Notes under the pieces: generated by a model
Told to the model about the DNA's origin: nothing
The model's input: only the letters and a program-made list of their open reading frames with translations
Database searches by the model: none
Source: Bolinopsis microptera
Lineage: Eukaryota > Ctenophora > Tentaculata > Lobata > Bolinopsidae
Direction: 5' to 3'
Length of the DNA stretch: 64,000 nt
Assembly (NCBI RefSeq): GCF_026151205.1
Contig: NC_087078.1
Location: 11,170,175-11,234,174, forward strand
Shown here: in pieces, positions 1 through 64,000 of the stretch
Layout of the letters: each line of letters starts with the position of its first letter
How positions within the stretch are numbered: position 1 is the stretch's first letter
Position numbers and translations under genes: made by a program

Positions 1-325
1 GGATGGAACACTGACTTGTGGTTCAAAATGAAGTTTGATGAAGTCTTCTGTTTCTTTGAAGTGGTGATCATCCAGGGTCATCTCACCTTGAGTGCTACTC
101 GAATGCAGGATACAAAAGTATTTGTAGTCAACACAGATACAGGAATTGAGAATCTCTGCGGAGTTCTCGAAATCAGTTCTGTTTTGACTATAGAGGGCCA
201 AAAGTATAGAATTCCTTGTCATCTGAAGTGTGGCAATGAAGTGAAGCTGACGGTGAGACATGACCCTGGCAGCTACGCCGTCAAAGCATGCATTCACATG
301 AAAGAAATAATGGCATTTGGTGCAG
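1..325 (+). CDS. Fucolectin / F5/8-type C-like lectin domain, partial exon
   Basis: The frame is open from base 1 and ends at a good splice donor (CAG then GTATGT at 326), in phase 1. The first residues, GWNTDLWFKMKFDEV, resemble the W-V/F-D-L core of fucolectin (tachylectin-4/pentraxin-type) and F5/8C domains. A KVFVVNT strand, a Cys in LCGVLEI, another in YRIPCHLKC and the closing CIHMKEIMAFGAG match the end of the domain, where the family usually has LCEVEVYG. Members bind fucose or other glycans outside the cell. The upstream exons with any signal peptide are outside the window, and no following exon was recognised. The continuation past 325 is intron. Family assignment is from motif pattern only. 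Confidence 0.6.
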
Positions 326-1640
326 GTATGTCAAAAATTTATATTTTCAGTTTATATTACATTTTAAGATCATCAATGATTGGATGTGTACAATATTTTT
401 ATCCATCAAAAATTAATTTTTGATGGTGCGCGGCTTTTGTAGCAAAAGTAAATGTAAAAGTTGCTAGTTGCGTAATTTGACGAAATTCGTTGATTTTTGT
501 CGTATTATCCTGTCATACTCATATCTTCGGTTCCTTGAATGAGATCATTCTGAAAATTGATGAAGACCTTCCAATAGGGCTTTACAACTGCAACTGTCCG
601 AAAAATTTGGTGGATATCGGAGTTTTAATTAATATAGTGATCAAAATGGGGGATAATATGAAAAATACGCTGCTTTTAGCTATAAGTTGTAACATAATGT
701 CATGTGTGTTGTAAAATACCGTATGCTTTAAATTTTTCGGACACTTTCCTAGTGTTAATAAGAATATTAGTAAGCTAACCAATTTTTGTTAAAATTGGAT
801 CAAGGGAACTTAACTGGAAGGTTACTCTATTTGCATTTGTTTCAAGAATTTTGTGCTGGCCGAAATTAGCGCTAAAAAACCATTTTACATACAGTCGGCA
901 TGCGCGGCCTACTGTCGATGGGGCACTACCTAATTATAACTATTTTAGCGCAATGCTTTACTCTGCCGCGCCGCGCACTCAATTATGCTTCTCGCTAGAT
1001 CGGCGAAATGCGTTTTATTACTGTGCCGCGCCGAGCTGCGACGAATTGACATCGTCAAATAATTATAATTACTACTGTTTTGGTTTCATTTACAGATTAT
1101 ATTTCAGATTTAACACAGATATCTTATAAGAAGTCCATATCTTCTAAAATGATCGGTGCATACCGCATCAATCATCAACGGCATCATATTATGTAATGTC
1201 TACCATATAAGTATATAAAGGGAGATGTATATTATAAATTATTCCACCGCATCCACCGCATAGCGTTAAATTCCTGTGTAAACAAGATTGTATCACAAAG
1301 CAGGTGCATTATGATAGCACTTGCATTAAATTTCAAATCTTACTATATATAAAGCGAGACGATATATAAACAGGAATTAAACAGGAATTAAACAGGAATT
1401 AAACAAAATTGGGTCAAACGGCATATGCCGTGTCTGACCAATATAGGAATAGAAGGTTTAATATTCAAAACTACCCCAATGTAACAAATAACCAAACAAG
1501 GTGGTAAAAGTAGATAGCCATGTAAAAGAAATAGCACAGATAGCACAGTCGTATGCAGAAATACTCAGCCAAGAGCACTCAACAATGACAAAGAAAGTAT
1601 CATACAATGTCCACACACTTATCAAAATATACAAAACACG
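326..1640. other. Non-coding stretch with a GC-rich patch and an 11-bp triplet repeat
   Basis: No convincing coding sequence is seen. A GC-rich patch at about 890-1045 contains several GCCGCGCCG-like words in otherwise AT-rich DNA and may be a MITE remnant. Three tandem copies of AAACAGGAATT lie at 1368-1400. Its complement GTTTAATTCCT recurs at about 23010-23035, and the related GTTTAATCCT is found near 3320-3350. Confidence 0.5.
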
Positions 1641-1644
1641 ACAT

Positions 1645-3072
1645 TCATTCAGTATTTTTCTTCGGGAACCTCCGTTCATCGACCTTATTTAAAAACCGTC
1701 CAATGTCTCTAATAGTTGTTGAGTCGTCGAAGATTTCTCCCGGTTCTTCTCTCATTACTAACAGGTCCCTCGTTCGTTGATGCAGGTTTTTGCGTAGGTC
1801 TTCGTATAGGGGGCATTCGTAGAGGATGTGATGCTCATCTTCTATCACTGGATAGGCCCCTGGTAGCTCATAGAGAAGATCTAACAAGTCATCGTCACTT
1901 GAGCAGCAATGTCTGCAGGCCCGATGTTTTATGTTAAACCGCTTTTTCGCCGTAGCGACCAGTTTCAACGTTAAAGCGGTGGGAGCTGCTTCTGAATTGC
2001 GCGATCTTCTTTGAGCAGTTAGGTTTAAGATCAAGGGCTAGATACGTCTCTTGAGCAAACTTTCTCTTCACTAAGTTGTAGAATGATAGTTTTCTGTTAG
2101 ATGTCCTTTCTGTTTCCCATGAGTTTATAAACCACTTTTGCAAACTCATTCTAATCTGGCTTGGTCTTAATCCTTGGTTTCTCTCTGATGCCTCGATGGT
2201 TTCTTGCATCTGCTCGAGAGTGGACTGTGGAGAACCAGCTCAGGTTTAGGGTCGCCTGCTCTTCGAAAGCGTGTCTAGCAAAGCAGTCACGACCGTCTAC
2301 AACCATTTGTTCAAGTCTTTCTTTGTAGTTAAACACTTGCTTTGATAGCGTGATGCCTAGTGGATGCCTGCCTGTGTCACCCCATATCGCAGCATTGGAT
2401 GTTGACTTCCTCACCCCTAAGGTCCATTTCAAAAGAGACAGATGAAAGTTCTCTAGAGGGTCCCTGGCAATGAGTGTACACACGTTTCCTGTTTCTGGTG
2501 TGGTGCTCGTGTTTGTGGGGAAGTTGCGGAACAGAGCTGTGCTTGGCAGCCACACTTGGCAACCATACGACACCACAGGTACAATAAGTGTATCATATAG
2601 CTTGAACAGTATAGATTTCCTGATGTGGCGGGTATCAATGTAGCTTTTCAAAGAGAAATAACTTCTTAATGCTTTTTGCCTCAGCTTTTGTTGTGTTAGC
2701 TTAAGTGATCCGCTCAGAGTAAATGTAATGCCAAGGTAGCAGTACTCTCTCCCGGAGGGGATCTGTTGTTCTCCCAGTTTGAACTCATGACTTTCCTTCA
2801 GATGCCTTCCTGTTGGGTTAAACACAAGGACTGAAGTTTTTCCAATGTTTACTGTCAGGCCCCATTCTGAGCAGTAATTGTTTAGGACATCGAGCATTTG
2901 TTGAAGACTGTGTTTGTTGAGGGCTAGAAGGACAAGGTCGTCTGCCCATAGCAGATGAGTTATATCTGTATCATTTAGGACAGGGACTTTCACTCCTTCG
3001 ATGTTGTTGAGATCATGTGAAAGCTGGTGGACAAAGCATTTAAACAGTTCAGGGGACATGGGGTGTCCTTAT
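1645..3072 (-). pseudogene. 5'-truncated, frameshifted non-LTR retrotransposon (RT palm to C-terminal finger)
   Basis: On the minus strand the first piece (3059 to 2151) starts at GHPMSPELF, the counterpart of the RT QGxPxSP motif. It continues through HLLWADDLVLLA, where the catalytic box reads WADD in place of the usual YADD, then the thumb and LYDTLIVPVVSYGCQVW. A frameshift near 2200 moves to a frame with RKLSFYNL and FRSSSHRFNVETGRYG. Another shift near 1940 leads to a C-terminal finger-like CRHCCSSDDD with EDEHHILYECPLYEDLR. The endonuclease and first half of RT are missing, and an in-frame stop lies just before GHPM. It is the same family as 54150-56330, which repeats the RKLGFYNL, IETGRHG and EDELHVL landmarks. 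Dead copy. Confidence 0.85.
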
Positions 3073-3356
3073 ATATATAGCTTCATTTCATTTCATATCA
3101 CGATCAACATATCATATCATTTTGGAACATGTTCATGGGAATTAAATTATTTTATTTGCACTTGTTTCTCTTTCAACAAAAGATGTGACGAAGTTAAATT
3201 TGTATGATTTTTAAATTTTTATTTTAAGAAAACTCTTGCACATTATTTATTTATTTATTTCTATTATATTGATGTATAGTCAAGACGTGAGTGTTAGGGC
3301 TCTCATTGACAAATTTATGTTTAATCCTGTTTAATGTTTAATCCTGTTTAATTTAT

Positions 3357-3364
3357 ATACATAT
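3357..3364. repeat. Left 8-bp target-site duplication of the hAT element
   Basis: ATACATAT precedes the left terminus and is repeated exactly at 5112-5119 after the right terminus. Confidence 0.85.
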
Positions 3365-3744
3365 TAGGAACCGACCGGATTGGAGTTTTGGCTGCCGGAC
3401 CGGATCTTGCCGGATTTCAATCTCAAATCCGGCAAGCCGGATTTTGCCGGACCGGAACCGGTGGTTTCAGAGTGAAATATAAGGCAGCCGGATCTTGCCG
3501 GATTTTGCCGGATCTTGCCGGAAAATTTAAATTTATATTCTTATTTTTATACTTTTGTGGAATTACACAATAAAATAGTGTCTAACTAACAGTTTTCGCG
3601 CCCGACCTATATTTTAACGATTAATTTTTAGCTAAGTTCAATTTTCAACCAAATAAAAGTCATAATTATGATAGGCATGCAGCAAGTTCATTAAAATTTC
3701 TTAATAGTATGATAATTTCACAATTGTAATAATATTTCCAGATA

Positions 3745-3858
3745 CTATTCTGCAAGATCAGAAGAGCACTTCTTGCAGCTTGCATAAGGGGTCCCATTTT
3801 CTTCTGAGTAGAACAACCAGACGGACGATGTTTTAGATTTACTACTAGTACTAGACAT
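3745..3858 (-). pseudogene. Remnant BED-type zinc-finger N-terminus of hAT transposase
   Basis: The frame runs from ATG at 3858 to TAG at 3745, 37 codons. It contains SSVWLFYSEENG followed by YASCKKCSSDLAE, the W-x-F ... A-x-C-x2-C half of a BED finger, which binds DNA in hAT transposases. The distal His/Cys pair and the whole RNase H-like catalytic domain are absent; only about 380 bp separate the stop from the element end. The position fits an internally deleted transposase gene with an intron in its 5' UTR. Confidence 0.75.
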
Positions 3859-3969
3859 TGTTTAAACAAGCAGTACGTAGCAGACAAAATATAACAAGAG
3901 TAGACACGAGTCACGACACTAGACGAGTAATTATCAGAAATGATATCTAATTGAGTAATTGGCATATGG

Positions 3970-4054
3970 CTTACCTGAGGACCCCAGGCTATTATGTTCA
4001 TTAACATAACGAATAAAGATTTGGCGGAATGACAGGCTGAGCGCGGCCCAGTAA
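3970..4054 (-). promoter_or_regulatory. Exon-like 5' module with splice donor, shared with two other loci
   Basis: Read on the minus strand this segment goes from TTACTGGGC through CAGCCTGTCATTCCGCC to AGCCTGGGGTCCTCAG, then GTAAG, a strong donor. Closely similar sequence, including the donor, lies at 57933-58020 (+). A more diverged copy without the donor lies at 60763-60838 (+), just upstream of a coding exon. Here it probably is the non-coding first exon of the transposase transcript. Confidence 0.55.
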
Positions 4055-4128
4055 CATATGGCAGACCCCTGATTGAGCGCGTTTGTGCGCATTCCTTTTT
4101 CGTCATGCAGGTCTGAGTATCATTGTGT

Positions 4129-4278
4129 CACGTGACTTACAACGAGCGGTGCTTAATAGGGTTGTTCGCAAGCAGACACTGTCTAGTACAGTACTAATCA
4201 CCGTCTGGCGTCTAGAGCTGAGTCACGTGATTGCAGTAATGAGCTAATTACGTAGCCGGTAGCTACCCTGAACACGTG
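4129..4278 (-). promoter_or_regulatory. Three CACGTG E-boxes upstream of the hAT exon module
   Basis: CACGTG occurs at 4129-4134 (inside the palindrome GTCACGTGAC), 4224-4229 and 4273-4278, about 75-220 bp upstream of the exon-like module. This position suits promoter elements for bHLH factors. Function is inferred. Confidence 0.4.
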
Positions 4279-4436
4279 ACCTTCATATTTCGTCACAATC
4301 AGAAGCACAACTGTACCCTGATTCGCATGCAAGCATATATCAGTACTAGAGCTACTGTTCGTAATAAGGTTCGGTTTTCCTCTAATTTAATACTGCCAAG
4401 GTTGCGATTATAGCCGGGGGCTAGCCCAGAGAGGTG

Positions 4437-4964
4437 GCCGAAAATATTTTTTCGGTTTTTTCTTAGTCCGCACCTACCCCTCGATACATAATTCTGGACT
4501 CGAGGTTTCCCCCGGTAATTGAAATTCGATCTCGGAAGGCAGGCCTCCCCTTAGCAACATGAGCTCGGAAGCGGGAGCTCTCGATACAGGAGGTACGTCT
4601 CAAGAACGACTCGGACCAAAAATTTTCTAAGTCAACATTTTTTCTAAGTTTTTCTGAAAACCACTTTTTTTCACGATTCAGGCTACCCTGTTCATTATTA
4701 GCCGAAAATATTTTTTCGGTTTTTCGAAGTCCGCACCTACCCCTCGATACACAATTCTGGACTCGAGGTTTCCCCCGGTAATGTGATCTCGGAAGGCAGG
4801 CATCCCCTTTGCAACACGAGCTCGGAAGCGGGAGCTCCCGATACAGGAGGTACGTCTCGAGAACGACTCGGACCGAAATTTTTTAAGTCAACATTTTTTC
4901 TAAGTTTTTCTGAAAACCACTTTTTTCCACGGTTCAGGCTACCCTGTTTATTTTTAGCCGAAAT
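4437..4964. repeat. 264-bp tandem duplication inside the hAT element
   Basis: GCCGAAAATATTTTTTCGG begins copies at 4437 and 4701, and a third partial copy starts at 4957. Each unit holds the CGATACA..TTCTGGACTCGAGG and GAGCTCGGAAGCGGGAGCTC landmarks. A diverged relic of the ACCCTGTTCATTATTAGC part also occurs at about 20515-20550. Confidence 0.85.
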
Positions 4965-5340
4965 TTTTTTTTGATTTTTTTTTCGGTAAAAAAACTGAAA
5001 TCCGGCAAAAATCCGGCAAATTTTTTCCAGCCGGAGCCGGAGCCGGAACCGGATTTTGAAGCCGGATATCCGGCCGGATCCGAATTCAGCCGGATTTCCG
5101 GTCGGTTCCTAATACATATATTTGAAATCCTATATATATATATTATTATTATTATCAAACTTTACACAAATCCAAAGTAGTTACTAGGAACATCCTAAAG
5201 ACCTGATAAGTCTACTTAAAAGACTTGTAGAACTGAAAACTTACTATAAATACAAAAAATGGAACTTAAAACTGAACTTATCAAAATCAAAAATTATGCA
5301 AAAAATTGAACTTAAAACTGAAATTATCGAACAAACAAAT

Positions 5341-6069
5341 TTAAAATAAATTTCTCCACAATTGGCGGTTCGAGGCTAAATACCTTAAGTCTGTCAAGTT
5401 GTCACTATTATTCAAATTAATCTTTCTTTTATTCAAATCGTCTAAAATAGTTTTAAAAATATTACATTGATGTCTACCAATCCTTCCCCTCATATTTGAC
5501 ATACTATCAACAGCAAAATTTAGAGCTAGTTGTGGTGGTGAGTTGCAGTCGCTACGAAGAATGTGCCCAAACATTTTCCAGCGGGATTTATGAACTCTCT
5601 CTGAAAGTGGAGTTACATTGCAACGAGCATACAAGTCCTTGTTGCTGATGATGCGGGGATAGGTCATGTTGATGATACGTCTTAGATGTTTGCGTTGACA
5701 CACATCAACTTTATTGATAATGTTCTGTGGAGCTGCCCAGCTGTTACAGTTGTACAATAAAACAGGGGTAACAAATGCTTCATACAGCTTGATTTTTACA
5801 GGAAGAGAAATGCGGGATTTCTCTGCCCATACCTTGCTGTATTTCTCAAAGGCAACGTAAGCAAGGATGCATCGGCGAGAGATATCAGCCTTACTGCAGA
5901 GCTTGGATCCAAGAGAAATAGTGTTGCGCCAGGGCTCTCTGTTCTTCACGGGTTCACCCTTGGCGTCTACCTCGTCCTTATCTGCAATGTAGAAGTGGAC
6001 ATGTTCTGTTTTGTCCTCGTTCACAAACAGGTTCCATTCTTCAAGGATCTCCTTACATATGGGCAGCAT
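5341..6069 (-). CDS. Orphan RT C-terminal ORF, tandem unit 1
   Basis: 242 codons from the internal Met of KEMLPICKEI to the natural stop. It is the RT thumb/C-terminal region without the catalytic box: the unit is cut at YADD, leaving only DGDF. The same intact frame recurs in units 2 and 3. It has no known separate function; an in-frame stop lies in the joined 3' UTR upstream. Confidence 0.6.
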   Translation of the reverse strand: MLPICKEILEEWNLFVNEDKTEHVHFYIADKDEVDAKGEPVKNREPWRNTISLGSKLCSKADISRRCILAYVAFEKYSKVWAEKSRISLPVKIKLYEAFVTPVLLYNCNSWAAPQNIINKVDVCQRKHLRRIINMTYPRIISNKDLYARCNVTPLSERVHKSRWKMFGHILRSDCNSPPQLALNFAVDSMSNMRGRIGRHQCNIFKTILDDLNKRKINLNNSDNLTDLRYLASNRQLWRNLF

Positions 6070-6272
6070 TTCTTTAAGAGTTTCCTCATCCTCATCTGCA
6101 AAATCGCCATCGTTACTAGGAACATCCTAAAGACCTGATAAGTCTACTTAAAAGACTTGTAGAACTGAAAACTTACTATAAATACAAAAAATGGAACTTA
6201 AAACTGAACTTATCAAAATCAAAAATTATGCAAAACATTGAACTTAAAACTGAAATTATCGAACAAACAAAT

Positions 6273-7001
6273 TTAAAATAAATTTCTCCACAATTGGCGG
6301 TTCGAGGCTAAATACCTTAAGTCTGTCAAGTTGTCACTATTATTCAAATTAATCTTTCTTTTATTCAAATCGTCTAAAATAGTTTTAAAAATATTACATT
6401 GATGTCTACCAATCCTTCCCCTCATATTTGACATACTATCAACAGCAAAATTTAGAGCTAGTTGTGGTGGTGAGTTGCAGTCGCTACGAAGAATGTGCCC
6501 AAACATTTTCCAGCGGGATTTATGAACTCTCTCTGAAAGTGGAGTTACATTGCAACGAGCATACAAGTCCTTGTTGCTGATGATGCGGGGATAGGTCATG
6601 TTGATGATACGTCTTAGATGTTTGCGTTGACACACATCAACTTTATTGATAATGTTCTGTGGAGCTGCCCAGCTGTTACAGTTGTACAATAAAACAGGGG
6701 TAACAAATGCTTCATACAGCTTGATTTTTACAGGAAGAGAAATGCGGGATTTCTCTGCCCATACCTTGCTGTATTTCTCAAAGGCAACGTAAGCAAGGAT
6801 GCATCGGCGAGAGATATCAGCCTTACTGCAGAGCTTGGATCCAAGAGAAATAGTGTTGCGCCAGGGCTCTCTGTTCTTCACGGGTTCACCCTTGGCGTCT
6901 ACCTCGTCCTTATCTGCAATGTAGAAGTGGACATGTTCTGTTTTGTCCTCGTTCACAAACAGGTTCCATTCTTCAAGGATCTCCTTACATATGGGCAGCA
7001 T
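6273..7001 (-). CDS. Orphan RT C-terminal ORF, tandem unit 2
   Basis: Encodes the same 242 residues as unit 1, with identical start and stop contexts, 932 bp further on. Confidence 0.6.
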   Translation of the reverse strand: MLPICKEILEEWNLFVNEDKTEHVHFYIADKDEVDAKGEPVKNREPWRNTISLGSKLCSKADISRRCILAYVAFEKYSKVWAEKSRISLPVKIKLYEAFVTPVLLYNCNSWAAPQNIINKVDVCQRKHLRRIINMTYPRIISNKDLYARCNVTPLSERVHKSRWKMFGHILRSDCNSPPQLALNFAVDSMSNMRGRIGRHQCNIFKTILDDLNKRKINLNNSDNLTDLRYLASNRQLWRNLF

Positions 7002-7204
7002 TTCTTTAAGAGTTTCCTCATCCTCATCTGCAAAATCGCCATCGTTACTAGGAACATCCTAAAGACCTGATAAGTCTACTTAAAAGACTTGTAGAACTGA
7101 AAACTTACTATAAATACAAAAAATGGAACTTAAAACTGAACTTATCAAAATCAAAAATTATGCAAAACATTGAACTTAAAACTGAAATTATCGAACAAAC
7201 AAAT

Positions 7205-7933
7205 TTAAAATAAATTTCTCCACAATTGGCGGTTCGAGGCTAAATACCTTAAGTCTGTCAAGTTGTCACTATTATTCAAATTAATCTTTCTTTTATTCAA
7301 ATCGTCTAAAATAGTTTTAAAAATATTACATTGATGTCTACCAATCCTTCCCCTCATATTTGACATACTATCAACAGCAAAATTTAGAGCTAGTTGTGGT
7401 GGTGAGTTGCAGTCGCTACGAAGAATGTGCCCAAACATTTTCCAGCGGGATTTATGAACTCTCTCTGAAAGTGGAGTTACATTGCAACGAGCATACAAGT
7501 CCTTGTTGCTGATGATGCGGGGATAGGTCATGTTGATGATACGTCTTAGATGTTTGCGTTGACACACATCAACTTTATTGATAATGTTCTGTGGAGCTGC
7601 CCAGCTGTTACAGTTGTACAATAAAACAGGGGTAACAAATGCTTCATACAGCTTGATTTTTACAGGAAGAGAAATGCGGGATTTCTCTGCCCATACCTTG
7701 CTGTATTTCTCAAAGGCAACGTAAGCAAGGATGCATCGGCGAGAGATATCAGCCTTACTGCAGAGCTTGGATCCAAGAGAAATAGTGTTGCGCCAGGGCT
7801 CTCTGTTCTTCACGGGTTCACCCTTGGCGTCTACCTCGTCCTTATCTGCAATGTAGAAGTGGACATGTTCTGTTTTGTCCTCGTTCACAAACAGGTTCCA
7901 TTCTTCAAGGATCTCCTTACATATGGGCAGCAT
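7205..7933 (-). CDS. Orphan RT C-terminal ORF, tandem unit 3
   Basis: Encodes the same 242 residues as units 1 and 2. It is followed in the 5' direction by the full-length element, whose own C-terminus differs at two residues. Confidence 0.6.
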   Translation of the reverse strand: MLPICKEILEEWNLFVNEDKTEHVHFYIADKDEVDAKGEPVKNREPWRNTISLGSKLCSKADISRRCILAYVAFEKYSKVWAEKSRISLPVKIKLYEAFVTPVLLYNCNSWAAPQNIINKVDVCQRKHLRRIINMTYPRIISNKDLYARCNVTPLSERVHKSRWKMFGHILRSDCNSPPQLALNFAVDSMSNMRGRIGRHQCNIFKTILDDLNKRKINLNNSDNLTDLRYLASNRQLWRNLF

Positions 7934-8136
7934 TTCTTTAAGAGTTTCCTCATCCTCATCTGCAAAATCGCCATCGTTACTAGGAACATCCTAAAGACCT
8001 GATAAGTCTACTTAAAAGACTTGTAGAACTGAAAACTTACTATAAATACAAAAAATGGAACTTAAAACTGAACTTATCAAAATCAAAAATTATGCAAAAC
8101 ATTGAACTTAAAACTGAAATTATCGAACAAACAAAT

Positions 8137-11130
8137 TTAAAATAAATTTCTCCACAATTGGCGGTTCGAGGCTAAATACCTTAAGTCTGTCAAGTTGTCA
8201 CTATTATTCAAATTAATCTTTCTTTTATTCAAATCGTCTAAAATAGTTTTAAAAATATTACATTGATGTCTACCAATCCTTCCCCTCATATTTGACATAC
8301 TATCAACAGCAAAATTTAGAGCTAGTTGTGGTGGTGAGTTGCAGTCGCTACGAAGAATGTGCCCAAACATTTTCCAGCGGGATTTATGAACTCTCTCTGA
8401 AAGTGGAGTTACATTGCAACGAGCATACAAGTCCTTGTTGCTGATGATGCGGGGATAGGTCATGTTGATGATACGTCTTAGATGTTTGCGTTGACACACA
8501 TCAACTTTATTGATAATGTTCTGTGGAGCTGCCCAGCTGTTACAGTTGTACAATAAAACAGGGGTAACAAATGCTTCATACAGCTTGATTTTTACACGAA
8601 GAGAAATGCGGGATTTCTCTGCCCATACCTTGCTGTATTTCTCAAAGGCAACGTAAGCAAGGATGCATCGGCGAGAGATATCAGCCTTACTGCAGAGCTT
8701 GGATCCAAGAGAAATAGTGTTGCGCCAGGGCTCTCTGTTCTTCGCGGGTTCACCCTTGGCGTCTACCTCGTCCTTATCTGCAATGTAGAAGTGGACATGT
8801 TCTGTTTTGTCCTCGTTCACAAACAGGTTCCATTCTTCAAGGATCTCCTTACATATGGGCAGCATTTCTTTAAGAGTTTCCTCATCCTCATCTGCAAAAT
8901 CGCCATCGTCGGCGTATTCCCATTCAATAGGCATGAGGGTCTCGGGGTTGAACGGTGGGTTAGGCCGAATGGTAATCACTACTGCACGGAAGTGGTACAA
9001 AGCTCCAGCAAAGTACAGTGTGAAGAATGCACCAGATGCAGCATCACCTTGAAACGAACCCTCGGATGTTTCAAACTCTAAAGAAATGGTGTTGTTGATT
9101 TTTATCCTCAATTTGGTGTTGGAGAGCAAGTATCTCGCCAAACGAATGTCATCCTCATAACAACCAGCATCAGCCAAAAGATCCAGGATAACTGATCTCT
9201 TGATGGTATCGAAGGCCGAGCTCATGTCGATTCCCATCTTGTGGAACTCCCATCTCTTCTCTTTCACAACAGAAATCAGAATTCGTTGAGTCCAGACAAT
9301 ATTGGCACAACTATGACCAGCCTTGTAGGCATTTTGCCATGGTCCTGTGTACTCTGCAATTTGTCTTTGAATTCTGTGTAGAGTAATCAAGGAGAGCAGT
9401 TTCCTAGTTCCATTCAGAAGGCAAAGAGGTCTGAGGCTCTTTAGAGGTCCTTTTGGTTTCCCTGGCTTCTGAAGAGGGGTTAGAAACCCTTCCGTGAAAG
9501 AGGGTACATGCTCATGTACTTCGAATGATCGATTAATGAGACATGCATATTGCTGGAAGAATACAGGTGGTGCGTACTTCAGCAGCTCGTTAGGAATCTC
9601 ATCAGGACCTACTGCTTTTCCATTTTTCAACTTTGAAGCAGCATATTGGACTTCTAAGGAAGTTATAGGAGTATTCAGAGGACGTGGGAGTCCAGTGAAA
9701 GGTACCAAAGGAGGGTCTGAGCTGGTGTAGTGATTTTTAAACCACTCTCTAATGATACTTGCTTTCATATCGTCACTTGCAACTAGCTGATTTTCAGAGT
9801 TGAAGACAGATATTGGCTCTGACTCTTTGTTGGCAGCAAGAGCTCTGGTAGCCTCGAACATCCTCTTCGTGTCATCTGCAGCGTTGATGGTGTCAGCTAG
9901 TTGGTTGGCTAGAGCTGTCTCTAGCACTTTAAGACGTTTATTGATATCGTTCTTGAGTTTATTGATACGTTTTCTCAATACTGTCCTGTCTCTAACTGAA
10001 TTGTCGTTCAGTTCTTGTAAAAGTTTGTGTCTCTCGTCAGACATATTACATACATGCTGATCTGATGAATGATGATGTCTTTGGGTTTTCTTCTTGACAC
10101 CCACAGTGTTAGAGGCTGAAGACTTGATAGTTTCAAACAGCTGTTCGAATCCTGTCTTAGTGTCAGCGGAAGGTGGAAGACTGTCAATTTGCTGAGTGAC
10201 AGTTTGCTGGTACTGATCTTGTAGTTCCTTGTTACAAACCAGCGATGTCGTGTTGTACCTTTTAGCAGCTGATGTACTGTTTCGGTATAACTTAGTTTGC
10301 TGCCTCAGGTCTATGGTAGCTTTTACAATCTTATGATCAGAATGTAGTTTAGCTCCTGCATAGGCCCTTGCATCATTGAGAAAAACAGTGCTGCGTGACC
10401 GGCATAAAACATAATCAATCTGAGAAAAATAAGGGCGACTTCTTTTGGTCTTCTTGTCTTTCACCCAACCAGTTCTTGTGGTTATATGACGACTGGAATG
10501 ACGAAATGCAGTGTTTGCAGCAAACAAACCATTAGAAACAAGAAAATCCAATAATCTCCCACCATTTTCATTTCGTCTTCCAACGCCATGCCTTCCAATG
10601 TTCTTATGAAGGCCATTTTGAAAGTCATGATCAGACCTTTTGCCAAGTTTGGCATTGAAATCTCCTAGGATCCAGATTTCATGTCTTGCAGGCACATTAA
10701 TTGCTTCCTGAAGCTCACAGTAAAACTGGTCAGTAGCAGCCGGATTTGATAAAGTTTTTGGGTTGGTTGGACTGTAACAGTTCACGATTCGCATTTTGCA
10801 TGGTGGTTTGTTAACAAACTTGGATGGAATAAAAAAGTCCATGAAAGCAACTCGATCGCTGATCTGATGAAATGAACGGAAATAATAATTTACACGAGCG
10901 TTGATTAAGAAACCCAGTCCACCATGACGTCCTGTCTTCTGATCAAACAAAAGGAGGCGATGATTTCCTGGTAGTTTCTTATCCTCAAACTGACAAATTT
11001 TAGTCTCTTGAATCCCTATAATGTCCAAGTCATACCTGTCACAGTCGTTAGCAAGCAAGCACTGCTTGTCTGTCTTCGTCAAACCTCGAACATTCCAAGT
11101 AGCAACGCCGAGAAGAGCAATTGGTAACAA
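8137..11130 (-). CDS. Non-LTR retrotransposon ORF2: AP-like endonuclease and reverse transcriptase
   Basis: The 997-codon frame encodes the enzyme that nicks the target and copies RNA by target-primed reverse transcription. Residues 1-270 are the endonuclease/exonuclease/phosphatase fold: WNVRGL (Asn13), QETK (Glu42), ILGDFNAKLG (156-159) and LHSDHKIV (264-266). RT follows with LKNGKAVGPDEIPNELL, a MGIDMSSAFDTI box A, EGSFQGDAASG box B and YADD at 739-742. After the thumb come VTPVLLYNCNSWA and SRWKMFGHILR. There is no RNase H or gag-like finger. The annotated first codon is TTG directly after an in-frame TAA stop, so the true N-terminus is probably reached by frameshift from the overlapping ATG frame at 11197, or by a downstream start. 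All catalytic residues are present. Confidence 0.9.
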   Translation of the reverse strand: MLPIALLGVATWNVRGLTKTDKQCLLANDCDRYDLDIIGIQETKICQFEDKKLPGNHRLLLFDQKTGRHGGLGFLINARVNYYFRSFHQISDRVAFMDFFIPSKFVNKPPCKMRIVNCYSPTNPKTLSNPAATDQFYCELQEAINVPARHEIWILGDFNAKLGKRSDHDFQNGLHKNIGRHGVGRRNENGGRLLDFLVSNGLFAANTAFRHSSRHITTRTGWVKDKKTKRSRPYFSQIDYVLCRSRSTVFLNDARAYAGAKLHSDHKIVKATIDLRQQTKLYRNSTSAAKRYNTTSLVCNKELQDQYQQTVTQQIDSLPPSADTKTGFEQLFETIKSSASNTVGVKKKTQRHHHSSDQHVCNMSDERHKLLQELNDNSVRDRTVLRKRINKLKNDINKRLKVLETALANQLADTINAADDTKRMFEATRALAANKESEPISVFNSENQLVASDDMKASIIREWFKNHYTSSDPPLVPFTGLPRPLNTPITSLEVQYAASKLKNGKAVGPDEIPNELLKYAPPVFFQQYACLINRSFEVHEHVPSFTEGFLTPLQKPGKPKGPLKSLRPLCLLNGTRKLLSLITLHRIQRQIAEYTGPWQNAYKAGHSCANIVWTQRILISVVKEKRWEFHKMGIDMSSAFDTIKRSVILDLLADAGCYEDDIRLARYLLSNTKLRIKINNTISLEFETSEGSFQGDAASGAFFTLYFAGALYHFRAVVITIRPNPPFNPETLMPIEWEYADDGDFADEDEETLKEMLPICKEILEEWNLFVNEDKTEHVHFYIADKDEVDAKGEPAKNREPWRNTISLGSKLCSKADISRRCILAYVAFEKYSKVWAEKSRISLRVKIKLYEAFVTPVLLYNCNSWAAPQNIINKVDVCQRKHLRRIINMTYPRIISNKDLYARCNVTPLSERVHKSRWKMFGHILRSDCNSPPQLALNFAVDSMSNMRGRIGRHQCNIFKTILDDLNKRKINLNNSDNLTDLRYLASNRQLWRNLF

Positions 11131-11197
11131 GGATTACGGTGTCCAGTTCTACAGCGATCCTTCGCGTAGGGGTAGATAGTCTGGTTGCAGCAACCAT
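11091..11197 (-). CDS. Short overlapping leader ORF at the 5' end of the RTE-like element
   Basis: ATG at 11197 opens a frame of roughly 35 codons (MVAATRLSTPTRRIAVELD...) that overlaps the start of the endonuclease frame and ends about 40 bp inside it. The endonuclease frame lacks an ATG here, so a frameshift would join the two. Overlapping leaders of this kind occur in RTE elements. The exact stop position is approximate. Confidence 0.4.
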
Positions 11198-11235
11198 GCG
11201 AGTTCATCACGAACTACACGCCATCCTAAATATAT

Positions 11236-11643
11236 ATATATATATATGTGTATATATCCGTGCCATTTTACTGACACCACGGCATCAACTTTAACGCGAC
11301 TTTCCGCAAAAACCGTAAAACATATACAACTGAAACTTTTTTGACTGGGTCAAATGCTTTAATGGCCTTCAAATCAGCATGAAAAAATAAAAAATTGGCC
11401 AAGGAATAATAATTTTAGTGCCCAAAATTTGGACTCTCAAGTGGTGTCAAAAACGCGAATTAAATAGGTAATAATTATTTTAGTCTCTCGAGTCTTGACA
11501 CCACTTTAGGGTTAGACGGGTTCCTGCTAGTAATTATAATACTTGTGTGATAGTAACTATCACACAAGTATTTGTGACTCAATCATATCGAGGTTAAAAA
11601 CTGTGCCTTCATTATATGGAGGTTAAGTAACTGTTTACTGTAC
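11236..11643. other. Intron-like DNA 3' of the sulfotransferase exons, with a perfect hairpin
   Basis: No coding exon is seen on either strand. GTGTCA/TGACACC words recur around 11270, 11440 and 11505. The hairpin at 11539-11571 is listed separately. Confidence 0.5.
11539..11571. repeat. Perfect 16-bp inverted repeat (hairpin)
   Basis: ATACTTGTGTGATAGT is followed by one A and then its exact complement, a 33-bp near-palindrome. A cruciform or the tip of a small foldback element is possible. Confidence 0.85.
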
Positions 11644-11771
11644 CTCAATATCTAACAGCTCAATCCAGGGCACTGCCTGGGAAAGGTTGTTTCTGAGTGA
11701 AATCCTGCTGTCCTTGTTCACACCGTTCTTCTCGTAGAGACATTTCAGTATTTGCTGTACCCATAGAGTCC
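11644..11771 (-). CDS. Sulfotransferase (SULT-like) exon 3: helix after the PAPS loop
   Basis: Acceptor ...AAACAG precedes 11771 and donor GTACAG follows 11644. The 128-nt exon (phase 1 in, phase 0 out) encodes GTLWVQQILKCLYEKNG and ends SQAVPWIELLDIE. Joined to the previous exon it forms YPKSGTLWVQQIL, the 5'-phosphosulfate loop of cytosolic sulfotransferases, which transfer sulfate from PAPS to hydroxyl or amine groups. The typical PF(L/I)E segment appears as PWIE. The Thr-Thr of the usual SGTTW is Thr-Leu here. No later exons (RNPKD, RKGxxGDW) were found to the left, where the RTE, hAT and LINE block begins. Confidence 0.82.
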
Positions 11772-11923
11772 CTGTTTATAAGTTAATTAATAACTAAGTA
11801 TTAATTAGTTACAAATTATTAATATTATCCGGTTGATGGTGCTCGTCTGAAAATGATTTTAAAAGGTAATTTAAGGAAGGCAATTGAAAATTAAAATAAT
11901 AAATATCCAAACAGGTTGATAAC

Positions 11924-12001
11924 CTGACTTAGGATAGGTAACCAAAATAACATCGTCATCCCTCAGCTCGTAGTCTGATGTTCTGTGTATCTCGTTGCCG
12001 T
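11924..12001 (-). CDS. Sulfotransferase exon 2: YPKSG half of the PAPS-binding loop
   Basis: The 78-nt exon lies between acceptor ...GATAG and donor GTTATC. It encodes GNEIHRTSDYELRDDD followed by VILVTYPKSG. RDDDVxxVTYPKSG is the hallmark of the SULT family, and the intron splits the loop after YPKSG as in vertebrate SULT genes. Reading phase matches both neighbours. Confidence 0.85.
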
Positions 12002-12035
12002 CTATCAAGTGTTAATCACTAGTTTACTAGAAACT

Positions 12036-12110
12036 TGAAACCTCGACTAAAGTTAACCTTTTTCCATTATTTGTATTAGAGTAAAACATATTCAGAGCTC
12101 CTAACATGTG
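12036..12110. repeat. Diverged fragment of the 30.66-32.14 kb inverted-repeat element
   Basis: ACCTCGACTAAAGTTAACC plus the following ATTAGAG...CAGAGCTCCT matches, with substitutions, the arm sequence near 31880-31945. It lies in the intron between sulfotransferase exons 1 and 2. Confidence 0.6.
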
Positions 12111-12298
12111 ATCATGGTTCCCGGACGAGCTTAAACTTTTGTCATTATTGAGCCTTATGAACGACAGACAAGCATTGACTCACAATTATTTGGATTTATT
12201 TTGGATTTATGAGAACCAGTCCAGCAAAGATTTAGTATTATTACTATTAGGTATACACTTAATCTAGTGCACGGTTAGTAAGCTCACATTAAACGTAC

Positions 12299-12412
12299 CG
12301 GTGGGTATATCTGTCCACACAGAAAGTTGTGTCTGAACGGCAGGTTGAGAGGAGGGAATAAACTTTTTATGGGCATATTCCAATCCATGTCGAGTTAAAA
12401 TGCAGGTGGTTA
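12299..12412 (-). CDS. Candidate sulfotransferase exon 1
   Basis: The 114-nt segment lies between an acceptor-like CTAG and donor GTACGT. In the only phase compatible with exon 2 it reads GLEYAHKKFIPSS followed by QTQLSVWTDIPT, without stops. Weakly similar Y-x-G-x-x-F regions precede the RDDD motif in SULT proteins. It has no ATG in this frame, so a further upstream exon is expected. An ATG in another frame (MDWNMPIKSL) does not match the splice phase. Confidence 0.45.
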
Positions 12413-13175
12413 CTAGTAACAAATAGAATTAGACAATAAATAAGCTAGTGTTAAAAGTGTAGTGGGCCAAGGTTTTACTTTCAGATTTAACCCACGCATT
12501 ATATTGCATATATTGTGTAAAATTTCAAGTTTCAGGTGCCAATTTGAGATCAGACCTTTGGAAGCTTTACTTTTTACAAGTTTTTCGCACAATTAAGTTT
12601 ACTACCATGAGTTTCTAAAATTTCGTAAGTCAAAATAAATGAACACATATTGCTGAACTTATCAAAAATTCACCTATTAAAATACAAAGTAAAATAAAAA
12701 TTCTGAAGTTCCAACAGGTCTAAAACAAGATTACCCAACAAAGATATAATTATAATACCTATATAGAATAAAATATGTAATCAAAATAAAAAATGTAACT
12801 AACTAAAAAATCTGTGATTAATCAGTCACTCAGTAATACTAAAGATTTCCATTAACTTACTAACTTAACATTATAATCGATTTAACGGAGAATATCGACA
12901 AAAATCATTCATAAAGTCATGATGTATTATAATCAAGAGGTCTTAAACAATAACCCTTAAATCAATTTCAAATGTTAAACACGAAATAAGTAAACACAAA
13001 AGGCTGACATTAACTTTAAATCAATAATTATTTACCAATGAAATTATTTAACATGTTCTACTTTTGGTCCACCAATGCTGGATATAACTGAATATGATCA
13101 TTGTGGCACGTGATAACCATCAAATACGTGGTGCGTGATCAAACACGTGAGCACACACATAAAGTGCACCTAAAA
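12413..13175. other. AT-rich intergenic spacer between the sulfotransferase and zinc-finger genes
   Basis: No exon recognised. CACGTG E-boxes occur near 13110 and 13145, close to the zinc-finger gene's 3' end. Confidence 0.5.
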
Positions 13176-13349
13176 TCACACATCATCAGATTTAGCAGAG
13201 TGTTTCCGTTTCATGTGCTGTGTCATATTGCTCTTCAGTCCAGTCTCCCAGCTGCAGTGTGGACAAGTGAAGGGCTTGTAGCCGGTATGCTGGGTCCGGT
13301 GTGCTGCTAGGTAGTCTCGTCTTGTCGCGGAGTAGTCGCATTCTGAGCA
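13176..13349 (-). CDS. C2H2 zinc-finger protein, last exon (fingers 3 and 4)
   Basis: The acceptor is ACCACCCCAG; 58 codons end with TGA at 13176. Finger 3 is CSECDYSATRRDYLAAHRTQH, joined by the linker TGYKPFT to finger 4, CPHCSWETGLKSNMTQHMKR with its final KH. The tail is SAKSDDV. The CDYSA style resembles REST/ZFX-type fingers that bind DNA. This is the 3' end of a six-exon minus-strand gene whose exon phases all agree, so it is likely functional. Confidence 0.92.
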   Translation of the reverse strand, partial: CSECDYSATRRDYLAAHRTQHTGYKPFTCPHCSWETGLKSNMTQHMKRKHSAKSDDV

Positions 13350-13715
13350 CTGGGGTGGTTACCTTGGTTACTGTTAATTGGTTTCTAATTAAATAATTAG
13401 TTTCTAATTAAATAAGCGGTTAATTGTCTAATTTTTAAGTAGTTCAGTAGGAGGAGAGGTATATGAGTCGGTTAATAAATTAAAAGTGAATTCGTTCTTT
13501 TGATCAAGAAGACAAAGAAGGTATCATGATTTCTGAAATTTGCATTAACCAGCCGCGGTAATCAGTTATACTTATAATCACTTCTAATTCTTGAATCAAG
13601 ATGTCAGCGATAGTAGTTACAGTTTGTGGTAAAATATAGCAATGTTCCTACTTCCTATAACAGTCAATACGTCAACTAATTACAGTCTATAAAAATATAA
13701 TAGGTTTATAATAAC

Positions 13716-13843
13716 CTGGTATTTCTTCCGGGCAGTATGCTTGCTCCACATATGTTGAACCAGATTGTGTTTAAGAGCCGCACTATAGTCGCACATGCCG
13801 CACTGGTAGGGTCTTTCTCCACTGTGTGTCTTCCAGTGACGAG
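13716..13843 (-). CDS. C2H2 zinc-finger protein, finger 1 end and finger 2
   Basis: The 128-nt exon (phase 1 in, phase 0 out) encodes RHWKTHSGERPYQC, which completes finger 1 and gives the classic TGEKP-like linker SGERPYQ. Finger 2 is CGMCDYSAALKHNLVQHMWS followed by KH, and the exon ends at ARKKYQ. The next exon begins directly with the first Cys of finger 3. Confidence 0.92.
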
Positions 13844-14099
13844 CTGGGGTTAGTCGTTTGCATGGTTACATGTTACTATGATTACATGTTACTATGGTTA
13901 CATGTTACCAATAATAATATAATACATTGGCGAGCTGGGGTACCACAGTTTGTACAATGAAAATAAGGTAACCAATTTAAATGATTAAAGCGTTATTATA
14001 ACCACTTATTTCAAATGTTTTGTCTTCTTCAAGGATTCAGGGGCATGTATATAATAATTTATAACTATAGTGTCCAGCCCTAATCTAATTGTTTCTCAC

Positions 14100-14207
14100 C
14101 TAACTGATTGTACTGCTTAGCTTGGTAGTCGCAGTATTTGCACTCAAACGATTTCTCGTCTTTTAGATTGTAGTTGTATCTAGGAGATTCTGATCTCGGA
14201 CGATATT
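14100..14207 (-). CDS. C2H2 zinc-finger protein, start of finger 1
   Basis: The 108-nt exon lies between acceptor TATTTTCAG and donor GTGAGA. It encodes a basic stretch EYRPRSESPRYNYNLKDEKS and then FECKYCDYQAKQYNQL. The finger is cut by the intron before ARH. Phases 1 in and 1 out match both neighbours. Confidence 0.9.
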
Positions 14208-14307
14208 CTGAAAATACCGGGCGATGAAGGTCAAGAAGCAACAAACAGAACCAGCATATCCTGATCCTCAGTGTCGCATGCATGCACTGGAGCACCGTTA
14301 TCAATGT

Positions 14308-14383
14308 CACGTGTATTTTGTCACGTGTACCTTGTCACGTGTACCTTGTCACGTTTACCTTGTCACGTGTACCTTGTCACGTG
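14308..14383. repeat. 14-bp tandem repeat carrying CACGTG E-boxes
   Basis: TGTCACGTGTACCT-type units have CACGTG at 14308, 14322, 14336, 14364 and 14378; the unit at 14350 has CACGTT. The period is exactly 14. The array sits in the intron between the finger-1 exon and the Thr/Ala-rich exon. Confidence 0.85.
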
Positions 14384-14458
14384 TACGTGAATAATTGCAG
14401 GTTCACCATTAGAATCCCAGGCTCATACTATATAACTTCCTAGTTCTAACTTACTTAC

Positions 14459-14806
14459 CTTCTGTCATTCTAACATCCCATGATTTTTTAATATTCGCAG
14501 TATCCTTCTCTTTCAAATAGGGTGACCAGACCGAGTTACTACTTATCAGAGTTCTACCAATCATCTTGTTAATGTGAGGAGTGGCTCCTTGTTGGGGTGT
14601 TGTTGTAATGGTCCCCAGAGGGGCCGTCACTAGAGGCGCCACAATGGTTCCCAGAGGGGCCGTCGCATGAGGCGCCACAGCGGTTCCTGAAGAGGTCTTT
14701 AGAGTTGTGGTTGCAGTTGGGGTGGTGAGAAATACCGGTGTCTGGTCAGAGAGAACAGTGGTTGCTGTGGAGGAGGACGCAGTCGTATTTATAGGGGAGA
14801 GGGACC
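14459..14806 (-). CDS. C2H2 zinc-finger protein, low-complexity Thr/Ala/Pro-rich exon
   Basis: The 348-nt exon (acceptor TATTGCAG, donor GTAAGT; phase 1 in and out) encodes SLSPINTTASSSTATTVL, repeated TAPLG blocks and then NKMIGRTLISSNSVWSPYLK and WDVRMTE. It is probably a disordered transactivation or spacer region. The repeated GAGGGGCC words at about 14615-14680 are part of this frame. Confidence 0.82.
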
Positions 14807-14985
14807 CTGCAATAATGAGAAACAGATTCAAATAATGTTTAGGGAATATTTATGTTCTTCAAAGAGATCCTGATTTGTATGAGCACCAGTATGATAATCT
14901 GATATTCATGATTTAAACCAGTTAAACCGGAGAAAACTTAATTTCAAAATGTGGAGACCTTTAATGTTATCAATAGTGAGCGTAC

Positions 14986-15366
14986 CATAACGCGAGCGCA
15001 AACCAGGGCACAAACTTCGAAATCCAACTTGGTTGTCCTCGATATTGGTCTTCGTTGAGTTGCTTAATGAATTACTGTCTTGAACATCTTGAACATCTTG
15101 AACATATTTTTCAGCAGCTTCCTTTGTGTTCCGTGTTTCAGTTTGGAGCCACGAGGCCGGAGATAGACTAGATGTACTGATGATAACAGGAAGTCTAGGG
15201 TAAGTTAATGGAAGAGATATGTTAGGAAGGGGGGTGGAGCGATCATGGAGGGAGGTTGAATGAGGGAGGGGCATCTGCAGTGGTGTGGTGAAGAAGGAGA
15301 CGGGACTTGGGAAGAGCCCTGGACAGGGTGCCAGCTCTTTTTTTAGTCGTGATAACTGGGCAATCA
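14986..15366 (-). CDS. C2H2 zinc-finger protein, Ser/Pro-rich exon with coiled-coil-like start
   Basis: The 381-nt exon (acceptor CATTTCAG, donor GTACGC) starts LIAQLSRLKKELAPCPG. It is then Pro/Ser/Leu-rich, followed by EAAEKYVQDVQDVQD, in which QDV is coded by a 9-bp triplication, and ends GLRSRYG. The phase joins both neighbours exactly. Confidence 0.82.
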
Positions 15367-15528
15367 CTGAAATGAGTAGAAAATCAACCTTAATGATTAT
15401 TGCGGTAAAATAACGATCGTAAATTTTTCGCTCTTTATGTTTCATCATCTCAAAATTAAAAAAAAACCATGATTACCAAATCTAAATTAGCAAGGGTAAA
15501 TTATTAACGACTGGACATTTTCCCTTAC

Positions 15529-15621
15529 GGTTTGCTATGCTATGGTTCCGCTGGCCAGGAACTTTCATCACTTCTTGTCCCTCCTTCAGGATTCCTCCAC
15601 ATACATCAATTATGTCACGAT
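15529..15621 (-). CDS. C2H2 zinc-finger protein, upstream coding exon
   Basis: The 93-nt exon lies between acceptor ATATTTCAG and donor GTAAGG. It encodes RDIIDVCGGILKEGQEVMKV then PGQRNHSIAN. It needs one base from an earlier exon. I do not recognise the domain. Confidence 0.78.
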
Positions 15622-15865
15622 CTGAAATATACAGTAGTAGATATAAGCTGTTAAATATACTGTTATAACAACTTATTATAGACCAAACATTATACTTATA
15701 GCTATGGTTCGTTTAACATTTTATTTGGAATTTAAGTTTAACTGTTAGGACCTGAAATTAGATATCATCAGGTAGATTAACATCAAACTTAAAAACACGT
15801 GTACCAGGTACTAAAAAACACGTACGGGGAGGAGGAGTGTTATACAGTAGTCCAACTATAATATA

Positions 15866-15956
15866 ATACCTTCGCGGACATAATTGTCACGGACAAGTTT
15901 TTCACGGACATAATTATTCACGCTCATGACCGTGATAATTATGGCCGATAAGGTAT
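15866..15956. mobile_element. Small foldback/MITE-like element
   Basis: ATACCTTCGCGGACATAATT at the left and the near-complement AATTATGGCCGATAAGGTAT at the right make imperfect 20-bp inverted ends around about 50 bp containing CACGGACA words. No target duplication was established. Confidence 0.5.
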
Positions 15957-16073
15957 CTTAAACAATAGGCACGGGTTACACTAGTTTTATATACGTACAT
16001 ATAATTCACCTACAAGTTTAACTGCTTGGAGTGATGAGGTACATCTTTGTGATAGATTAACATTAAACTCAAA

Positions 16074-16311
16074 ACACGTACCAGGTAAATTAACTTAACA
16101 TTCAAAAACACGTACCAGGTAAATTATCATTACACTAAAAAACACGTACCAGGTAAACTATCTTTGCACTAAAAAACACGTACCAGGTAAACTATCATTA
16201 CACTAAAAAACACGTACCAGGTAAACTATCATTACACTACAAAACACGTACCAGGTAAATTAACATCACACTAAAAAACACGTACCAGGTAGAGTAACAT
16301 CACACTCAAAA
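16074..16311. repeat. 34-bp minisatellite, seven copies
   Basis: ACACGTACCAGGTAAA begins units at 16074, 16108, 16142, 16176, 16210, 16244 and 16278, always 34 bp apart. Every unit carries CAGGTAAA or CAGGTAGA, which resembles a splice donor on the plus strand. Related single copies lie near 15795 and 15815. Confidence 0.92.
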
Positions 16312-16379
16312 AGTATCCTCTCACCACTATACCTAAAAGCATAACTACACTGCTCCATGATGGACCTAACAAACAGTAC

Positions 16380-16513
16380 CAAAGACGGACTAGCAGTTCA
16401 GTTTCTGTTGCTAGGTTACAGTTAGTGAGACTATTCCTGATAAGCGGGAGATCGTCCGGTCTTGTTATCAGTTGTGGCTTGTGTGACAGAGTTTCCATGA
16501 AGATCGGCCATGG
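16380..16513 (-). CDS. Candidate first coding exon of the zinc-finger gene
   Basis: Two ATGs read leftward here: ATG at about 16513 in a good context (ACCATGG; MADLHGNSVTQATTDNKTGR, ending after 24 codons), and a second at about 16498 with a longer frame, METLSHKPQLITRPDDLPLI... LLVRLW. Neither gives a clean canonical donor in the phase required by the exon at 15621. Placed here because promoter-like sequence follows. Confidence 0.25.
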
Positions 16514-16585
16514 TTCTAGAATGTCAGAGGGCCTTAAGATAGCCGCTACTTGGGTTGCAGATCAGAAGAAACAAGCTGCTGTAGC

Positions 16586-16714
16586 CCAATCAGGGTGGAG
16601 GAATACGTCACATGATGAAATGGATTAGGTCACGAGGGGGCGGGGACACGGTTAATAGAATCTTGCTAGTATCTTGCAATGATATTGGATGCTGCACCAA
16701 TTCACGTGCACGTG
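16586..16714 (-). promoter_or_regulatory. Promoter candidate: CCAAT, GC box and double E-box
   Basis: CCAAT at 16586, GGGGGCGGGG at 16636-16645, ATTGG (CCAAT on the minus strand) at 16684, and overlapping-style E-boxes CACGTGCACGTG at 16703-16714. This lies just upstream of the candidate first exon of the zinc-finger gene. No TATA box is clear. Confidence 0.45.
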
Positions 16715-17215
16715 ACTGTACTTTAATGCTGTAATCCGTACAAATGTAAGTAGGCGGGTATCTAGTTCAATCTTTGTACAGATTTAAGTCTTAAGAAACT
16801 TCCTGCTTTAAAAGATGTTGTGTCTGCATCTGATATATTTTTTTGCAGAAACGCTTTGATAAAGAAATGTAAGAGCAATTCATTTTATTTATTTAACTTA
16901 GATTCGTCCTACGGGGCACAAATTAAATGTCCGGCATCTATTTCAGTATTTCTTTCGGCTTTTTGTTTTGTTAGCCATAGTTTGATTCGGACTGTGGCAA
17001 TTTCATGAAGAATGCAACTATCAACTCCCAAATAAGTTATTAACTTATAGTGACTTATAAGACAACTTGGAAAAACACTTAATTTACTAAAAAAATACAC
17101 TGGTTAGAATATTAGCTTAAATATTATTGAATCTTTAAATTTTATTATCATTTATAGTTGAAAACATTTACCTGGTAATGGAAGAATCATGAAACACAGC
17201 TGGTACATACAACTA
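16715..17215. other. Intergenic DNA, no feature recognised
   Basis: A minus-strand frame near 16909-17035 (HEIATVRIKLWLTKQKAER) is open but has no supporting splice context or homology I can name. Confidence 0.4.
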
Positions 17216-17626
17216 CTAACTCGTGAAAGAAAACCAGACCAAGAAGCGCCTGTTAATATAAGCTAACTCGTCGTAAATCGCGAGCTCTAGCAGGTATCCT
17301 CGGGTGATTGTCAGATCAGATGGTGGTCCAAGAGAGACTGCTGGGGCACCTGACAGAAAACCGTATCGCAATGAAAGCCCCGAAACGGTGTCAGGTTTGT
17401 GACTGAAGATTCTGATCAAGCTCAGGGTTGAGTCTACACAGTGTCGCCACTTGCCGATGCCAGTTGATGCGAGAAGACACTGATGTAAGTGGGAAGTTAT
17501 GTCTAAGAAACAGCGTGTGGTTCGGGTGCCGGTTGAACGCATGTAAAAGGGAGGGTATATCCGTATTTCGCTGCTAGTGATGCAGTCCTTAGCCCGGTAG
17601 CTAAGGCTTCCCCGTTTCTCGCTCAT
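17216..17626 (-). CDS. Unrecognised GC-richer ORF, 136 codons or more
   Basis: The frame runs from MSEKRGSLSYRAKDC to a stop after RRFLVWFSFTS. It stays open upstream of the Met for at least 25 more codons (VPHPALDPRRGHKPIG). Base composition is clearly more GC-rich than the surroundings, which suggests former coding sequence or a captured fragment. No domain is recognised; other frames contain stops. It could be an old transposon piece. Confidence 0.25.
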   Translation of the reverse strand: MSEKRGSLSYRAKDCITSSEIRIYPPFYMRSTGTRTTRCFLDITSHLHQCLLASTGIGKWRHCVDSTLSLIRIFSHKPDTVSGLSLRYGFLSGAPAVSLGPPSDLTITRGYLLELAIYDELAYINRRFLVWFSFTS

Positions 17627-19340
17627 TTGTGCTCCGATGGGCTTGTGACCTCTGCGGGGGTCAAGTGCAGGATGAGGGACATGGCTGACCAGGAGTAGGT
17701 TGTTTTTGGGAGAAAGAGTAGGGTTGGTTTGGTGTTGTGCCTTCGCAGTTTAACTGTATCTTTACTCAAAAGCAACAATTTCAATCAGATACATCAACAC
17801 ATGTGTAGTTATTGACTACTGATTAACCTTGCAATTACCTCCATGCTATGCGGTGGGATATAATGTATGTTAGCGGTAATTTTATTGTTTATCTTTCTCG
17901 GCCATGGCTGCCTGATCTATGGCTGTTAATGTTATCATCACTTCTCCAGAAATACCAGCGTGATATTATAACTGTTATAAACACCTTAGGGATAGAATAA
18001 TCAGCCGGAAATCGACCATAAATTTATGAGTAACTCTCAAGTAATTATTAACTTGGATCAGGACTAAACTTTCCTTCGAGGTGATACGGTCAGCAGTTCT
18101 CGGAGTTAGAGGGTCCAGAACACCGTGGAAGAGGACATATTCATTCCACACTGACGATTTTGGCCTCCTAGCACACGACGCCGGGATAGACACGAGACAA
18201 TAAACATTAATATGCACATTGGACTATTGATGCTGTTTTTCCCACTTTATGGAGAGTAAGCTTATGATTATAGTTTCAATTAACACATTTTATAGATGAT
18301 TGGATTTATTGTTCATTTGCATGCTTTGTATTGTATTTCAGTTTATCTTTACCCATAAAGGGTTTCAGGTTTGACCGTTGGGAGCGGTATAAAAAAAAGT
18401 AATTATTAACATGCAAGCTTGAAGCACCGTGTGGGAAATTAGAGAAGCTCACATTGGGGAACCAATCAGTTTATATAGCCTATGCTGATGCACAACTAAG
18501 AACCACCTGTATGATAATTGTAATTTGATTCAAATAGCTGTTTTAAATTGAGACAATGTAGTGGTTCACTTCTTAATTTATAGCTTGTGATTGTGTATAC
18601 AGAGTTCTGAGTTGTCATATCATGATTATGAACTCTACCCCAGATCTAGCCCATTTCTAGGTCAATTATATTCAATCCATAGATTACTTGAAAATTTAAA
18701 TTAATCCTTATTATTGGGCTTTTGTCATTATCAATTGTGATATTAATCCTTATAAACCATAGTTTATAATTGCTCAAGCTATACAACCACACCGATGATG
18801 TTTACTGTTTAGGCCTAGCAATAGCTAGGCCTAAACCTTCCTAAAATTGAACAAATTAGATTATTTTAGACGATATGCCCCCGGGCCCCCGGGCCCTTCA
18901 TTACGCCACTGAAAAGAAAATATTTTCAATACTAGTAGCATTAGTGATATCGAGACGGTCATCTCTATTCTCTAATATAAATATTGATCTGAAATGGTCC
19001 TGGCATGCATAATTAGGGCCTTAAGATAACATATTTTATGATTTGGATCCGCTTGCCTCAATGATTAGTGAGTTGTAATCGCAGCCATATTCTGTTAATA
19101 AAAACGGTTTTACATAAACCATTACCCCAATCCAAACCAATACCATAACCACAAACCCGAAGAATCGGAGAAAACCGAAGAGTTCACGTCAGGATGCCTC
19201 ATTGCCTCAACTATAAGTTCAAGGAGGAAAGTAACAGTTCCTGCCTGAACCTAGCAGAGTCGGTGCTCTAATTAGCACTATCAGTTAGACTTTTCGTTCC
19301 ACCTATTCCGCGGAAGGAGTATTGAGAAGCTGCAGGAGTG
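17627..19340. other. Intergenic DNA with dispersed-repeat pieces
   Basis: 18003-18040 matches, in inverse orientation, the GAGTTACTCATAAATTTATG part of the duplicated unit at 23.73-24.24 kb. 18415-18690 is listed separately. GGGCCCCCGGGCCC-type sequence lies at about 18880. No exons recognised. Confidence 0.5.
18415..18690 (+). repeat. Dispersed repeat matching the inverted arms of the 39.0-40.7 kb MULE
   Basis: TTTTAAATTGAGACAATGTA, GTTCACTTCTTAATTTATAG, GAACTCTACCCCAGATCTAG and CAATTATATTCAATCCAT occur in the same order as at 40440-40580 (+) and inversely at 39190-39300. It is probably a solo MULE end. Confidence 0.7.
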
Positions 19341-19348
19341 TTCCGCAG

Positions 19349-19965
19349 AAGCTATATTAAGAGGTACAAGGATCTCAAAGGAACTTTTACCTTACCTTTG
19401 ATACCTTTGATCTGCTTCGTCGAAACTCGACAGGCCATCAGAGTTGCTGACCACCCCAAAGAGCAGTTGCCTCTCGATCGTTACTCCAGTCCAGTATAGA
19501 ATTGGAGTTCGGTGATGTGAAGCCCCGGATTGGCGGTTTATCCGGCAAAGAAAGCATGAATGCCGTCATATGATGCTTGAAGCCATCATGCTTGGAGACT
19601 GCACGTATGTGCCAAGCTATACAGTTCCAGAGTCTGGGACCCATTACATGCCAAATGATGTTTCATATAGAGTCTGGTGAGCAGCTGAGCTTTTTACTGT
19701 GAACTGGACTTCAAGGTCGTTAATTGGATGTGAAACCATGTAGGATTTTCCACATGTGTATGACAATGTAACGTTCTCTGCGCTTCTGAAGTGACATGAG
19801 GGACAGGGTTTTTAGGCGATCCCAATAATGGAGATGATGTAAACCATGGATCTTTGAAGTGAAAGTTCTTTGTAGGTACACTTTCAAGCTCCTGAATGTC
19901 ATACACTTTTAATCGAATTCCACAATCAAAAGGTCGTATGTGATTTGCCTTGAGTCACAGCAAAG
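19349..19965 (+). pseudogene. Duplicated exon copy 1, interrupted by a CR1 insertion
   Basis: After acceptor GTTCCGCAG the sequence reads like the 20039 exon (SYIKRYKDLKGTF). It is cut at about 19389 by the CR1 3' end and resumes at about 19905 with CGAATTCCACAATCAAAAGG up to donor GTATAA. It lacks the 8 bp TCTGGTCG present in copy 2. Confidence 0.6.
19387..19908 (-). pseudogene. 5'-truncated CR1-like LINE 3' end
   Basis: The minus strand encodes SKIHGLHHLHYWDRLKTLSL, MWKILHGFTSN and, after an internal deletion of about 50 bp, MGPRLWNCIAWHIRAVSKHD to the stop. It is nearly identical to the C-terminus at 58790-59290. The 3' end carries the same ACCTTTGATACCTTTGATC tail. TSD-like CTTTTA(A) lies at both sides. 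Confidence 0.88.
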
Positions 19966-20038
19966 GTATAATGTGTTTATTATCTGTACAATTAGGTTAC
20001 CAGTCACAAATTCCAACTGCTCTCTACTTGTTCCGCAG

Positions 20039-20140
20039 AAGCAATATTAAGAGGTGCAAGGATCTCAAAGGAACTTTTAACCGAATTCACAATCAAAAGG
20101 TCGTCTGGTCGTATGTGATTTGCCTTGAGTCACAGCAAAG
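20039..20140 (+). CDS. Duplicated exon copy 2 (intact), unknown protein
   Basis: The 102-nt exon has a pyrimidine-rich acceptor CTTGTTCCGCAG and donor GTATGT. In one phase it is open throughout: SNIKRCKDLKGTFNRIHNQK then VVWSYVICLESQQR. The protein is not recognised. The existence of two copies with conserved splice sites supports a genuine exon duplication. Confidence 0.45.
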
Positions 20141-22450
20141 GTATGTGTTTATTAGTATTACCTGTTTATTACCTGTCCTAGTCCTAGTCCTACATGACAG
20201 ACTGCAGTAATCTAATTGTCCAGGTAACACAAATTCCAACTGCTCTGATCTACTTGATAAACAAAAACGTACGACAATACTACAATTCCAACTGCCGATG
20301 ATTCTTTCAAAGAAGTTTCTAATAAAACTGTAAAACAGTAAACTCAGTGCCAACAATTTAAAATGAAATTAAATAAATCGCGTTACGACATTTGATTGTT
20401 AATTGTCCTGAGAAATCAATTGGATATTTTAATTCGAAATAAGCTTTTCGGTTTTCCGAATTCTTTAAAAACATGTTTTTCTGGGAACCAATTTTCTCTA
20501 CGTTTCATGGCCATGCTACCTTGTTCATTATTAGCAGAAAATATTTGTTCGGACATTTATATAATTACATAAACATAAAATAAAATATTTACAGCAGTTT
20601 CTTAAACCGTTTCCAGATAACCCACCTGTGAGCAATTACAGCTGCCCTAATGGAAATTCTTTGCTGGACTGGAGTATGAATAAGGCAGCAGCGATGCTGC
20701 AAGGGCGGTCGAACTATTCGATGACCCAGTAGAGGAATCTACGAATCTCTCCAAAGTATCCAAAGTAAGTAAATACATTGAATGTCATTGTTGCCTCTTT
20801 GTTAATTCGCAGAGCAACGCGACCATCTGGAAGTGGAAGGGTTGACATCGTCAATCAAAATCTCATAATCATATAGCTAGAAGTAGAATGAAAGGTAAAT
20901 ATTAAAACGAATTGGCCCTATAGCACTTAGCAACACCCCGGAGGAGTTAATAACACAAAATGCCGACACGCTTATAAATATAAGGTTATATATTAGAATA
21001 ACCCCTCGTGCTAAAGCAAGTCGGCGATATTTTCATATAAATATTAATAATTCCTCGTGCTTCGCACTTAAAATTATTATCAACTTTACCGCGGGCAGTC
21101 CCGTCTGTCGATTGCAGACAGAAAACACTTTTATATGTCATAGTCATACTCATAGTCATACTCATATAGTCATATAGTCATATACTCATATAGTCATATA
21201 CTCATATAGTCATATAGTCATATACTCATAGTCATACTCATATAGTCATACTCATATAAGTATACCCTCATTCTTCACTAATTTCAACATCTGACGTTTT
21301 CTTATAGTTATGCACTCATAATAAATGTTAGCTAAGTGTTCATAGTGTCATGATATGTAATGTTTTTTGGAGGTCCAATTGAGACTCTTAGATAATGTTC
21401 CTATCCTGACATTACATGAATAATAAACACTGACCACTGTATAAACATCAAATAATTGTTCTGGCGGGATTCTAGAATGTAGAAATCGAATTAACCCGGA
21501 GAAACGGCTCGCCCGGCAATCAACGTTCATGGTTGCGTCTCGAGATATGTTCTTAGTTGTACAAATTGAAATACAATTTTTATCTAATTTTAAAGTTTTA
21601 AGCGACGTCGGTTTGTCGTGACGGTTTCATTTGATTGCTCTTTATAGTTTATTAGCACAATAATGATGTTGATTTTTTCGAATGAAGGTTCATTTTCGAA
21701 ATTTTTGATATTTTCAATTTGATTGGATCGAGTCAAATTGTTTTAATTGCGTTGTGTTGGGACATTTGAATTACATAATATGTCCTGACAGACTAGAATG
21801 AATGGTGGCAGTGTGCTGTCTGCAAAGTTATAAGTCTAATCAAACATAGAAATGGCCATGAAGCCTAAACGTTTCCACACTGTAGTATGTCGGACAAATG
21901 TATTATATCAGACATTCACATTAGGGGACATGGGCACAAACATGCAAAGATACGCGTACGTGTCCAAACTCCAGGAACCAAAATTGAATTCCTATTTAAC
22001 TATCGTCACAGACTAAAGGAGACAAATGGAAGCCAGCAATCGAATCATCCCATTACATGGATTTAAATTCAAGGAGCGGTTTTGTGATTGGACAGTGTGT
22101 CCATGTTCCAATCCAAATAAGACATGTAATTTAAGTGAACAATCTTGGAATCCCATGTTTACTCTACTAGTGGGCAGTGGTGTTGCCTGTTATAAGGGTA
22201 TGATCAGAAGATCCAGGGTTCAAATTTCCCGGTGTCATATAGTCTAAGGAGATAGGTAGCTAAAGATTTATAAATAGAGTAAAACGGAATTTTGATTCGA
22301 TCTCGATTTAAAGTTTAAAGGACACAAATATTTGCAGCCTCACGATCAGTTTTAATTTTATAGCGGTCTCATGAAGTTCTAGAGTTCAGGCATTATATTG
22401 TTAAAGTTTAGCTCCGATTATATTACTCTTTGCAGACACTCTCGCCCGTA
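20141..22450. other. Non-coding DNA with simple repeats
   Basis: 20640-20760 contains a short open stretch ARAVELFDDPVEESTN, whose near-identical complement lies at 34985-35040. 21137-21270 is a CATATAGT/CATACT simple repeat. 22165-22250 has a tRNA-like box B (GGTTCAAATTTCC) and may be a SINE head. No other genes seen. Confidence 0.5.
21137..21270. repeat. TCATATAG/TCATACTCA simple-repeat array
   Basis: Alternating TCATATAG and TCATACTCA words fill about 130 bp. Confidence 0.85.
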
Positions 22451-22864
<414 letters not shown>

Positions 22865-23728
22865 CTAAGCTGATAATTGTTGGTTAACAAAATTGTAGAC
22901 AAAATTGCAGACTCAAGGGAAATTGATTCAACTACAGGTTTTTAACTGTTTTTGTGTTCTTGTGTTCTTGTACTGCAACCTAAACGTGTATTATACAGGT
23001 TGAATTTCATGTTTAATTCCTGTTTAATTCCTGTTTACAGGCATGTATATCAATAGCTGTTCCATCTTTCTTATTCAATCAACAAGTATATTTCTTACAG
23101 TTCTCTTATTATAGTGCTGCCCCAGTCTCACAGCCCACAGGTCACCTAAACTAAACTATTATTATTAAGCTATTAAATGTTTTATTTATTGCTTTAATCT
23201 TTTCTTCTTATTCTCCATCGAATGCTCCTTGACTTTCATACGGTTATCAAAGCTCTAGTCTATCTTCAATCTAATGCCAACTCTTGCTCTAGTGGTAGTG
23301 GTACGTGTTTCTTAATACATGAGTTGATAAGTTGATTCAATACAAAGGTCATGTGATACGACGTAGAGAAATAATAGCGCTTTTTTACTCTTTAAAAATG
23401 TTTTTGATATGCAACCTTCTATAATTCTCATGGTGTCCTGGTGAAAGACGAAGTCCGGAATTTCCACTTGCCAAGTTCTTGCTGGTGGCCAGTGGTCTCC
23501 ACTAACAGAGTGACCACTATCTTCTAATCTTCCACGCGTGACACGTCGTAGACCGATAGCTATCATGCTTCTTACATAAATATCTCAAACTGTTCCACTT
23601 TGCTTACTAACAAAAAGATATGGCTATTAGAGCACTTTGATCCACTCAACTCTTATAACAGGTCGCGACTAAATCTTTAAAGATTGACATCGTAATCAAT
23701 GGTGGAAATAAGTATAAATACATCCCAA
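22865..23728. other. Intergenic DNA; one possible minus-strand exon
   Basis: GTTTAATTCCT occurs twice at about 23010-23035. On the minus strand 23566-23395 reads MIAIGLRRVTRGRLEDSGHS ... VEIPDFVFHQDTMRI without stops. It has no recognised domain or clear donor, so it is left uncalled. Confidence 0.35.
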
Positions 23729-24241
23729 TTTTTTGAGAGTTACTCATAAATTTATGGTCGATTTCCGATTCACGCATCGACAGCTTCAAGAATGATCACG
23801 GTATAGATTACCCAATCTATATTTATTGACTGCAGATTCGGCTAGCTGCAAAATATGATTTACTTGACTTGCAAGTGCAACGTCACGATTTTTCGATTCT
23901 TTGTTACCCTCAGATCAGTAAATCACATACTAACGCGTAAGAAAATGCTGCGTGAGGGCGCCATGTGTCAGGGATTTAACTTTCATACTTTTTTGAGAGT
24001 TACTCATAAATTTATGGTCGATTTCCGATTCACGCATCGACAGCTTCAAGAATGATCACGGTATAGATTACCCAATCTATATTTATTGACTGCAGATTCG
24101 GCTAGCTGCAAAATATGATTTACTTGACTTGCAAGTGCAACGTCACGATTTTTCGATTCTTTGTTACCCTCAGATCAGTAAATCACATACTAACGCGTGA
24201 GAAAATGCTGCGTGAGGGCGCCATGTGTCAGGGATTGAACT
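23729..24241 (+). repeat. 260-bp tandem duplication
   Basis: TTTTTTGAGAGTTACTCAT starts units at 23729 and 23989. Each unit contains GATTCACGCATCGACAGC and ACGTCACGATTTTTCG, and the copies differ at only a few bases. Its first 40 bp recur inverted at about 18003-18040. Confidence 0.92.
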
Positions 24242-25033
24242 ATCATCCTTATTTATTTTATTTTCATTATTATTTGCTGTTTACTTGCGCTGCAGCATGG
24301 CCATCAACTGAAATTACCACCCTTATGCCTTACTTCGGACAACCATGGCTACATAGTTACGCTGTAACCGGCACTTACAGGAAACCAAAGGATAAAGTAC
24401 TATTACTAAGGCCAGCGACGGTCAGGGACAAAATGAAATCGCAGCATGTGCGGGATCGCGATTTTTCCCATTTTGTAGCCCTATATATTTTGAGCATCCT
24501 TGCCACAGATTTTTTGAGTTAAGTATTTTGTTTGGTCATCTATAACCTCTGTACCAGCCGGCCTGTACCAACCCTGTCCCGGCACGATTTGTTGTATAAC
24601 TCCGAGTCATATGAACTTAGTGATTTCGTGATAGTCGACCAATATGGCCAGGACTTATTTTCAATATTTTTACGATTCCCTGTTTTATTAAGTTCATGAC
24701 GTGCTTATTACCATCAGTATCACTGCTTGTAGTTCATATTTTTTCTTTAGCATAGATTCCCTTCCTCATTGCTTTAACCGTGCCTTAACCGTGCCTTAAC
24801 CGTGCCTTAACCGTGTTATGCCACACTACCGAATTGCCCATTTTTCAAACATGAAGCGGATAAGCGACATTATCTGTGCTCAACGGTTAACAGAAACCGA
24901 AGCAAAGCTATTATATTGTTCAAACGATAAATTATCCTAATTTGTATAACAATTAAATTTCATTCATAACTTTCCATGTTTTGCAGCATATTTCAATCAA
25001 ATTTTTAACCCCATTCCTTTTAGTTTTCAAGCA
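24242..25033. other. Upstream region of the carbonic anhydrase gene
   Basis: 24290-24522 is open on the plus strand (WPSTEITTLMPYFGQPWLHS...) but unrecognised. TGCCTTAACCG is repeated three times at 24781-24813. Two acceptor-like pyrimidine tracts end at 24986 (TTTTGCAG) and 25023 (TTCCTTTTAG), so a 5' UTR intron or trans-splice acceptor is likely close to the start codon. Confidence 0.45.
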
Positions 25034-25990
25034 ATGAAGTTGTTGCTACTTGTCGGGGCTGTGCTAACAGTGGGCTGGGCTGCTGACGGTGCATACTCCT
25101 ACGATGATCAGGCAGCTTGGGGCGGAGTTTGTACCACTGGTAAACACCAGTCTCCAATAGACATAAACAAGGTAACGGACACCGTTTACTACGGCTCAAT
25201 GATTTCATCTTTCGGCGAGGAAGTAAAAATTGAAAAGAAAACGGAGGGTCTGATGACCGTTCAATGGGACCTCACGGACACCCCTATATTCAAGAACTTT
25301 CCAGATGACTGGCCGGTGGGTCAAACCAAGGGTCTTCAGGGTCTTCAAATGCATGTCCACTGGGGAAAGACGAGAACGTATGGGTCAGAGCACAGGCTGA
25401 ACGGGAAACAATACGACGGAGAAATACACCTGGTCACAAGGAACCTCGACCAGGACGACGAGAACGCAAGCGATTACTACGCCGTGTTGGGAGTCTTCAT
25501 TGAAGCGGTAGACGAAGGTTTTGACCTTGATATCGACGAAGACGCGGACCAATATATATCAGGAATGGTATCCGGCAGAAACGACGCTGTAGACCTGGAT
25601 GTGCTGTTTGGACAGCAAGGAACAAATAAACATAAAAATAGCGTGTTCACCTACGAGGGAAGTTTGACGACACCTGGTTGTGATGAGAAGGTATTCTGGC
25701 AGGTTCTGGAGAAACCGGTTCTGCTTTCATCATCTTACTTCGACGGAATCCGGGAGGAACTAGAAACGGTCGAGTATAACCACAGGGATATTCAGGAGCT
25801 GAACGGTCGACACATCACACACCGTCTCCTAAACCAACTGCATACTTCTGAAGGTGGTCAGTCTGATTCATTTTGCAAAGTTGACTGTCAGGCTGCACAG
25901 CAGACGTGCATGGGGGCCATGAGTGGTACTGCTGCAACATCTCTCCCTTCACTCGCTCTTCTCTTCGCAGCACTGGTCTATCTCATGTAG
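25034..25990 (+). CDS. Secreted / GPI-anchored alpha-carbonic anhydrase
   Basis: The single-exon, 318-codon frame encodes an enzyme that hydrates CO2 to bicarbonate with an active-site zinc, at the cell surface or outside the cell. A signal peptide covers about residues 1-19 (MKLLLLVGAVLTVGWAADGA). QSPIDI is at 39-44. Zinc ligands are His107 and His109 (MHVHWG) and His132 (GEIHLV), with gatekeeper Glu119. The substrate pocket SLTTPGC is at 210-216, with Trp222. Cys33 and Cys216 should form the disulfide usual in secreted family members. A Cys-rich segment (281-292) and a hydrophobic end LPSLALLFAALVYLM suggest GPI attachment. The usual NNGHS proton-shuttle region is changed (TVQWDLTDTP), so the His64 equivalent is missing and turnover may be slower. 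The ATG follows a pyrimidine tract and AG by 10 bp. Confidence 0.96.
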   Translation: MKLLLLVGAVLTVGWAADGAYSYDDQAAWGGVCTTGKHQSPIDINKVTDTVYYGSMISSFGEEVKIEKKTEGLMTVQWDLTDTPIFKNFPDDWPVGQTKGLQGLQMHVHWGKTRTYGSEHRLNGKQYDGEIHLVTRNLDQDDENASDYYAVLGVFIEAVDEGFDLDIDEDADQYISGMVSGRNDAVDLDVLFGQQGTNKHKNSVFTYEGSLTTPGCDEKVFWQVLEKPVLLSSSYFDGIREELETVEYNHRDIQELNGRHITHRLLNQLHTSEGGQSDSFCKVDCQAAQQTCMGAMSGTAATSLPSLALLFAALVYLM

Positions 25991-26120
25991 ACTACAAAGA
26001 ACACTATTTTCCATTTTTAGATACAGTAACTCTTTTTTAGATATAGTAACTCTTCACTGATGTAATTTTAAATAAGAAAAGACTAAGCGTGATTTTCCGG
26101 CCGTGATGGACAAATGCTTT

Positions 26121-26126
26121 AATAAA
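26121..26126 (+). terminator. Polyadenylation signal AATAAA of the carbonic anhydrase gene
   Basis: AATAAA lies 131 bp after the stop codon, preceded by a duplicated AGATA(C/T)AGTAACTCTT stretch. Confidence 0.75.
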
Positions 26127-26137
26127 GTTAAAGTTTA

Positions 26138-26299
26138 GGGGTCGTTCACATATTACGTAATCACTTTTTGACCATTTTTAACCCTCCTCCCCCCTCCGTA
26201 ATCAGTTTTACACATAGCTATTGTATCTAAATTACACTAGCGTAATCATTTGGAACCCCCTTCCCCCCTCGGCTGATTACCTAATGTGTAATCGACCCC
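26138..26299. mobile_element. PIF/Harbinger-like MITE with TTA target duplication
   Basis: The 162-bp element begins GGGGTCGTTCACATATTACG and ends in the diverged complement TGTAATCGACCCC. It is flanked by TTA on both sides (26135-26137 and 26300-26302). It contains C-rich tracts CCCTCCTCCCCCC and CCCCTTCCCCCC. A second copy lies at 58372-58553. Confidence 0.82.
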
Positions 26300-26302
26300 T
26301 TA

Positions 26303-29300
26303 CCGACCGATTCTTGGTATATTGTTGATCTGATTACGGATATCATATTCTGTCCGGTGTGACACGTCCGGTTCTATCAGGAATGTTGTTGGACAAGCTA
26401 ATGGTACATAAAGTTATTATCCTTATTACCGCTAAAGGGCCGCTAATCCTATAAAAGACTTGCCCAGTGCGAGCTCTGCACTCGTAATGTCACATGCGCG
26501 TCTACAAAAACATTTTCGCGCGATACGTTTTGATAACAAGTTAATTCTTCCTGTTTGTCACAATTTCGGCCGCGCGCTGCACAACATAACACATTATAAT
26601 GTAAAAATAAACGCGCGTCAAACTTTCAAATCATGAATTAATTCATCTTCAATCTTGTATGATAAATTATAACAGCAACTAATGAACAAAATATTCGAAT
26701 TAAAAAACTTTAAACTTCAAGGTTCAAATTTTATCACAGTTCATGTTAAGTTTCAAATTTAAAATGTTTTATTTTAAAGATCATTATGACTACCGCGCGC
26801 GGGTAATAACTGATAATCATCAAATTCTGATGACCGAAGAGTTTATTTTCAAATTTTTTTAACCGATGATCATTGATCCAGAATATTGGCGTCTAAAATA
26901 TGAAGTATGTTTATGCATTATACATTATATGTTATACAGGATTTTCTGCACTGCTCGAGGCCTCAAAGTCGTCAAACGAAAGTGAAACCTATACTAAAAG
27001 TAAATTGACTCTTTACTACTAAATGACCACTAAATTGGGTAATGTAATGGCCATAAGAACTTTAAATGTTCTAAATAGTAAATTAAAGCTATTTGGTTTA
27101 ATTGTTAATATCTTTTCATGTTTCAACTTTAAAAAATTTAAAATGTTCATTTTAAATTTTTCTTTCCACTTTCGAGGTTTTACTTTTAGGAAATTACAAA
27201 CAACAAAGGAAATCTATTAAATAGATTAATACATTAAATTAATCCGCACTTGCTTTGTACTAGTTGTAATAAAATAATTGTTTTTAAAAAGTTATTCAGT
27301 CAAAATATTATTACGCGCGCGCAAGCATTTTACAATTTAAATTTACAATTTAATGGTATTATATTGTCAATTAGGGACTATTTTTGGTAAAAATTTGTGA
27401 AATACTTGTCAATAAAACCAATTGAAATTTGGTGAGCGAGAAAGAAGTTTCGAGCAAGTTTTGAAGGTGATCAAGATGGAATAACTAACAGTACATTTTT
27501 CGCGGTGACGCCATATATCATATATATACGTACGGCTGCAGACAGATCTGATATGAGATCGAGCGCTATATATTATCTTCTCCTATGATTGTAAGAAAAT
27601 GTCGATTGTTGCTATCGTCTGTTGATTGTGAGTTGATGTCTCGCTCCCTGCTGTTCAAATAATATAGTTGAGATATCTTCTTAAAATTTTGCCGATTTGC
27701 TATCGCTCAACTGATTTCTGATCTTATCATGCAATGACAAATGTTTGCACATACACATTTTCTTTCAGCATCTTTTATTCCTTGACACAATTTTAAAATT
27801 ATAATTTTATTATTTTATATATATGTATTGTCCATAACTAGGGTGGCCTGCGCCCTGCTAACAGAACCATGATCTGCCTTGATTCATCCTTCAGCACAGA
27901 GAAAAGCTCCTTTTTTATACATTATGATTACAGAGGATCTGATATTTAGATATATATTGTTGTGCTGTAAAAACTTACTTTATTTATTTATTTATTTATT
28001 ATTCCAAAGTTGTACCTAATGGCTAGGGCGTCATTGAATTCTTGCTTGTTGAGACAGAATCCAAATGATTTGATTTATTCCCTATAATTCTGAATTACAT
28101 ATTTTGATTTAATCATCACCCCAAGAAGAAGACATGTTTATGTATCCAGATTTTGCTAAGAAAGCTCTCATAGATCATTCTAAGAATCTTCTATGTTCTA
28201 AATCAAAGATGGTCATATGAAGGTTTGTTAAGTATTTCTTTATTGGACTTTTTATTGGATCTTAAACATTTATACAAGGTTTTCACATGATCTTGACTGG
28301 TAGAAATATAGATAAGCCCATAGGTAAAGTACAATTTTACAATTTGAGTAAAATACAATTTTTATTTTCCACAGAAGAATCAATACATGTTGAATTATAA
28401 ATATCCGATAATTTCATTAATAATCATAAAAAGTTGCTTTGTAAAAGCAACTTATACATAAGCAACTTATATTTACAAAATAATACCAAATTTCAGCCTG
28501 GAACGAAACGAATGAAGAGACCGAAATGAATGAAGAAGATCTTTTCAGGTAATTAAATAACTGTGCTAAATATGTGATGAGGGTTTGTAGATGTTTAATA
28601 ACCATGCTTCACTTTTGGACAATTTCTCGATTAAACAAGAAATTCAAGTTAAAACAATGATCGTAATGTGAATCAGGACCCTTATTATTTGTTAAGGGCA
28701 CTGCAATGAATTTGAATTCCATGGCACTTAGATAGTGAACGTGAAATGACTAGTAACTAGAAAGTGTAGCACAGCAATGCCTTCAATCTTAACTGCTCAT
28801 GTTAGGAAAATTCTTTAGTTAGTTTATGTCATAACACTGTGCCAAGGCCAGCTTTAACATCTAGGACTGTAATATTGAAAAAGCTGAATTGTGTGACTAA
28901 CCTGATCCTGTTCTAAGTGCAGAAAATGTCTCAGAATATGCCCAAAATGAGCAAAAGTCAATGATTTGGCAAAAGTTTGGTAGAATTAAGATGAATTAGG
29001 TAATCTTCATCTAAACTCTAGATAATTCAGCTAAAAGTCATAGTTGAAAGAATGATCTGCGAACTTTTTTCTGATTGTTGTCACGATGGACAAAAATACC
29101 GACAATAGCATTTATATGTTCATCGAGAAAATTTTGTACATACCATCGATATTTGAAGTATTGAACCGGATTTAAGTTAGTCATAGTAGGTTATCATAAC
29201 ATTGACATTGCTTACAAAGCACCAATTTCATGTGGTTTATCATTGGTACATGCCTAAAACAAGAAGTCATTTTAAGGTGGATAATGACACACAGTTCAAC

Positions 29301-30660
29301 CAAATTATGTCAACAAAAAGGCACCCACTCCCTTGAACAATATTCTAAACTTCCATTTTGATAAATGAGTAAGTCACTTTCTGTTGATTTCCAGATGTCA
29401 GCTTCTGGTTCAGATACAAAACTTAGAATTGAACCAAAATGTGCCTGAGATGCATGTTTAATGGCCACCAGATTTTTGCCAAATGTACATGTACAAAAAT
29501 GTACAAAATATGTCTTTTCCTGTTCCGTTTCCAGGGATTTCCGATTTTGTACATTTTTTAAGACCATTAATGTACATGGCCATCAGATTTTTGCCAAATG
29601 TACGCTAAATTAGTGTACAAAAATGTAGTTGGACCCCCCCTCCCCCCCCCCCCCCCTAGATAACTAATCAGTCCGATGTGTATTTTGGGCAATCCATCTG
29701 GCTATGTGCATTATGCAAGTTGCAACGTCAAGTTTGTTCCCACTCGCAAGAGAGTTTGGCAATCTACCGTGCAAACCTCTTAAGCCCAATATGTTTTGAC
29801 CATTTCTTTGCTTGGATATATAACTTAAATCCTTCTCCAATTATGAATATAGATAGATTTAAATTTTACCCTTTGTCTGGTTCCGGTTAGTTTTTGTCGG
29901 TCACCTGAATTTAAATTCCTCAAGTTTGAATATAATATGCTTGTTAGTCCTCATGTCATCAGACTTAAGAGTAATGAAATGGGGGGGGGGGGGGGGAACC
30001 TCATTTTACCTCATTCGGGCAGCCAAAAAGGCAAAATTGGGATGAGGTAAAATGAGGTAAATTAATCTAGTATTCTGAGCCTTTTTAAGAGACAAAAAAG
30101 GTTTATTCGAAGTCATTACAGTATAATTCGAGGCTGTGCATGGTCTCCCATGATATTTAATGGTTTATTAGGGGTGATGTGGTCCCTGGGAAGGGGCATT
30201 CCCAGTTTAATCTACTTACTCTCTAAACTTGGGGTAAATAAAACTTCGCATTATAATTATTATTTATGAAAAGAAAATTGAACATTTCAATTTCCATGAT
30301 CCATTAGGATATTGTTAATAGCACTTGCTAAGTTTTGTAAAAGAATTAGCAATAACTTTAGTGTCACTTTGGCAGTTGCCAATTTATGGGGATATTTCCG
30401 CATTGCATGACATGGACCATTTAAATAATATCTTAATTTGATATTGCGATTATCGAGTCACTCTGAAACAAATTTTGTCTAACTAGACCAAATGTAAACA
30501 ACAGTTGTGCATGGAACTGGATTGGATATCTACATGAATTTAGTCGAAATTGCATAGTAAAAGGTCATTTCATAATAAATTACTCATATAAACTCATACT
30601 TAATACAATTCTAAGTTCTTATGTACATGTTAAATGTTCATGATTCGCTGTAGAATAAAG
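26303..30660. other. AT-rich intergenic DNA without recognised genes
   Basis: GCGC-rich words occur near 26460-26600 and 27315. A direct repeat ATGGCC(A/T)TCAGATTTTTGCC-like occurs near 29461 and 29577. A C-run lies at 29633-29656 and a G-run at 29981-29996. An inverted repeat (ACCTCATTTTACCTCAT) lies at 29998-30058. Minus-strand 29567-29310 is open but unrecognised. Confidence 0.5.
29998..30058. repeat. 17-bp perfect inverted repeat next to a G-run
   Basis: ACCTCATTTTACCTCAT (29998-30014) and its complement (30042-30058) flank a 27-bp loop, immediately 3' of about 16 consecutive G residues. Confidence 0.8.
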
Positions 30661-32144
30661 GGCGGTTCACAAAACCACTTTTCGTTCAAATAATTAGATA
30701 TCACCTCTAATTAGTTGCTCTATAGGGTCAGGAAAAACCAAAAAAATGTTTATGTCTCTACGGTTTCGTATAATACTGACTTGGGCCACGCTTATATTTT
30801 TCACCAATTTTTAACAGGTAAAATTTTCTAAATTCTAAATCGTCAATTTAGTCACGAATGAGTATGGAAGGGGTTCTAAATGCAAATGTGTGCTCCTCTA
30901 ATATAAACAGTAGGAAATGATTAACTTTAGTCGAGGTTTCAGGTCTCTACAATGTCGGGAAGTTCCTGCAGGAATTTGTGCATTGCGCTGAAGCGCAAGA
31001 TTGACTGCGCCAAAATCGAAGGTCGTAGAGACATGAGACCTTGACTAAAGTTAACCATTTCATACCATAGCTATAAGAGTATGCCACTTTCAGAGTCATG
31101 AACACACTCCTACAGCTCTTAATCGTCAATTATATGAATTTTACCAGTTAAAATATATCATCTTTAACTGATATCAATTTAGTTTAACACTGTTAGTTTT
31201 AAAAAAGAACATAATACTTCACGAAATGATTACTTCATAGCTCGTCACTAACTGGATCAGCATAACATGACTAACAACTAACGAGGTCCAGTGATCTCTT
31301 GCTGATACGTCAAGACAGGATCAGTAAATAACTATAAATATCGAACAAAATTAGCTTAGAAATTACTGAGTACAAATGCCTTCTTCACTACTAACTCTTT
31401 GGCCTCATCTTTTTAAATCACTTATTCCCTCTGAAACAAGATAATGCTTAGGACTAGGAGGATTGAGGAACTTAGTTAACTTCTTGTATGATTCGGTAAG
31501 AGGAAAATTCCTTAGTAAGCTAACATTCTTTTGTAGGATGTTACCACTTATCATATCTGTTATCCATTATATATTCTCATATTGTGTGTTAGTTTGGTGT
31601 GAGGTATCATTTTCTCTTTTAAAACTAACAGTGTTAAACTAAATTGATATCAGTAAAAGATGATATATTTTAACAAGTAAAATTCATATAATTGACGATT
31701 AAGAGCTGTAGGAGTGTGTTCATGACTCTGAAAGTGGCATACTCTTATAGCTATGGTATGAAATGGTTAACTTTAGTCAAGGTCTCTACGACCTTCGCTT
31801 TTGGCGCTGTGAATCTTGCGCTTCAAGCGCACTGCGAAAATTCCTGCAGGAACTTCCCGACATTGTAGAGACCTGAGACCTCGATTAAAGTTAACTATTT
31901 CCTACTGTTTATATTAGAGGAGCACACATTTAGAACTCCTTCCATAATCCTTCGTGACTAAATTGACGATTTAGAGAATTTTACCCGTTTAAAATTGGTG
32001 AAAAATATGGGCGTGGCCTAAGTCAGTATTATACGAAACCGTAGAGACACAAACATTTTTTTGGTTGTTCCTGACCCTATAATAGAGCAACTAATTAGAG
32101 GTGATATCTAATTATTTGAACGAAAAGTGGTTTTGTGAACCGCC
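30661..32144. mobile_element. 1.48-kb element with about 540-bp inverted arms
   Basis: The left arm (30661-31206) starts GGCGGTTCACAAAACCAC; the right arm (31617-32144) ends with its complement. The arms match along their full length with scattered differences and surround a 410-bp spacer. Inside each arm lies a second inverted pair (TTAACTTTAGTC with AGGTCTCTAC against its complement, about 100 bp apart), so each arm can also fold on itself. No ORF is found. A clean target duplication was not identified. Confidence 0.85.
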
Positions 32145-33535
32145 TTATAATGCCAGATAACCCCCTCTATATCCCTGAGCTGTCCCGCATCAGGGTTCGC
32201 AGATCCTCTTTAGAGTTTGTCCCAATTTCCTTCAGACAAGTAGCTTTGTCTTGGTCGGCCTTGCTGTGCTCTACCAGTACCCTGAATACGTTCCCATAAG
32301 ACTAAATCACTGGCAAGTAGCTCAGGATTTTACTAACATGTTCAGCCACTCAGAAGTGCCAAATGATCCTCTGGTTCATGAAATGAACAAAAATGAACTT
32401 AACCCTAAAATCGACTAAACTGAGTTGAAACCGATCAGAGTCTGTTGGTCAATTCGTGGGAATTTAGAATAATGTTTATTTATTTGTTCTTTTTGTTCAT
32501 TCCATGAACCAGGGGAATATTTCGCACTTTTAAGTGACTGGAAATGTTAGTACACATGCCCCTCTACCATACCAGATCCATTTCATGCCAGTTCAGGCAT
32601 AATTACCGCTAAAAAGCATGTTTCTAAATTTCTGTCAAATGTTTCCAAAATCTTAACTACTGCTCAGAAACCAAAATGGAAATATTGCCCAGAGCCCTTT
32701 CTGAACAAGCTGGACCCACTAAACTTCACGGGGACACTCCTGGTATCAATAGCAATCGGTTTCAGTTCAGTCCAGGACATTCTGAGACAATGTTCATTTT
32801 TTGTTCATTTCATTCATTCCATGAATTCGATAAATATTTCAAAACTAGCTGGAAATGTCAGTACACATGCCATCCTATCATACCAGAGCAAATTCTACTT
32901 AGTTTACGGACAAATACCGCCAAAAACATCGATAAAATGTTGTCTCCAACATCTTGGATACATCTTCTGTATTTTGGATACGGCGGGCGCCGTCTTGTTT
33001 CACCAACGAAATCCTACTAGCTTCATAAATTTTGATTAAATTTTACGCGCGCGGCGAGACGCACGGATTTTCGGAAATGAACGAATTTAAGTAAACCCGA
33101 TTTATTATTTTTGCTCTGAAAATTAATATATAGGTGGAAGTAGAACCCAACTTTATTGCACTCTACGCATCTAAAACTCACATTAGTAGTAATGTTAGTT
33201 GTCGCTTAACTAAACCATTTCAGATTTTATGTCGAGTTACGTCATTGTTTGCATCATTGATGTAAAATATACCTGGAAGAAACTCCTTCTAGCAGCACCT
33301 CACGCATGATGAGTGATAGCTCATATCGAAAACCCCCGAGCTGAAGTGTGTGTCACACGAGAGTCTGCAACATGGTGTGTAGTTAATACTTTTGAAAATT
33401 AATTATTTCACCACTAGAAGATTTACAGGTTGTAATTGTAATAAGTCTATCTATGTGTTATGATTCATGTTTGTCTATTAATAATAATTATTTTTCTCAG
33501 GAGTCACGTGCGAAGGACAAAATTTGCCGTTACGG
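32145..33535. other. Intergenic DNA with diverged direct repeats
   Basis: Two related segments (about 32485-32610 and 32800-32925) share TTCATTCCATGAA, GGAAATGT(T/C)AGTACACATG and TACCAGA in the same order. No exon recognised. Confidence 0.5.
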
Positions 33536-33544
33536 CAGTAGACA

Positions 33545-34003
33545 ATTCTAGCTAAGAAAGCAGAGTTCAGAGCAGAATTGAAGCAGAAAGCTGCCGACCA
33601 ACACCTGTACCTCTCAGCCCTTGTTCCGGAGTATCAGGTGGTTGGATCCGACATCCGGAAAGCCTTCCAACGGATCGGAGCTCTACCTTTCATCCCTCCT
33701 GATGACATTCACTACGCAGGGCAGACCTTTAGACCTATCCTCTCCGCAGATATGGATGTCTTAACATTATACTTTGAGTCCACGTGGATGGGAACACCAA
33801 ACAGACCTGCTCGCTTCGATCACCTGTCCTGGAACCAGTACGATTGCTGTCTAGCTGGTCTCCCACGCTCTTTGAACCTTACAGAAGGATGACATAATGG
33901 TTTCCGCAGCCTCGTCCAGTGTTCAAATCCTACCATCTGGAAATTCCTTGAAGCCCTCAAACTAGAGCAAGGACTAACAGACTCAACACTGACAACACTC
34001 TTG
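33545..34003 (+). pseudogene. MULE-type (FLYWCH-class) transposase C-terminal fragment
   Basis: The frame reads AEFRAELKQKAADQHLYLSA, then DIRKAFQRIGALPF, YFESTWMGTPNRPARFDHLS and SLNLTEG-stop-HNGF, then NPTIWKFLEALKLEQGLT. The order (F-E-x-T-W-x-G, N-x-x-EGWHN-x-F, HPxIWxFI-x-LKxEQ) is the conserved C-terminus of Mutator-like transposases. TGA at 33890 replaces the Trp codon of EGWHN. Catalytic residues upstream are missing. Confidence 0.78.
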
Positions 34004-34565
34004 GAGTATTTTAAGACAGGACAACACTTGTTATGCTCCAGCTCTACAAATCCCTGATAAGGTCCAGAGTGGAGTACTGCTGCCCGCTTTGGAATCAAAA
34101 CAAGATCTAGCATACAACGCTAGTTCACCAGACGGATTCTAGGGCTCAGAGACACCGATTAAATGGAATAGACTGAAGGAACTGAAACTTACATCACTGC
34201 AAAGACGCCGAGAACGCTACACCATCATACATCTGTGGAAAGTTCTCCAGGGAATATGTCCAAATGTTCTAGATGTACAGTTCAGAGAGAATGCCAGACT
34301 GGGAGTTAAAGTTATACTCCCTTCTCTCACCAAACAAGCATCAGCTGCTGCACGCTCCACCTACGACCACTCATTCGCAGTAAGAGCTGGAAGACTCTGG
34401 AATGTTCTCCCCAAAATTGTCAATACTCAAAGGACTTTGACAAGCTTCAAGACATCTCTTGGAAACTTCCTAGACACCCTTCCAGAATCCAGACAAGCCC
34501 CTACTTCTGGATACAGTGCAGAAAACTCTATTTCTACAGACATAGCGGAGTTCTACAGTTACTAG
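34004..34565 (+). pseudogene. CR1-like LINE 3' fragment inserted among MULE remains
   Basis: MLQLYKSLIRSRVEYCCPLW, then LKLTSLQRRRERYTIIHLWK, GRLWNVLPKIVNTQRTLTSF and a stop at about 34565. It matches the C-terminal part of CR1 RT proteins and the 48.7-49.3 kb fragment (same subfamily). It is frameshifted and 5'-truncated. Confidence 0.85.
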
Positions 34566-34860
34566 CTACGAGTCCACATGGATCGAGATCTCATCAATCC
34601 TACCTTCGCTCACTACAAATGGAGTCCACCAAGATGCTGCTTCCCCGGAGTTCAACATAGCTGAAGGATTGCTCCACGGCCTCTACTGCACTCAATGTTA
34701 TCCTTTTCAAACCTTACTATCTGGAAATTTCTGGACTGTCTGAAGGCGGGGCAGGACATAACATATGTGAAACTCACGAAGAGACTGTGCAGAGAACGTC
34801 CTAGCCGAGGAGCAGCAAAGTGGATCTTAAGTATGACGAGAGACTGCAGACTGTTAACTT
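34566..34860 (+). pseudogene. Second MULE C-terminal fragment
   Basis: YESTWI, then after a frameshift NPTFAHYKWSPPRCC and NLTIWKFLDCLKAGQDIT followed by KLTKRLCRERPSRGAAKWIL. It is a diverged version of the same transposase region present at 33.5 kb, so two MULE copies flank the LINE piece. Confidence 0.7.
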
Positions 34861-37570
34861 GATTTTCTTAAAAGTTATTGGATGTTTGATTTGAATTTAT
34901 GATATAATGAATTTGTGATTTAAATTTATTAACATGACTTTCAAATTGATAATCTCTCTTGGTGAAGAATATAATAATAATTTGTATAATTTGTAAAGTT
35001 CGTAGATTCCTCTACAGGGTCATCGAATAGTTCGACCGCCCTTGTTTAACAGTACACTACATTGTAGATGTTCTGAAGGAGTATCCTAAGATTCTTGATC
35101 TTTTGGCACAGGCACCCCTCCTCATTTAACCCTCAATCAAGTTTCCTATCATTCGGCTAATTCGACCGAGGAGATCACATAGATCCAATGAATCCTTAGC
35201 TACTCCCTAGACTGAGTAAAACTGGGATTCTAACCCTGAACCTTCTGTACAGAAGGCGTAAGCTCTAACCACTAGGCCACCCAGCCATTGAGAAAAATTG
35301 GGGGAAATTCAACTAAGCGTCGCTTATTTTCGGTACTGCTTGTCCCCGTTGACTAACCGACGTGTTACCACACTTAGTATTTAGGCTTCATGCAGAGAAA
35401 AGCATGTCAAGACGATAATCCCGCCTAGGCCATATTACAATTCAAATACACGATGCAACGAATTTTGAGGCCATGCCTTGGCCTTGTTCATACAAGTTGT
35501 ATATCCTACTGGAGAACTAAAGCAATATTGGACCGCATTCTTTGTTGGCACCGCAATCATTTCCTATTCTAACATACATAGCACAATAACATTGAACATA
35601 GGTAAGCAAGCAACACCACGATTTTCTCGTAAAATCGGTAATATTTCTGTATTTAATGTAGAGCCGGGCGCTAGATCACAGATATCCCTAGATATGCACG
35701 ATCTTTGATCCATCTAGGGTCGCCCCTGAAATTGGAGATACTCTCTCTAAGGCATGCTACCATCTTATTTCACAATTGCCTGTAGGGAGGTACCCCAAAA
35801 ATTACCTCTTTAACTAACAGTTGCACTGCCACCAGACAGGAGGGTGTAAAATGCAGCTCTGATTTGAAGAAATCAATATGACTGAAGACTCTTATAAAGC
35901 TAATTTGTAGCGGTTGCATCGGCAATCTGTTCAGCCGACAACCACTACATTTATTGATTACGAGCTGTGCTTGTAATCGATAAAGGATTCCAATGTTGTA
36001 GTGTCAGAGTCAGTAAATTAACGCATGCTACCCTAAATTAACGCATGCTACCGGCCCTGTACCCCAATACACACGATGTCCTCAGACCTCATCATTGATT
36101 CTCCAGTAAATTTAACGACTTTACTTCGGAGTATTCCAACAGCCACATTGTTACACACGTGCAACCAGCCAATTGCAGGTAGCCGAAGGATTAATTTTGG
36201 CCAGTGACGGTTAAACTTAAAGTAGTGTGTACCGTACTTCGCCCGAGACTGCTGCAATGTGCAGCTCCTCATTTAACCCTCACTTCCGATTTCCCGAGTA
36301 TTCGGCTGATAGAAATGTTCCCTTTGTCTATAAGTATAACCATGACGATCCAATAAATGTAAGCAAAAACTATATCCATCACTTATTTATCGCCATTTAA
36401 AAGTTTATAATATTTGACCCTATGTTCTCCAGTCCTAATAATATAATATATAATATAACCGGCCCGTATAATATAACCCGTAAAGACTAAGAGCGAGTAG
36501 TGCGACCGACGTAAGCCTTTCCACAGACACTTCATTGGGAAATAACAAATAAATGATGTTGTAACTCTATAAGCAGTAGAAGTTTCCACTTTCCAAGGGA
36601 AGCTTTAAGTTCACAACATTTGCAATTGCATCGTGGCACATTGCATTCGCTGGTTCATGGTTGGGCCATGTTTAGCTCCTAAAGCAAGTAAAGTTCTTTC
36701 AATTTGACGAGGCGATATTTTAACAACATAACTCGCAGGACTGCTGTATTTAGCACACGCGCGACTGTAATGATATGAAAAATGAGCCGTCCGCTCATGC
36801 CTATATATAGTCATCGTGTCCATAGTTCACATAGCCATGTGCCTACGCGTACTGCGTGACGCGCTTGTTTCACAAGTAGGATAGGCACATACAGATCAGC
36901 ACACATAAGATGGTACGTGTGCGCGCGCGCAGTGCTGACAATAGCGTCGTATTTAACCGGGTGCACGTACATCGTGTGCGATGATTGGTATCTATTTGAG
37001 GGTTTATGTCTATTCCAAGAAGTTTTTAGACGATGAAATCAGAAATACAGGAATTGTGGTACAATAAGAAATTAGAAATTTTAAAAATCCTACGATTGAA
37101 ATACAATTTGAATTACAACAGGATTACATAAAAATATAAGTATTCTTTGTATATTATAAAGAAACTAAAAAGCCCGTGGTCACACAAAGGAAGCTAATAG
37201 TATTCTTTTTAGTCAGTTTTTATCGCATCAAAAAATATCTGTCACGACCGAGTATACAGCCCATTAAAATATAGCTCGCAATGAACACAACGTATAATTA
37301 CCACAACGTATAATTACCACAAAACCGATAAAAATGTCGTTTTAACAACTTTCACGTGGACGGTCGTACAATGTACAAAGATAATTCTAGAATTATAGTA
37401 GAGATAGTTTTACAATTTGAATTGCATGTAAATAATTTTCAAATGATTCTGTCATAAATGCTAAAAACAATTTCGTACATAAACAAATAATATGTACTAA
37501 ATAACTAAAGACAATTTCATAGAAATGATTACGGAAGATTACAGATTGAAAGTATAAATGATAACGAGAT
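34861..37570. other. Repeat-derived intergenic DNA
   Basis: 34985-35045 matches 20690-20740 inversely. A SINE head lies at 35225-35292. A SINE-body-like CTCATTTAACCCTCA(C/A)T...ATTCGGCT is present at about 35115-35160 and again at 36265-36310. TAAATTAACGCATGCTACC is doubled at 36015-36055. Short open frames at 36048-36272 and 36611-36823 (-) are unrecognised. Confidence 0.45.
35225..35292 (-). repeat. tRNA-derived SINE head
   Basis: On the minus strand, TGGCCTAGTGG (35279-35269) fits RNA polymerase III box A and GGTTAGAATCC (35235-35225) fits box B, 34 bp apart. The arms do not make a complete cloverleaf with a believable anticodon, so a SINE is more likely than a tRNA gene. Confidence 0.6.
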
Positions 37571-37574
37571 TACA

Positions 37575-37800
37575 TCACACTTCGTGATCCGCAAGAAACG
37601 GATTCATTTGCATAACATATAACATATAACAATCCGGTGACCGACAACCAATCCATCCGGCCGCAACAATCACTTCGCGATCAGTAAGAAATAGGTTAGA
37701 TCTTTCAGTCCCAACATTGACTTCGTGATCAGTAAGAAACAGGTTAGATCTTTCAGTCCCAACATTGACTTCGTAATCAGTAAGAAACGGGTTCATTCCT
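37575..37800 (-). repeat. 48-bp frame-preserving minisatellite
   Basis: TCAGTAAGAAA starts units at 37681, 37729 and 37777, with a degenerate copy near 37590. The period is 48 bp, so the minus strand encodes a repeating 16-residue block (NVGTERSNLFLTDHEV) without stops. Coding status is unknown. Confidence 0.7.
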
Positions 37801-39010
37801 GCAGGCCCAACTCCGACCGGATGCTGAAAAAGTACATGTTGTCATTGACATATTTACTCATCTGTAAATGTAATCTACTAATCTGTTACGTAAAACAGCA
37901 AATGATATATTTCAGCCCCTATCACTTGATCGTGCTAATATTTAATATGTAAGATACATTTTGTTCTTTACTACTGCCCGATCGGATGAACTGGGAAGTT
38001 AGGGGAGAATAGTGGAACTAATAATATTTTCACAATAAATGTATTTAATTTTAATTGCGGTTGTGAGTATAGTTAAACATTGACACTGAAATGATGCGAG
38101 AGATACTCTTTTGTGCTAATAAGGACATAAAGTGCTCGGTTGATCAGGAGCGAGCTTAGTGTGCAGTGTGAGCTGAAGACAATTTACACAAGTATTTTGA
38201 AAGCTCCTGCTAATAAAATCCTTTCATATCACTTGTATGTTTTAAATATCCCCCTCCAGGTTAGTGTGAGTGTGTGCAGTGCAGGAGCGACACGGGCGAT
38301 TGTGTCGCTCCTACGCTACACTCTTAATCTCGGTTTACCGTGCAACTGCAAGGCATAATGCAGAAGATTTTCTATTTCAAAGTTAGCTACTATACTATCA
38401 AAGAAAGCTTGTAGGATCAGAGGTTATAAGTTGGCAACATACAGCTTAACTGAATATAGGTAGCAAGTTTTGTGAGATGTGCTTCAGTGAGCGGAAATTA
38501 AAGTCACGACGACGTCGCAGATTGTGAGTCAGCGAAGCTACATTTACCGACTTCTAATCCCGGACCTTACTAAAATGTATTCCAATGAAATCGCAAATTT
38601 GGAAAGAATTAGCTACGGTAACAAGACATCTGTCCGACAGCGACTATTGTCCGACTCAAGTTATCAGAAAAAAAGACATATGTCCGGAATTGTGATATAA
38701 TTTCAATACGACACATTTCCAATTAGAGACGTGATCTGAACTGTTACTAGCTACTTTGTATACGTAACATTTCCAATTTGATATATGATCTGAGCTGAAC
38801 TCTACCATAGTTAATTTTCATTTGATGTCGATATATTGGACGAATGTTATAAATAAATCAGTTCAGGACATGGTCCTTCGAGCCTTGCTTGCGTCGAGGG
38901 GGTAAACTGAAGATTGGTTGCGTTTTTGGATTGCGATAACTGATTCCCATACCGCTCTCTTATATGCACTGTAGGCTGTGATGTGATCGACAGCCTGTTA
39001 CAGCTTGTTA
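37801..39010. other. Intergenic DNA with a perfect 11-bp hairpin
   Basis: AGGAGCGACAC (38283-38293) pairs with GTGTCGCTCCT (38302-38312) across an 8-nt loop. GTCCGACA/GTCCGGA words near 38630-38690 recur near 40745-40790. No exons seen. Confidence 0.5.
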
Positions 39011-39039
39011 GTGTACGGCTAGCACGATCCTGTCCTCAA

Positions 39040-40690
39040 ATAGTCAATCACGTATCGATGGATCGGATCTCAATGGATCAAATCAGGATTAGGACAGTGG
39101 GAGCCACTGGGAGACCTTGGGTCAGAAAACTGATCCGGCCCCCAAGAGGGGTCAGATCACATCACTAATTAGTGACGTATAATTAGTGATGTGATTCACT
39201 GATTCATGGATTGAATATAATTGACACATAAATGGGCTAGATCTGGGGTAGAGTTCACATGTAAATTCTGTAAATCATAGCTGTACATTAAGAAGTAAAC
39301 ATGATCTGACTGCTCGACTCGTAGACCACATAAGGGACGGGAGCTCTTGCTTAAGGGGGGTTCTCGTATCAAGGGATGTGAGACGTACTTGCCAAAGGCA
39401 TGTAAGGGGAGTGAGCCGATCAAGTGTTCTTAGGTATATATACTGGAAGATAGAAGGTCGCATTCTATCAACAGTCATGCCTACCTTCTCCAAGTTCCTA
39501 AACGGTTTCAGAGGATCAAGGATGTCAACAAGTGCTTGATTCTGACAGATATACCTACACCAGGAAGAAATCTGATGACAGCGTCCTCTCCTCTGCTTGG
39601 CGTTGCCAGAAGAACAAAACTCTTATATGTCCCTGCCACTGTTACCTCGCTCTCACAGACAACACTCTTTCCATTGGACGTAAACCAGATTCGGCTACCC
39701 CACTGAGACTCGAACTCCTTACAACGCTCAAGAGGAAGGCTGCAGAACAACCCCTGTCGGCGACTCAGAACCTGATATCAGAAGTCCTTGCTAATGCTTC
39801 AACAGAAGTAAACCAGACGCTACCTAATATGGAATCCCTAGGAAAAGTCGTCCAACTAGCCAGAGCTTCTGCCTCCGGATCTGCCCAACATACCGAGTCG
39901 AAGACTTCTCTTGAATTCGTTCTTCCTCCCAGCTGCACATCTACAAGAAGAGACGAACAATTTATCCTCTTTGATGGGAAGACTGACAGAGATGAGAGAA
40001 GATATTTCCCCAAAGTTACACCATACATATCCAGAGGATATGTGGGTGTTCTGGAATCATTTCGCCAGTATTATTCAGGATCCAGAGCTCCCTCGGAGAG
40101 GTTTCAAAGAGGTTTCAAAGAGGTTTCAAAGAGGTTTCAAAACCCGAGTGAATCGCCCAAAGCCCTCTGTTCAAGAATATTTTCGTGCTATTAAGGAACA
40201 ACAGGTTGTTACAGATTATCATCTGGATCGGCTTGCTGTTGGAAAGACTCCTTCCAAAAAGAAGAGGATTTCCAGCAGTATTCTGTACAACCTTTCTTCT
40301 ACACGGCATACCCAACAAAGATTGAGTAATTGTTCGCTGTTGCGAAATACTTTGGTAATTATATTGAGTAATTTGTTGTATTCTGAAGTATTATATCATT
40401 AATCGATTTAACATTTTAATAACATTTTATAACCAACCAATACATTGTCTCAATTTAAAACATGTTCACTTCTTAATTTATAGCTTCTATGTACAGAGTT
40501 GTCATATGAACTCTACCCCAGATCTAGCCCATTTCCAGCTCAATTATATTCAATCCATGGATCAAATCACTAATTATACGAGACAAGCTTCAAGCTTGCA
40601 TGTTACTTACTTGATGACGTATATGGTAGTCATATCACTTCTGACCCAAGGTCTGGCAGCCGTGGGAGCAACGTCACGAGATTACCCGTG
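39040..40690. mobile_element. Degenerate MULE with long inverted ends
   Basis: The left arm (about 39040-39300) and right arm (about 40440-40690) are diverged inverted repeats sharing ACCTTGGGTCAGAA, CTAATTA, CAATTATATTCAATCCAT and GAACTCTACCCCAGATCTAG. Between them lies a damaged FLYWCH/MULE frame. MULEs characteristically have long inverted ends. Element borders are approximate, and a MITE abuts the right end. Confidence 0.65.
39519..40345 (+). pseudogene. FLYWCH zinc finger plus C-terminus of a MULE transposase, centre deleted
   Basis: The N-terminal part reads DRYTYTRKKSDDS, SAWRCQKNKT and CHCYLALTDNTLSIGRKPDS, the aromatic and WRC pattern of a FLYWCH finger. LKRKAAEQPLSATQNLISEV and FVLPPSCTSTRRDEQFILFD follow, as in MULE N-terminal regions. 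After a frame change near 39990 it jumps to EDMWVFWNHFASI, NRPKPSVQEYFRAIKEQQVV and AVGKTPSKKKR, the transposase C-terminus. The DDE core is missing. AGGTTTCAAAG is repeated four times at 40097-40143. Confidence 0.72.
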
Positions 40691-40930
40691 AGCTTGTGAA
40701 ATACGAATGTGATCCGAAATTACAATTGTAATCCGAAAGTCGGACAGATGTCGCCAAAAATTACTTCTGTCCGAAACCGCTAATTCGGCTGTCGGATAGA
40801 TCATTAGCTACTAAATTCATGGCATGAAATAAAGCATTAATCCTGTAATACAGTTACTATACCATATACAGTTACTATACTGAAAAAAAAATACGGATCA
40901 TATTCGTATTTCACAAGCTCACGGGTAATG
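40679..40930. mobile_element. 250-bp MITE with about 36-bp inverted ends
   Basis: ATTACCCGTGAGCTTGTGAA at the left continues to ACGAATGTGATCCG. The right end reads CGGATCATATTCGT to TTCACAAGCTCACGGGTAAT. A G-run follows at 40933. Target duplication not resolved. Confidence 0.8.
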
Positions 40931-40934
40931 TGGG

Positions 40935-41350
40935 GGGGGGGGGGCTGCTGGAGACGAAGAAGTTAAAATACGGAACAAAATCCGAGATGTTACGTGCAAA
41001 GGTTGAGGTTAACTTATAGCTGTAATTACTGGTAATAGTAATACTGGAATCACAAATAGCTCTTACTTTTTGACATGCCGTTTCCTTAGTAGTTTAAATA
41101 ATCCTAATCTGGTTTGGTACAATGGTCCCTTATCATAATGAGATTAACCATTTCAAAAAGTTGCTCAATACGTTGTGCGAGTTGAATAAATTAATTTTCC
41201 AATGAATCACTTTAATTTTCCAGTTTTACCAGTAAGTACGACATGTAAGTTGACAAGTAAATACTCCGACTTTAGCTCGAGAAGTCGAGACATCCCAGGA
41301 ACGTTTCTCGCATTCAGAAGCTCAAACCAGCCCACCCCCACATGTTCGGC
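40935..41350. other. Short spacer, no feature recognised
   Basis: AT-rich spacer after a G-run. It ends at CACATGTTCGGCAGTATCTTA, whose inverse-like counterpart lies at about 42850-42875. Confidence 0.4.
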
Positions 41351-41360
41351 AGTATCTTAG

Positions 41361-42215
41361 TAGAGGCTCTTACGGGCATTGTCTGCTCGATACGTTAGGG
41401 ACCCCAGATACACCTTACTAGACGTATTTTTGACCGTAGAATCGATTGAAAGTGGTTTCAAGATGATTGGACTGATTGTTCTGGGGTAAAATCGCAAAAA
41501 ACCGATTTTTGGGCCAAAAATAGGCCAAAAAACCATGTTTTTTGATATTTTGAGCAAGTTAATTTTGTTGGCATGTCGGCAAAACTTGCATAAAGATAGC
41601 TAAAAGACAGCCGCACAAGATTGTATAAAAATAAAACAAATCCCTCTATTTGTTCTGAGGTAAAAATCCAAAAAAGTGGTAAAAATTTTGACTTTTTTGC
41701 TTGAAGTTTGAATAATTTTTTGCAGTTGTATTAAATCAACCCAAAAATAGTCACATCGTGTTTGCCTAAATTTTTCCTTTCCGAGAAGTACCCACTTCAT
41801 ATACTTTATCGAAGTTTGAATATTGTCACTCCGCAAGCGTTTTTGCCAAATTTTCGACGCGCACTACGCGCAAAAGCATTTAGTTGTTATCAATTGGCAC
41901 CCGCGCGTTCATCATAAATTTCAAACAGCTATAACTCAGCGAGATTATGTCCGTTCTAGCTCATATTTTCACACTAAATAGAAAATAATGTGATCTTATT
42001 GCTGACAAAATATGAATATAATTACTCTATTTGCCTTAGAGTAATAGACTGTCAAAGTTTAAAACGCGCATTGGTATAGCACGTGACTAATAAGTCCAAA
42101 TTTATACTTCTTAACATATTATCGATCCTTAGACATCATACTATTGTGTCCAATTAGCGGTTAGGTCTCTAAACTCGTAGCAGAAAACACGTCTTTTTGC
42201 CCGTAAGAGCCTCTA
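41361..42215. mobile_element. hAT-like inverted-repeat element, non-coding
   Basis: TAGAGGCTCTTACGGGCA at the left has its exact complement at the right end. TAGAGG-type ends suit hAT. Flanks TATCTTAG (left) and CTATCTAG (right) are similar but not identical 8-mers. The interior is AT-rich and has no transposase. Confidence 0.6.
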
Positions 42216-42850
42216 CTATCTAGATAGCCCGACCCCTGTCCGCGGACAACTGTCCACGAACAACTGTCCACGAACAACTGTCCACGAACACCTGTCTACC
42301 AGATCATGTTATAACTGCATAATAACAGTATCCCCTGAATCAAGCAACAGGTGTTTGTGAATAGTTGATTGGTTACCAGATCATATGACAGCAAATGTTA
42401 TGAAATTGAATGGTATGTATGGTATCTTGGATGCAATTAGTTACGACTAGCATAATCAAACTATTGATTACGATTCAAATGTGGTCCCTCGGATATAATG
42501 AGTTACGAATAATATTGATTGTAGCGTAGTATATTCCTGACATGGTACTCTTCTGTCTAATGGACGAAATTAATGGACCCACGGCCTCCTTAGAGAATGC
42601 TCGAGACTTCCTATTCCAGAAAAACCTCCTAAAGAGCTCCATGTCCTGTCCTGGGTGTAACGCATCTATGTCCCTGGTTCCCTGCTCGTAAGGTTGCTTA
42701 ATCGTTTCATAAGCCTTGACACCACCGCTGATTGAAATTCGCGTGCGATGATGTGAACCCTGCTTGATTCAGGGGATACTGTTATTATGCAGTAATATGA
42801 TCTGGTATACAGTTGTTCGTGGACAGTTGTCCGCGGACAGGGGTCGGGCT
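42216..42850. mobile_element. Inverted-repeat element copy 1 (empty-site copy)
   Basis: GCCCGACCCCTGTCCGCGGA, followed by repeated ACAACTGTCCACGA, has its complement at 42790-42850. Both outer edges carry TATCTAGATA, either target duplication or palindromic terminus. The interior contains GACTAGCATAATC, GATATAATGAGTTACGAAT and TCCTGACATGGTACTC, which recur in copy 2 (43985-45600). Confidence 0.75.
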
Positions 42851-42911
42851 ATCTAGATACTGCCACATGTTCATACTTAATTAATTTCAATGTTCGCAAA
42901 AGTTGTGTCTT

Positions 42912-43614
42912 GCTATTTTCCGATTAGTTGCAGCCAAATAGTACAGCAGGTCGCAATTTAACTTTGATTCTTTCTTACAGCAGGCAACTTAACAAGGATC
43001 TGAGAATATTCCGGTAGAAACGTCTTCCGCCCCGAGGTAATAAGTACATAAATTTCGACTCGCGAGAGCGTACAAATAGGTTTTGACCTAATAACTCAAC
43101 AACCTGAAGTCTGTAGACTTTAAAACTATGCTCTACCCCACTTAATGTGATGATGCTGACCATTTTTATGCCCAAGATGAGCCCTTAGCTCCCATCAGAA
43201 GCTGAGATATCTTGTAATAAGTACATAAATTTTGGCTCGCGAGAGCGTAAAAATAGGTTTTGACCTAATTAGTAATTACTTAACAACCTGAAGTCTGTAG
43301 ACTTTAAAACTATGCTCTACCCCACTCAATGTGATGATTCTGATCATTTTCATACCCAAGTTGATATCCTTTCTCCAATCAAAAGTGGAGATATGTGGGG
43401 TTAGAAATCATGAAAGCGTCAAAAAGGGCGTGGTCAATTGAGCAAAACTGCCCCACATTCAGAAAGTCTACCGAAGCCAAATTTGTTCCCCGGGGCGGAA
43501 GACGTGTCTACCGGAATATTCTCAGAACCTTGTCTAGTTGCCTGCTGTAAGAAAGAATTAAAGTTAAATTGTGACCTGCTGTGACTATTTGACTGCAACT
43601 AATTGGAAAATAGC
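42912..43614. mobile_element. 700-bp element with about 125-bp inverted arms and internal duplication
   Basis: The left arm begins GCTATTTTCCGATTAGTTGC and runs to GTCTTCCGCCCCG (43034); the right arm is its close complement (43485-43614). TAATAAGTACATAAATTT begins two internal direct copies 177 bp apart (43038, 43215). No ORF. Confidence 0.85.
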
Positions 43615-43990
43615 TAGTAGTGGCCGATTAGTAGCCACTTTGTGGCTACTAGCCGATTAGCAGCCGGTTAGTAACCGTCTAGTGACCACTTTTCAAGTGC
43701 CGGCTAGTAGCCTGCTAGAAGCCGGTTTGGGACCTCGAGAAAGTAGGTCTGCTTTAGAGACAAGCTAATAGCCGGCTAGTGACCGCCTAGTAGCCACTTT
43801 TTGGTCACTAGCCGGCTAGTAGCCGGTTAGTAATCGGCTAGTGACCACTTATTAAGTGCCGGTTAGTAGCTGGTTTCATGTAAAATATCTTTTAAGTGCC
43901 CGTACAGTGGCCATATAGACTATAGAGGCCGTATAGAGGCCGTATTAATAGTGGCCGCATAGTATAGGGGCCAAACCTAATCGCCCATTT
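43615..43990. repeat. Degenerate about 11-bp CTAGTAGCCGG array
   Basis: AGCCGGCTAGT-like 11-mers, in several variants (TTAGTAACCG, CTAGTGACCAC), repeat through 43618-43870. They are followed by GGCCGTATAGA-type words to about 43975. Confidence 0.7.
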
Positions 43991-45600
43991 TCCCCATATG
44001 GGAGCATATCAATCATGAAATGTTATGAAATTCAATGGTAATATGTATTATATGGTATCTTGCAATTAGTTATTGCTAGAATAATTTGCCATTAATTGTA
44101 GCATAGTAAATTGCTGGATCAAACTATTGATAACGATTCAAATGTGGTCTCTCGGATATAATTAGTTACGAATAGCACTGATTGTAGCGTAGCATATAAT
44201 AATTATTATTATAAAACAGGATCTTACCGTCAATAATGATTCATAAAAATACTTTAATGCGGTAAACTGTACCCTTGAAAAAAATTTTCTCAACATCTGT
44301 TGCATGCAGCTATATCTTTGATTTCGTTTAATTCATGCAAGTTATCTATGTGCTAATTTCTACTACTTAAATCACTTCTTAAAACAGATAAAAAGTTCAT
44401 TTTAGGTCTCCCCAATCTTCTAATAAATAAATTATCTGATTCAATAGCAAAAGAGGGGGTATTCTACATATTATATTGCTCAATGAAATAAATAATTAAG
44501 ATTTAAATATGGTATAGAAGTCGTTCGTTTTTGGTGGAGTATTATCAGTTCCATCAACAACAACAACAACAACTATTCCAATTACTGACATGCAGATCCC
44601 GGCCGGGATTTGGCGATTTTGTCCCGGTCCCGGTCGGGATTTTGTTTTTAGCCGGGATTTTAGCCGGGATTTTTCCAAAATAAAGTCTGTTTTTTAGCGT
44701 ATATTTGAGCCCAAAGTTCACGAACCTGTGAACATTTTCCGAAAAGTTTTACTACAACAGTGCTCTACAGTGCTTCTTAATAGTTAGATCATTTCACTTT
44801 CTCGTCGCCAAAAGTTTATTGAAAATTCAACTTTCAAGTCTTATGTGAAATGTTTATGTTACATGATCAAAATTCTATGAATTTTGATCGATGGTAGTTG
44901 TCAAATTTCAAGTCAAACAAAAGTTACTAATGTTCAAAATTAATCATATGTTCAACTGTTCACTTCATGAGTAACAAATTACAAAATGTTAGAAGAAAGC
45001 TGAAGTCCGAACAAACTTAGAAATACTCTAGAGTCAGGGGCCTCGCCCTCATCAGCTTCTTCATCTGATGAAATATATCAAATAATAATTTGTGACACGC
45101 TAGGTCGATCCACCAATGAGAGCGCTCGCGCTCTCTATCTCAGAGATAAAGAGAGAGATAGAGAAAGATAGAGAGATAGAGATTAGAGAGAGATAGAGTA
45201 GTTACTACTACTTACTGTCAATTTTAACTTGACATACCTCAGTTTGTTCTGGAAGATTTTATTTAACATATAACATTGTTTCATTTTAACTGAGATTGAG
45301 AAATATTGGAAAAATCCCGGTCCCGGTCCCGGCCGGGACTGAATTTCGATCCCGGTCGACCACTCCTGACATGGTACTCTCCCGTCTAGACGAAATTAAT
45401 GGACCCACGGCCCCCCTAGAGATAAGAGAATGGTCCAGTCCAGGAGGAGTACAGTGCTTGCGATAATGTGAACCCTACTTGATTCTGTGTCAAGCTGTCG
45501 AGGGGTTCACATCATCCTAAGCAAGTTATTAGGCAGTCATATGATCTGGTAACCATCATATCATAAGTTTTTCACGAACACCTGTTCGTGCTATCTGGAT
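43991..45600. mobile_element. Inverted-repeat element copy 2, split by later insertions
   Basis: Left part 43991-44195 and right part 45366-45600 align to copy 1 (42216-42850), e.g. GATATAATTAGTTACGAATA and CCTGACATGGTACTC. Between them lie about 380 bp ending in (CAA)n (44196-44584) and a hAT element (44593-45365). Confidence 0.7.
44593..45365. mobile_element. hAT element with verified 8-bp target duplication
   Basis: CTGACATG lies at 44585-44592 and again at 45366-45373. Copy 1 of the host repeat has a single CTGACATG at the matching site (about 42536). The ends are rich in CCCGG/GGGAT words, starting CAGATCCCGGCCGGGATT; the right end in complement reads GAGTGGTCGACCGGGATC. Subterminal GGGATTTTAGCC repeats match hAT habit. 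No transposase remains. Confidence 0.8.
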
Positions 45601-45932
45601 TCGGCTCAAATTATCTTTGCGCACAACACTTCTGTGGTGAACGTACGTTGCAAATTAGATAGAGTTTCAGAAATGTTAACAGGATATACTTTTTATTCAA
45701 AAAGTGCAATTTAAGTGGTCTTTTATAGTCAGACAATGCTAGTTCTGAAGCACATTTGCAAATTTTGGCCCATCTAACAATGGGTTTACGCCAAATGGCT
45801 GTCGCGCGCTACTGCACAAGCGCGAAAGTGTCTGCAGAACAGATCAGGACTTTCGACAAATCTGTTCCAAATAAAAAGTTCGAAAATCGAGTGTTTTAGT
45901 GAATAACTTAGAATATATTTTTGATTTTCACA
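45601..45932. other. Spacer, no gene recognised
   Basis: Contains GTCGCGCGCTACTGCACAAGC near 45800, similar to GTCGCGCGCTACTGCAAGC near 53170. Confidence 0.4.
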
Positions 45933-46280
45933 AGATCTGAATGACAGATTTTCTTCAAACTTTCCAGATAGTTAGATGGCTATATGGCAGATAATGTGTG
46001 AGAGTTTGGGAGAATTTCTATGTGCCAAAATGGAGATATGACTTCAAACACAAGAAAATATTTCCAAATTGGCGGTTTCTAGCGGAACACAGGTATATAT
46101 TTAGAGATCTGAATGATAGATTTTCTCTAAACTTTCCAGACAGTTGTATGACTATCAGACGAATAATCTGTGCGATTTTGGGCGAGTTTCTATGTGCCAA
46201 ACTTGAGATATGACTTCAAACACAAGAAAATATTTCAAAATGGCGGTTTCTAGCGGAACGCAGGCATATATTTCGAGATA
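45933..46280. repeat. About 175-bp tandem duplication
   Basis: GATCTGAATGA(C/T)AGATTTTCT, ATGTGCCAAA and GGCGGTTTCTAGCGGAAC recur in order about 175 bp apart. The copies are moderately diverged. Confidence 0.85.
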
Positions 46281-46515
46281 TATGCTGGAGAATAATGCAC
46301 CTCTAAGTCAGCATAAAAAGCACATGAAGAAGTTGAGTTACAATCAGTTATTCTCAGATTTACATCGACACGCCGAGCTAATCAGCTTGTCTTTATACTA
46401 TGGAGTTCAACTCTGTGGAAAATTTGAACAAACTTGAAAAAGAGTTATCGCTGCCGATGTCTTAATGCTTTTCATACAAAATTGATGTCTCGGACCAAAG
46501 TACTAACAATAAAGT

Positions 46516-47610
46516 ATGGAACTTTGTAACTCTCGAAAACTCAAACCGTTAACAAAGCTGAATCATTCGAGATTGATGGGTATAACGAAAGACCCCTTGG
46601 CTACTGCTGTTGAAAATCTTTCTAAATTGATGACAGGCAATATTGAACTGTGTAAACTGCGGCCAGTACGAGACAGACTGGTATCAGCGCAGCCTAATTA
46701 TCAGAAGGATCAGTTCAAACAGCAACAGAAAGAGCTCGACTCTGTCCAGCAAACTGTACAAACTGAGATAAAAAACTTGGGTGTGACATCGTCAAGGAGA
46801 ACTGTGAAAGGGCTGTGAAACAACTACCGGTGCTCCGTCGATTAAGACAGTATAAAGACAGCTGTTAAAAACGTCCGCAGAAAGAATTTCATTGTATACG
46901 GTGTACCAGACAATATTCCTTCCGAAGAGCTAATAAAATGACAAGCAATTATACGATGACGTGACGTGTTAAAAGTATTGATTGTACAATCGCAACATTG
47001 ACTCATTATGATAGGAGGCTAGGCGGGACCGGCTTTTCTTAATAAGTATAACATTTCCATATAGACAAGTCCGTGAAAAAAGCAAAGTCTGTTATAGGCT
47101 GGATCAAACGAAGCTTGATCTGCCGTAACAAATTTGTTATGCTGAATGTTTACCGAACTCTAGTTCGACCTCACATCGAATACGCTGTGCAAGTGTGGAA
47201 TCTACCAGCAGAGCACGGAAACTGGAGAACTATTAAAGTATTAAGACTATTAAGAATATGTTCAAGAGAGAACTTACACGAATAATCGACGGGATTGGTA
47301 TTCTACCATACGATGAGAGACTGAGAATCCTCCAGTTAACAACACAACTGGAGTGCCGTATGAGGAGTGATCTTATTGAAACCTTTAAAATAACGACGGG
47401 CAAAGTGGACTATGGACAAGATCTTTTCAGGATATCACGTAGCGGTACCAAGATTCTAATTAAGATAAAAGAGGAAATCAGGTCCTCAGTAACCGTGTTA
47501 ACAATTACTGGAACAAAGTACCAAGTTCGGTTAAAGAAGCCAGTTCAGTAGACGCATTCAAAGCTCGACTGATAGCGAGTGGAGCATCGTCAAAGGCTCA
47601 CTTCTAGGAT
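46516..47610 (+). pseudogene. Degraded CR1-clade-like LINE: ORF1-like piece and ORF2 3' end
   Basis: 46516-46818 encodes a basic coiled-coil-like protein (VQTEIKNLG) followed in another frame by RRKNFIVYGVPDNIPSEE, reminiscent of LINE ORF1. 47073-47285 reads KKAKSVIGWIKRSLICRNKF and YRTLVRPHIEYAVQVWN. After a frameshift come IIDGIGILPYDERLRILQLT and DLIETFKITTGKVDY. These are landmarks of CR1-type RT C-termini. The RT core is missing. Confidence 0.72.
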
Positions 47611-48678
47611 CTTAACGAAACCTTGATGTCAAAAATAATTACATGTGAGCATGATTCATATGCATATTTCATGTCTAATAAGCCATTGATTGCTAAATAC
47701 CGAGGAATCAATGTTTTTTGGTTGTTAAATTCAGAACTACATGTTCTAAAAATAATTAATCATAACACTAAAAATAATTAATCATAACATTTTCCGGATA
47801 GGAAAATTTTTCTTTTTGAAAATATTGTGTGAACTGCAATAGCGTAGAGTGCAGTTCATGGGTTTCAAGTTTTGTCTAAATGGCTATGTATAATGTGGCC
47901 ATAGCCCATAATCCTATCATTATAATTATTATTAGTATTTCAGCCCAATACAAGGTTACATTTAATTCAGAAATTTTGTTATTAAGCATTACACAATATG
48001 TCGGTGGATGTCGGTGACTACGATAATCTTATCTATAACGAAGGCTTAAACAGAAATGCCCCAAGTTCCAGTTCACTGCAACAACCATGGGAGGGCTAAA
48101 TTACCACATTGGTAAAAGTCACTTATTGCGGGATAAACTAAAGGGAGACAAGAAGTTAGTAAAAGTGATATTCTCACTACTGAGAAGTTATTAAAATAAA
48201 ACGTACCGTGCTCTCTGTCTACCATAGTACTGTGTAGTGTGTGTACTACCTCCGTTGAACTTTTGCTTTATTAACTGGCACCAACTCACTGACAGAAGAA
48301 ATGATATTAACTGCGATATAGTGAGTTTATTGTTTATTGACCAATAAAATTACTGACCAATAAAATAAATCTAATAAGTTCAGCGTATTAATTGTGCATC
48401 AATTAAACCAACAACATACTATTCTATTTGTCGAGGTTATAATATTATATTGAACATCAGTCAATTTGAATAAACACAGCTCTACTTACAACAGGTTGTT
48501 TGGACAATTGCAATTATAGCGACAACAATAAGCCGCCGATCAGGGAAACAGGCCCTCCTCACGAACTCTCTGCTGTGCTGGCGCAACAAGCGATACTGGT
48601 GGGGTGGTCAGAAGATGTGATGGCCCGTCAAGTCTTGGCGAAACTCAGCAGAGGTCACATATAGGATAGAAAACAATG
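47611..48678. other. Intergenic DNA
   Basis: A 33-codon plus-strand frame at 47999-48100 (MSVDVGDYDNLIYNEGLNRN...) has no donor and no homology I can name. AT-rich otherwise. Confidence 0.35.
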
Positions 48679-49295
48679 TTACCCAAGAACTTCTTGGTCC
48701 AACCTATTGAACTTATATAGAAGAGTAGAAATAGGTAAGTTCACGGTTATCACGCAATCTGCGGTTTCCCGTTTCCGAGAAATGTCTTGAAGCTTGCCAA
48801 AGTCTTTTGATATTGTCACTATTGTCAATTTAGGGGAGAAAATTCCAAGTCTTCCAGCTTTCACTGCAAATGATTAGTCGTAGGCATGGAGCGTGAAGAA
48901 GCTGATTTTTTTGGTGAGAGAAGATAGTATTACTTTAACTCTCAGTCTGGCATTCTCTCTGAACTGTACATCGATCATCTATAGGTAATTTGGACATATC
49001 CCTGGAGAACTTTCCACAGATGTATGATGGAGTCTAGCCTTCTCAGCATCTTAGCAGCCAGCAGGGATATAAGTTTCAGTTCCTTCGGTCTATTCCAATA
49101 GTCGGTGTTTTTGAGCCCTAGAATCTGTCTACAATTAACTGGCGTTGTATGCTCTCGACTGACTGGATATTATAGATCTTTTTTGGATTCCAGAGCAGCA
49201 GTACTCCACTCGCTGGATCGTAATACCATGGATTTGTAGAGCTGGAGCATTATAGGTTTTGTCCTGTCTTTGAATAGTCCAAGAACCCAAGGTGT
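48679..49295 (-). pseudogene. CR1-like LINE 3' fragment
   Basis: The minus strand contains FKDRTKPIMLQLYKS-type sequence near 49260-49215, VEYCC near 49205 and KAGRLGIFSPKLTIVT near 48860-48790. The order and wording match the 34.0-34.57 kb fragment. Frameshifts and deletions are present. Confidence 0.72.
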
Positions 49296-50411
49296 ATAGT
49301 GTGTGATGCCAGTCATAAATGGCAGCTCCTAGAAAAGTTACACTGGTTAATACTCAGGTTTGTGAGAGAACAAGATAAAATTAGATGACCAATTTCTGTC
49401 AGTGTAAATATTGTCAAACATGAGCGGGCTTTACAATCATTTGAGGGGAAAGAGCCCTGAAGATCAGCTATCTAAAAGTAACTTGGCTCTAAAGTCTAAA
49501 TTATATTGCCGCGATATAAAAAGTCGCTGTATCATAGAAAATCTTGCTTTTTCAGAACTACTAGAAAGTTTGGGACTATAATTTGGAGCAAAGTAAAGTC
49601 TAAATGTACAATTGTAGCTGCTGTAGTGATGTGTTGCATCAAATCAAATATCAAAGATCAAAATGTACACACAACGAGAGCGTGTATATAACGACGGTAT
49701 ACATGCCATGATTATGAAACGATCTGTTTGATCATAACACGTGTGCGCGCGCAATTCTGGAATAATCCATTAAGAGATGAACTGTAGATCAGTGTAACTT
49801 TACACTGTAATGTGTATTATATAGCGTGTACATCAATAATCAATGTATGCTATTTCTGACGACCTATGGTCCTTTGTTTAATAAGGGGTCATCCACATGT
49901 TTAGTAATCACTCGCTCAGGAGAAGGGGGTGGTGGGGGGGGGGGGGGGAGATGTTGGGGGGGGGGAGATGTTGGAGGGGTTTAAACGCAATTAATATGTA
50001 AACATGTATACTGTATAGCAGGGTACCAGATAAAGAGATAAAGCTAAACTAGTAGACAGGGCATAGCTAATACTGTGGTACTGTTGGTAAGGGACAAGGT
50101 TACAAGATATTTGAAAGACAAGCTGGAGCCCCAGAGACGAAATCTCCTGGAGTCCTGTCGGAAAATCACACTCTGTACATCTGAACCAGCTTGTCTGAAT
50201 CTATCTGTGTCCACCTCCTTTCTCAGTCGCAAGTGAAAGGGGGCCGGCTTTCAAGGTGACGAAAAAAGTTGACTGAGCATCCTGCCGGAAAACTTAGAAA
50301 TCAACTTGATGATCAACTACGACTGAAGAGCCAGAATTAACTACGAAATATTATATCAGTTCAAGTTCCCTCCTGATTGTTTATTGTTTATATTACATTA
50401 CCCCGACCAAT
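49296..50411. other. Intergenic DNA with a MITE end and G-runs
   Basis: GGGGTCATCCACATG at 49885, preceded by TAA, resembles the start of the 26138/58372 MITE; long G-runs follow at 49935-49970. The right end of that MITE is not identifiable. The DNA before 50412 is a possible 5' UTR. Confidence 0.45.
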
Positions 50412-50492
50412 ATGAACAAAGACGACTCGTACGACGAGAGTATGGTTACGGAGTCAAATGAAGAGCCAGTTAGATTTATACTGACGGATCAG
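50412..50492 (+). CDS. Candidate acidic first exon
   Basis: ATG in context CCAATATGA opens 27 codons (MNKDDSYDESMVTESNEEPV then RFILTDQ) ending exactly at CAG/GTGATG, a plausible donor in phase 0. Reading through would reach a stop after 11 more codons. The composition looks like a protein start. Downstream exons were not found before the repeats at 51.3 kb. Family unknown. Confidence 0.35.
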
Positions 50493-51300
50493 GTGATGAG
50501 GACATTGCGTAGAGTAGCATACTAGCATGTGTTAATTTACAGATTCTGACACAACAACTTTTGTGTCCTTTTAAAGCTGTACTGATTACAAGCCGTCTCA
50601 CCATAATTAAAAACTGCAGCTAAAACCTGGTATCCGCTACTTTATAGGTATTACAATACCTATTTTATAATTACAATAGTATGTACAAGCACAAACACAG
50701 CATAAGCTTACCCAACAAACCAGCTTAACCAACTCTGACACTATAACAACCCCATGGTATCCTTTATTGATTACAAGCACAAGCACATCTCACCTAACAA
50801 ACTGGCACTTATAACTTTGACAGTGTTTCATTGATTAATTAATAACGAATTAATTGGGGACGAATAATTGGAAGATTTTTGACCGACATCGGGATGAAGC
50901 CGGGATCCCGGTCGAACCTTAACCGCAATCATAACAGTAGCCTCAGACCGGACCGAAACAGTTTTTGTCCCTTATAATTCTTTAGGGAAGCATTTTTACT
51001 ACGTCATCGACCGGGTGATTTGAAATCAGCGTCCAAAAATACACCGGTTCAGGTTACTTTCATACCCTGATTAGGACCTTTTTATTTCACACAATATTTT
51101 ATTGAGACGAGCGATTTAGAAGGAGCGGATTATTTGAATTGTTTTGATATGGTGTGATGAAAACCCCGTTAATTTATTAAAATGGTTTTAAAATCGATGG
51201 TCATTCTTGTTTCTCAATTCTATGCGAAAGATTAAAAACTTGATAATCTAGTTGAGAACTTTATATTGGCTGTAACTAATACTATAAGTGCCTCAACTTT
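50493..51300. other. Non-coding DNA, no feature recognised
   Basis: Contains repeated CAAGCACAA(A/G)CACA-type words near 50690 and 50775. No exon called. Confidence 0.4.
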
Positions 51301-51760
51301 GACCCGGGGATATACTTTAATATACTTTAATATACTTTAATATACTTTAATATACCTATATTATCTCCATTAAAATTTTTAACCATATTAAAGTATATTA
51401 AAATGTAGGTTTTTTTCCAATTTTGACCCGGGATATACTTTAATATACTTTAACATGTTTAATATACCTATATTATAAAAATATATGTGAAAAATGTTGT
51501 TTTATTTCATGTATATAGATTAGATTTACCTTTCATGTAAAGTTAGTCTTGTTCAAAGATATTGATACTTGACCAATTTATGAGCCAAAATATATGAAGT
51601 ATGAGTTCAGGGGACTAGCAACTGGCTTATCTTCTAATCTACTTATTGTAGGTATATTAAAGTATATTAAAATGTAGGATTTTTTCCGATTTTGACCCGG
51701 GATATACTTTAATATACTTTAATATGGTTGGTTGCCCCCCCCCCCCCCCCCCCCCCCCCA
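51301..51760. repeat. TATACTTTAA array with repeated TTTGACCCGGG module
   Basis: TTTGACCCGGG(G)ATATACTTTAA occurs at about 51298, 51421 and 51693, each followed by further ATATACTTTAA units. Inverse TATTAAAGTATATTAAAATG stretches lie nearby (51388, 51655). A C-run of about 24 closes the region at 51736-51759. Confidence 0.8.
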
Positions 51761-52925
51761 TATATTATGAATTTTAAAACCTATACCTGTTGTGAACTCG
51801 GAGATCATAATAACAGTATTCACTATTCATGGGGTTCCGGGTTGCTTGACCAAAGAGACTAAATTAGTTCCCCACAAAACTCTATTTCGAAATTATAGAC
51901 AATGACACTTTTAACATTTTTTAAAACTGAGTGGAGTTGGGTTAAAAACATATAAGAGATACGATGATTTAACTTGTAGAAGCTTTCAATAAACATGTGT
52001 TAATCGTCGTCAGCTGACATTTTTTAAGTCCAATTGCAAATGACAAAAGTGTAGCAAAGTCTGCTGATTACTGACAATTTAACAGAAACCTTTAAACCTA
52101 GAGGGGATATTAAAAACATATAAGTGATACGCAAGGATTTAATTAGCAGGAGCTTTCAAAATATTTATGTAAATCGTCTTCAGCTGACCTTCAGATGACC
52201 TTCAAACACCTTTAAAGTTGTCTCCCTTTGAATCATCCGCCGAATGATCTGATCAGCTGCCGAATAAAAGCAACGAAAAAAGAAACATCCGCCGAATGAT
52301 CTGATCAGCTGCCGAATAAAAGCAACGAACAAAGAAACATCCGCCGAATAATCTGATCAGCTGCCGAATGATGGCAACGAACAAAGAAACAGGAAACAGT
52401 TGTAAAATGAAATGACTGAACTATACTATAAGTGCCTCAATATATTATGAATAAAACCCATACCTGTTGTGAACTCGGAGATGATAATAACAGTATTCAC
52501 TATTCATGGGGTTCCGGGTTGCTTGACCAAAGAGACTAAATTAGTTCCCTACAAAACTCTATTTCGAAATTATAGACAATGACAACCTTTAAAATATTTT
52601 AAGTTTAATTGCAAATGACAAAAGTGTAGCAAAGTCTGCTGATTACTGACAATTTAACAGAAACCTTTAAACCTAGAGGGGATATTAAAAACATATAAGT
52701 GATACGCAAGGATTTAATTAGCAGGAGCTTTCAAAATATTTGTGTAAATCGTCTTCAGCTGACCTTCAGCTGACCTTCAAACACCTTTAAAGTTGTCTCC
52801 CTTTGAATCATCCGCCGAATGATCTGATCAGCTGCCGAATAAAAGCAACGAACAAAGAAACATCCGCCGAATGATCTGATCAGCTGCCGAATGATGGCAA
52901 CGAACAAAGAAACAGGAAACAGTTG
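51761..52925. repeat. About 678-bp tandem duplication containing a 52-bp minisatellite
   Basis: TATATTATGAAT starts copies at 51761 and 52440, with CTGTTGTGAACTCGGAGAT and CACTATTCATGGGGTTCCGG following. The first copy ends with three 52-bp units (CATCCGCCGAATGATCTGAT... at 52234, 52286, 52338). The second has two (52809, 52861). Confidence 0.9.
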
Positions 52926-54149
52926 TAAAATGAAACGATTGATCAAAGAGATAAAATTAATTCCCTCCAAAAACTCTTATCCAACGAGAAAATATTGCAC
53001 TGATTATATATGTGCAAATGCAATGCACGAGTCTAACAGTTGCAGTAACTATATAGACATGACTAACACGTCGCGCGCGGCATCAGAAATATGGGAGGAA
53101 ATCTGGCACCACGATTTGTGGTGCCAGTTTGTGGCCATCTATAGAGCCCTCTTTTGCCGCCTACGGCGGTCGCGCGCTACTGCAAGCGAGAGGGCTCTGG
53201 TTAGAGCAATGTCCATAGTGATAGATACGTGAAGCGACGCGTATCCATAGATACGTGTAGTGACGCGCGGCGTAAGAATTTATTTTGACCATATAAATGT
53301 TCATAACTTTTTATGAGAACCTGTGCTGAGTTTTTTGAGAAGGGCGACATTCGATTGAGCATTTTTGCTATCCAATGGTATAAAATGTAGCACCAGCGCA
53401 ATTATCGCTCAATAATCTTATTTCTACGCGCAGCTCTCAGCGGGTGAGAGGTGTTCTAGAAAATTCGTTGGAATGTCGCCTTAATGTCGCCCCGGTTTAT
53501 TCTCAGAATTGCAAAATTAGATTTTTACTAACATCAAATTATTTTACTATTGTTCAAGCCAGCAAACGAAATCCAAAATTATTTATTGATTTTGAATAAA
53601 ACGGCCGAAAAGAAGTAGTTGATACTTTGGAAATTGGGTGGATAAAACTGCATATAATACTAATAGCCATTTAGTTTTATAATAATTATTATTCATCCTT
53701 CTTAATCTTATGTCAACAATGGTGCTTCCCTTGTCGCTATAAGTATAATATTCTCCGAAATATTGCTGGTGTGGCTTTCAGTGCTCCTTCATGAATTGAA
53801 CTGATATTAGGTTAATTTACTTTGCAGTTTACCGAAAAAGAATTTTCGGCCTTGGATTTTGGATTAAACGGGTTAAACGATTCAAAAGCAATTTACAATG
53901 GTAATGTCTGACCCAATATAAATAAATTTACCCAAAGGTCACAATAGTAACTTTGATATACAAGAGAATGAAAATAAAATTGAAACCACTATATAACTCT
54001 ATGATAAACAAAGAAATAATCCCCGCAAATCTTCAGAATGAGAATGAGATTTAAATATTCTTTTTAAAATTAAATGAACTCTTCTAAAAGTGTTCCGAGT
54101 CTTACATTAGGCAATATTTTTATTGTTAGGAATTTGTATAGAGGATGCA
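52926..54149. other. Non-coding DNA with strong hairpins
   Basis: CTGGCACCAC/GTGGTGCCAG (53103-53127) is a perfect 10-bp stem with a 5-nt loop. AGAGCCCTC near 53142 pairs with GAGGGCTCT near 53199. ATAGATACGTG repeats near 53220-53260. No gene seen. Confidence 0.5.
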
Positions 54150-56330
54150 TTATAAAGCCTCTAAATAGTTAACGGGTGATACTCGTATTATAATATATGT
54201 TCCATATATTACCGTCGACGAGTCCAACTCGGCGCACGTCCTGGTAGGTTGTAAACATACAACTATAAAATAGGAAATCTTTCTTTGTTCACGAGCTTTG
54301 GCAAGTAACCTTCCTATGTCTCCGATGGTTGTATATAAGCTGTGCGAAAATCTGTCCAATATCAGAGAAGAGTAATGTTTTACTTTTACTTTGTGGGGAC
54401 AAACAGTGACGGAAATCTTCATAGAGAAGGCAAGGGCGCAATACATGAAGCTCATCTTCGATGATTGGATCAGGGAAAGGAAGCTCTAGAAAAAGGTCGA
54501 GTGACTCCTCATCTGTAGTAGAACAGTGTTTGCATACCCTATTCGAAAGTTTATGGCGATTCACATGCCGTGTCTTCCTGTTTCGATGTTGTATTGATGC
54601 GAGCTTGTTCTGAGTTGCGCAAGTCTCCTATAATATAGTCCTAGTCCTACTGCTGTGGCTGTAAGTTGGTCGACAGGTATGTTTCGCAACCGAAGCTTGC
54701 CTTGATGAGGTTGTAGATTGTAGAATCCCAATTTTCTGTTAAGTTTTCGCTCTTTGTTCCATTGTTGATCAAAAAGGGTTTTCGTAGCCTCGCTGATTTT
54801 CAGAGGGATTGAAAGATTGCTTCCTCCTGATAGTTGATTCACTGTGTTCCTGGTGGATTTCTGCCTGGAGAACCATAATAGTTTCAGATCCCTTTGTTCG
54901 GCATAAGTGTGCCTCGCTAAGGAAGAGCATCCCTCTTTGTCCAATCCCTCCAACCTCCCGACTCCCGAGGTAGCTATAGACTTGGGGCGAAAGCTCGATA
55001 GTAAGCGGATATCTTCCACTTCCAGTTTCACCCTAAACAGCTGTGTTCGAAGTCGATTTGTTGACATTGAATTTCATGAATGATAGATGAACTTTCTCCA
55101 GGGGTTCTTTTGCTGTGTCCTGTATAGCCGGATGACTCCCTGATGCAAAGATAAACATAAAGTTTGTCATGGGAAGCCATATCTGTCACCCATAGGAAAG
55201 AACAAGAACAATCAGGGTGTCGTAAAGCTTAAATATAGTTGTCTTCCGGAGGTACCGAAGGTCAAGCATACCATGAGAGAGAAGTAGCTCCGGAGTCCTT
55301 TTTATCTAAGTTTTATCTTAGCAAGTTCAAAGTTTTAATGATACCGTGAGTGTGAACGTAATTCCAAGATTTGTGTACTCACGAACTGATGGCAAGGTCA
55401 TTTCTCCGTAGGTTGAACACCATAATTGCTGTTTTTGATACTTTGATAGGTTAACCGATAATCCCCACTCTTGACAGTAGGTGTGTAAAACTTCTACCAT
55501 TCTTTGAAGAGTCTTTTGATCGAGAGCCAACAGAATTATAGGTTATCAGCCCAGAGGAGGTGGGTTACTCTAGTACTTTTCAGTAACGGTACTTCGACAT
55601 TTTCTATAAAATTAAGGTCGATTCTGAAAGGTGGTGTATGAAGCATTTGAAGAGCTACAGAGACATGGTCATGGGGTGTCCTTGTTCAGTCCCGCAAAGA
55701 ACATCGATATTTTCAGAGAGCTTGTTCAAGTGCTTGATTTTTGCTTTGGAGTTTGTGTACATGAACTACATGCAAACAAAGAATCTTCCTTTGATGCCTA
55801 GTTTCCACATATTTTTCTATGTAAGTTGACAATGTCTATATTGAATATATGATCTGCTGTTTGCGAGTTTTTGCAAAACCCTAGTTGATTGGGGGTGTCA
55901 GGGTTTGTCTCACTTTCAGCACGGAATTTCATTAGCCTCTGGAAACAGTTTTCCGCGTACTGCTAGCTACTGCGATTGCCATATACAGTATATAGTATAT
56001 GTAGCTAGTTTTTGGGATAGTAGATGTTGCCTTTTTTGTGCAAAGGCGTCACAACGGATGCTCCCCAGGGGGTAAACTCTGTGTGATAAACATTGGTTGA
56101 AGAAATGCAGTATAGCGCACTGCATATTTTTCCAGAGAGTTTAAGAAATTCGTTTGGGATTAAGTCTTCTGACACTGCCTTCCCTTTCTTGAGCGCTCGA
56201 GTACAAGCCAACAGTTCTTCGCAGCTGATGTCTTGGTCAAGGATTTTTGTGAGTGTTTGCTGGGTCAGGGTGGCATCTCTGGCCATTTCGTCTTGAACTT
56301 GAACCTGTTTTATTTTCTTAGGGCCGATGC
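54150..56330 (-). pseudogene. Degraded non-LTR retrotransposon, same family as 1.6-3.1 kb
   Basis: The minus strand from 56286 has LTKILDQDISCEELLACTRA, LKKGKAVSEDLIPNEFLKLS and WGASVVTPLHKKGN, the RT N-terminus. At 55530-55327 it has LHTYCQEWGLSVNLSK and REYTNLGITFTLTVSLKL. At 55067-54561 it has RKLGFYNL and LRTSSHQYNIETGRHG. At 54564-54289 it has CKHCSTTDEESLDLFLELPF and IEDELHVLRPCLLYEDFR. Several frameshifts separate these. It extends further 5' than the first copy, but the endonuclease is lost. Confidence 0.85.
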
Positions 56331-57504
56331 AGATTGCAGATACAGCTCTTTGAAGAATTTGCTGAAGTTAAGCATATCAAAGACGTCCAGTTTGCTTCCA
56401 TTATATTATTAATCCATTTGTGATTGTCTTCATTTCTTGAAGCCTCTTGAAACGGGCCCAATTTATATTCCTGCCTCGTTCGATGTCACTGGATAAATAT
56501 GTCAAATCAAAGTGGTTAATTAAAAGTAAAAGTTGTCGCATGAAAGGAAAAAGGTGAAAGAAATCAATGCTTCAAAATAAAGTTTATCGGAGTGCACATT
56601 ATTTTTATATCCCAACATATTTGGTATTCGTGAAATAATTTCGATAACTCACGCTGACTCTTGCAGCTACCAGACTGAAACATTTTACGTTAGAATCTAA
56701 CGTACCTCTGAACTCAGAATCAAAGCTCTAGCAGTAGCTCCGATCCCTCGTAGTTATCAGGAGATTCAGGACATAAAATTAAATTAGCTAAAAAACTAAA
56801 ATTAAATTAGCTAATAAACTGAAATGTGGTTTCAAACTTGTGGAGATTCTCCCTTTAACAGTTACATGCAGCCTGCGTGCAGGTATAATTAAGTTTAACT
56901 GTTCAACACTTTCGGAATGTTATTGGTCATGCTATCAGAAATAAATACTCATGACTATTGATTATACAAATTATTCGGAATGCAGAACAAAAACTTTAGT
57001 GCAAGAGCTTTCGAGATTTACGTGTAAGCTTGTACTTGTACTTGTAGTATAAACTCGCGATGGGGCTCATGGATGCGGAGGATGACGTCCTAAGCTAAAA
57101 GTAAGGAACACTGAACAGATCATTTCCAGCATATTGGTGCCTCCCCCGTCGATGGTCGAGGAAGGAGGCCACTAAATAACATGTTTAAATACTGCAGCTA
57201 TATAGAGATGCCGGCGTGCAGTTACCTATTACACGATCTCCATTTTCATTCTGCCACGGGCGATCGAGAAGTTTGGAGGAAGATAATGAACGAGATTTCG
57301 ATCGAGGATCACCCAATTCTTCTTCTATTTTATTCATTCTTCCAATTTTCCGTCCCAATCGAGCCGAGCTAATATCATGTCACCTCATGCATGATGCAAT
57401 ACCCAAACATCCCTGTGCACTAATTTGTGGGCACAAAAATTAGAAATTGTAGGCTAAATCATCGGTCTGTTATCACTTTTCACTGATCGCTTCTTTTCAC
57501 TAAA
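56331..57504. other. Intergenic DNA, no confident gene
   Basis: 57060-57440 is open in more than one frame (e.g. GRSRSLEEDNERDFDRGSPN, plus strand 57259-57320) but no splice signals or domain were recognised. Confidence 0.4.
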
Positions 57505-57930
57505 GGTCCTTGCTAAATTGATATCATTTATCTAGCATGGAGATCTTTGATTGAATAAGAAAAGTTATTTTTGTCATGGTGAGAATTTCAAAAACTCATT
57601 ATAAATTCAATGGTTTCTCAATTATTACCCCACTAAAATCTAATTGAAAGAGCAGGTGTTACATCAAAACTCCAAAGTTTTGGGTTTTCAGGACAATGTT
57701 GGACGCTGGTCCTTGCTAAATTGATATCATTATCATTCATCCAGCATGGAGATCTTTGATCAAATTAGAAAAGTTATCTTTGTCATGGTGGGAATTGCGA
57801 AACCTCATTATAAATTCGATGGTTTCTCAATTATTACCGGTACCCCACTAAACTCTAAGTCTAATTGAAAGAGCAGGTATTACATCAAAACTCCAAAGTT
57901 TTGGTTTTTTCACAACAATGTTGGACGTTG
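57505..57930. repeat. About 210-bp tandem duplication
   Basis: GGTCCTTGCTAAATTGATATC starts copies near 57505 and 57709. Both contain CAATGGTTTCTC or CGATGGTTTCTC and ATCAAAACTCCAAAGTTTTG, and end ACAATGTTGGACG. Confidence 0.9.
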
Positions 57931-57932
57931 GT

Positions 57933-58020
57933 TTACTGGGCGAGGCTCAGCCTGTCAATCCCAATTCCGCCTAATCTCTATTATGAACATAAATATGATA
58001 GCCTGGGGTCCCCAGGTAAG
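57933..58020 (+). promoter_or_regulatory. Exon-like module with donor, copy of the hAT 5' module
   Basis: TTACTGGGC ... CAGCCTGTCAATC ... AGCCTGGGGTCCCCAG then GTAAG, collinear with 4054-3970 (-). It directly follows the second half of the 57.5-57.9 kb duplication. A first exon of an unknown transcript or a hAT fragment are the main options. Confidence 0.5.
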
Positions 58021-58371
58021 ACGTTGGTGTGAGATCATTAAATCAGTGACTATTTATTGCAGGCGGGGATTTGAAACCGTTTCAATTTCATTTTTCAGCT
58101 CTTTAAAAGTTCAAAAGTTTCATTTTTTTTAATTTTTGAAGATTGCTAATATCTTAGAGATAAGTGTGATGTATCCCAAGCCAGTTTGCTGTAGTAAATC
58201 TTTGTAGTCATATTTGCATTTCCTTGTTACTTTATCATTATGTTGTAAATGTTGAAATTTCTCCTATTATTGTTGGTATTCTGCTATTATTGATGGTATA
58301 ATATACCATCTTTTCGATCTACATTTTCTACACTATCTAAATTTATACTACTTGATCCACAACACTTATAA
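58021..58371. other. Spacer, no gene recognised
   Basis: AT-rich. TATTTATTGCAGGCGGGG at 58050 is acceptor-like but opens no useful frame. Confidence 0.35.
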
Positions 58372-58553
58372 GGGGTCGTTCACATATTACGTAATCAGCT
58401 TAGGGGGGGGGGGGGGGGTTCTGAATGATGAATTAGTATTACGCTAGTGTAATATTGACAAAATTGTAGCTATGTGTAAGACTGATTACTGAGGGGGCCG
58501 GGGTAAAAATGTTCCAAAAAATGATTACGTAATACTAATATGTGAACGACCCC
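58372..58553. mobile_element. PIF/Harbinger-like MITE with TAA target duplication and G-run
   Basis: The 182-bp element starts GGGGTCGTTCACATATTACG and ends TATGTGAACGACCCC, flanked by TAA on both sides (58369-58371, 58554-58556). It contains about 16 consecutive G at 58404. Same family as 26138-26299. Confidence 0.88.
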
Positions 58554-58740
58554 TAAGCATTATACTGTTAGTGTTTCAGTTTCACTGTACTCAAATTCTG
58601 CTCCGTCATTCCAATTTCTAATATCTAACGAGTAACGACACAAAATATAGTTGACCCTGGTAAGATTTAAAATGACAAGTTCAATCTGTGTGGTCCTCTG
58701 TTTAGCCCTGGCAACAGTGGAGATAACTGCAGCTGTGGTT

Positions 58741-60600
58741 ACCTTACCTTTGATACCTTTGATCTGCTTCGTCGAAACTCGACAGGCCATCAGAGTTGCT
58801 GACCACCCCAGAGAGCAGATGCCTCTCGATCGTTACGCCAGTCCAGTATAGAATTGGAGTTCGGTGATGTGAAGCCCCGGATTGGCGGTTTATCCGGCAA
58901 GGAAAGCATGAATGCCGTCATATGATGCTTGAAGCCATCATGTTTGGAGACTGCACGTATGTGCGAAGGTATACAGTTCCAGAGTCTGGGACCCATTACA
59001 CCAAATGATGTTTCATAAAGAGTCTGGTGAGCAGCTGAGCTTTTTGTACGGACAGCTGGAACCTTAGCAAGGGTACCCAATCGTGGATTTACTGTGAACT
59101 GTACTTCAAGGTCGTTGGATGTGAAACCATGTAGGATTTTCCACATGTGCATGACAATGTAACGTTCTCTGCGCCTCTGAAGTGACATGAGGGACAGGGT
59201 TTTTATGCGATCCCAATAATGGAGATGCTGTAAACCATGGATCTTTGAAGTGAAAGTTTTTTGTACACTGTCAAGCTCCTGAATGTCATACACTTTGGCC
59301 GGATTCCACAGAGGAGAGCAATACTCTAAGTGGCTACGGACTAGTGACTTGTATAGTGTTAACATAACACCAGTATTGCGAGAGTGGAAGACACTGAATA
59401 CCCATGCTGCCATCTTCCTCGCTTTATCACAACTAGATCGTATGTGTGATGTCCAGGACGTATCACTGGATACTGTTATACCGAGATCACGGAGCTGATC
59501 CACAGGAGTGAGTATAGTACCAGTTGATGTTCTGTATTGGAACTGTTCATGGACAAAAGGAAGCTCATAGAGAGGATTACGTTTGTTGGCAAGATGACAT
59601 ATGTACTCAAACTTATCCTCATGTAGTGCCATGTTGTTTCTTGATGACCACTCAGTGACTTTGTCAAGATCAGACTGAAGCTCAGTAACATTATGTGAAT
59701 CACTGATGGATCTGCAAATTCTTGTGTCGTCAGCGAAATATCTTATTGTTGAACGCCACACGCATCTAGCAATGTCATTAATGAATATTAAAAACAGTAT
59801 GGGACCTAAAACTGTTCCTTGGGGGACACCACTCATAATAAGAGCAATGATAGACATGTGACCATCTACAACAACTTGTTGAGTTCTATTCGTAAGAAAT
59901 GACTCGATCCAGATGATGATTTTGGGATGAAAACCATATAGCTGCAGTTTTTTGATAAGAAGTTGATGATCTACTTTATCAAAAGCCTTGGCATAATCCA
60001 AGTATATAGCGTCCATGTCGTCACCATTTGATAACGCCTCGATGATGTCATCAAAATGATGAAGCAGCTGAGTGAGACAACTTTTCCCCGATCGGAAGCC
60101 ATGCTGCTTGCTATTGAGAAGGTTGTTTTCTTCGAGGTGGGCCACCATCTGTTTTCGTAGAACTCGCTCATAGATCTTAATGACATGAGAAGTTAACGAC
60201 ACAGGTCTGTAGTTTCCCGCAATAGCACGACTGCCTTTCTTGTGAAGTGGACCAATGTTTGATGTCTTGTAGAACTTCGGCACTGTGCCTGTAGACATAG
60301 AATGCTGCCAAATCATGTGTAGAACAGTTCTGTTATTGGATCGGTCCTTAGATGGATCATAGGCCGTGAGAACAGACTTCGTAAGTGCATCTGCTTTTGG
60401 ATTCGCCATGAGACCACCAATGACCAACCGAACCTTTTCATCAAAGTTTTCAATCATAATTGTACATGTACAATGTATAGTATCCGAAAGCTGCCCAGTA
60501 TACACTACACACACTGTGATGAGTTGTACGTCTTATCTCAAATGAAATTTGCTGATAAGGGAGTAACAAAAACGCAACAAATGCAAAATCAATTTTACTA
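58741..60600 (-). mobile_element. CR1-like non-LTR retrotransposon, 5'-truncated
   Basis: Contains the 574-codon RT frame and a 3' end with ACCTTTGATACCTTTGATC, a short tandem 3' tail as in CR1/L2 elements. The endonuclease is absent. The 19.39-19.91 kb copy shares the same 3' end. The 5' border is approximate. Confidence 0.82.
58790..60514 (-). CDS. CR1-clade reverse transcriptase (endonuclease-less ORF2 part)
   Basis: 574 codons. NIGPLHKKGSRAIAGNYRPV is at about 86-105, box A YLDYAKAFDKVDH at 171-183 with catalytic Asp173, and box B SGVPQGTVLGPILF at 228-241. FADD at 260-263 is the variant of YADD. SLVRSHLEYCSPLWNP and LMSLQRRRERYIVMHMWKIL follow. The frame is free of stops, so the insertion is young, but without an endonuclease it cannot retrotranspose alone. 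The first Met lies in sequence unlikely to be the native start. Confidence 0.9.
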   Translation of the reverse strand: MCVVYTGQLSDTIHCTCTIMIENFDEKVRLVIGGLMANPKADALTKSVLTAYDPSKDRSNNRTVLHMIWQHSMSTGTVPKFYKTSNIGPLHKKGSRAIAGNYRPVSLTSHVIKIYERVLRKQMVAHLEENNLLNSKQHGFRSGKSCLTQLLHHFDDIIEALSNGDDMDAIYLDYAKAFDKVDHQLLIKKLQLYGFHPKIIIWIESFLTNRTQQVVVDGHMSIIALIMSGVPQGTVLGPILFLIFINDIARCVWRSTIRYFADDTRICRSISDSHNVTELQSDLDKVTEWSSRNNMALHEDKFEYICHLANKRNPLYELPFVHEQFQYRTSTGTILTPVDQLRDLGITVSSDTSWTSHIRSSCDKARKMAAWVFSVFHSRNTGVMLTLYKSLVRSHLEYCSPLWNPAKVYDIQELDSVQKTFTSKIHGLQHLHYWDRIKTLSLMSLQRRRERYIVMHMWKILHGFTSNDLEVQFTVNPRLGTLAKVPAVRTKSSAAHQTLYETSFGVMGPRLWNCIPSHIRAVSKHDGFKHHMTAFMLSLPDKPPIRGFTSPNSNSILDWRNDREASALWGGQQL

Positions 60601-60762
60601 GAGGTTAGTGTTGAAGTTTTACAAGTTCGTAAATTAGCCACAAAAAATATCTATTTGAAGAGTCATTTTATTGATGTTCCACGGTTACACAATTCAGTAA
60701 ATTCACCCACAACTTATTTTGATGTCAATAAACATTAATTAATATCGAACACTTATATATAT

Positions 60763-60838
60763 ATTGGGCTCACATTCAGCCTGTCATTCCGCCGCATCTT
60801 CAACATTCAATTATTAAACAGAAAAGCCTGAGGTCCCC
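60763..60838 (+). promoter_or_regulatory. Diverged copy of the exon-like module upstream of the 60.9 kb gene
   Basis: ATTGGGCTCACATTCAGCCT then GTCATTCCGCC and AGCCTGAGGTCCCC parallel the 57933 and 4054 modules, but CAGGTAAG is replaced by CATAATTA. It ends about 35 bp before the ATG at 60874 and so should be 5' UTR or core promoter. TATATATAT lies just upstream. Confidence 0.45.
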
Positions 60839-60873
60839 ATAATTATAAAGACTCGATCAATAGTCAAGACCCA

Positions 60874-61049
60874 ATGGCAATACCAAGACTAGACCAATTT
60901 TTGCAGGAACTAGAAGGAAAACGGCAACGGCCTGACACTGAGGCAGCTGAGGACTTAAAAGATCTCCTCTACTCCTCAATGCATAACATTGTCTCTCTGA
61001 ATGACCTCGTGACAGAACTTTCTGAAAAGATTGCTAAACTCACCATATC
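60874..61049 (+). CDS. Coiled-coil protein gene, exon 1
   Basis: ATG in context CCCAATGG. 58 codons plus 2 bases encode MAIPRLDQFLQELEGKRQRP, then a helical region DLLYSSMHNIVSLNDLVTEL. The donor is GTAAGA. Protein family not recognised. Confidence 0.6.
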
Positions 61050-61243
61050 GTAAGACTCAGATCCTATTTCAGTCGAATCTATTCTATTAAAATTTTGGTT
61101 TGGAAATTAGAAGTGACAGTTGTAACGACAACTAGATTTTACAGTTATACACAGCTTCCGGTCTTGTATTTGCTATGAAGCTAGCTAGAAGAACCCTTTA
61201 CTCCTTTATAATACTGAATAGTTCGTCACTCACAAATGTACAG

Positions 61244-61336
61244 GTCCGCAGAAAACACGGCTGAAATGAAGCTATCAAAAGCAGAGACGACTCTATCAAG
61301 GGCAGCACGATCTAAAGAGATAAAGGAATTGAAGAC
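61244..61336 (+). CDS. Coiled-coil protein gene, exon 2
   Basis: The 93-nt exon lies between acceptor AATGTACAG and donor GTGAGA, phases 2 in and 2 out. It encodes SAENTAEMKLSKAETTLSRA and KEIKELK, a charged helix. The joint with exon 1 (ATA TC + G TCC) is in frame. Confidence 0.6.
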
Positions 61337-61555
61337 GTGAGAGATTATGATCATTATTTAGCTTTAGTCTTTTAATTATATTTTAAAGTTTTAAGTATTT
61401 CCATTTTAATTTCTTCTCACAATAAAATTCAAAGCAGAATATTCTTAGTCTCACTTGTCCCAATAATGTAATATTTTATCATATACTTTTTCTGAGTTTG
61501 CCCATTTTAAATTAAACTTCTTCTCGCAGTATACTTTTTACAGTGCACTTTTCAG

Positions 61556-62112
61556 CGACGCGGCTAGAGTCAGCGAGGTTGAGAGCCTTAAAGAACAGAT
61601 CGGAACTCTTAATAAAGCTTTCTTTCTAGTCCTCGAAAACAAGGAAGTCGCACTCGCTGGCATGACAGCCCAAATGGAGGCTATGAAGGAAGAACAAGTT
61701 GAACTGGATAGAGACCATGCCTGGCAGTCTCTCCACATGGCAGCAGCTGCAGCTTGCAGAGGAAGCACCCCTACTGGAGGTTCTGGACCAAATGGAAACG
61801 CTGTCCTGGCAAAGGAGAACACGAGAAGCTGTGATCAAGTCTGTGGAGATACCGCGTTCAACCTGTGTGACGCTGACATCTCAATCAGCGGCTACAAAGG
61901 ACAAGCAACTTCTTACTCCCAACGACTCGGACACTACTACAACTACGGTTGTGGATCTCCTGGGAACAGGAGCGGGAGGTTTGATGAAGTGAAGGCTGGA
62001 GGGGATGGTGTTTTCAGCGACCATAGTACAGGAAACTGGTACTACCGATTTTGCTGCTGCAGGAGGGCTTGATGACTTCGACATGTTCCAAACAACAGAT
62101 CAGGAGAAATAA
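61556..62112 (+). pseudogene. Coiled-coil protein gene, exon 3 with frameshift and internal stop
   Basis: From acceptor CACTTTTCAG the frame reads DAARVSEVESLKEQIGTLNK and MTAQMEAMKEEQVELDRDHA. Past about 61735 a different frame is more protein-like (QLQLAEEAPLLEVLDQMETL, then QRRTREAVIKSVEI and VVDLLGTGAGGLMK). That frame meets TGA at 61990 and then continues SATIVQETGTTDFAAAGGLD with DFDMFQTTDQEK to TAA at 62112. DLLG and DDFDMF resemble clathrin-adaptor binding peptides, an inference only. It is either a decaying gene, a gene with unrecognised small introns, or sequence errors. Confidence 0.45.
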
Positions 62113-64000
62113 CTGGACGGTGAATTTGATTTGTAATTTTTTGTTATTTTCAAAAACTTTAAAATGTTAAATATCGATGAAAAAATGTTGAATAGCTTGC
62201 ATACCAATTACCAACATTGCTACTCTATGAGTGTATCTTATTGTTTCACGGAAAGAAGTGTTCTCCGAAGTTCACATATTACGTCATCACTGCAACTGAC
62301 ATGTGGGCCGGGCGGGAGGGGGTTTCTATAATACTACTTCGTTACTAAATTGTTATAATATAACTAGAAATTAAACAGAATTGAATACCGGCCATCGTCA
62401 GATCTAAAAAGCTTCAGATAGACAACGCGTGCACAGTCTTAAACATACTCGCGCGTTCCCTTAAGTTGTAAGATTTTATGTTGTTTATTTTATTATCTCT
62501 CAAATGAAGAACGCCGCCCAGAAGAATGAACTTCGATGACATCAAAAACGGAACAATTTTAAGCTATTCCTTGTTTAGAATCATATGACAGGGTTAAATT
62601 GATGGTGATGGTTGGATTTAAATTGGAGAAGTTAGCTGCTTTTCATCAATCTAAACAAAAATTACCAAGGAAAATCTCGAATATTTCTCTTGTAAACTTT
62701 GTAACTTGATCTACAGACAAGATCATTGAGGACAGGTGACACGAAGGAGTAAAAAGTGAGAGATTGATATTTAGTCTCAATAAAACAGGTCGTGTAACTG
62801 GCCTACGTTCGATGTAAACTTATAATTTGCCTCGGTAAAATTAACAACATGTGTCTTAGTCGCAGAGTATTACTTGTGTCTTGTATAAACTAGATATTTG
62901 AGCCCGCTGTGCCTCTTTAGGCTATAACAGAAGTGAAGTTTAATATTTGTTCCCAAAAATTGGGCCAGCTTTAATTTTGATTCATTATTTGGAAACATTT
63001 TCATAAACAAATAAATTTCTAAATTTCAATTCCCGTGCAACCTAGTAACCTGTAGTCAGTAAATGTAATTAGGATTATTCCAGTTAATTTAAGTGATGTC
63101 ACCTGCCTGGAACATTCCCCCAATACACATTAGACTCAGCGCTGAGAATGTTCGAGAATAAATTTGAGCTTCAATCTGTCAGACGACATGTGCAGAAGGG
63201 GAGCACATTAAACCAATATTATACTAACAATTATAGGCACATAAAGACTTGAGTATTATTTTTTTCGACGAACATGTAACCGCTGCACTGGTGTTTATTA
63301 ATATATAATATAACTTGTTGTGTGTATTAAAGTAGACCGTGTTTATATTATCTCGTAATATAGCTTAATGCGAGACATACCAATTTGTAACTTAACTCAA
63401 ACAAATGTAGACTTCTCTCTATGTGATGTTAGCTTTTCTATTTTTTTAAAGTAAGGTAAATTAAGTGACAAGCTTCACAACAGGTCATATTAAGTCCGCT
63501 ACTTTCACTGGTAAGGATAAAAAACCAATATTGTTTTTGGAGACAAGTTAGTAGGCACCTGATTTTAAACGTGACCAAATTCTGGGGATTTTAACTTTTT
63601 AACTTGATCAAACGTCTCCATTGTTCACTAGGTGAACAAAAGTTACTTGCTTTGTGGGAGAAATTTCGTCGGAGCTTAAATACGATTACTATTAATTTCT
63701 ATGTGAGTTTCCATTGTCAGCAATTACAATCACCCAATCCGTCAATCCATGCTAAATGATCAGCCAGAAGTGAAAGCCAAAGTAATTCTATTGAGCTATT
63801 GTAGTTGGTTTATCATACTAACGTTATTCCAATGAGCAGATAAAGGGGGTAGATTTCTTTATTCTTTTTAATTCTAAACAGCAGCATACACATGGTTAAA
63901 AGATTGATGTGTAGTTGATGTTAAATACAAAGCAGCTAGGGCGCCTATTTTGTTAAACCGTACAGAAATTGAACCTGAAATGGGAACAATATAGGGTGGA
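62113..64000. other. Non-coding DNA to the window end
   Basis: TTCACATATTACGTCATCAC at 62271, followed by a G-rich run, is a diverged half of the MITE family at 26138/58372. No exon, RNA gene or further element recognised. Confidence 0.5.

Follow-up and report, generated by a model that had tools for sequence, protein, structure and literature searches.

A head-to-tail array of the 3' part of a LINE retrotransposon at one locus of the Bolinopsis microptera assembly

Structure of the LINE insertion and its array

We analyzed a window of 64,000 nucleotides (C7:11170175-11234174) in an assembly of 264.7 Mb and 232 contigs. Its minus strand carries a LINE whose 3' part is present four times. Without the three extra units, the element measures about 3.3 kb. 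The features of the locus are as follows:

5131..5142, no strand: AT repeat at the 3' outer end, with a matching counterpart at the 5' outer end (about 11230-11247; 13-bp common word)
5143..11230 (ends approximate), minus strand: whole LINE insertion including the array, delimited by its ends and flanks and by copies L012, L013, L017, L018, L024 and L028, which have the same 5' end
5143..5179, minus strand: last ~37 bp of the 3' UTR and the single microsatellite tail TGATAATAATAATAATA
5180..6111, minus strand: unit 1, outermost, with the family state at 3/3 variable sites
5341..6069, minus strand: 242-codon ORF in unit 1, region C-terminal to YADD; the same ORF lies at 6273-7001 and 7205-7933 (units 2 and 3)
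6112..7043, minus strand: unit 2, with a derived C at 6236
7044..7975, minus strand: unit 3, same as unit 2, with the derived C at 7168
7976..8907, minus strand: unit 4, joined to the LINE body, with the derived C at 8100 and private changes at 8597 (P to R) and 8744 (V to A)
8137..11130, minus strand: 997-aa open frame with an endonuclease domain (Exo_endo_phos) and a reverse transcriptase domain (RVT_1; Pfam scan); YADD codons at 8905-8916

Exo_endo_phos and RVT_1 share one frame and both scored above the cut-off in the Pfam scan, an arrangement that marks the element as a LINE. PDB and Pfam searches returned general LINE domains only; judging from its C-terminal motifs and its tail, the element may belong to an RTE-like clade. 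The phage records searched contained no match, as expected for a eukaryotic element. The 997-aa frame begins with TTG right before the endonuclease domain and has a stop codon upstream. By eye, an ATG that opens a short frame in another phase can also be seen upstream.

When the units were compared, a 932-bp stretch was found four times, head to tail, between 5180 and 8907, with spacings of 932, 932 and 932 bp. This bears out the preliminary description, which had reported a LINE 3' part with three extra copies in this arrangement. Each unit spans the region from the YADD codons to a point inside the 3' UTR, about 37 bp short of the 3' end of the LINE. Unit 4 is continuous with the LINE body and unit 1 with the last ~37 bp of the 3' UTR and the tail. 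A break at the same base in the YADD codons, with rejoining in the 3' UTR, had also been claimed, and it can be read directly from the array that all three unit-unit junctions are the same. On the body side, the break lies between the two Asp codons of YADD (8908-8910 / 8905-8907) or up to 2 bases further; its placement is ambiguous to this degree because the joined points have GT (coding strand AC) in common, a microhomology of 2 bp and no more. A single microsatellite tail, which reads TGATAATAATAATAATA on the coding strand, lies to the left of 5180, at the outer end where it had first been noted, and the internal junctions contain neither tail nor extra sequence.

Among the 4 x 932 bases only three positions vary (5304, 5801 and 5948, numbered as in unit 1). 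From unit 1 to unit 4 the bases are A,C,C,C at 5304, G,G,G,C at 5801 and A,A,A,G at 5948, and units 2 and 3 do not differ over 932 bp. The 242-codon frames are intact in units 1-3, as had been described, and the Pfam scan assigned the ORF of unit 1 to no family. We read these ORFs as passive copies of the region C-terminal to YADD. Their intactness is expected without selection, since units 1-3 each carry at most one locus-private change, and no function of the array is evident.

An AT repeat is found at both outer ends of the window copy. The 13-bp common word is simple sequence and, judged from such flanks, which are too simple to establish a target duplication, it is a suggestive candidate for one. 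Because there is only one tail and AT-repeat sequence borders the LINE and its array on either side, the two are best read as one insertion. The earlier view of a tandem duplication within one insertion, instead of independent 5'-truncated insertions, is supported by the lack of internal tails and by the shared breakpoints.

Copies of the family and polarity of the unit variants

When one unit was used as query, 47 matches were listed (best 40 of 146 candidates scored), of which four lie in the window and 43 at 39 other places; the 20 best-scoring of these places were fetched as the family sample. L026 and L027 have the same 3' flank and represent one insertion that was duplicated with its surroundings, which leaves 19 of the 20 copies as independent insertions. 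All 20 copies carry TTTGATAATA at the 3' end, and the flanks beyond it differ except in this pair. The 5' ends vary among the fetched copies, many of which stop short of the full 5' end. A flank comparison that covered 16 of the 20 copies (L026, L027, L030 and L031 were left out) identified a word of at least 9 bp common to both sides in 10/16. For seven of these ten, including L023 with its repetitive flank, no more than 1 of 200 shuffles equalled the word; for L012, L016 and L021 the number of such shuffles was 9, 12 and 19 of 200. The flank words of L015, L018, L020, L022 and L029 (up to 6 bp) and of L017 (7 bp) were no better than those of shuffles. The family thus shows the features of a LINE: its copies share a 3' end that finishes in a short-repeat tail, are truncated to different extents at the 5' end and have short target-site duplications.

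Some further observations concern individual copies. A run of five or six T precedes AGGATGG in L012, L017, L018 and L028, which are four of the six other copies shown to reach the full 5' end, and is absent in L013 and L024. In L026 (3316-4465) the LINE copy is interrupted by an insert with three head-to-tail 347-bp units, and the LINE halves overlap by 10 bp. At C5 5.46-5.50 Mb and C6 14.42-14.51 Mb, successive LINE matches are spaced about 22 kb apart (in one case about 44 kb), which suggests segmental tandem arrays on two chromosomes.

The array itself was found at one place. When the junction was searched in the whole assembly as a 36-nt pattern with up to 3 mismatches, three matches were obtained, all of them in this array, and no daughter copies of a multimer were detected in the 264.7 Mb. 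The array is also the sole tandem set among the 47 matches listed for the unit query (best 40 of 146 candidates scored). A 3' UTR query (best 40 of 165 candidates scored) gave no pair of matches within a few kb apart from the three rows of this array, whose unit 4 was not among the matches listed. The suggestion that the array might be a source of multimeric 3' ends thus found no support in the junction search.

The preliminary description had pointed to two amino-acid variants that distinguish the extra units from the parent. These differences (V/A, P/R) are real, but the conclusion that the extra units had amplified from one another has to be reversed, since the states of the extra units are those of the family. 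Site 5801 is G in 20/20 other copies, and site 5948 is A in 19/20; the match of the 20th copy (L031) ends at 5935 and the site lies beyond it. Because other family copies carry them, the states shared by the extra units at 5801 and 5948 are to be read as ancestral and both changes as private to unit 4. It is site 5304 that is informative: the base there is A in 20/20 other copies, and while unit 1 retains this family base, units 2-4 carry a derived C. It can be seen directly that the family pattern at the three sites (AGA) is kept in unit 1, that a single derived base, located in the 3' UTR, sets units 2 and 3 apart from it (CGA, CGA), and that unit 4 combines this base with two private amino-acid changes (CCG).

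This polarity indicates that the array grew after a mutation in an inner unit, and the restriction of 5304C to units 2-4 fits the order first duplication, mutation, expansion. Units 2 and 3 are mosaic, as would be expected if units 1 and 4 had undergone unequal exchange. Unit-by-unit slippage that preceded the two changes of unit 4 explains them equally well. At 5187, 5332 and 5400 all four units carry states that, of the 20 other copies, no others than L012 and L013 possess, and the LINE body shares its states at 9767, 9768 and 11204 with the same two copies. Therefore, the units derive from this element or its subfamily. Different source RNAs for the outer and the inner units find no support, the three variable sites being uniform among the copies that cover them.

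Comparison with the 20 other copies revealed no locus-private change common to all four units. The LINE body contains three private substitutions (9158, 10887, 11106) in 2318 bp, as judged from 15 of the 20 fetched copies, 14 of which cover 9158 and six of which cover 10887 and 11106. A simple Poisson model, which takes the counts of units 1 and 4 and of the body as its sole input and is rough given so few events, placed the first duplication at a median of 21% of the age of the element, with a 95% upper limit of 61%. As a rough estimate, the first duplication falls early in the life of the insertion, and this date is equally compatible with a template jump during insertion.

Origin of the array

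We consider it probable that the array arose by tandem duplication at the DNA level after insertion, followed by unequal exchange or slippage. According to this scheme, a single LINE copy would have inserted into an AT repeat by target-primed reverse transcription, a mode suggested by the tail and the target duplications of the family. Soon after insertion, the 3' 932 bp would have been duplicated in tandem. The first join would have connected two unrelated points with 2-bp microhomology, either by end joining or by replication-template switching. Microhomology of at least 2 bp has a probability of about 16% by chance and is for this reason weak evidence. The pair would then have grown to four units through slippage or unequal exchange, the units being nearly identical, and the junctions are all alike because either process copies a junction exactly. 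If an outer unit with AGA and an inner one that bore the C exchanged unequally, the series AGA/CGA/CGA/CCG could result; crossing-over has, however, no advantage over unit-by-unit slippage or gene conversion in accounting for the identity of units 2 and 3. We infer both the molecular mechanism behind the first join and the manner in which the array grew.

The early date and the lack of a locus-private change common to all units are also what one would expect if the two-unit structure had been born at insertion and had grown from two to four units later by DNA exchange. For this, reverse transcription would have proceeded through the tail and about 932 nt before the enzyme left its template at the YADD codons, entered an RNA again about 37 nt inside the 3' end and continued to the 5' end. 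Such a jump requires an internal start and landing, but the activity cited in PMC2718515 is end-to-end, going by the title of the work cited there. None of the 20 other fetched copies has a 5' end or break at 8907, so that neither a pausing site nor a 5' truncation hotspot is visible there, and three jumps at one base would be required unless DNA exchange did the rest. On balance, we regard a birth at insertion as the less likely, though a realistic, alternative for the first step. Still less likely, in our judgment, is the broader proposal that the enzyme jumped in cis from the catalytic-motif codons to its own 3' UTR, with the multimeric 3' end present from birth; satellite arrays would then be seeded by LINE integration itself, and unequal exchange would do no more than enlarge them.

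The sameness of units 2 and 3 over 932 bp raises the question of an assembly artefact, in which the true locus would have one unit, or another number, that the assembler expanded. In favor of an artefact, the assembly also shows no second haplotype: among the best 40 of 2509 candidates scored, one place matches the whole right flank. However, the junction joins two non-homologous points, and assemblers seldom create such joins; moreover, three substitutions at sites that are uniform in other copies tell the units apart, and the contig is 20.1 Mb long. We therefore think an artefact improbable. Rolling reverse transcription of a circular 932-nt RNA would yield matching junctions in one step, but because this copy is bounded by the tail at one end and by the complete 5' body at the other, the entry of the enzyme into the circle and its exit would both have to fall on a single base. 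In addition, 5304C of units 2-4 leans toward a change acquired in genomic DNA before amplification. Inspection by eye of three offsets on either strand never found AG before and GT after the unit together, so the junction does not suggest a back-spliced circle. The likelihood of a circular template thus appears very small. Smallest of all is that of separate 5'-truncated insertions, one inside or beside another: many fetched copies do end short of the full 5' end, but internal junctions without tail or extra sequence and the same breakpoints three times contradict independent events. The array is best explained by ordinary DNA duplication and exchange at one locus in the assembly.

Genomic setting and comparison with known systems

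The host DNA to the right of the LINE (11531-12681) has two paralogues of 91% identity just left of the window (L032). There, the paralogous DNA lies 52-53 bp from a sequence like window 1259-1337; the same gap in the window is about 10.2 kb. No match to window 1338-11248, some 10 kb that include mobile elements, was found in L032. Thus, the host segment has been duplicated locally, and the LINE belongs to a group of insertions within it. Besides the array, at least six head-to-tail duplications (units of at least 80 bp, at least 90% identity, short-unit arrays excluded) were seen in 204,020 bases (the window plus fetched loci, which were chosen for holding this LINE). Such duplications are frequent in this DNA, which speaks for the DNA-level origin proposed above.

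The window contains several other elements. Window 3365-5111 holds a putative hAT-like element whose inverted ends read TAGGAACCGACCGGA; it is bordered on each side by ATACATAT (3357-3364, 5112-5119) and has an internal direct repeat of about 264 bp (90%, 4437-4979). A repeat of about 300 bp (11240-11540) adjoins the LINE 5' end and recurs with 98-100% identity at no fewer than 36 other places (best 40 of 2509 candidates scored). Fragments of further reverse-transcriptase elements (RVT_1) are present at 58790-60532 and 2151-3059. A 346-aa frame of a eukaryotic-type carbonic anhydrase lies at 24950-25990, and near it a 260-bp tandem duplication (23729-24254).

The locus offers a young and readable intermediate between a LINE and a tandem array, with parent, tail, junction and order of growth preserved at one place. 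Copying errors in the DNA after an element has landed, the most likely cause here, are also a proposed beginning of some satellite DNAs. If alleles with one, two or more units exist in the population, the step from transposon to tandem array would be directly traceable; otherwise, the array represents ordinary genome turnover.

Satellites that originate from LINE 3' regions and partial ORF2 are reviewed in PMC9659126, whose relevant part lists HinfI/SCR1 of chicken (from CR1, with 3' UTR and partial ORF2) and the common cetacean satellite (from the L1 3' end). At least in these examples, an origin of satellites from the 3' part of a LINE is thus already described in print, and the present array adds a short new case. 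As in both examples, the 3' part of a LINE is arranged in tandem, and with the chicken satellite it shares the combination of UTR and partial coding region. It is a head-to-tail array of a partial LINE, as LINE-derived satellite DNA is. Long or numerous arrays, as expected of satellite DNA, were not found in the junction and 3' UTR searches described above. It consists of four units at one locus, still joined to the parent LINE and with one tail, and by amount it is not a satellite.

Models for such arrays, as outlined in sections of PMC12628747 and PMC9659126, include microhomology end joining, non-allelic homologous recombination and unequal crossing-over. The two steps proposed here, a first join and homologous growth, resemble the duplication of a transposon portion with subsequent expansion in these accounts (PMC12628747, PMC9659126). 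In the form attributed to Wong and Choo in the parts cited, crossing-over takes place between homologous elements, whereas the first join in the present array connects non-homologous points of one element. Tandem R1 arrays of Drosophila rDNA, discussed together with template jumping in PMC2718515, are likewise LINEs placed head-to-tail, and the D. melanogaster form is said in that passage to be an amplified original unique event. As described there, R1 arrays consist of consecutive elements, usually with a 14-bp target duplication between them, whereas the array reported here is built of partial units with no target sequence between them.
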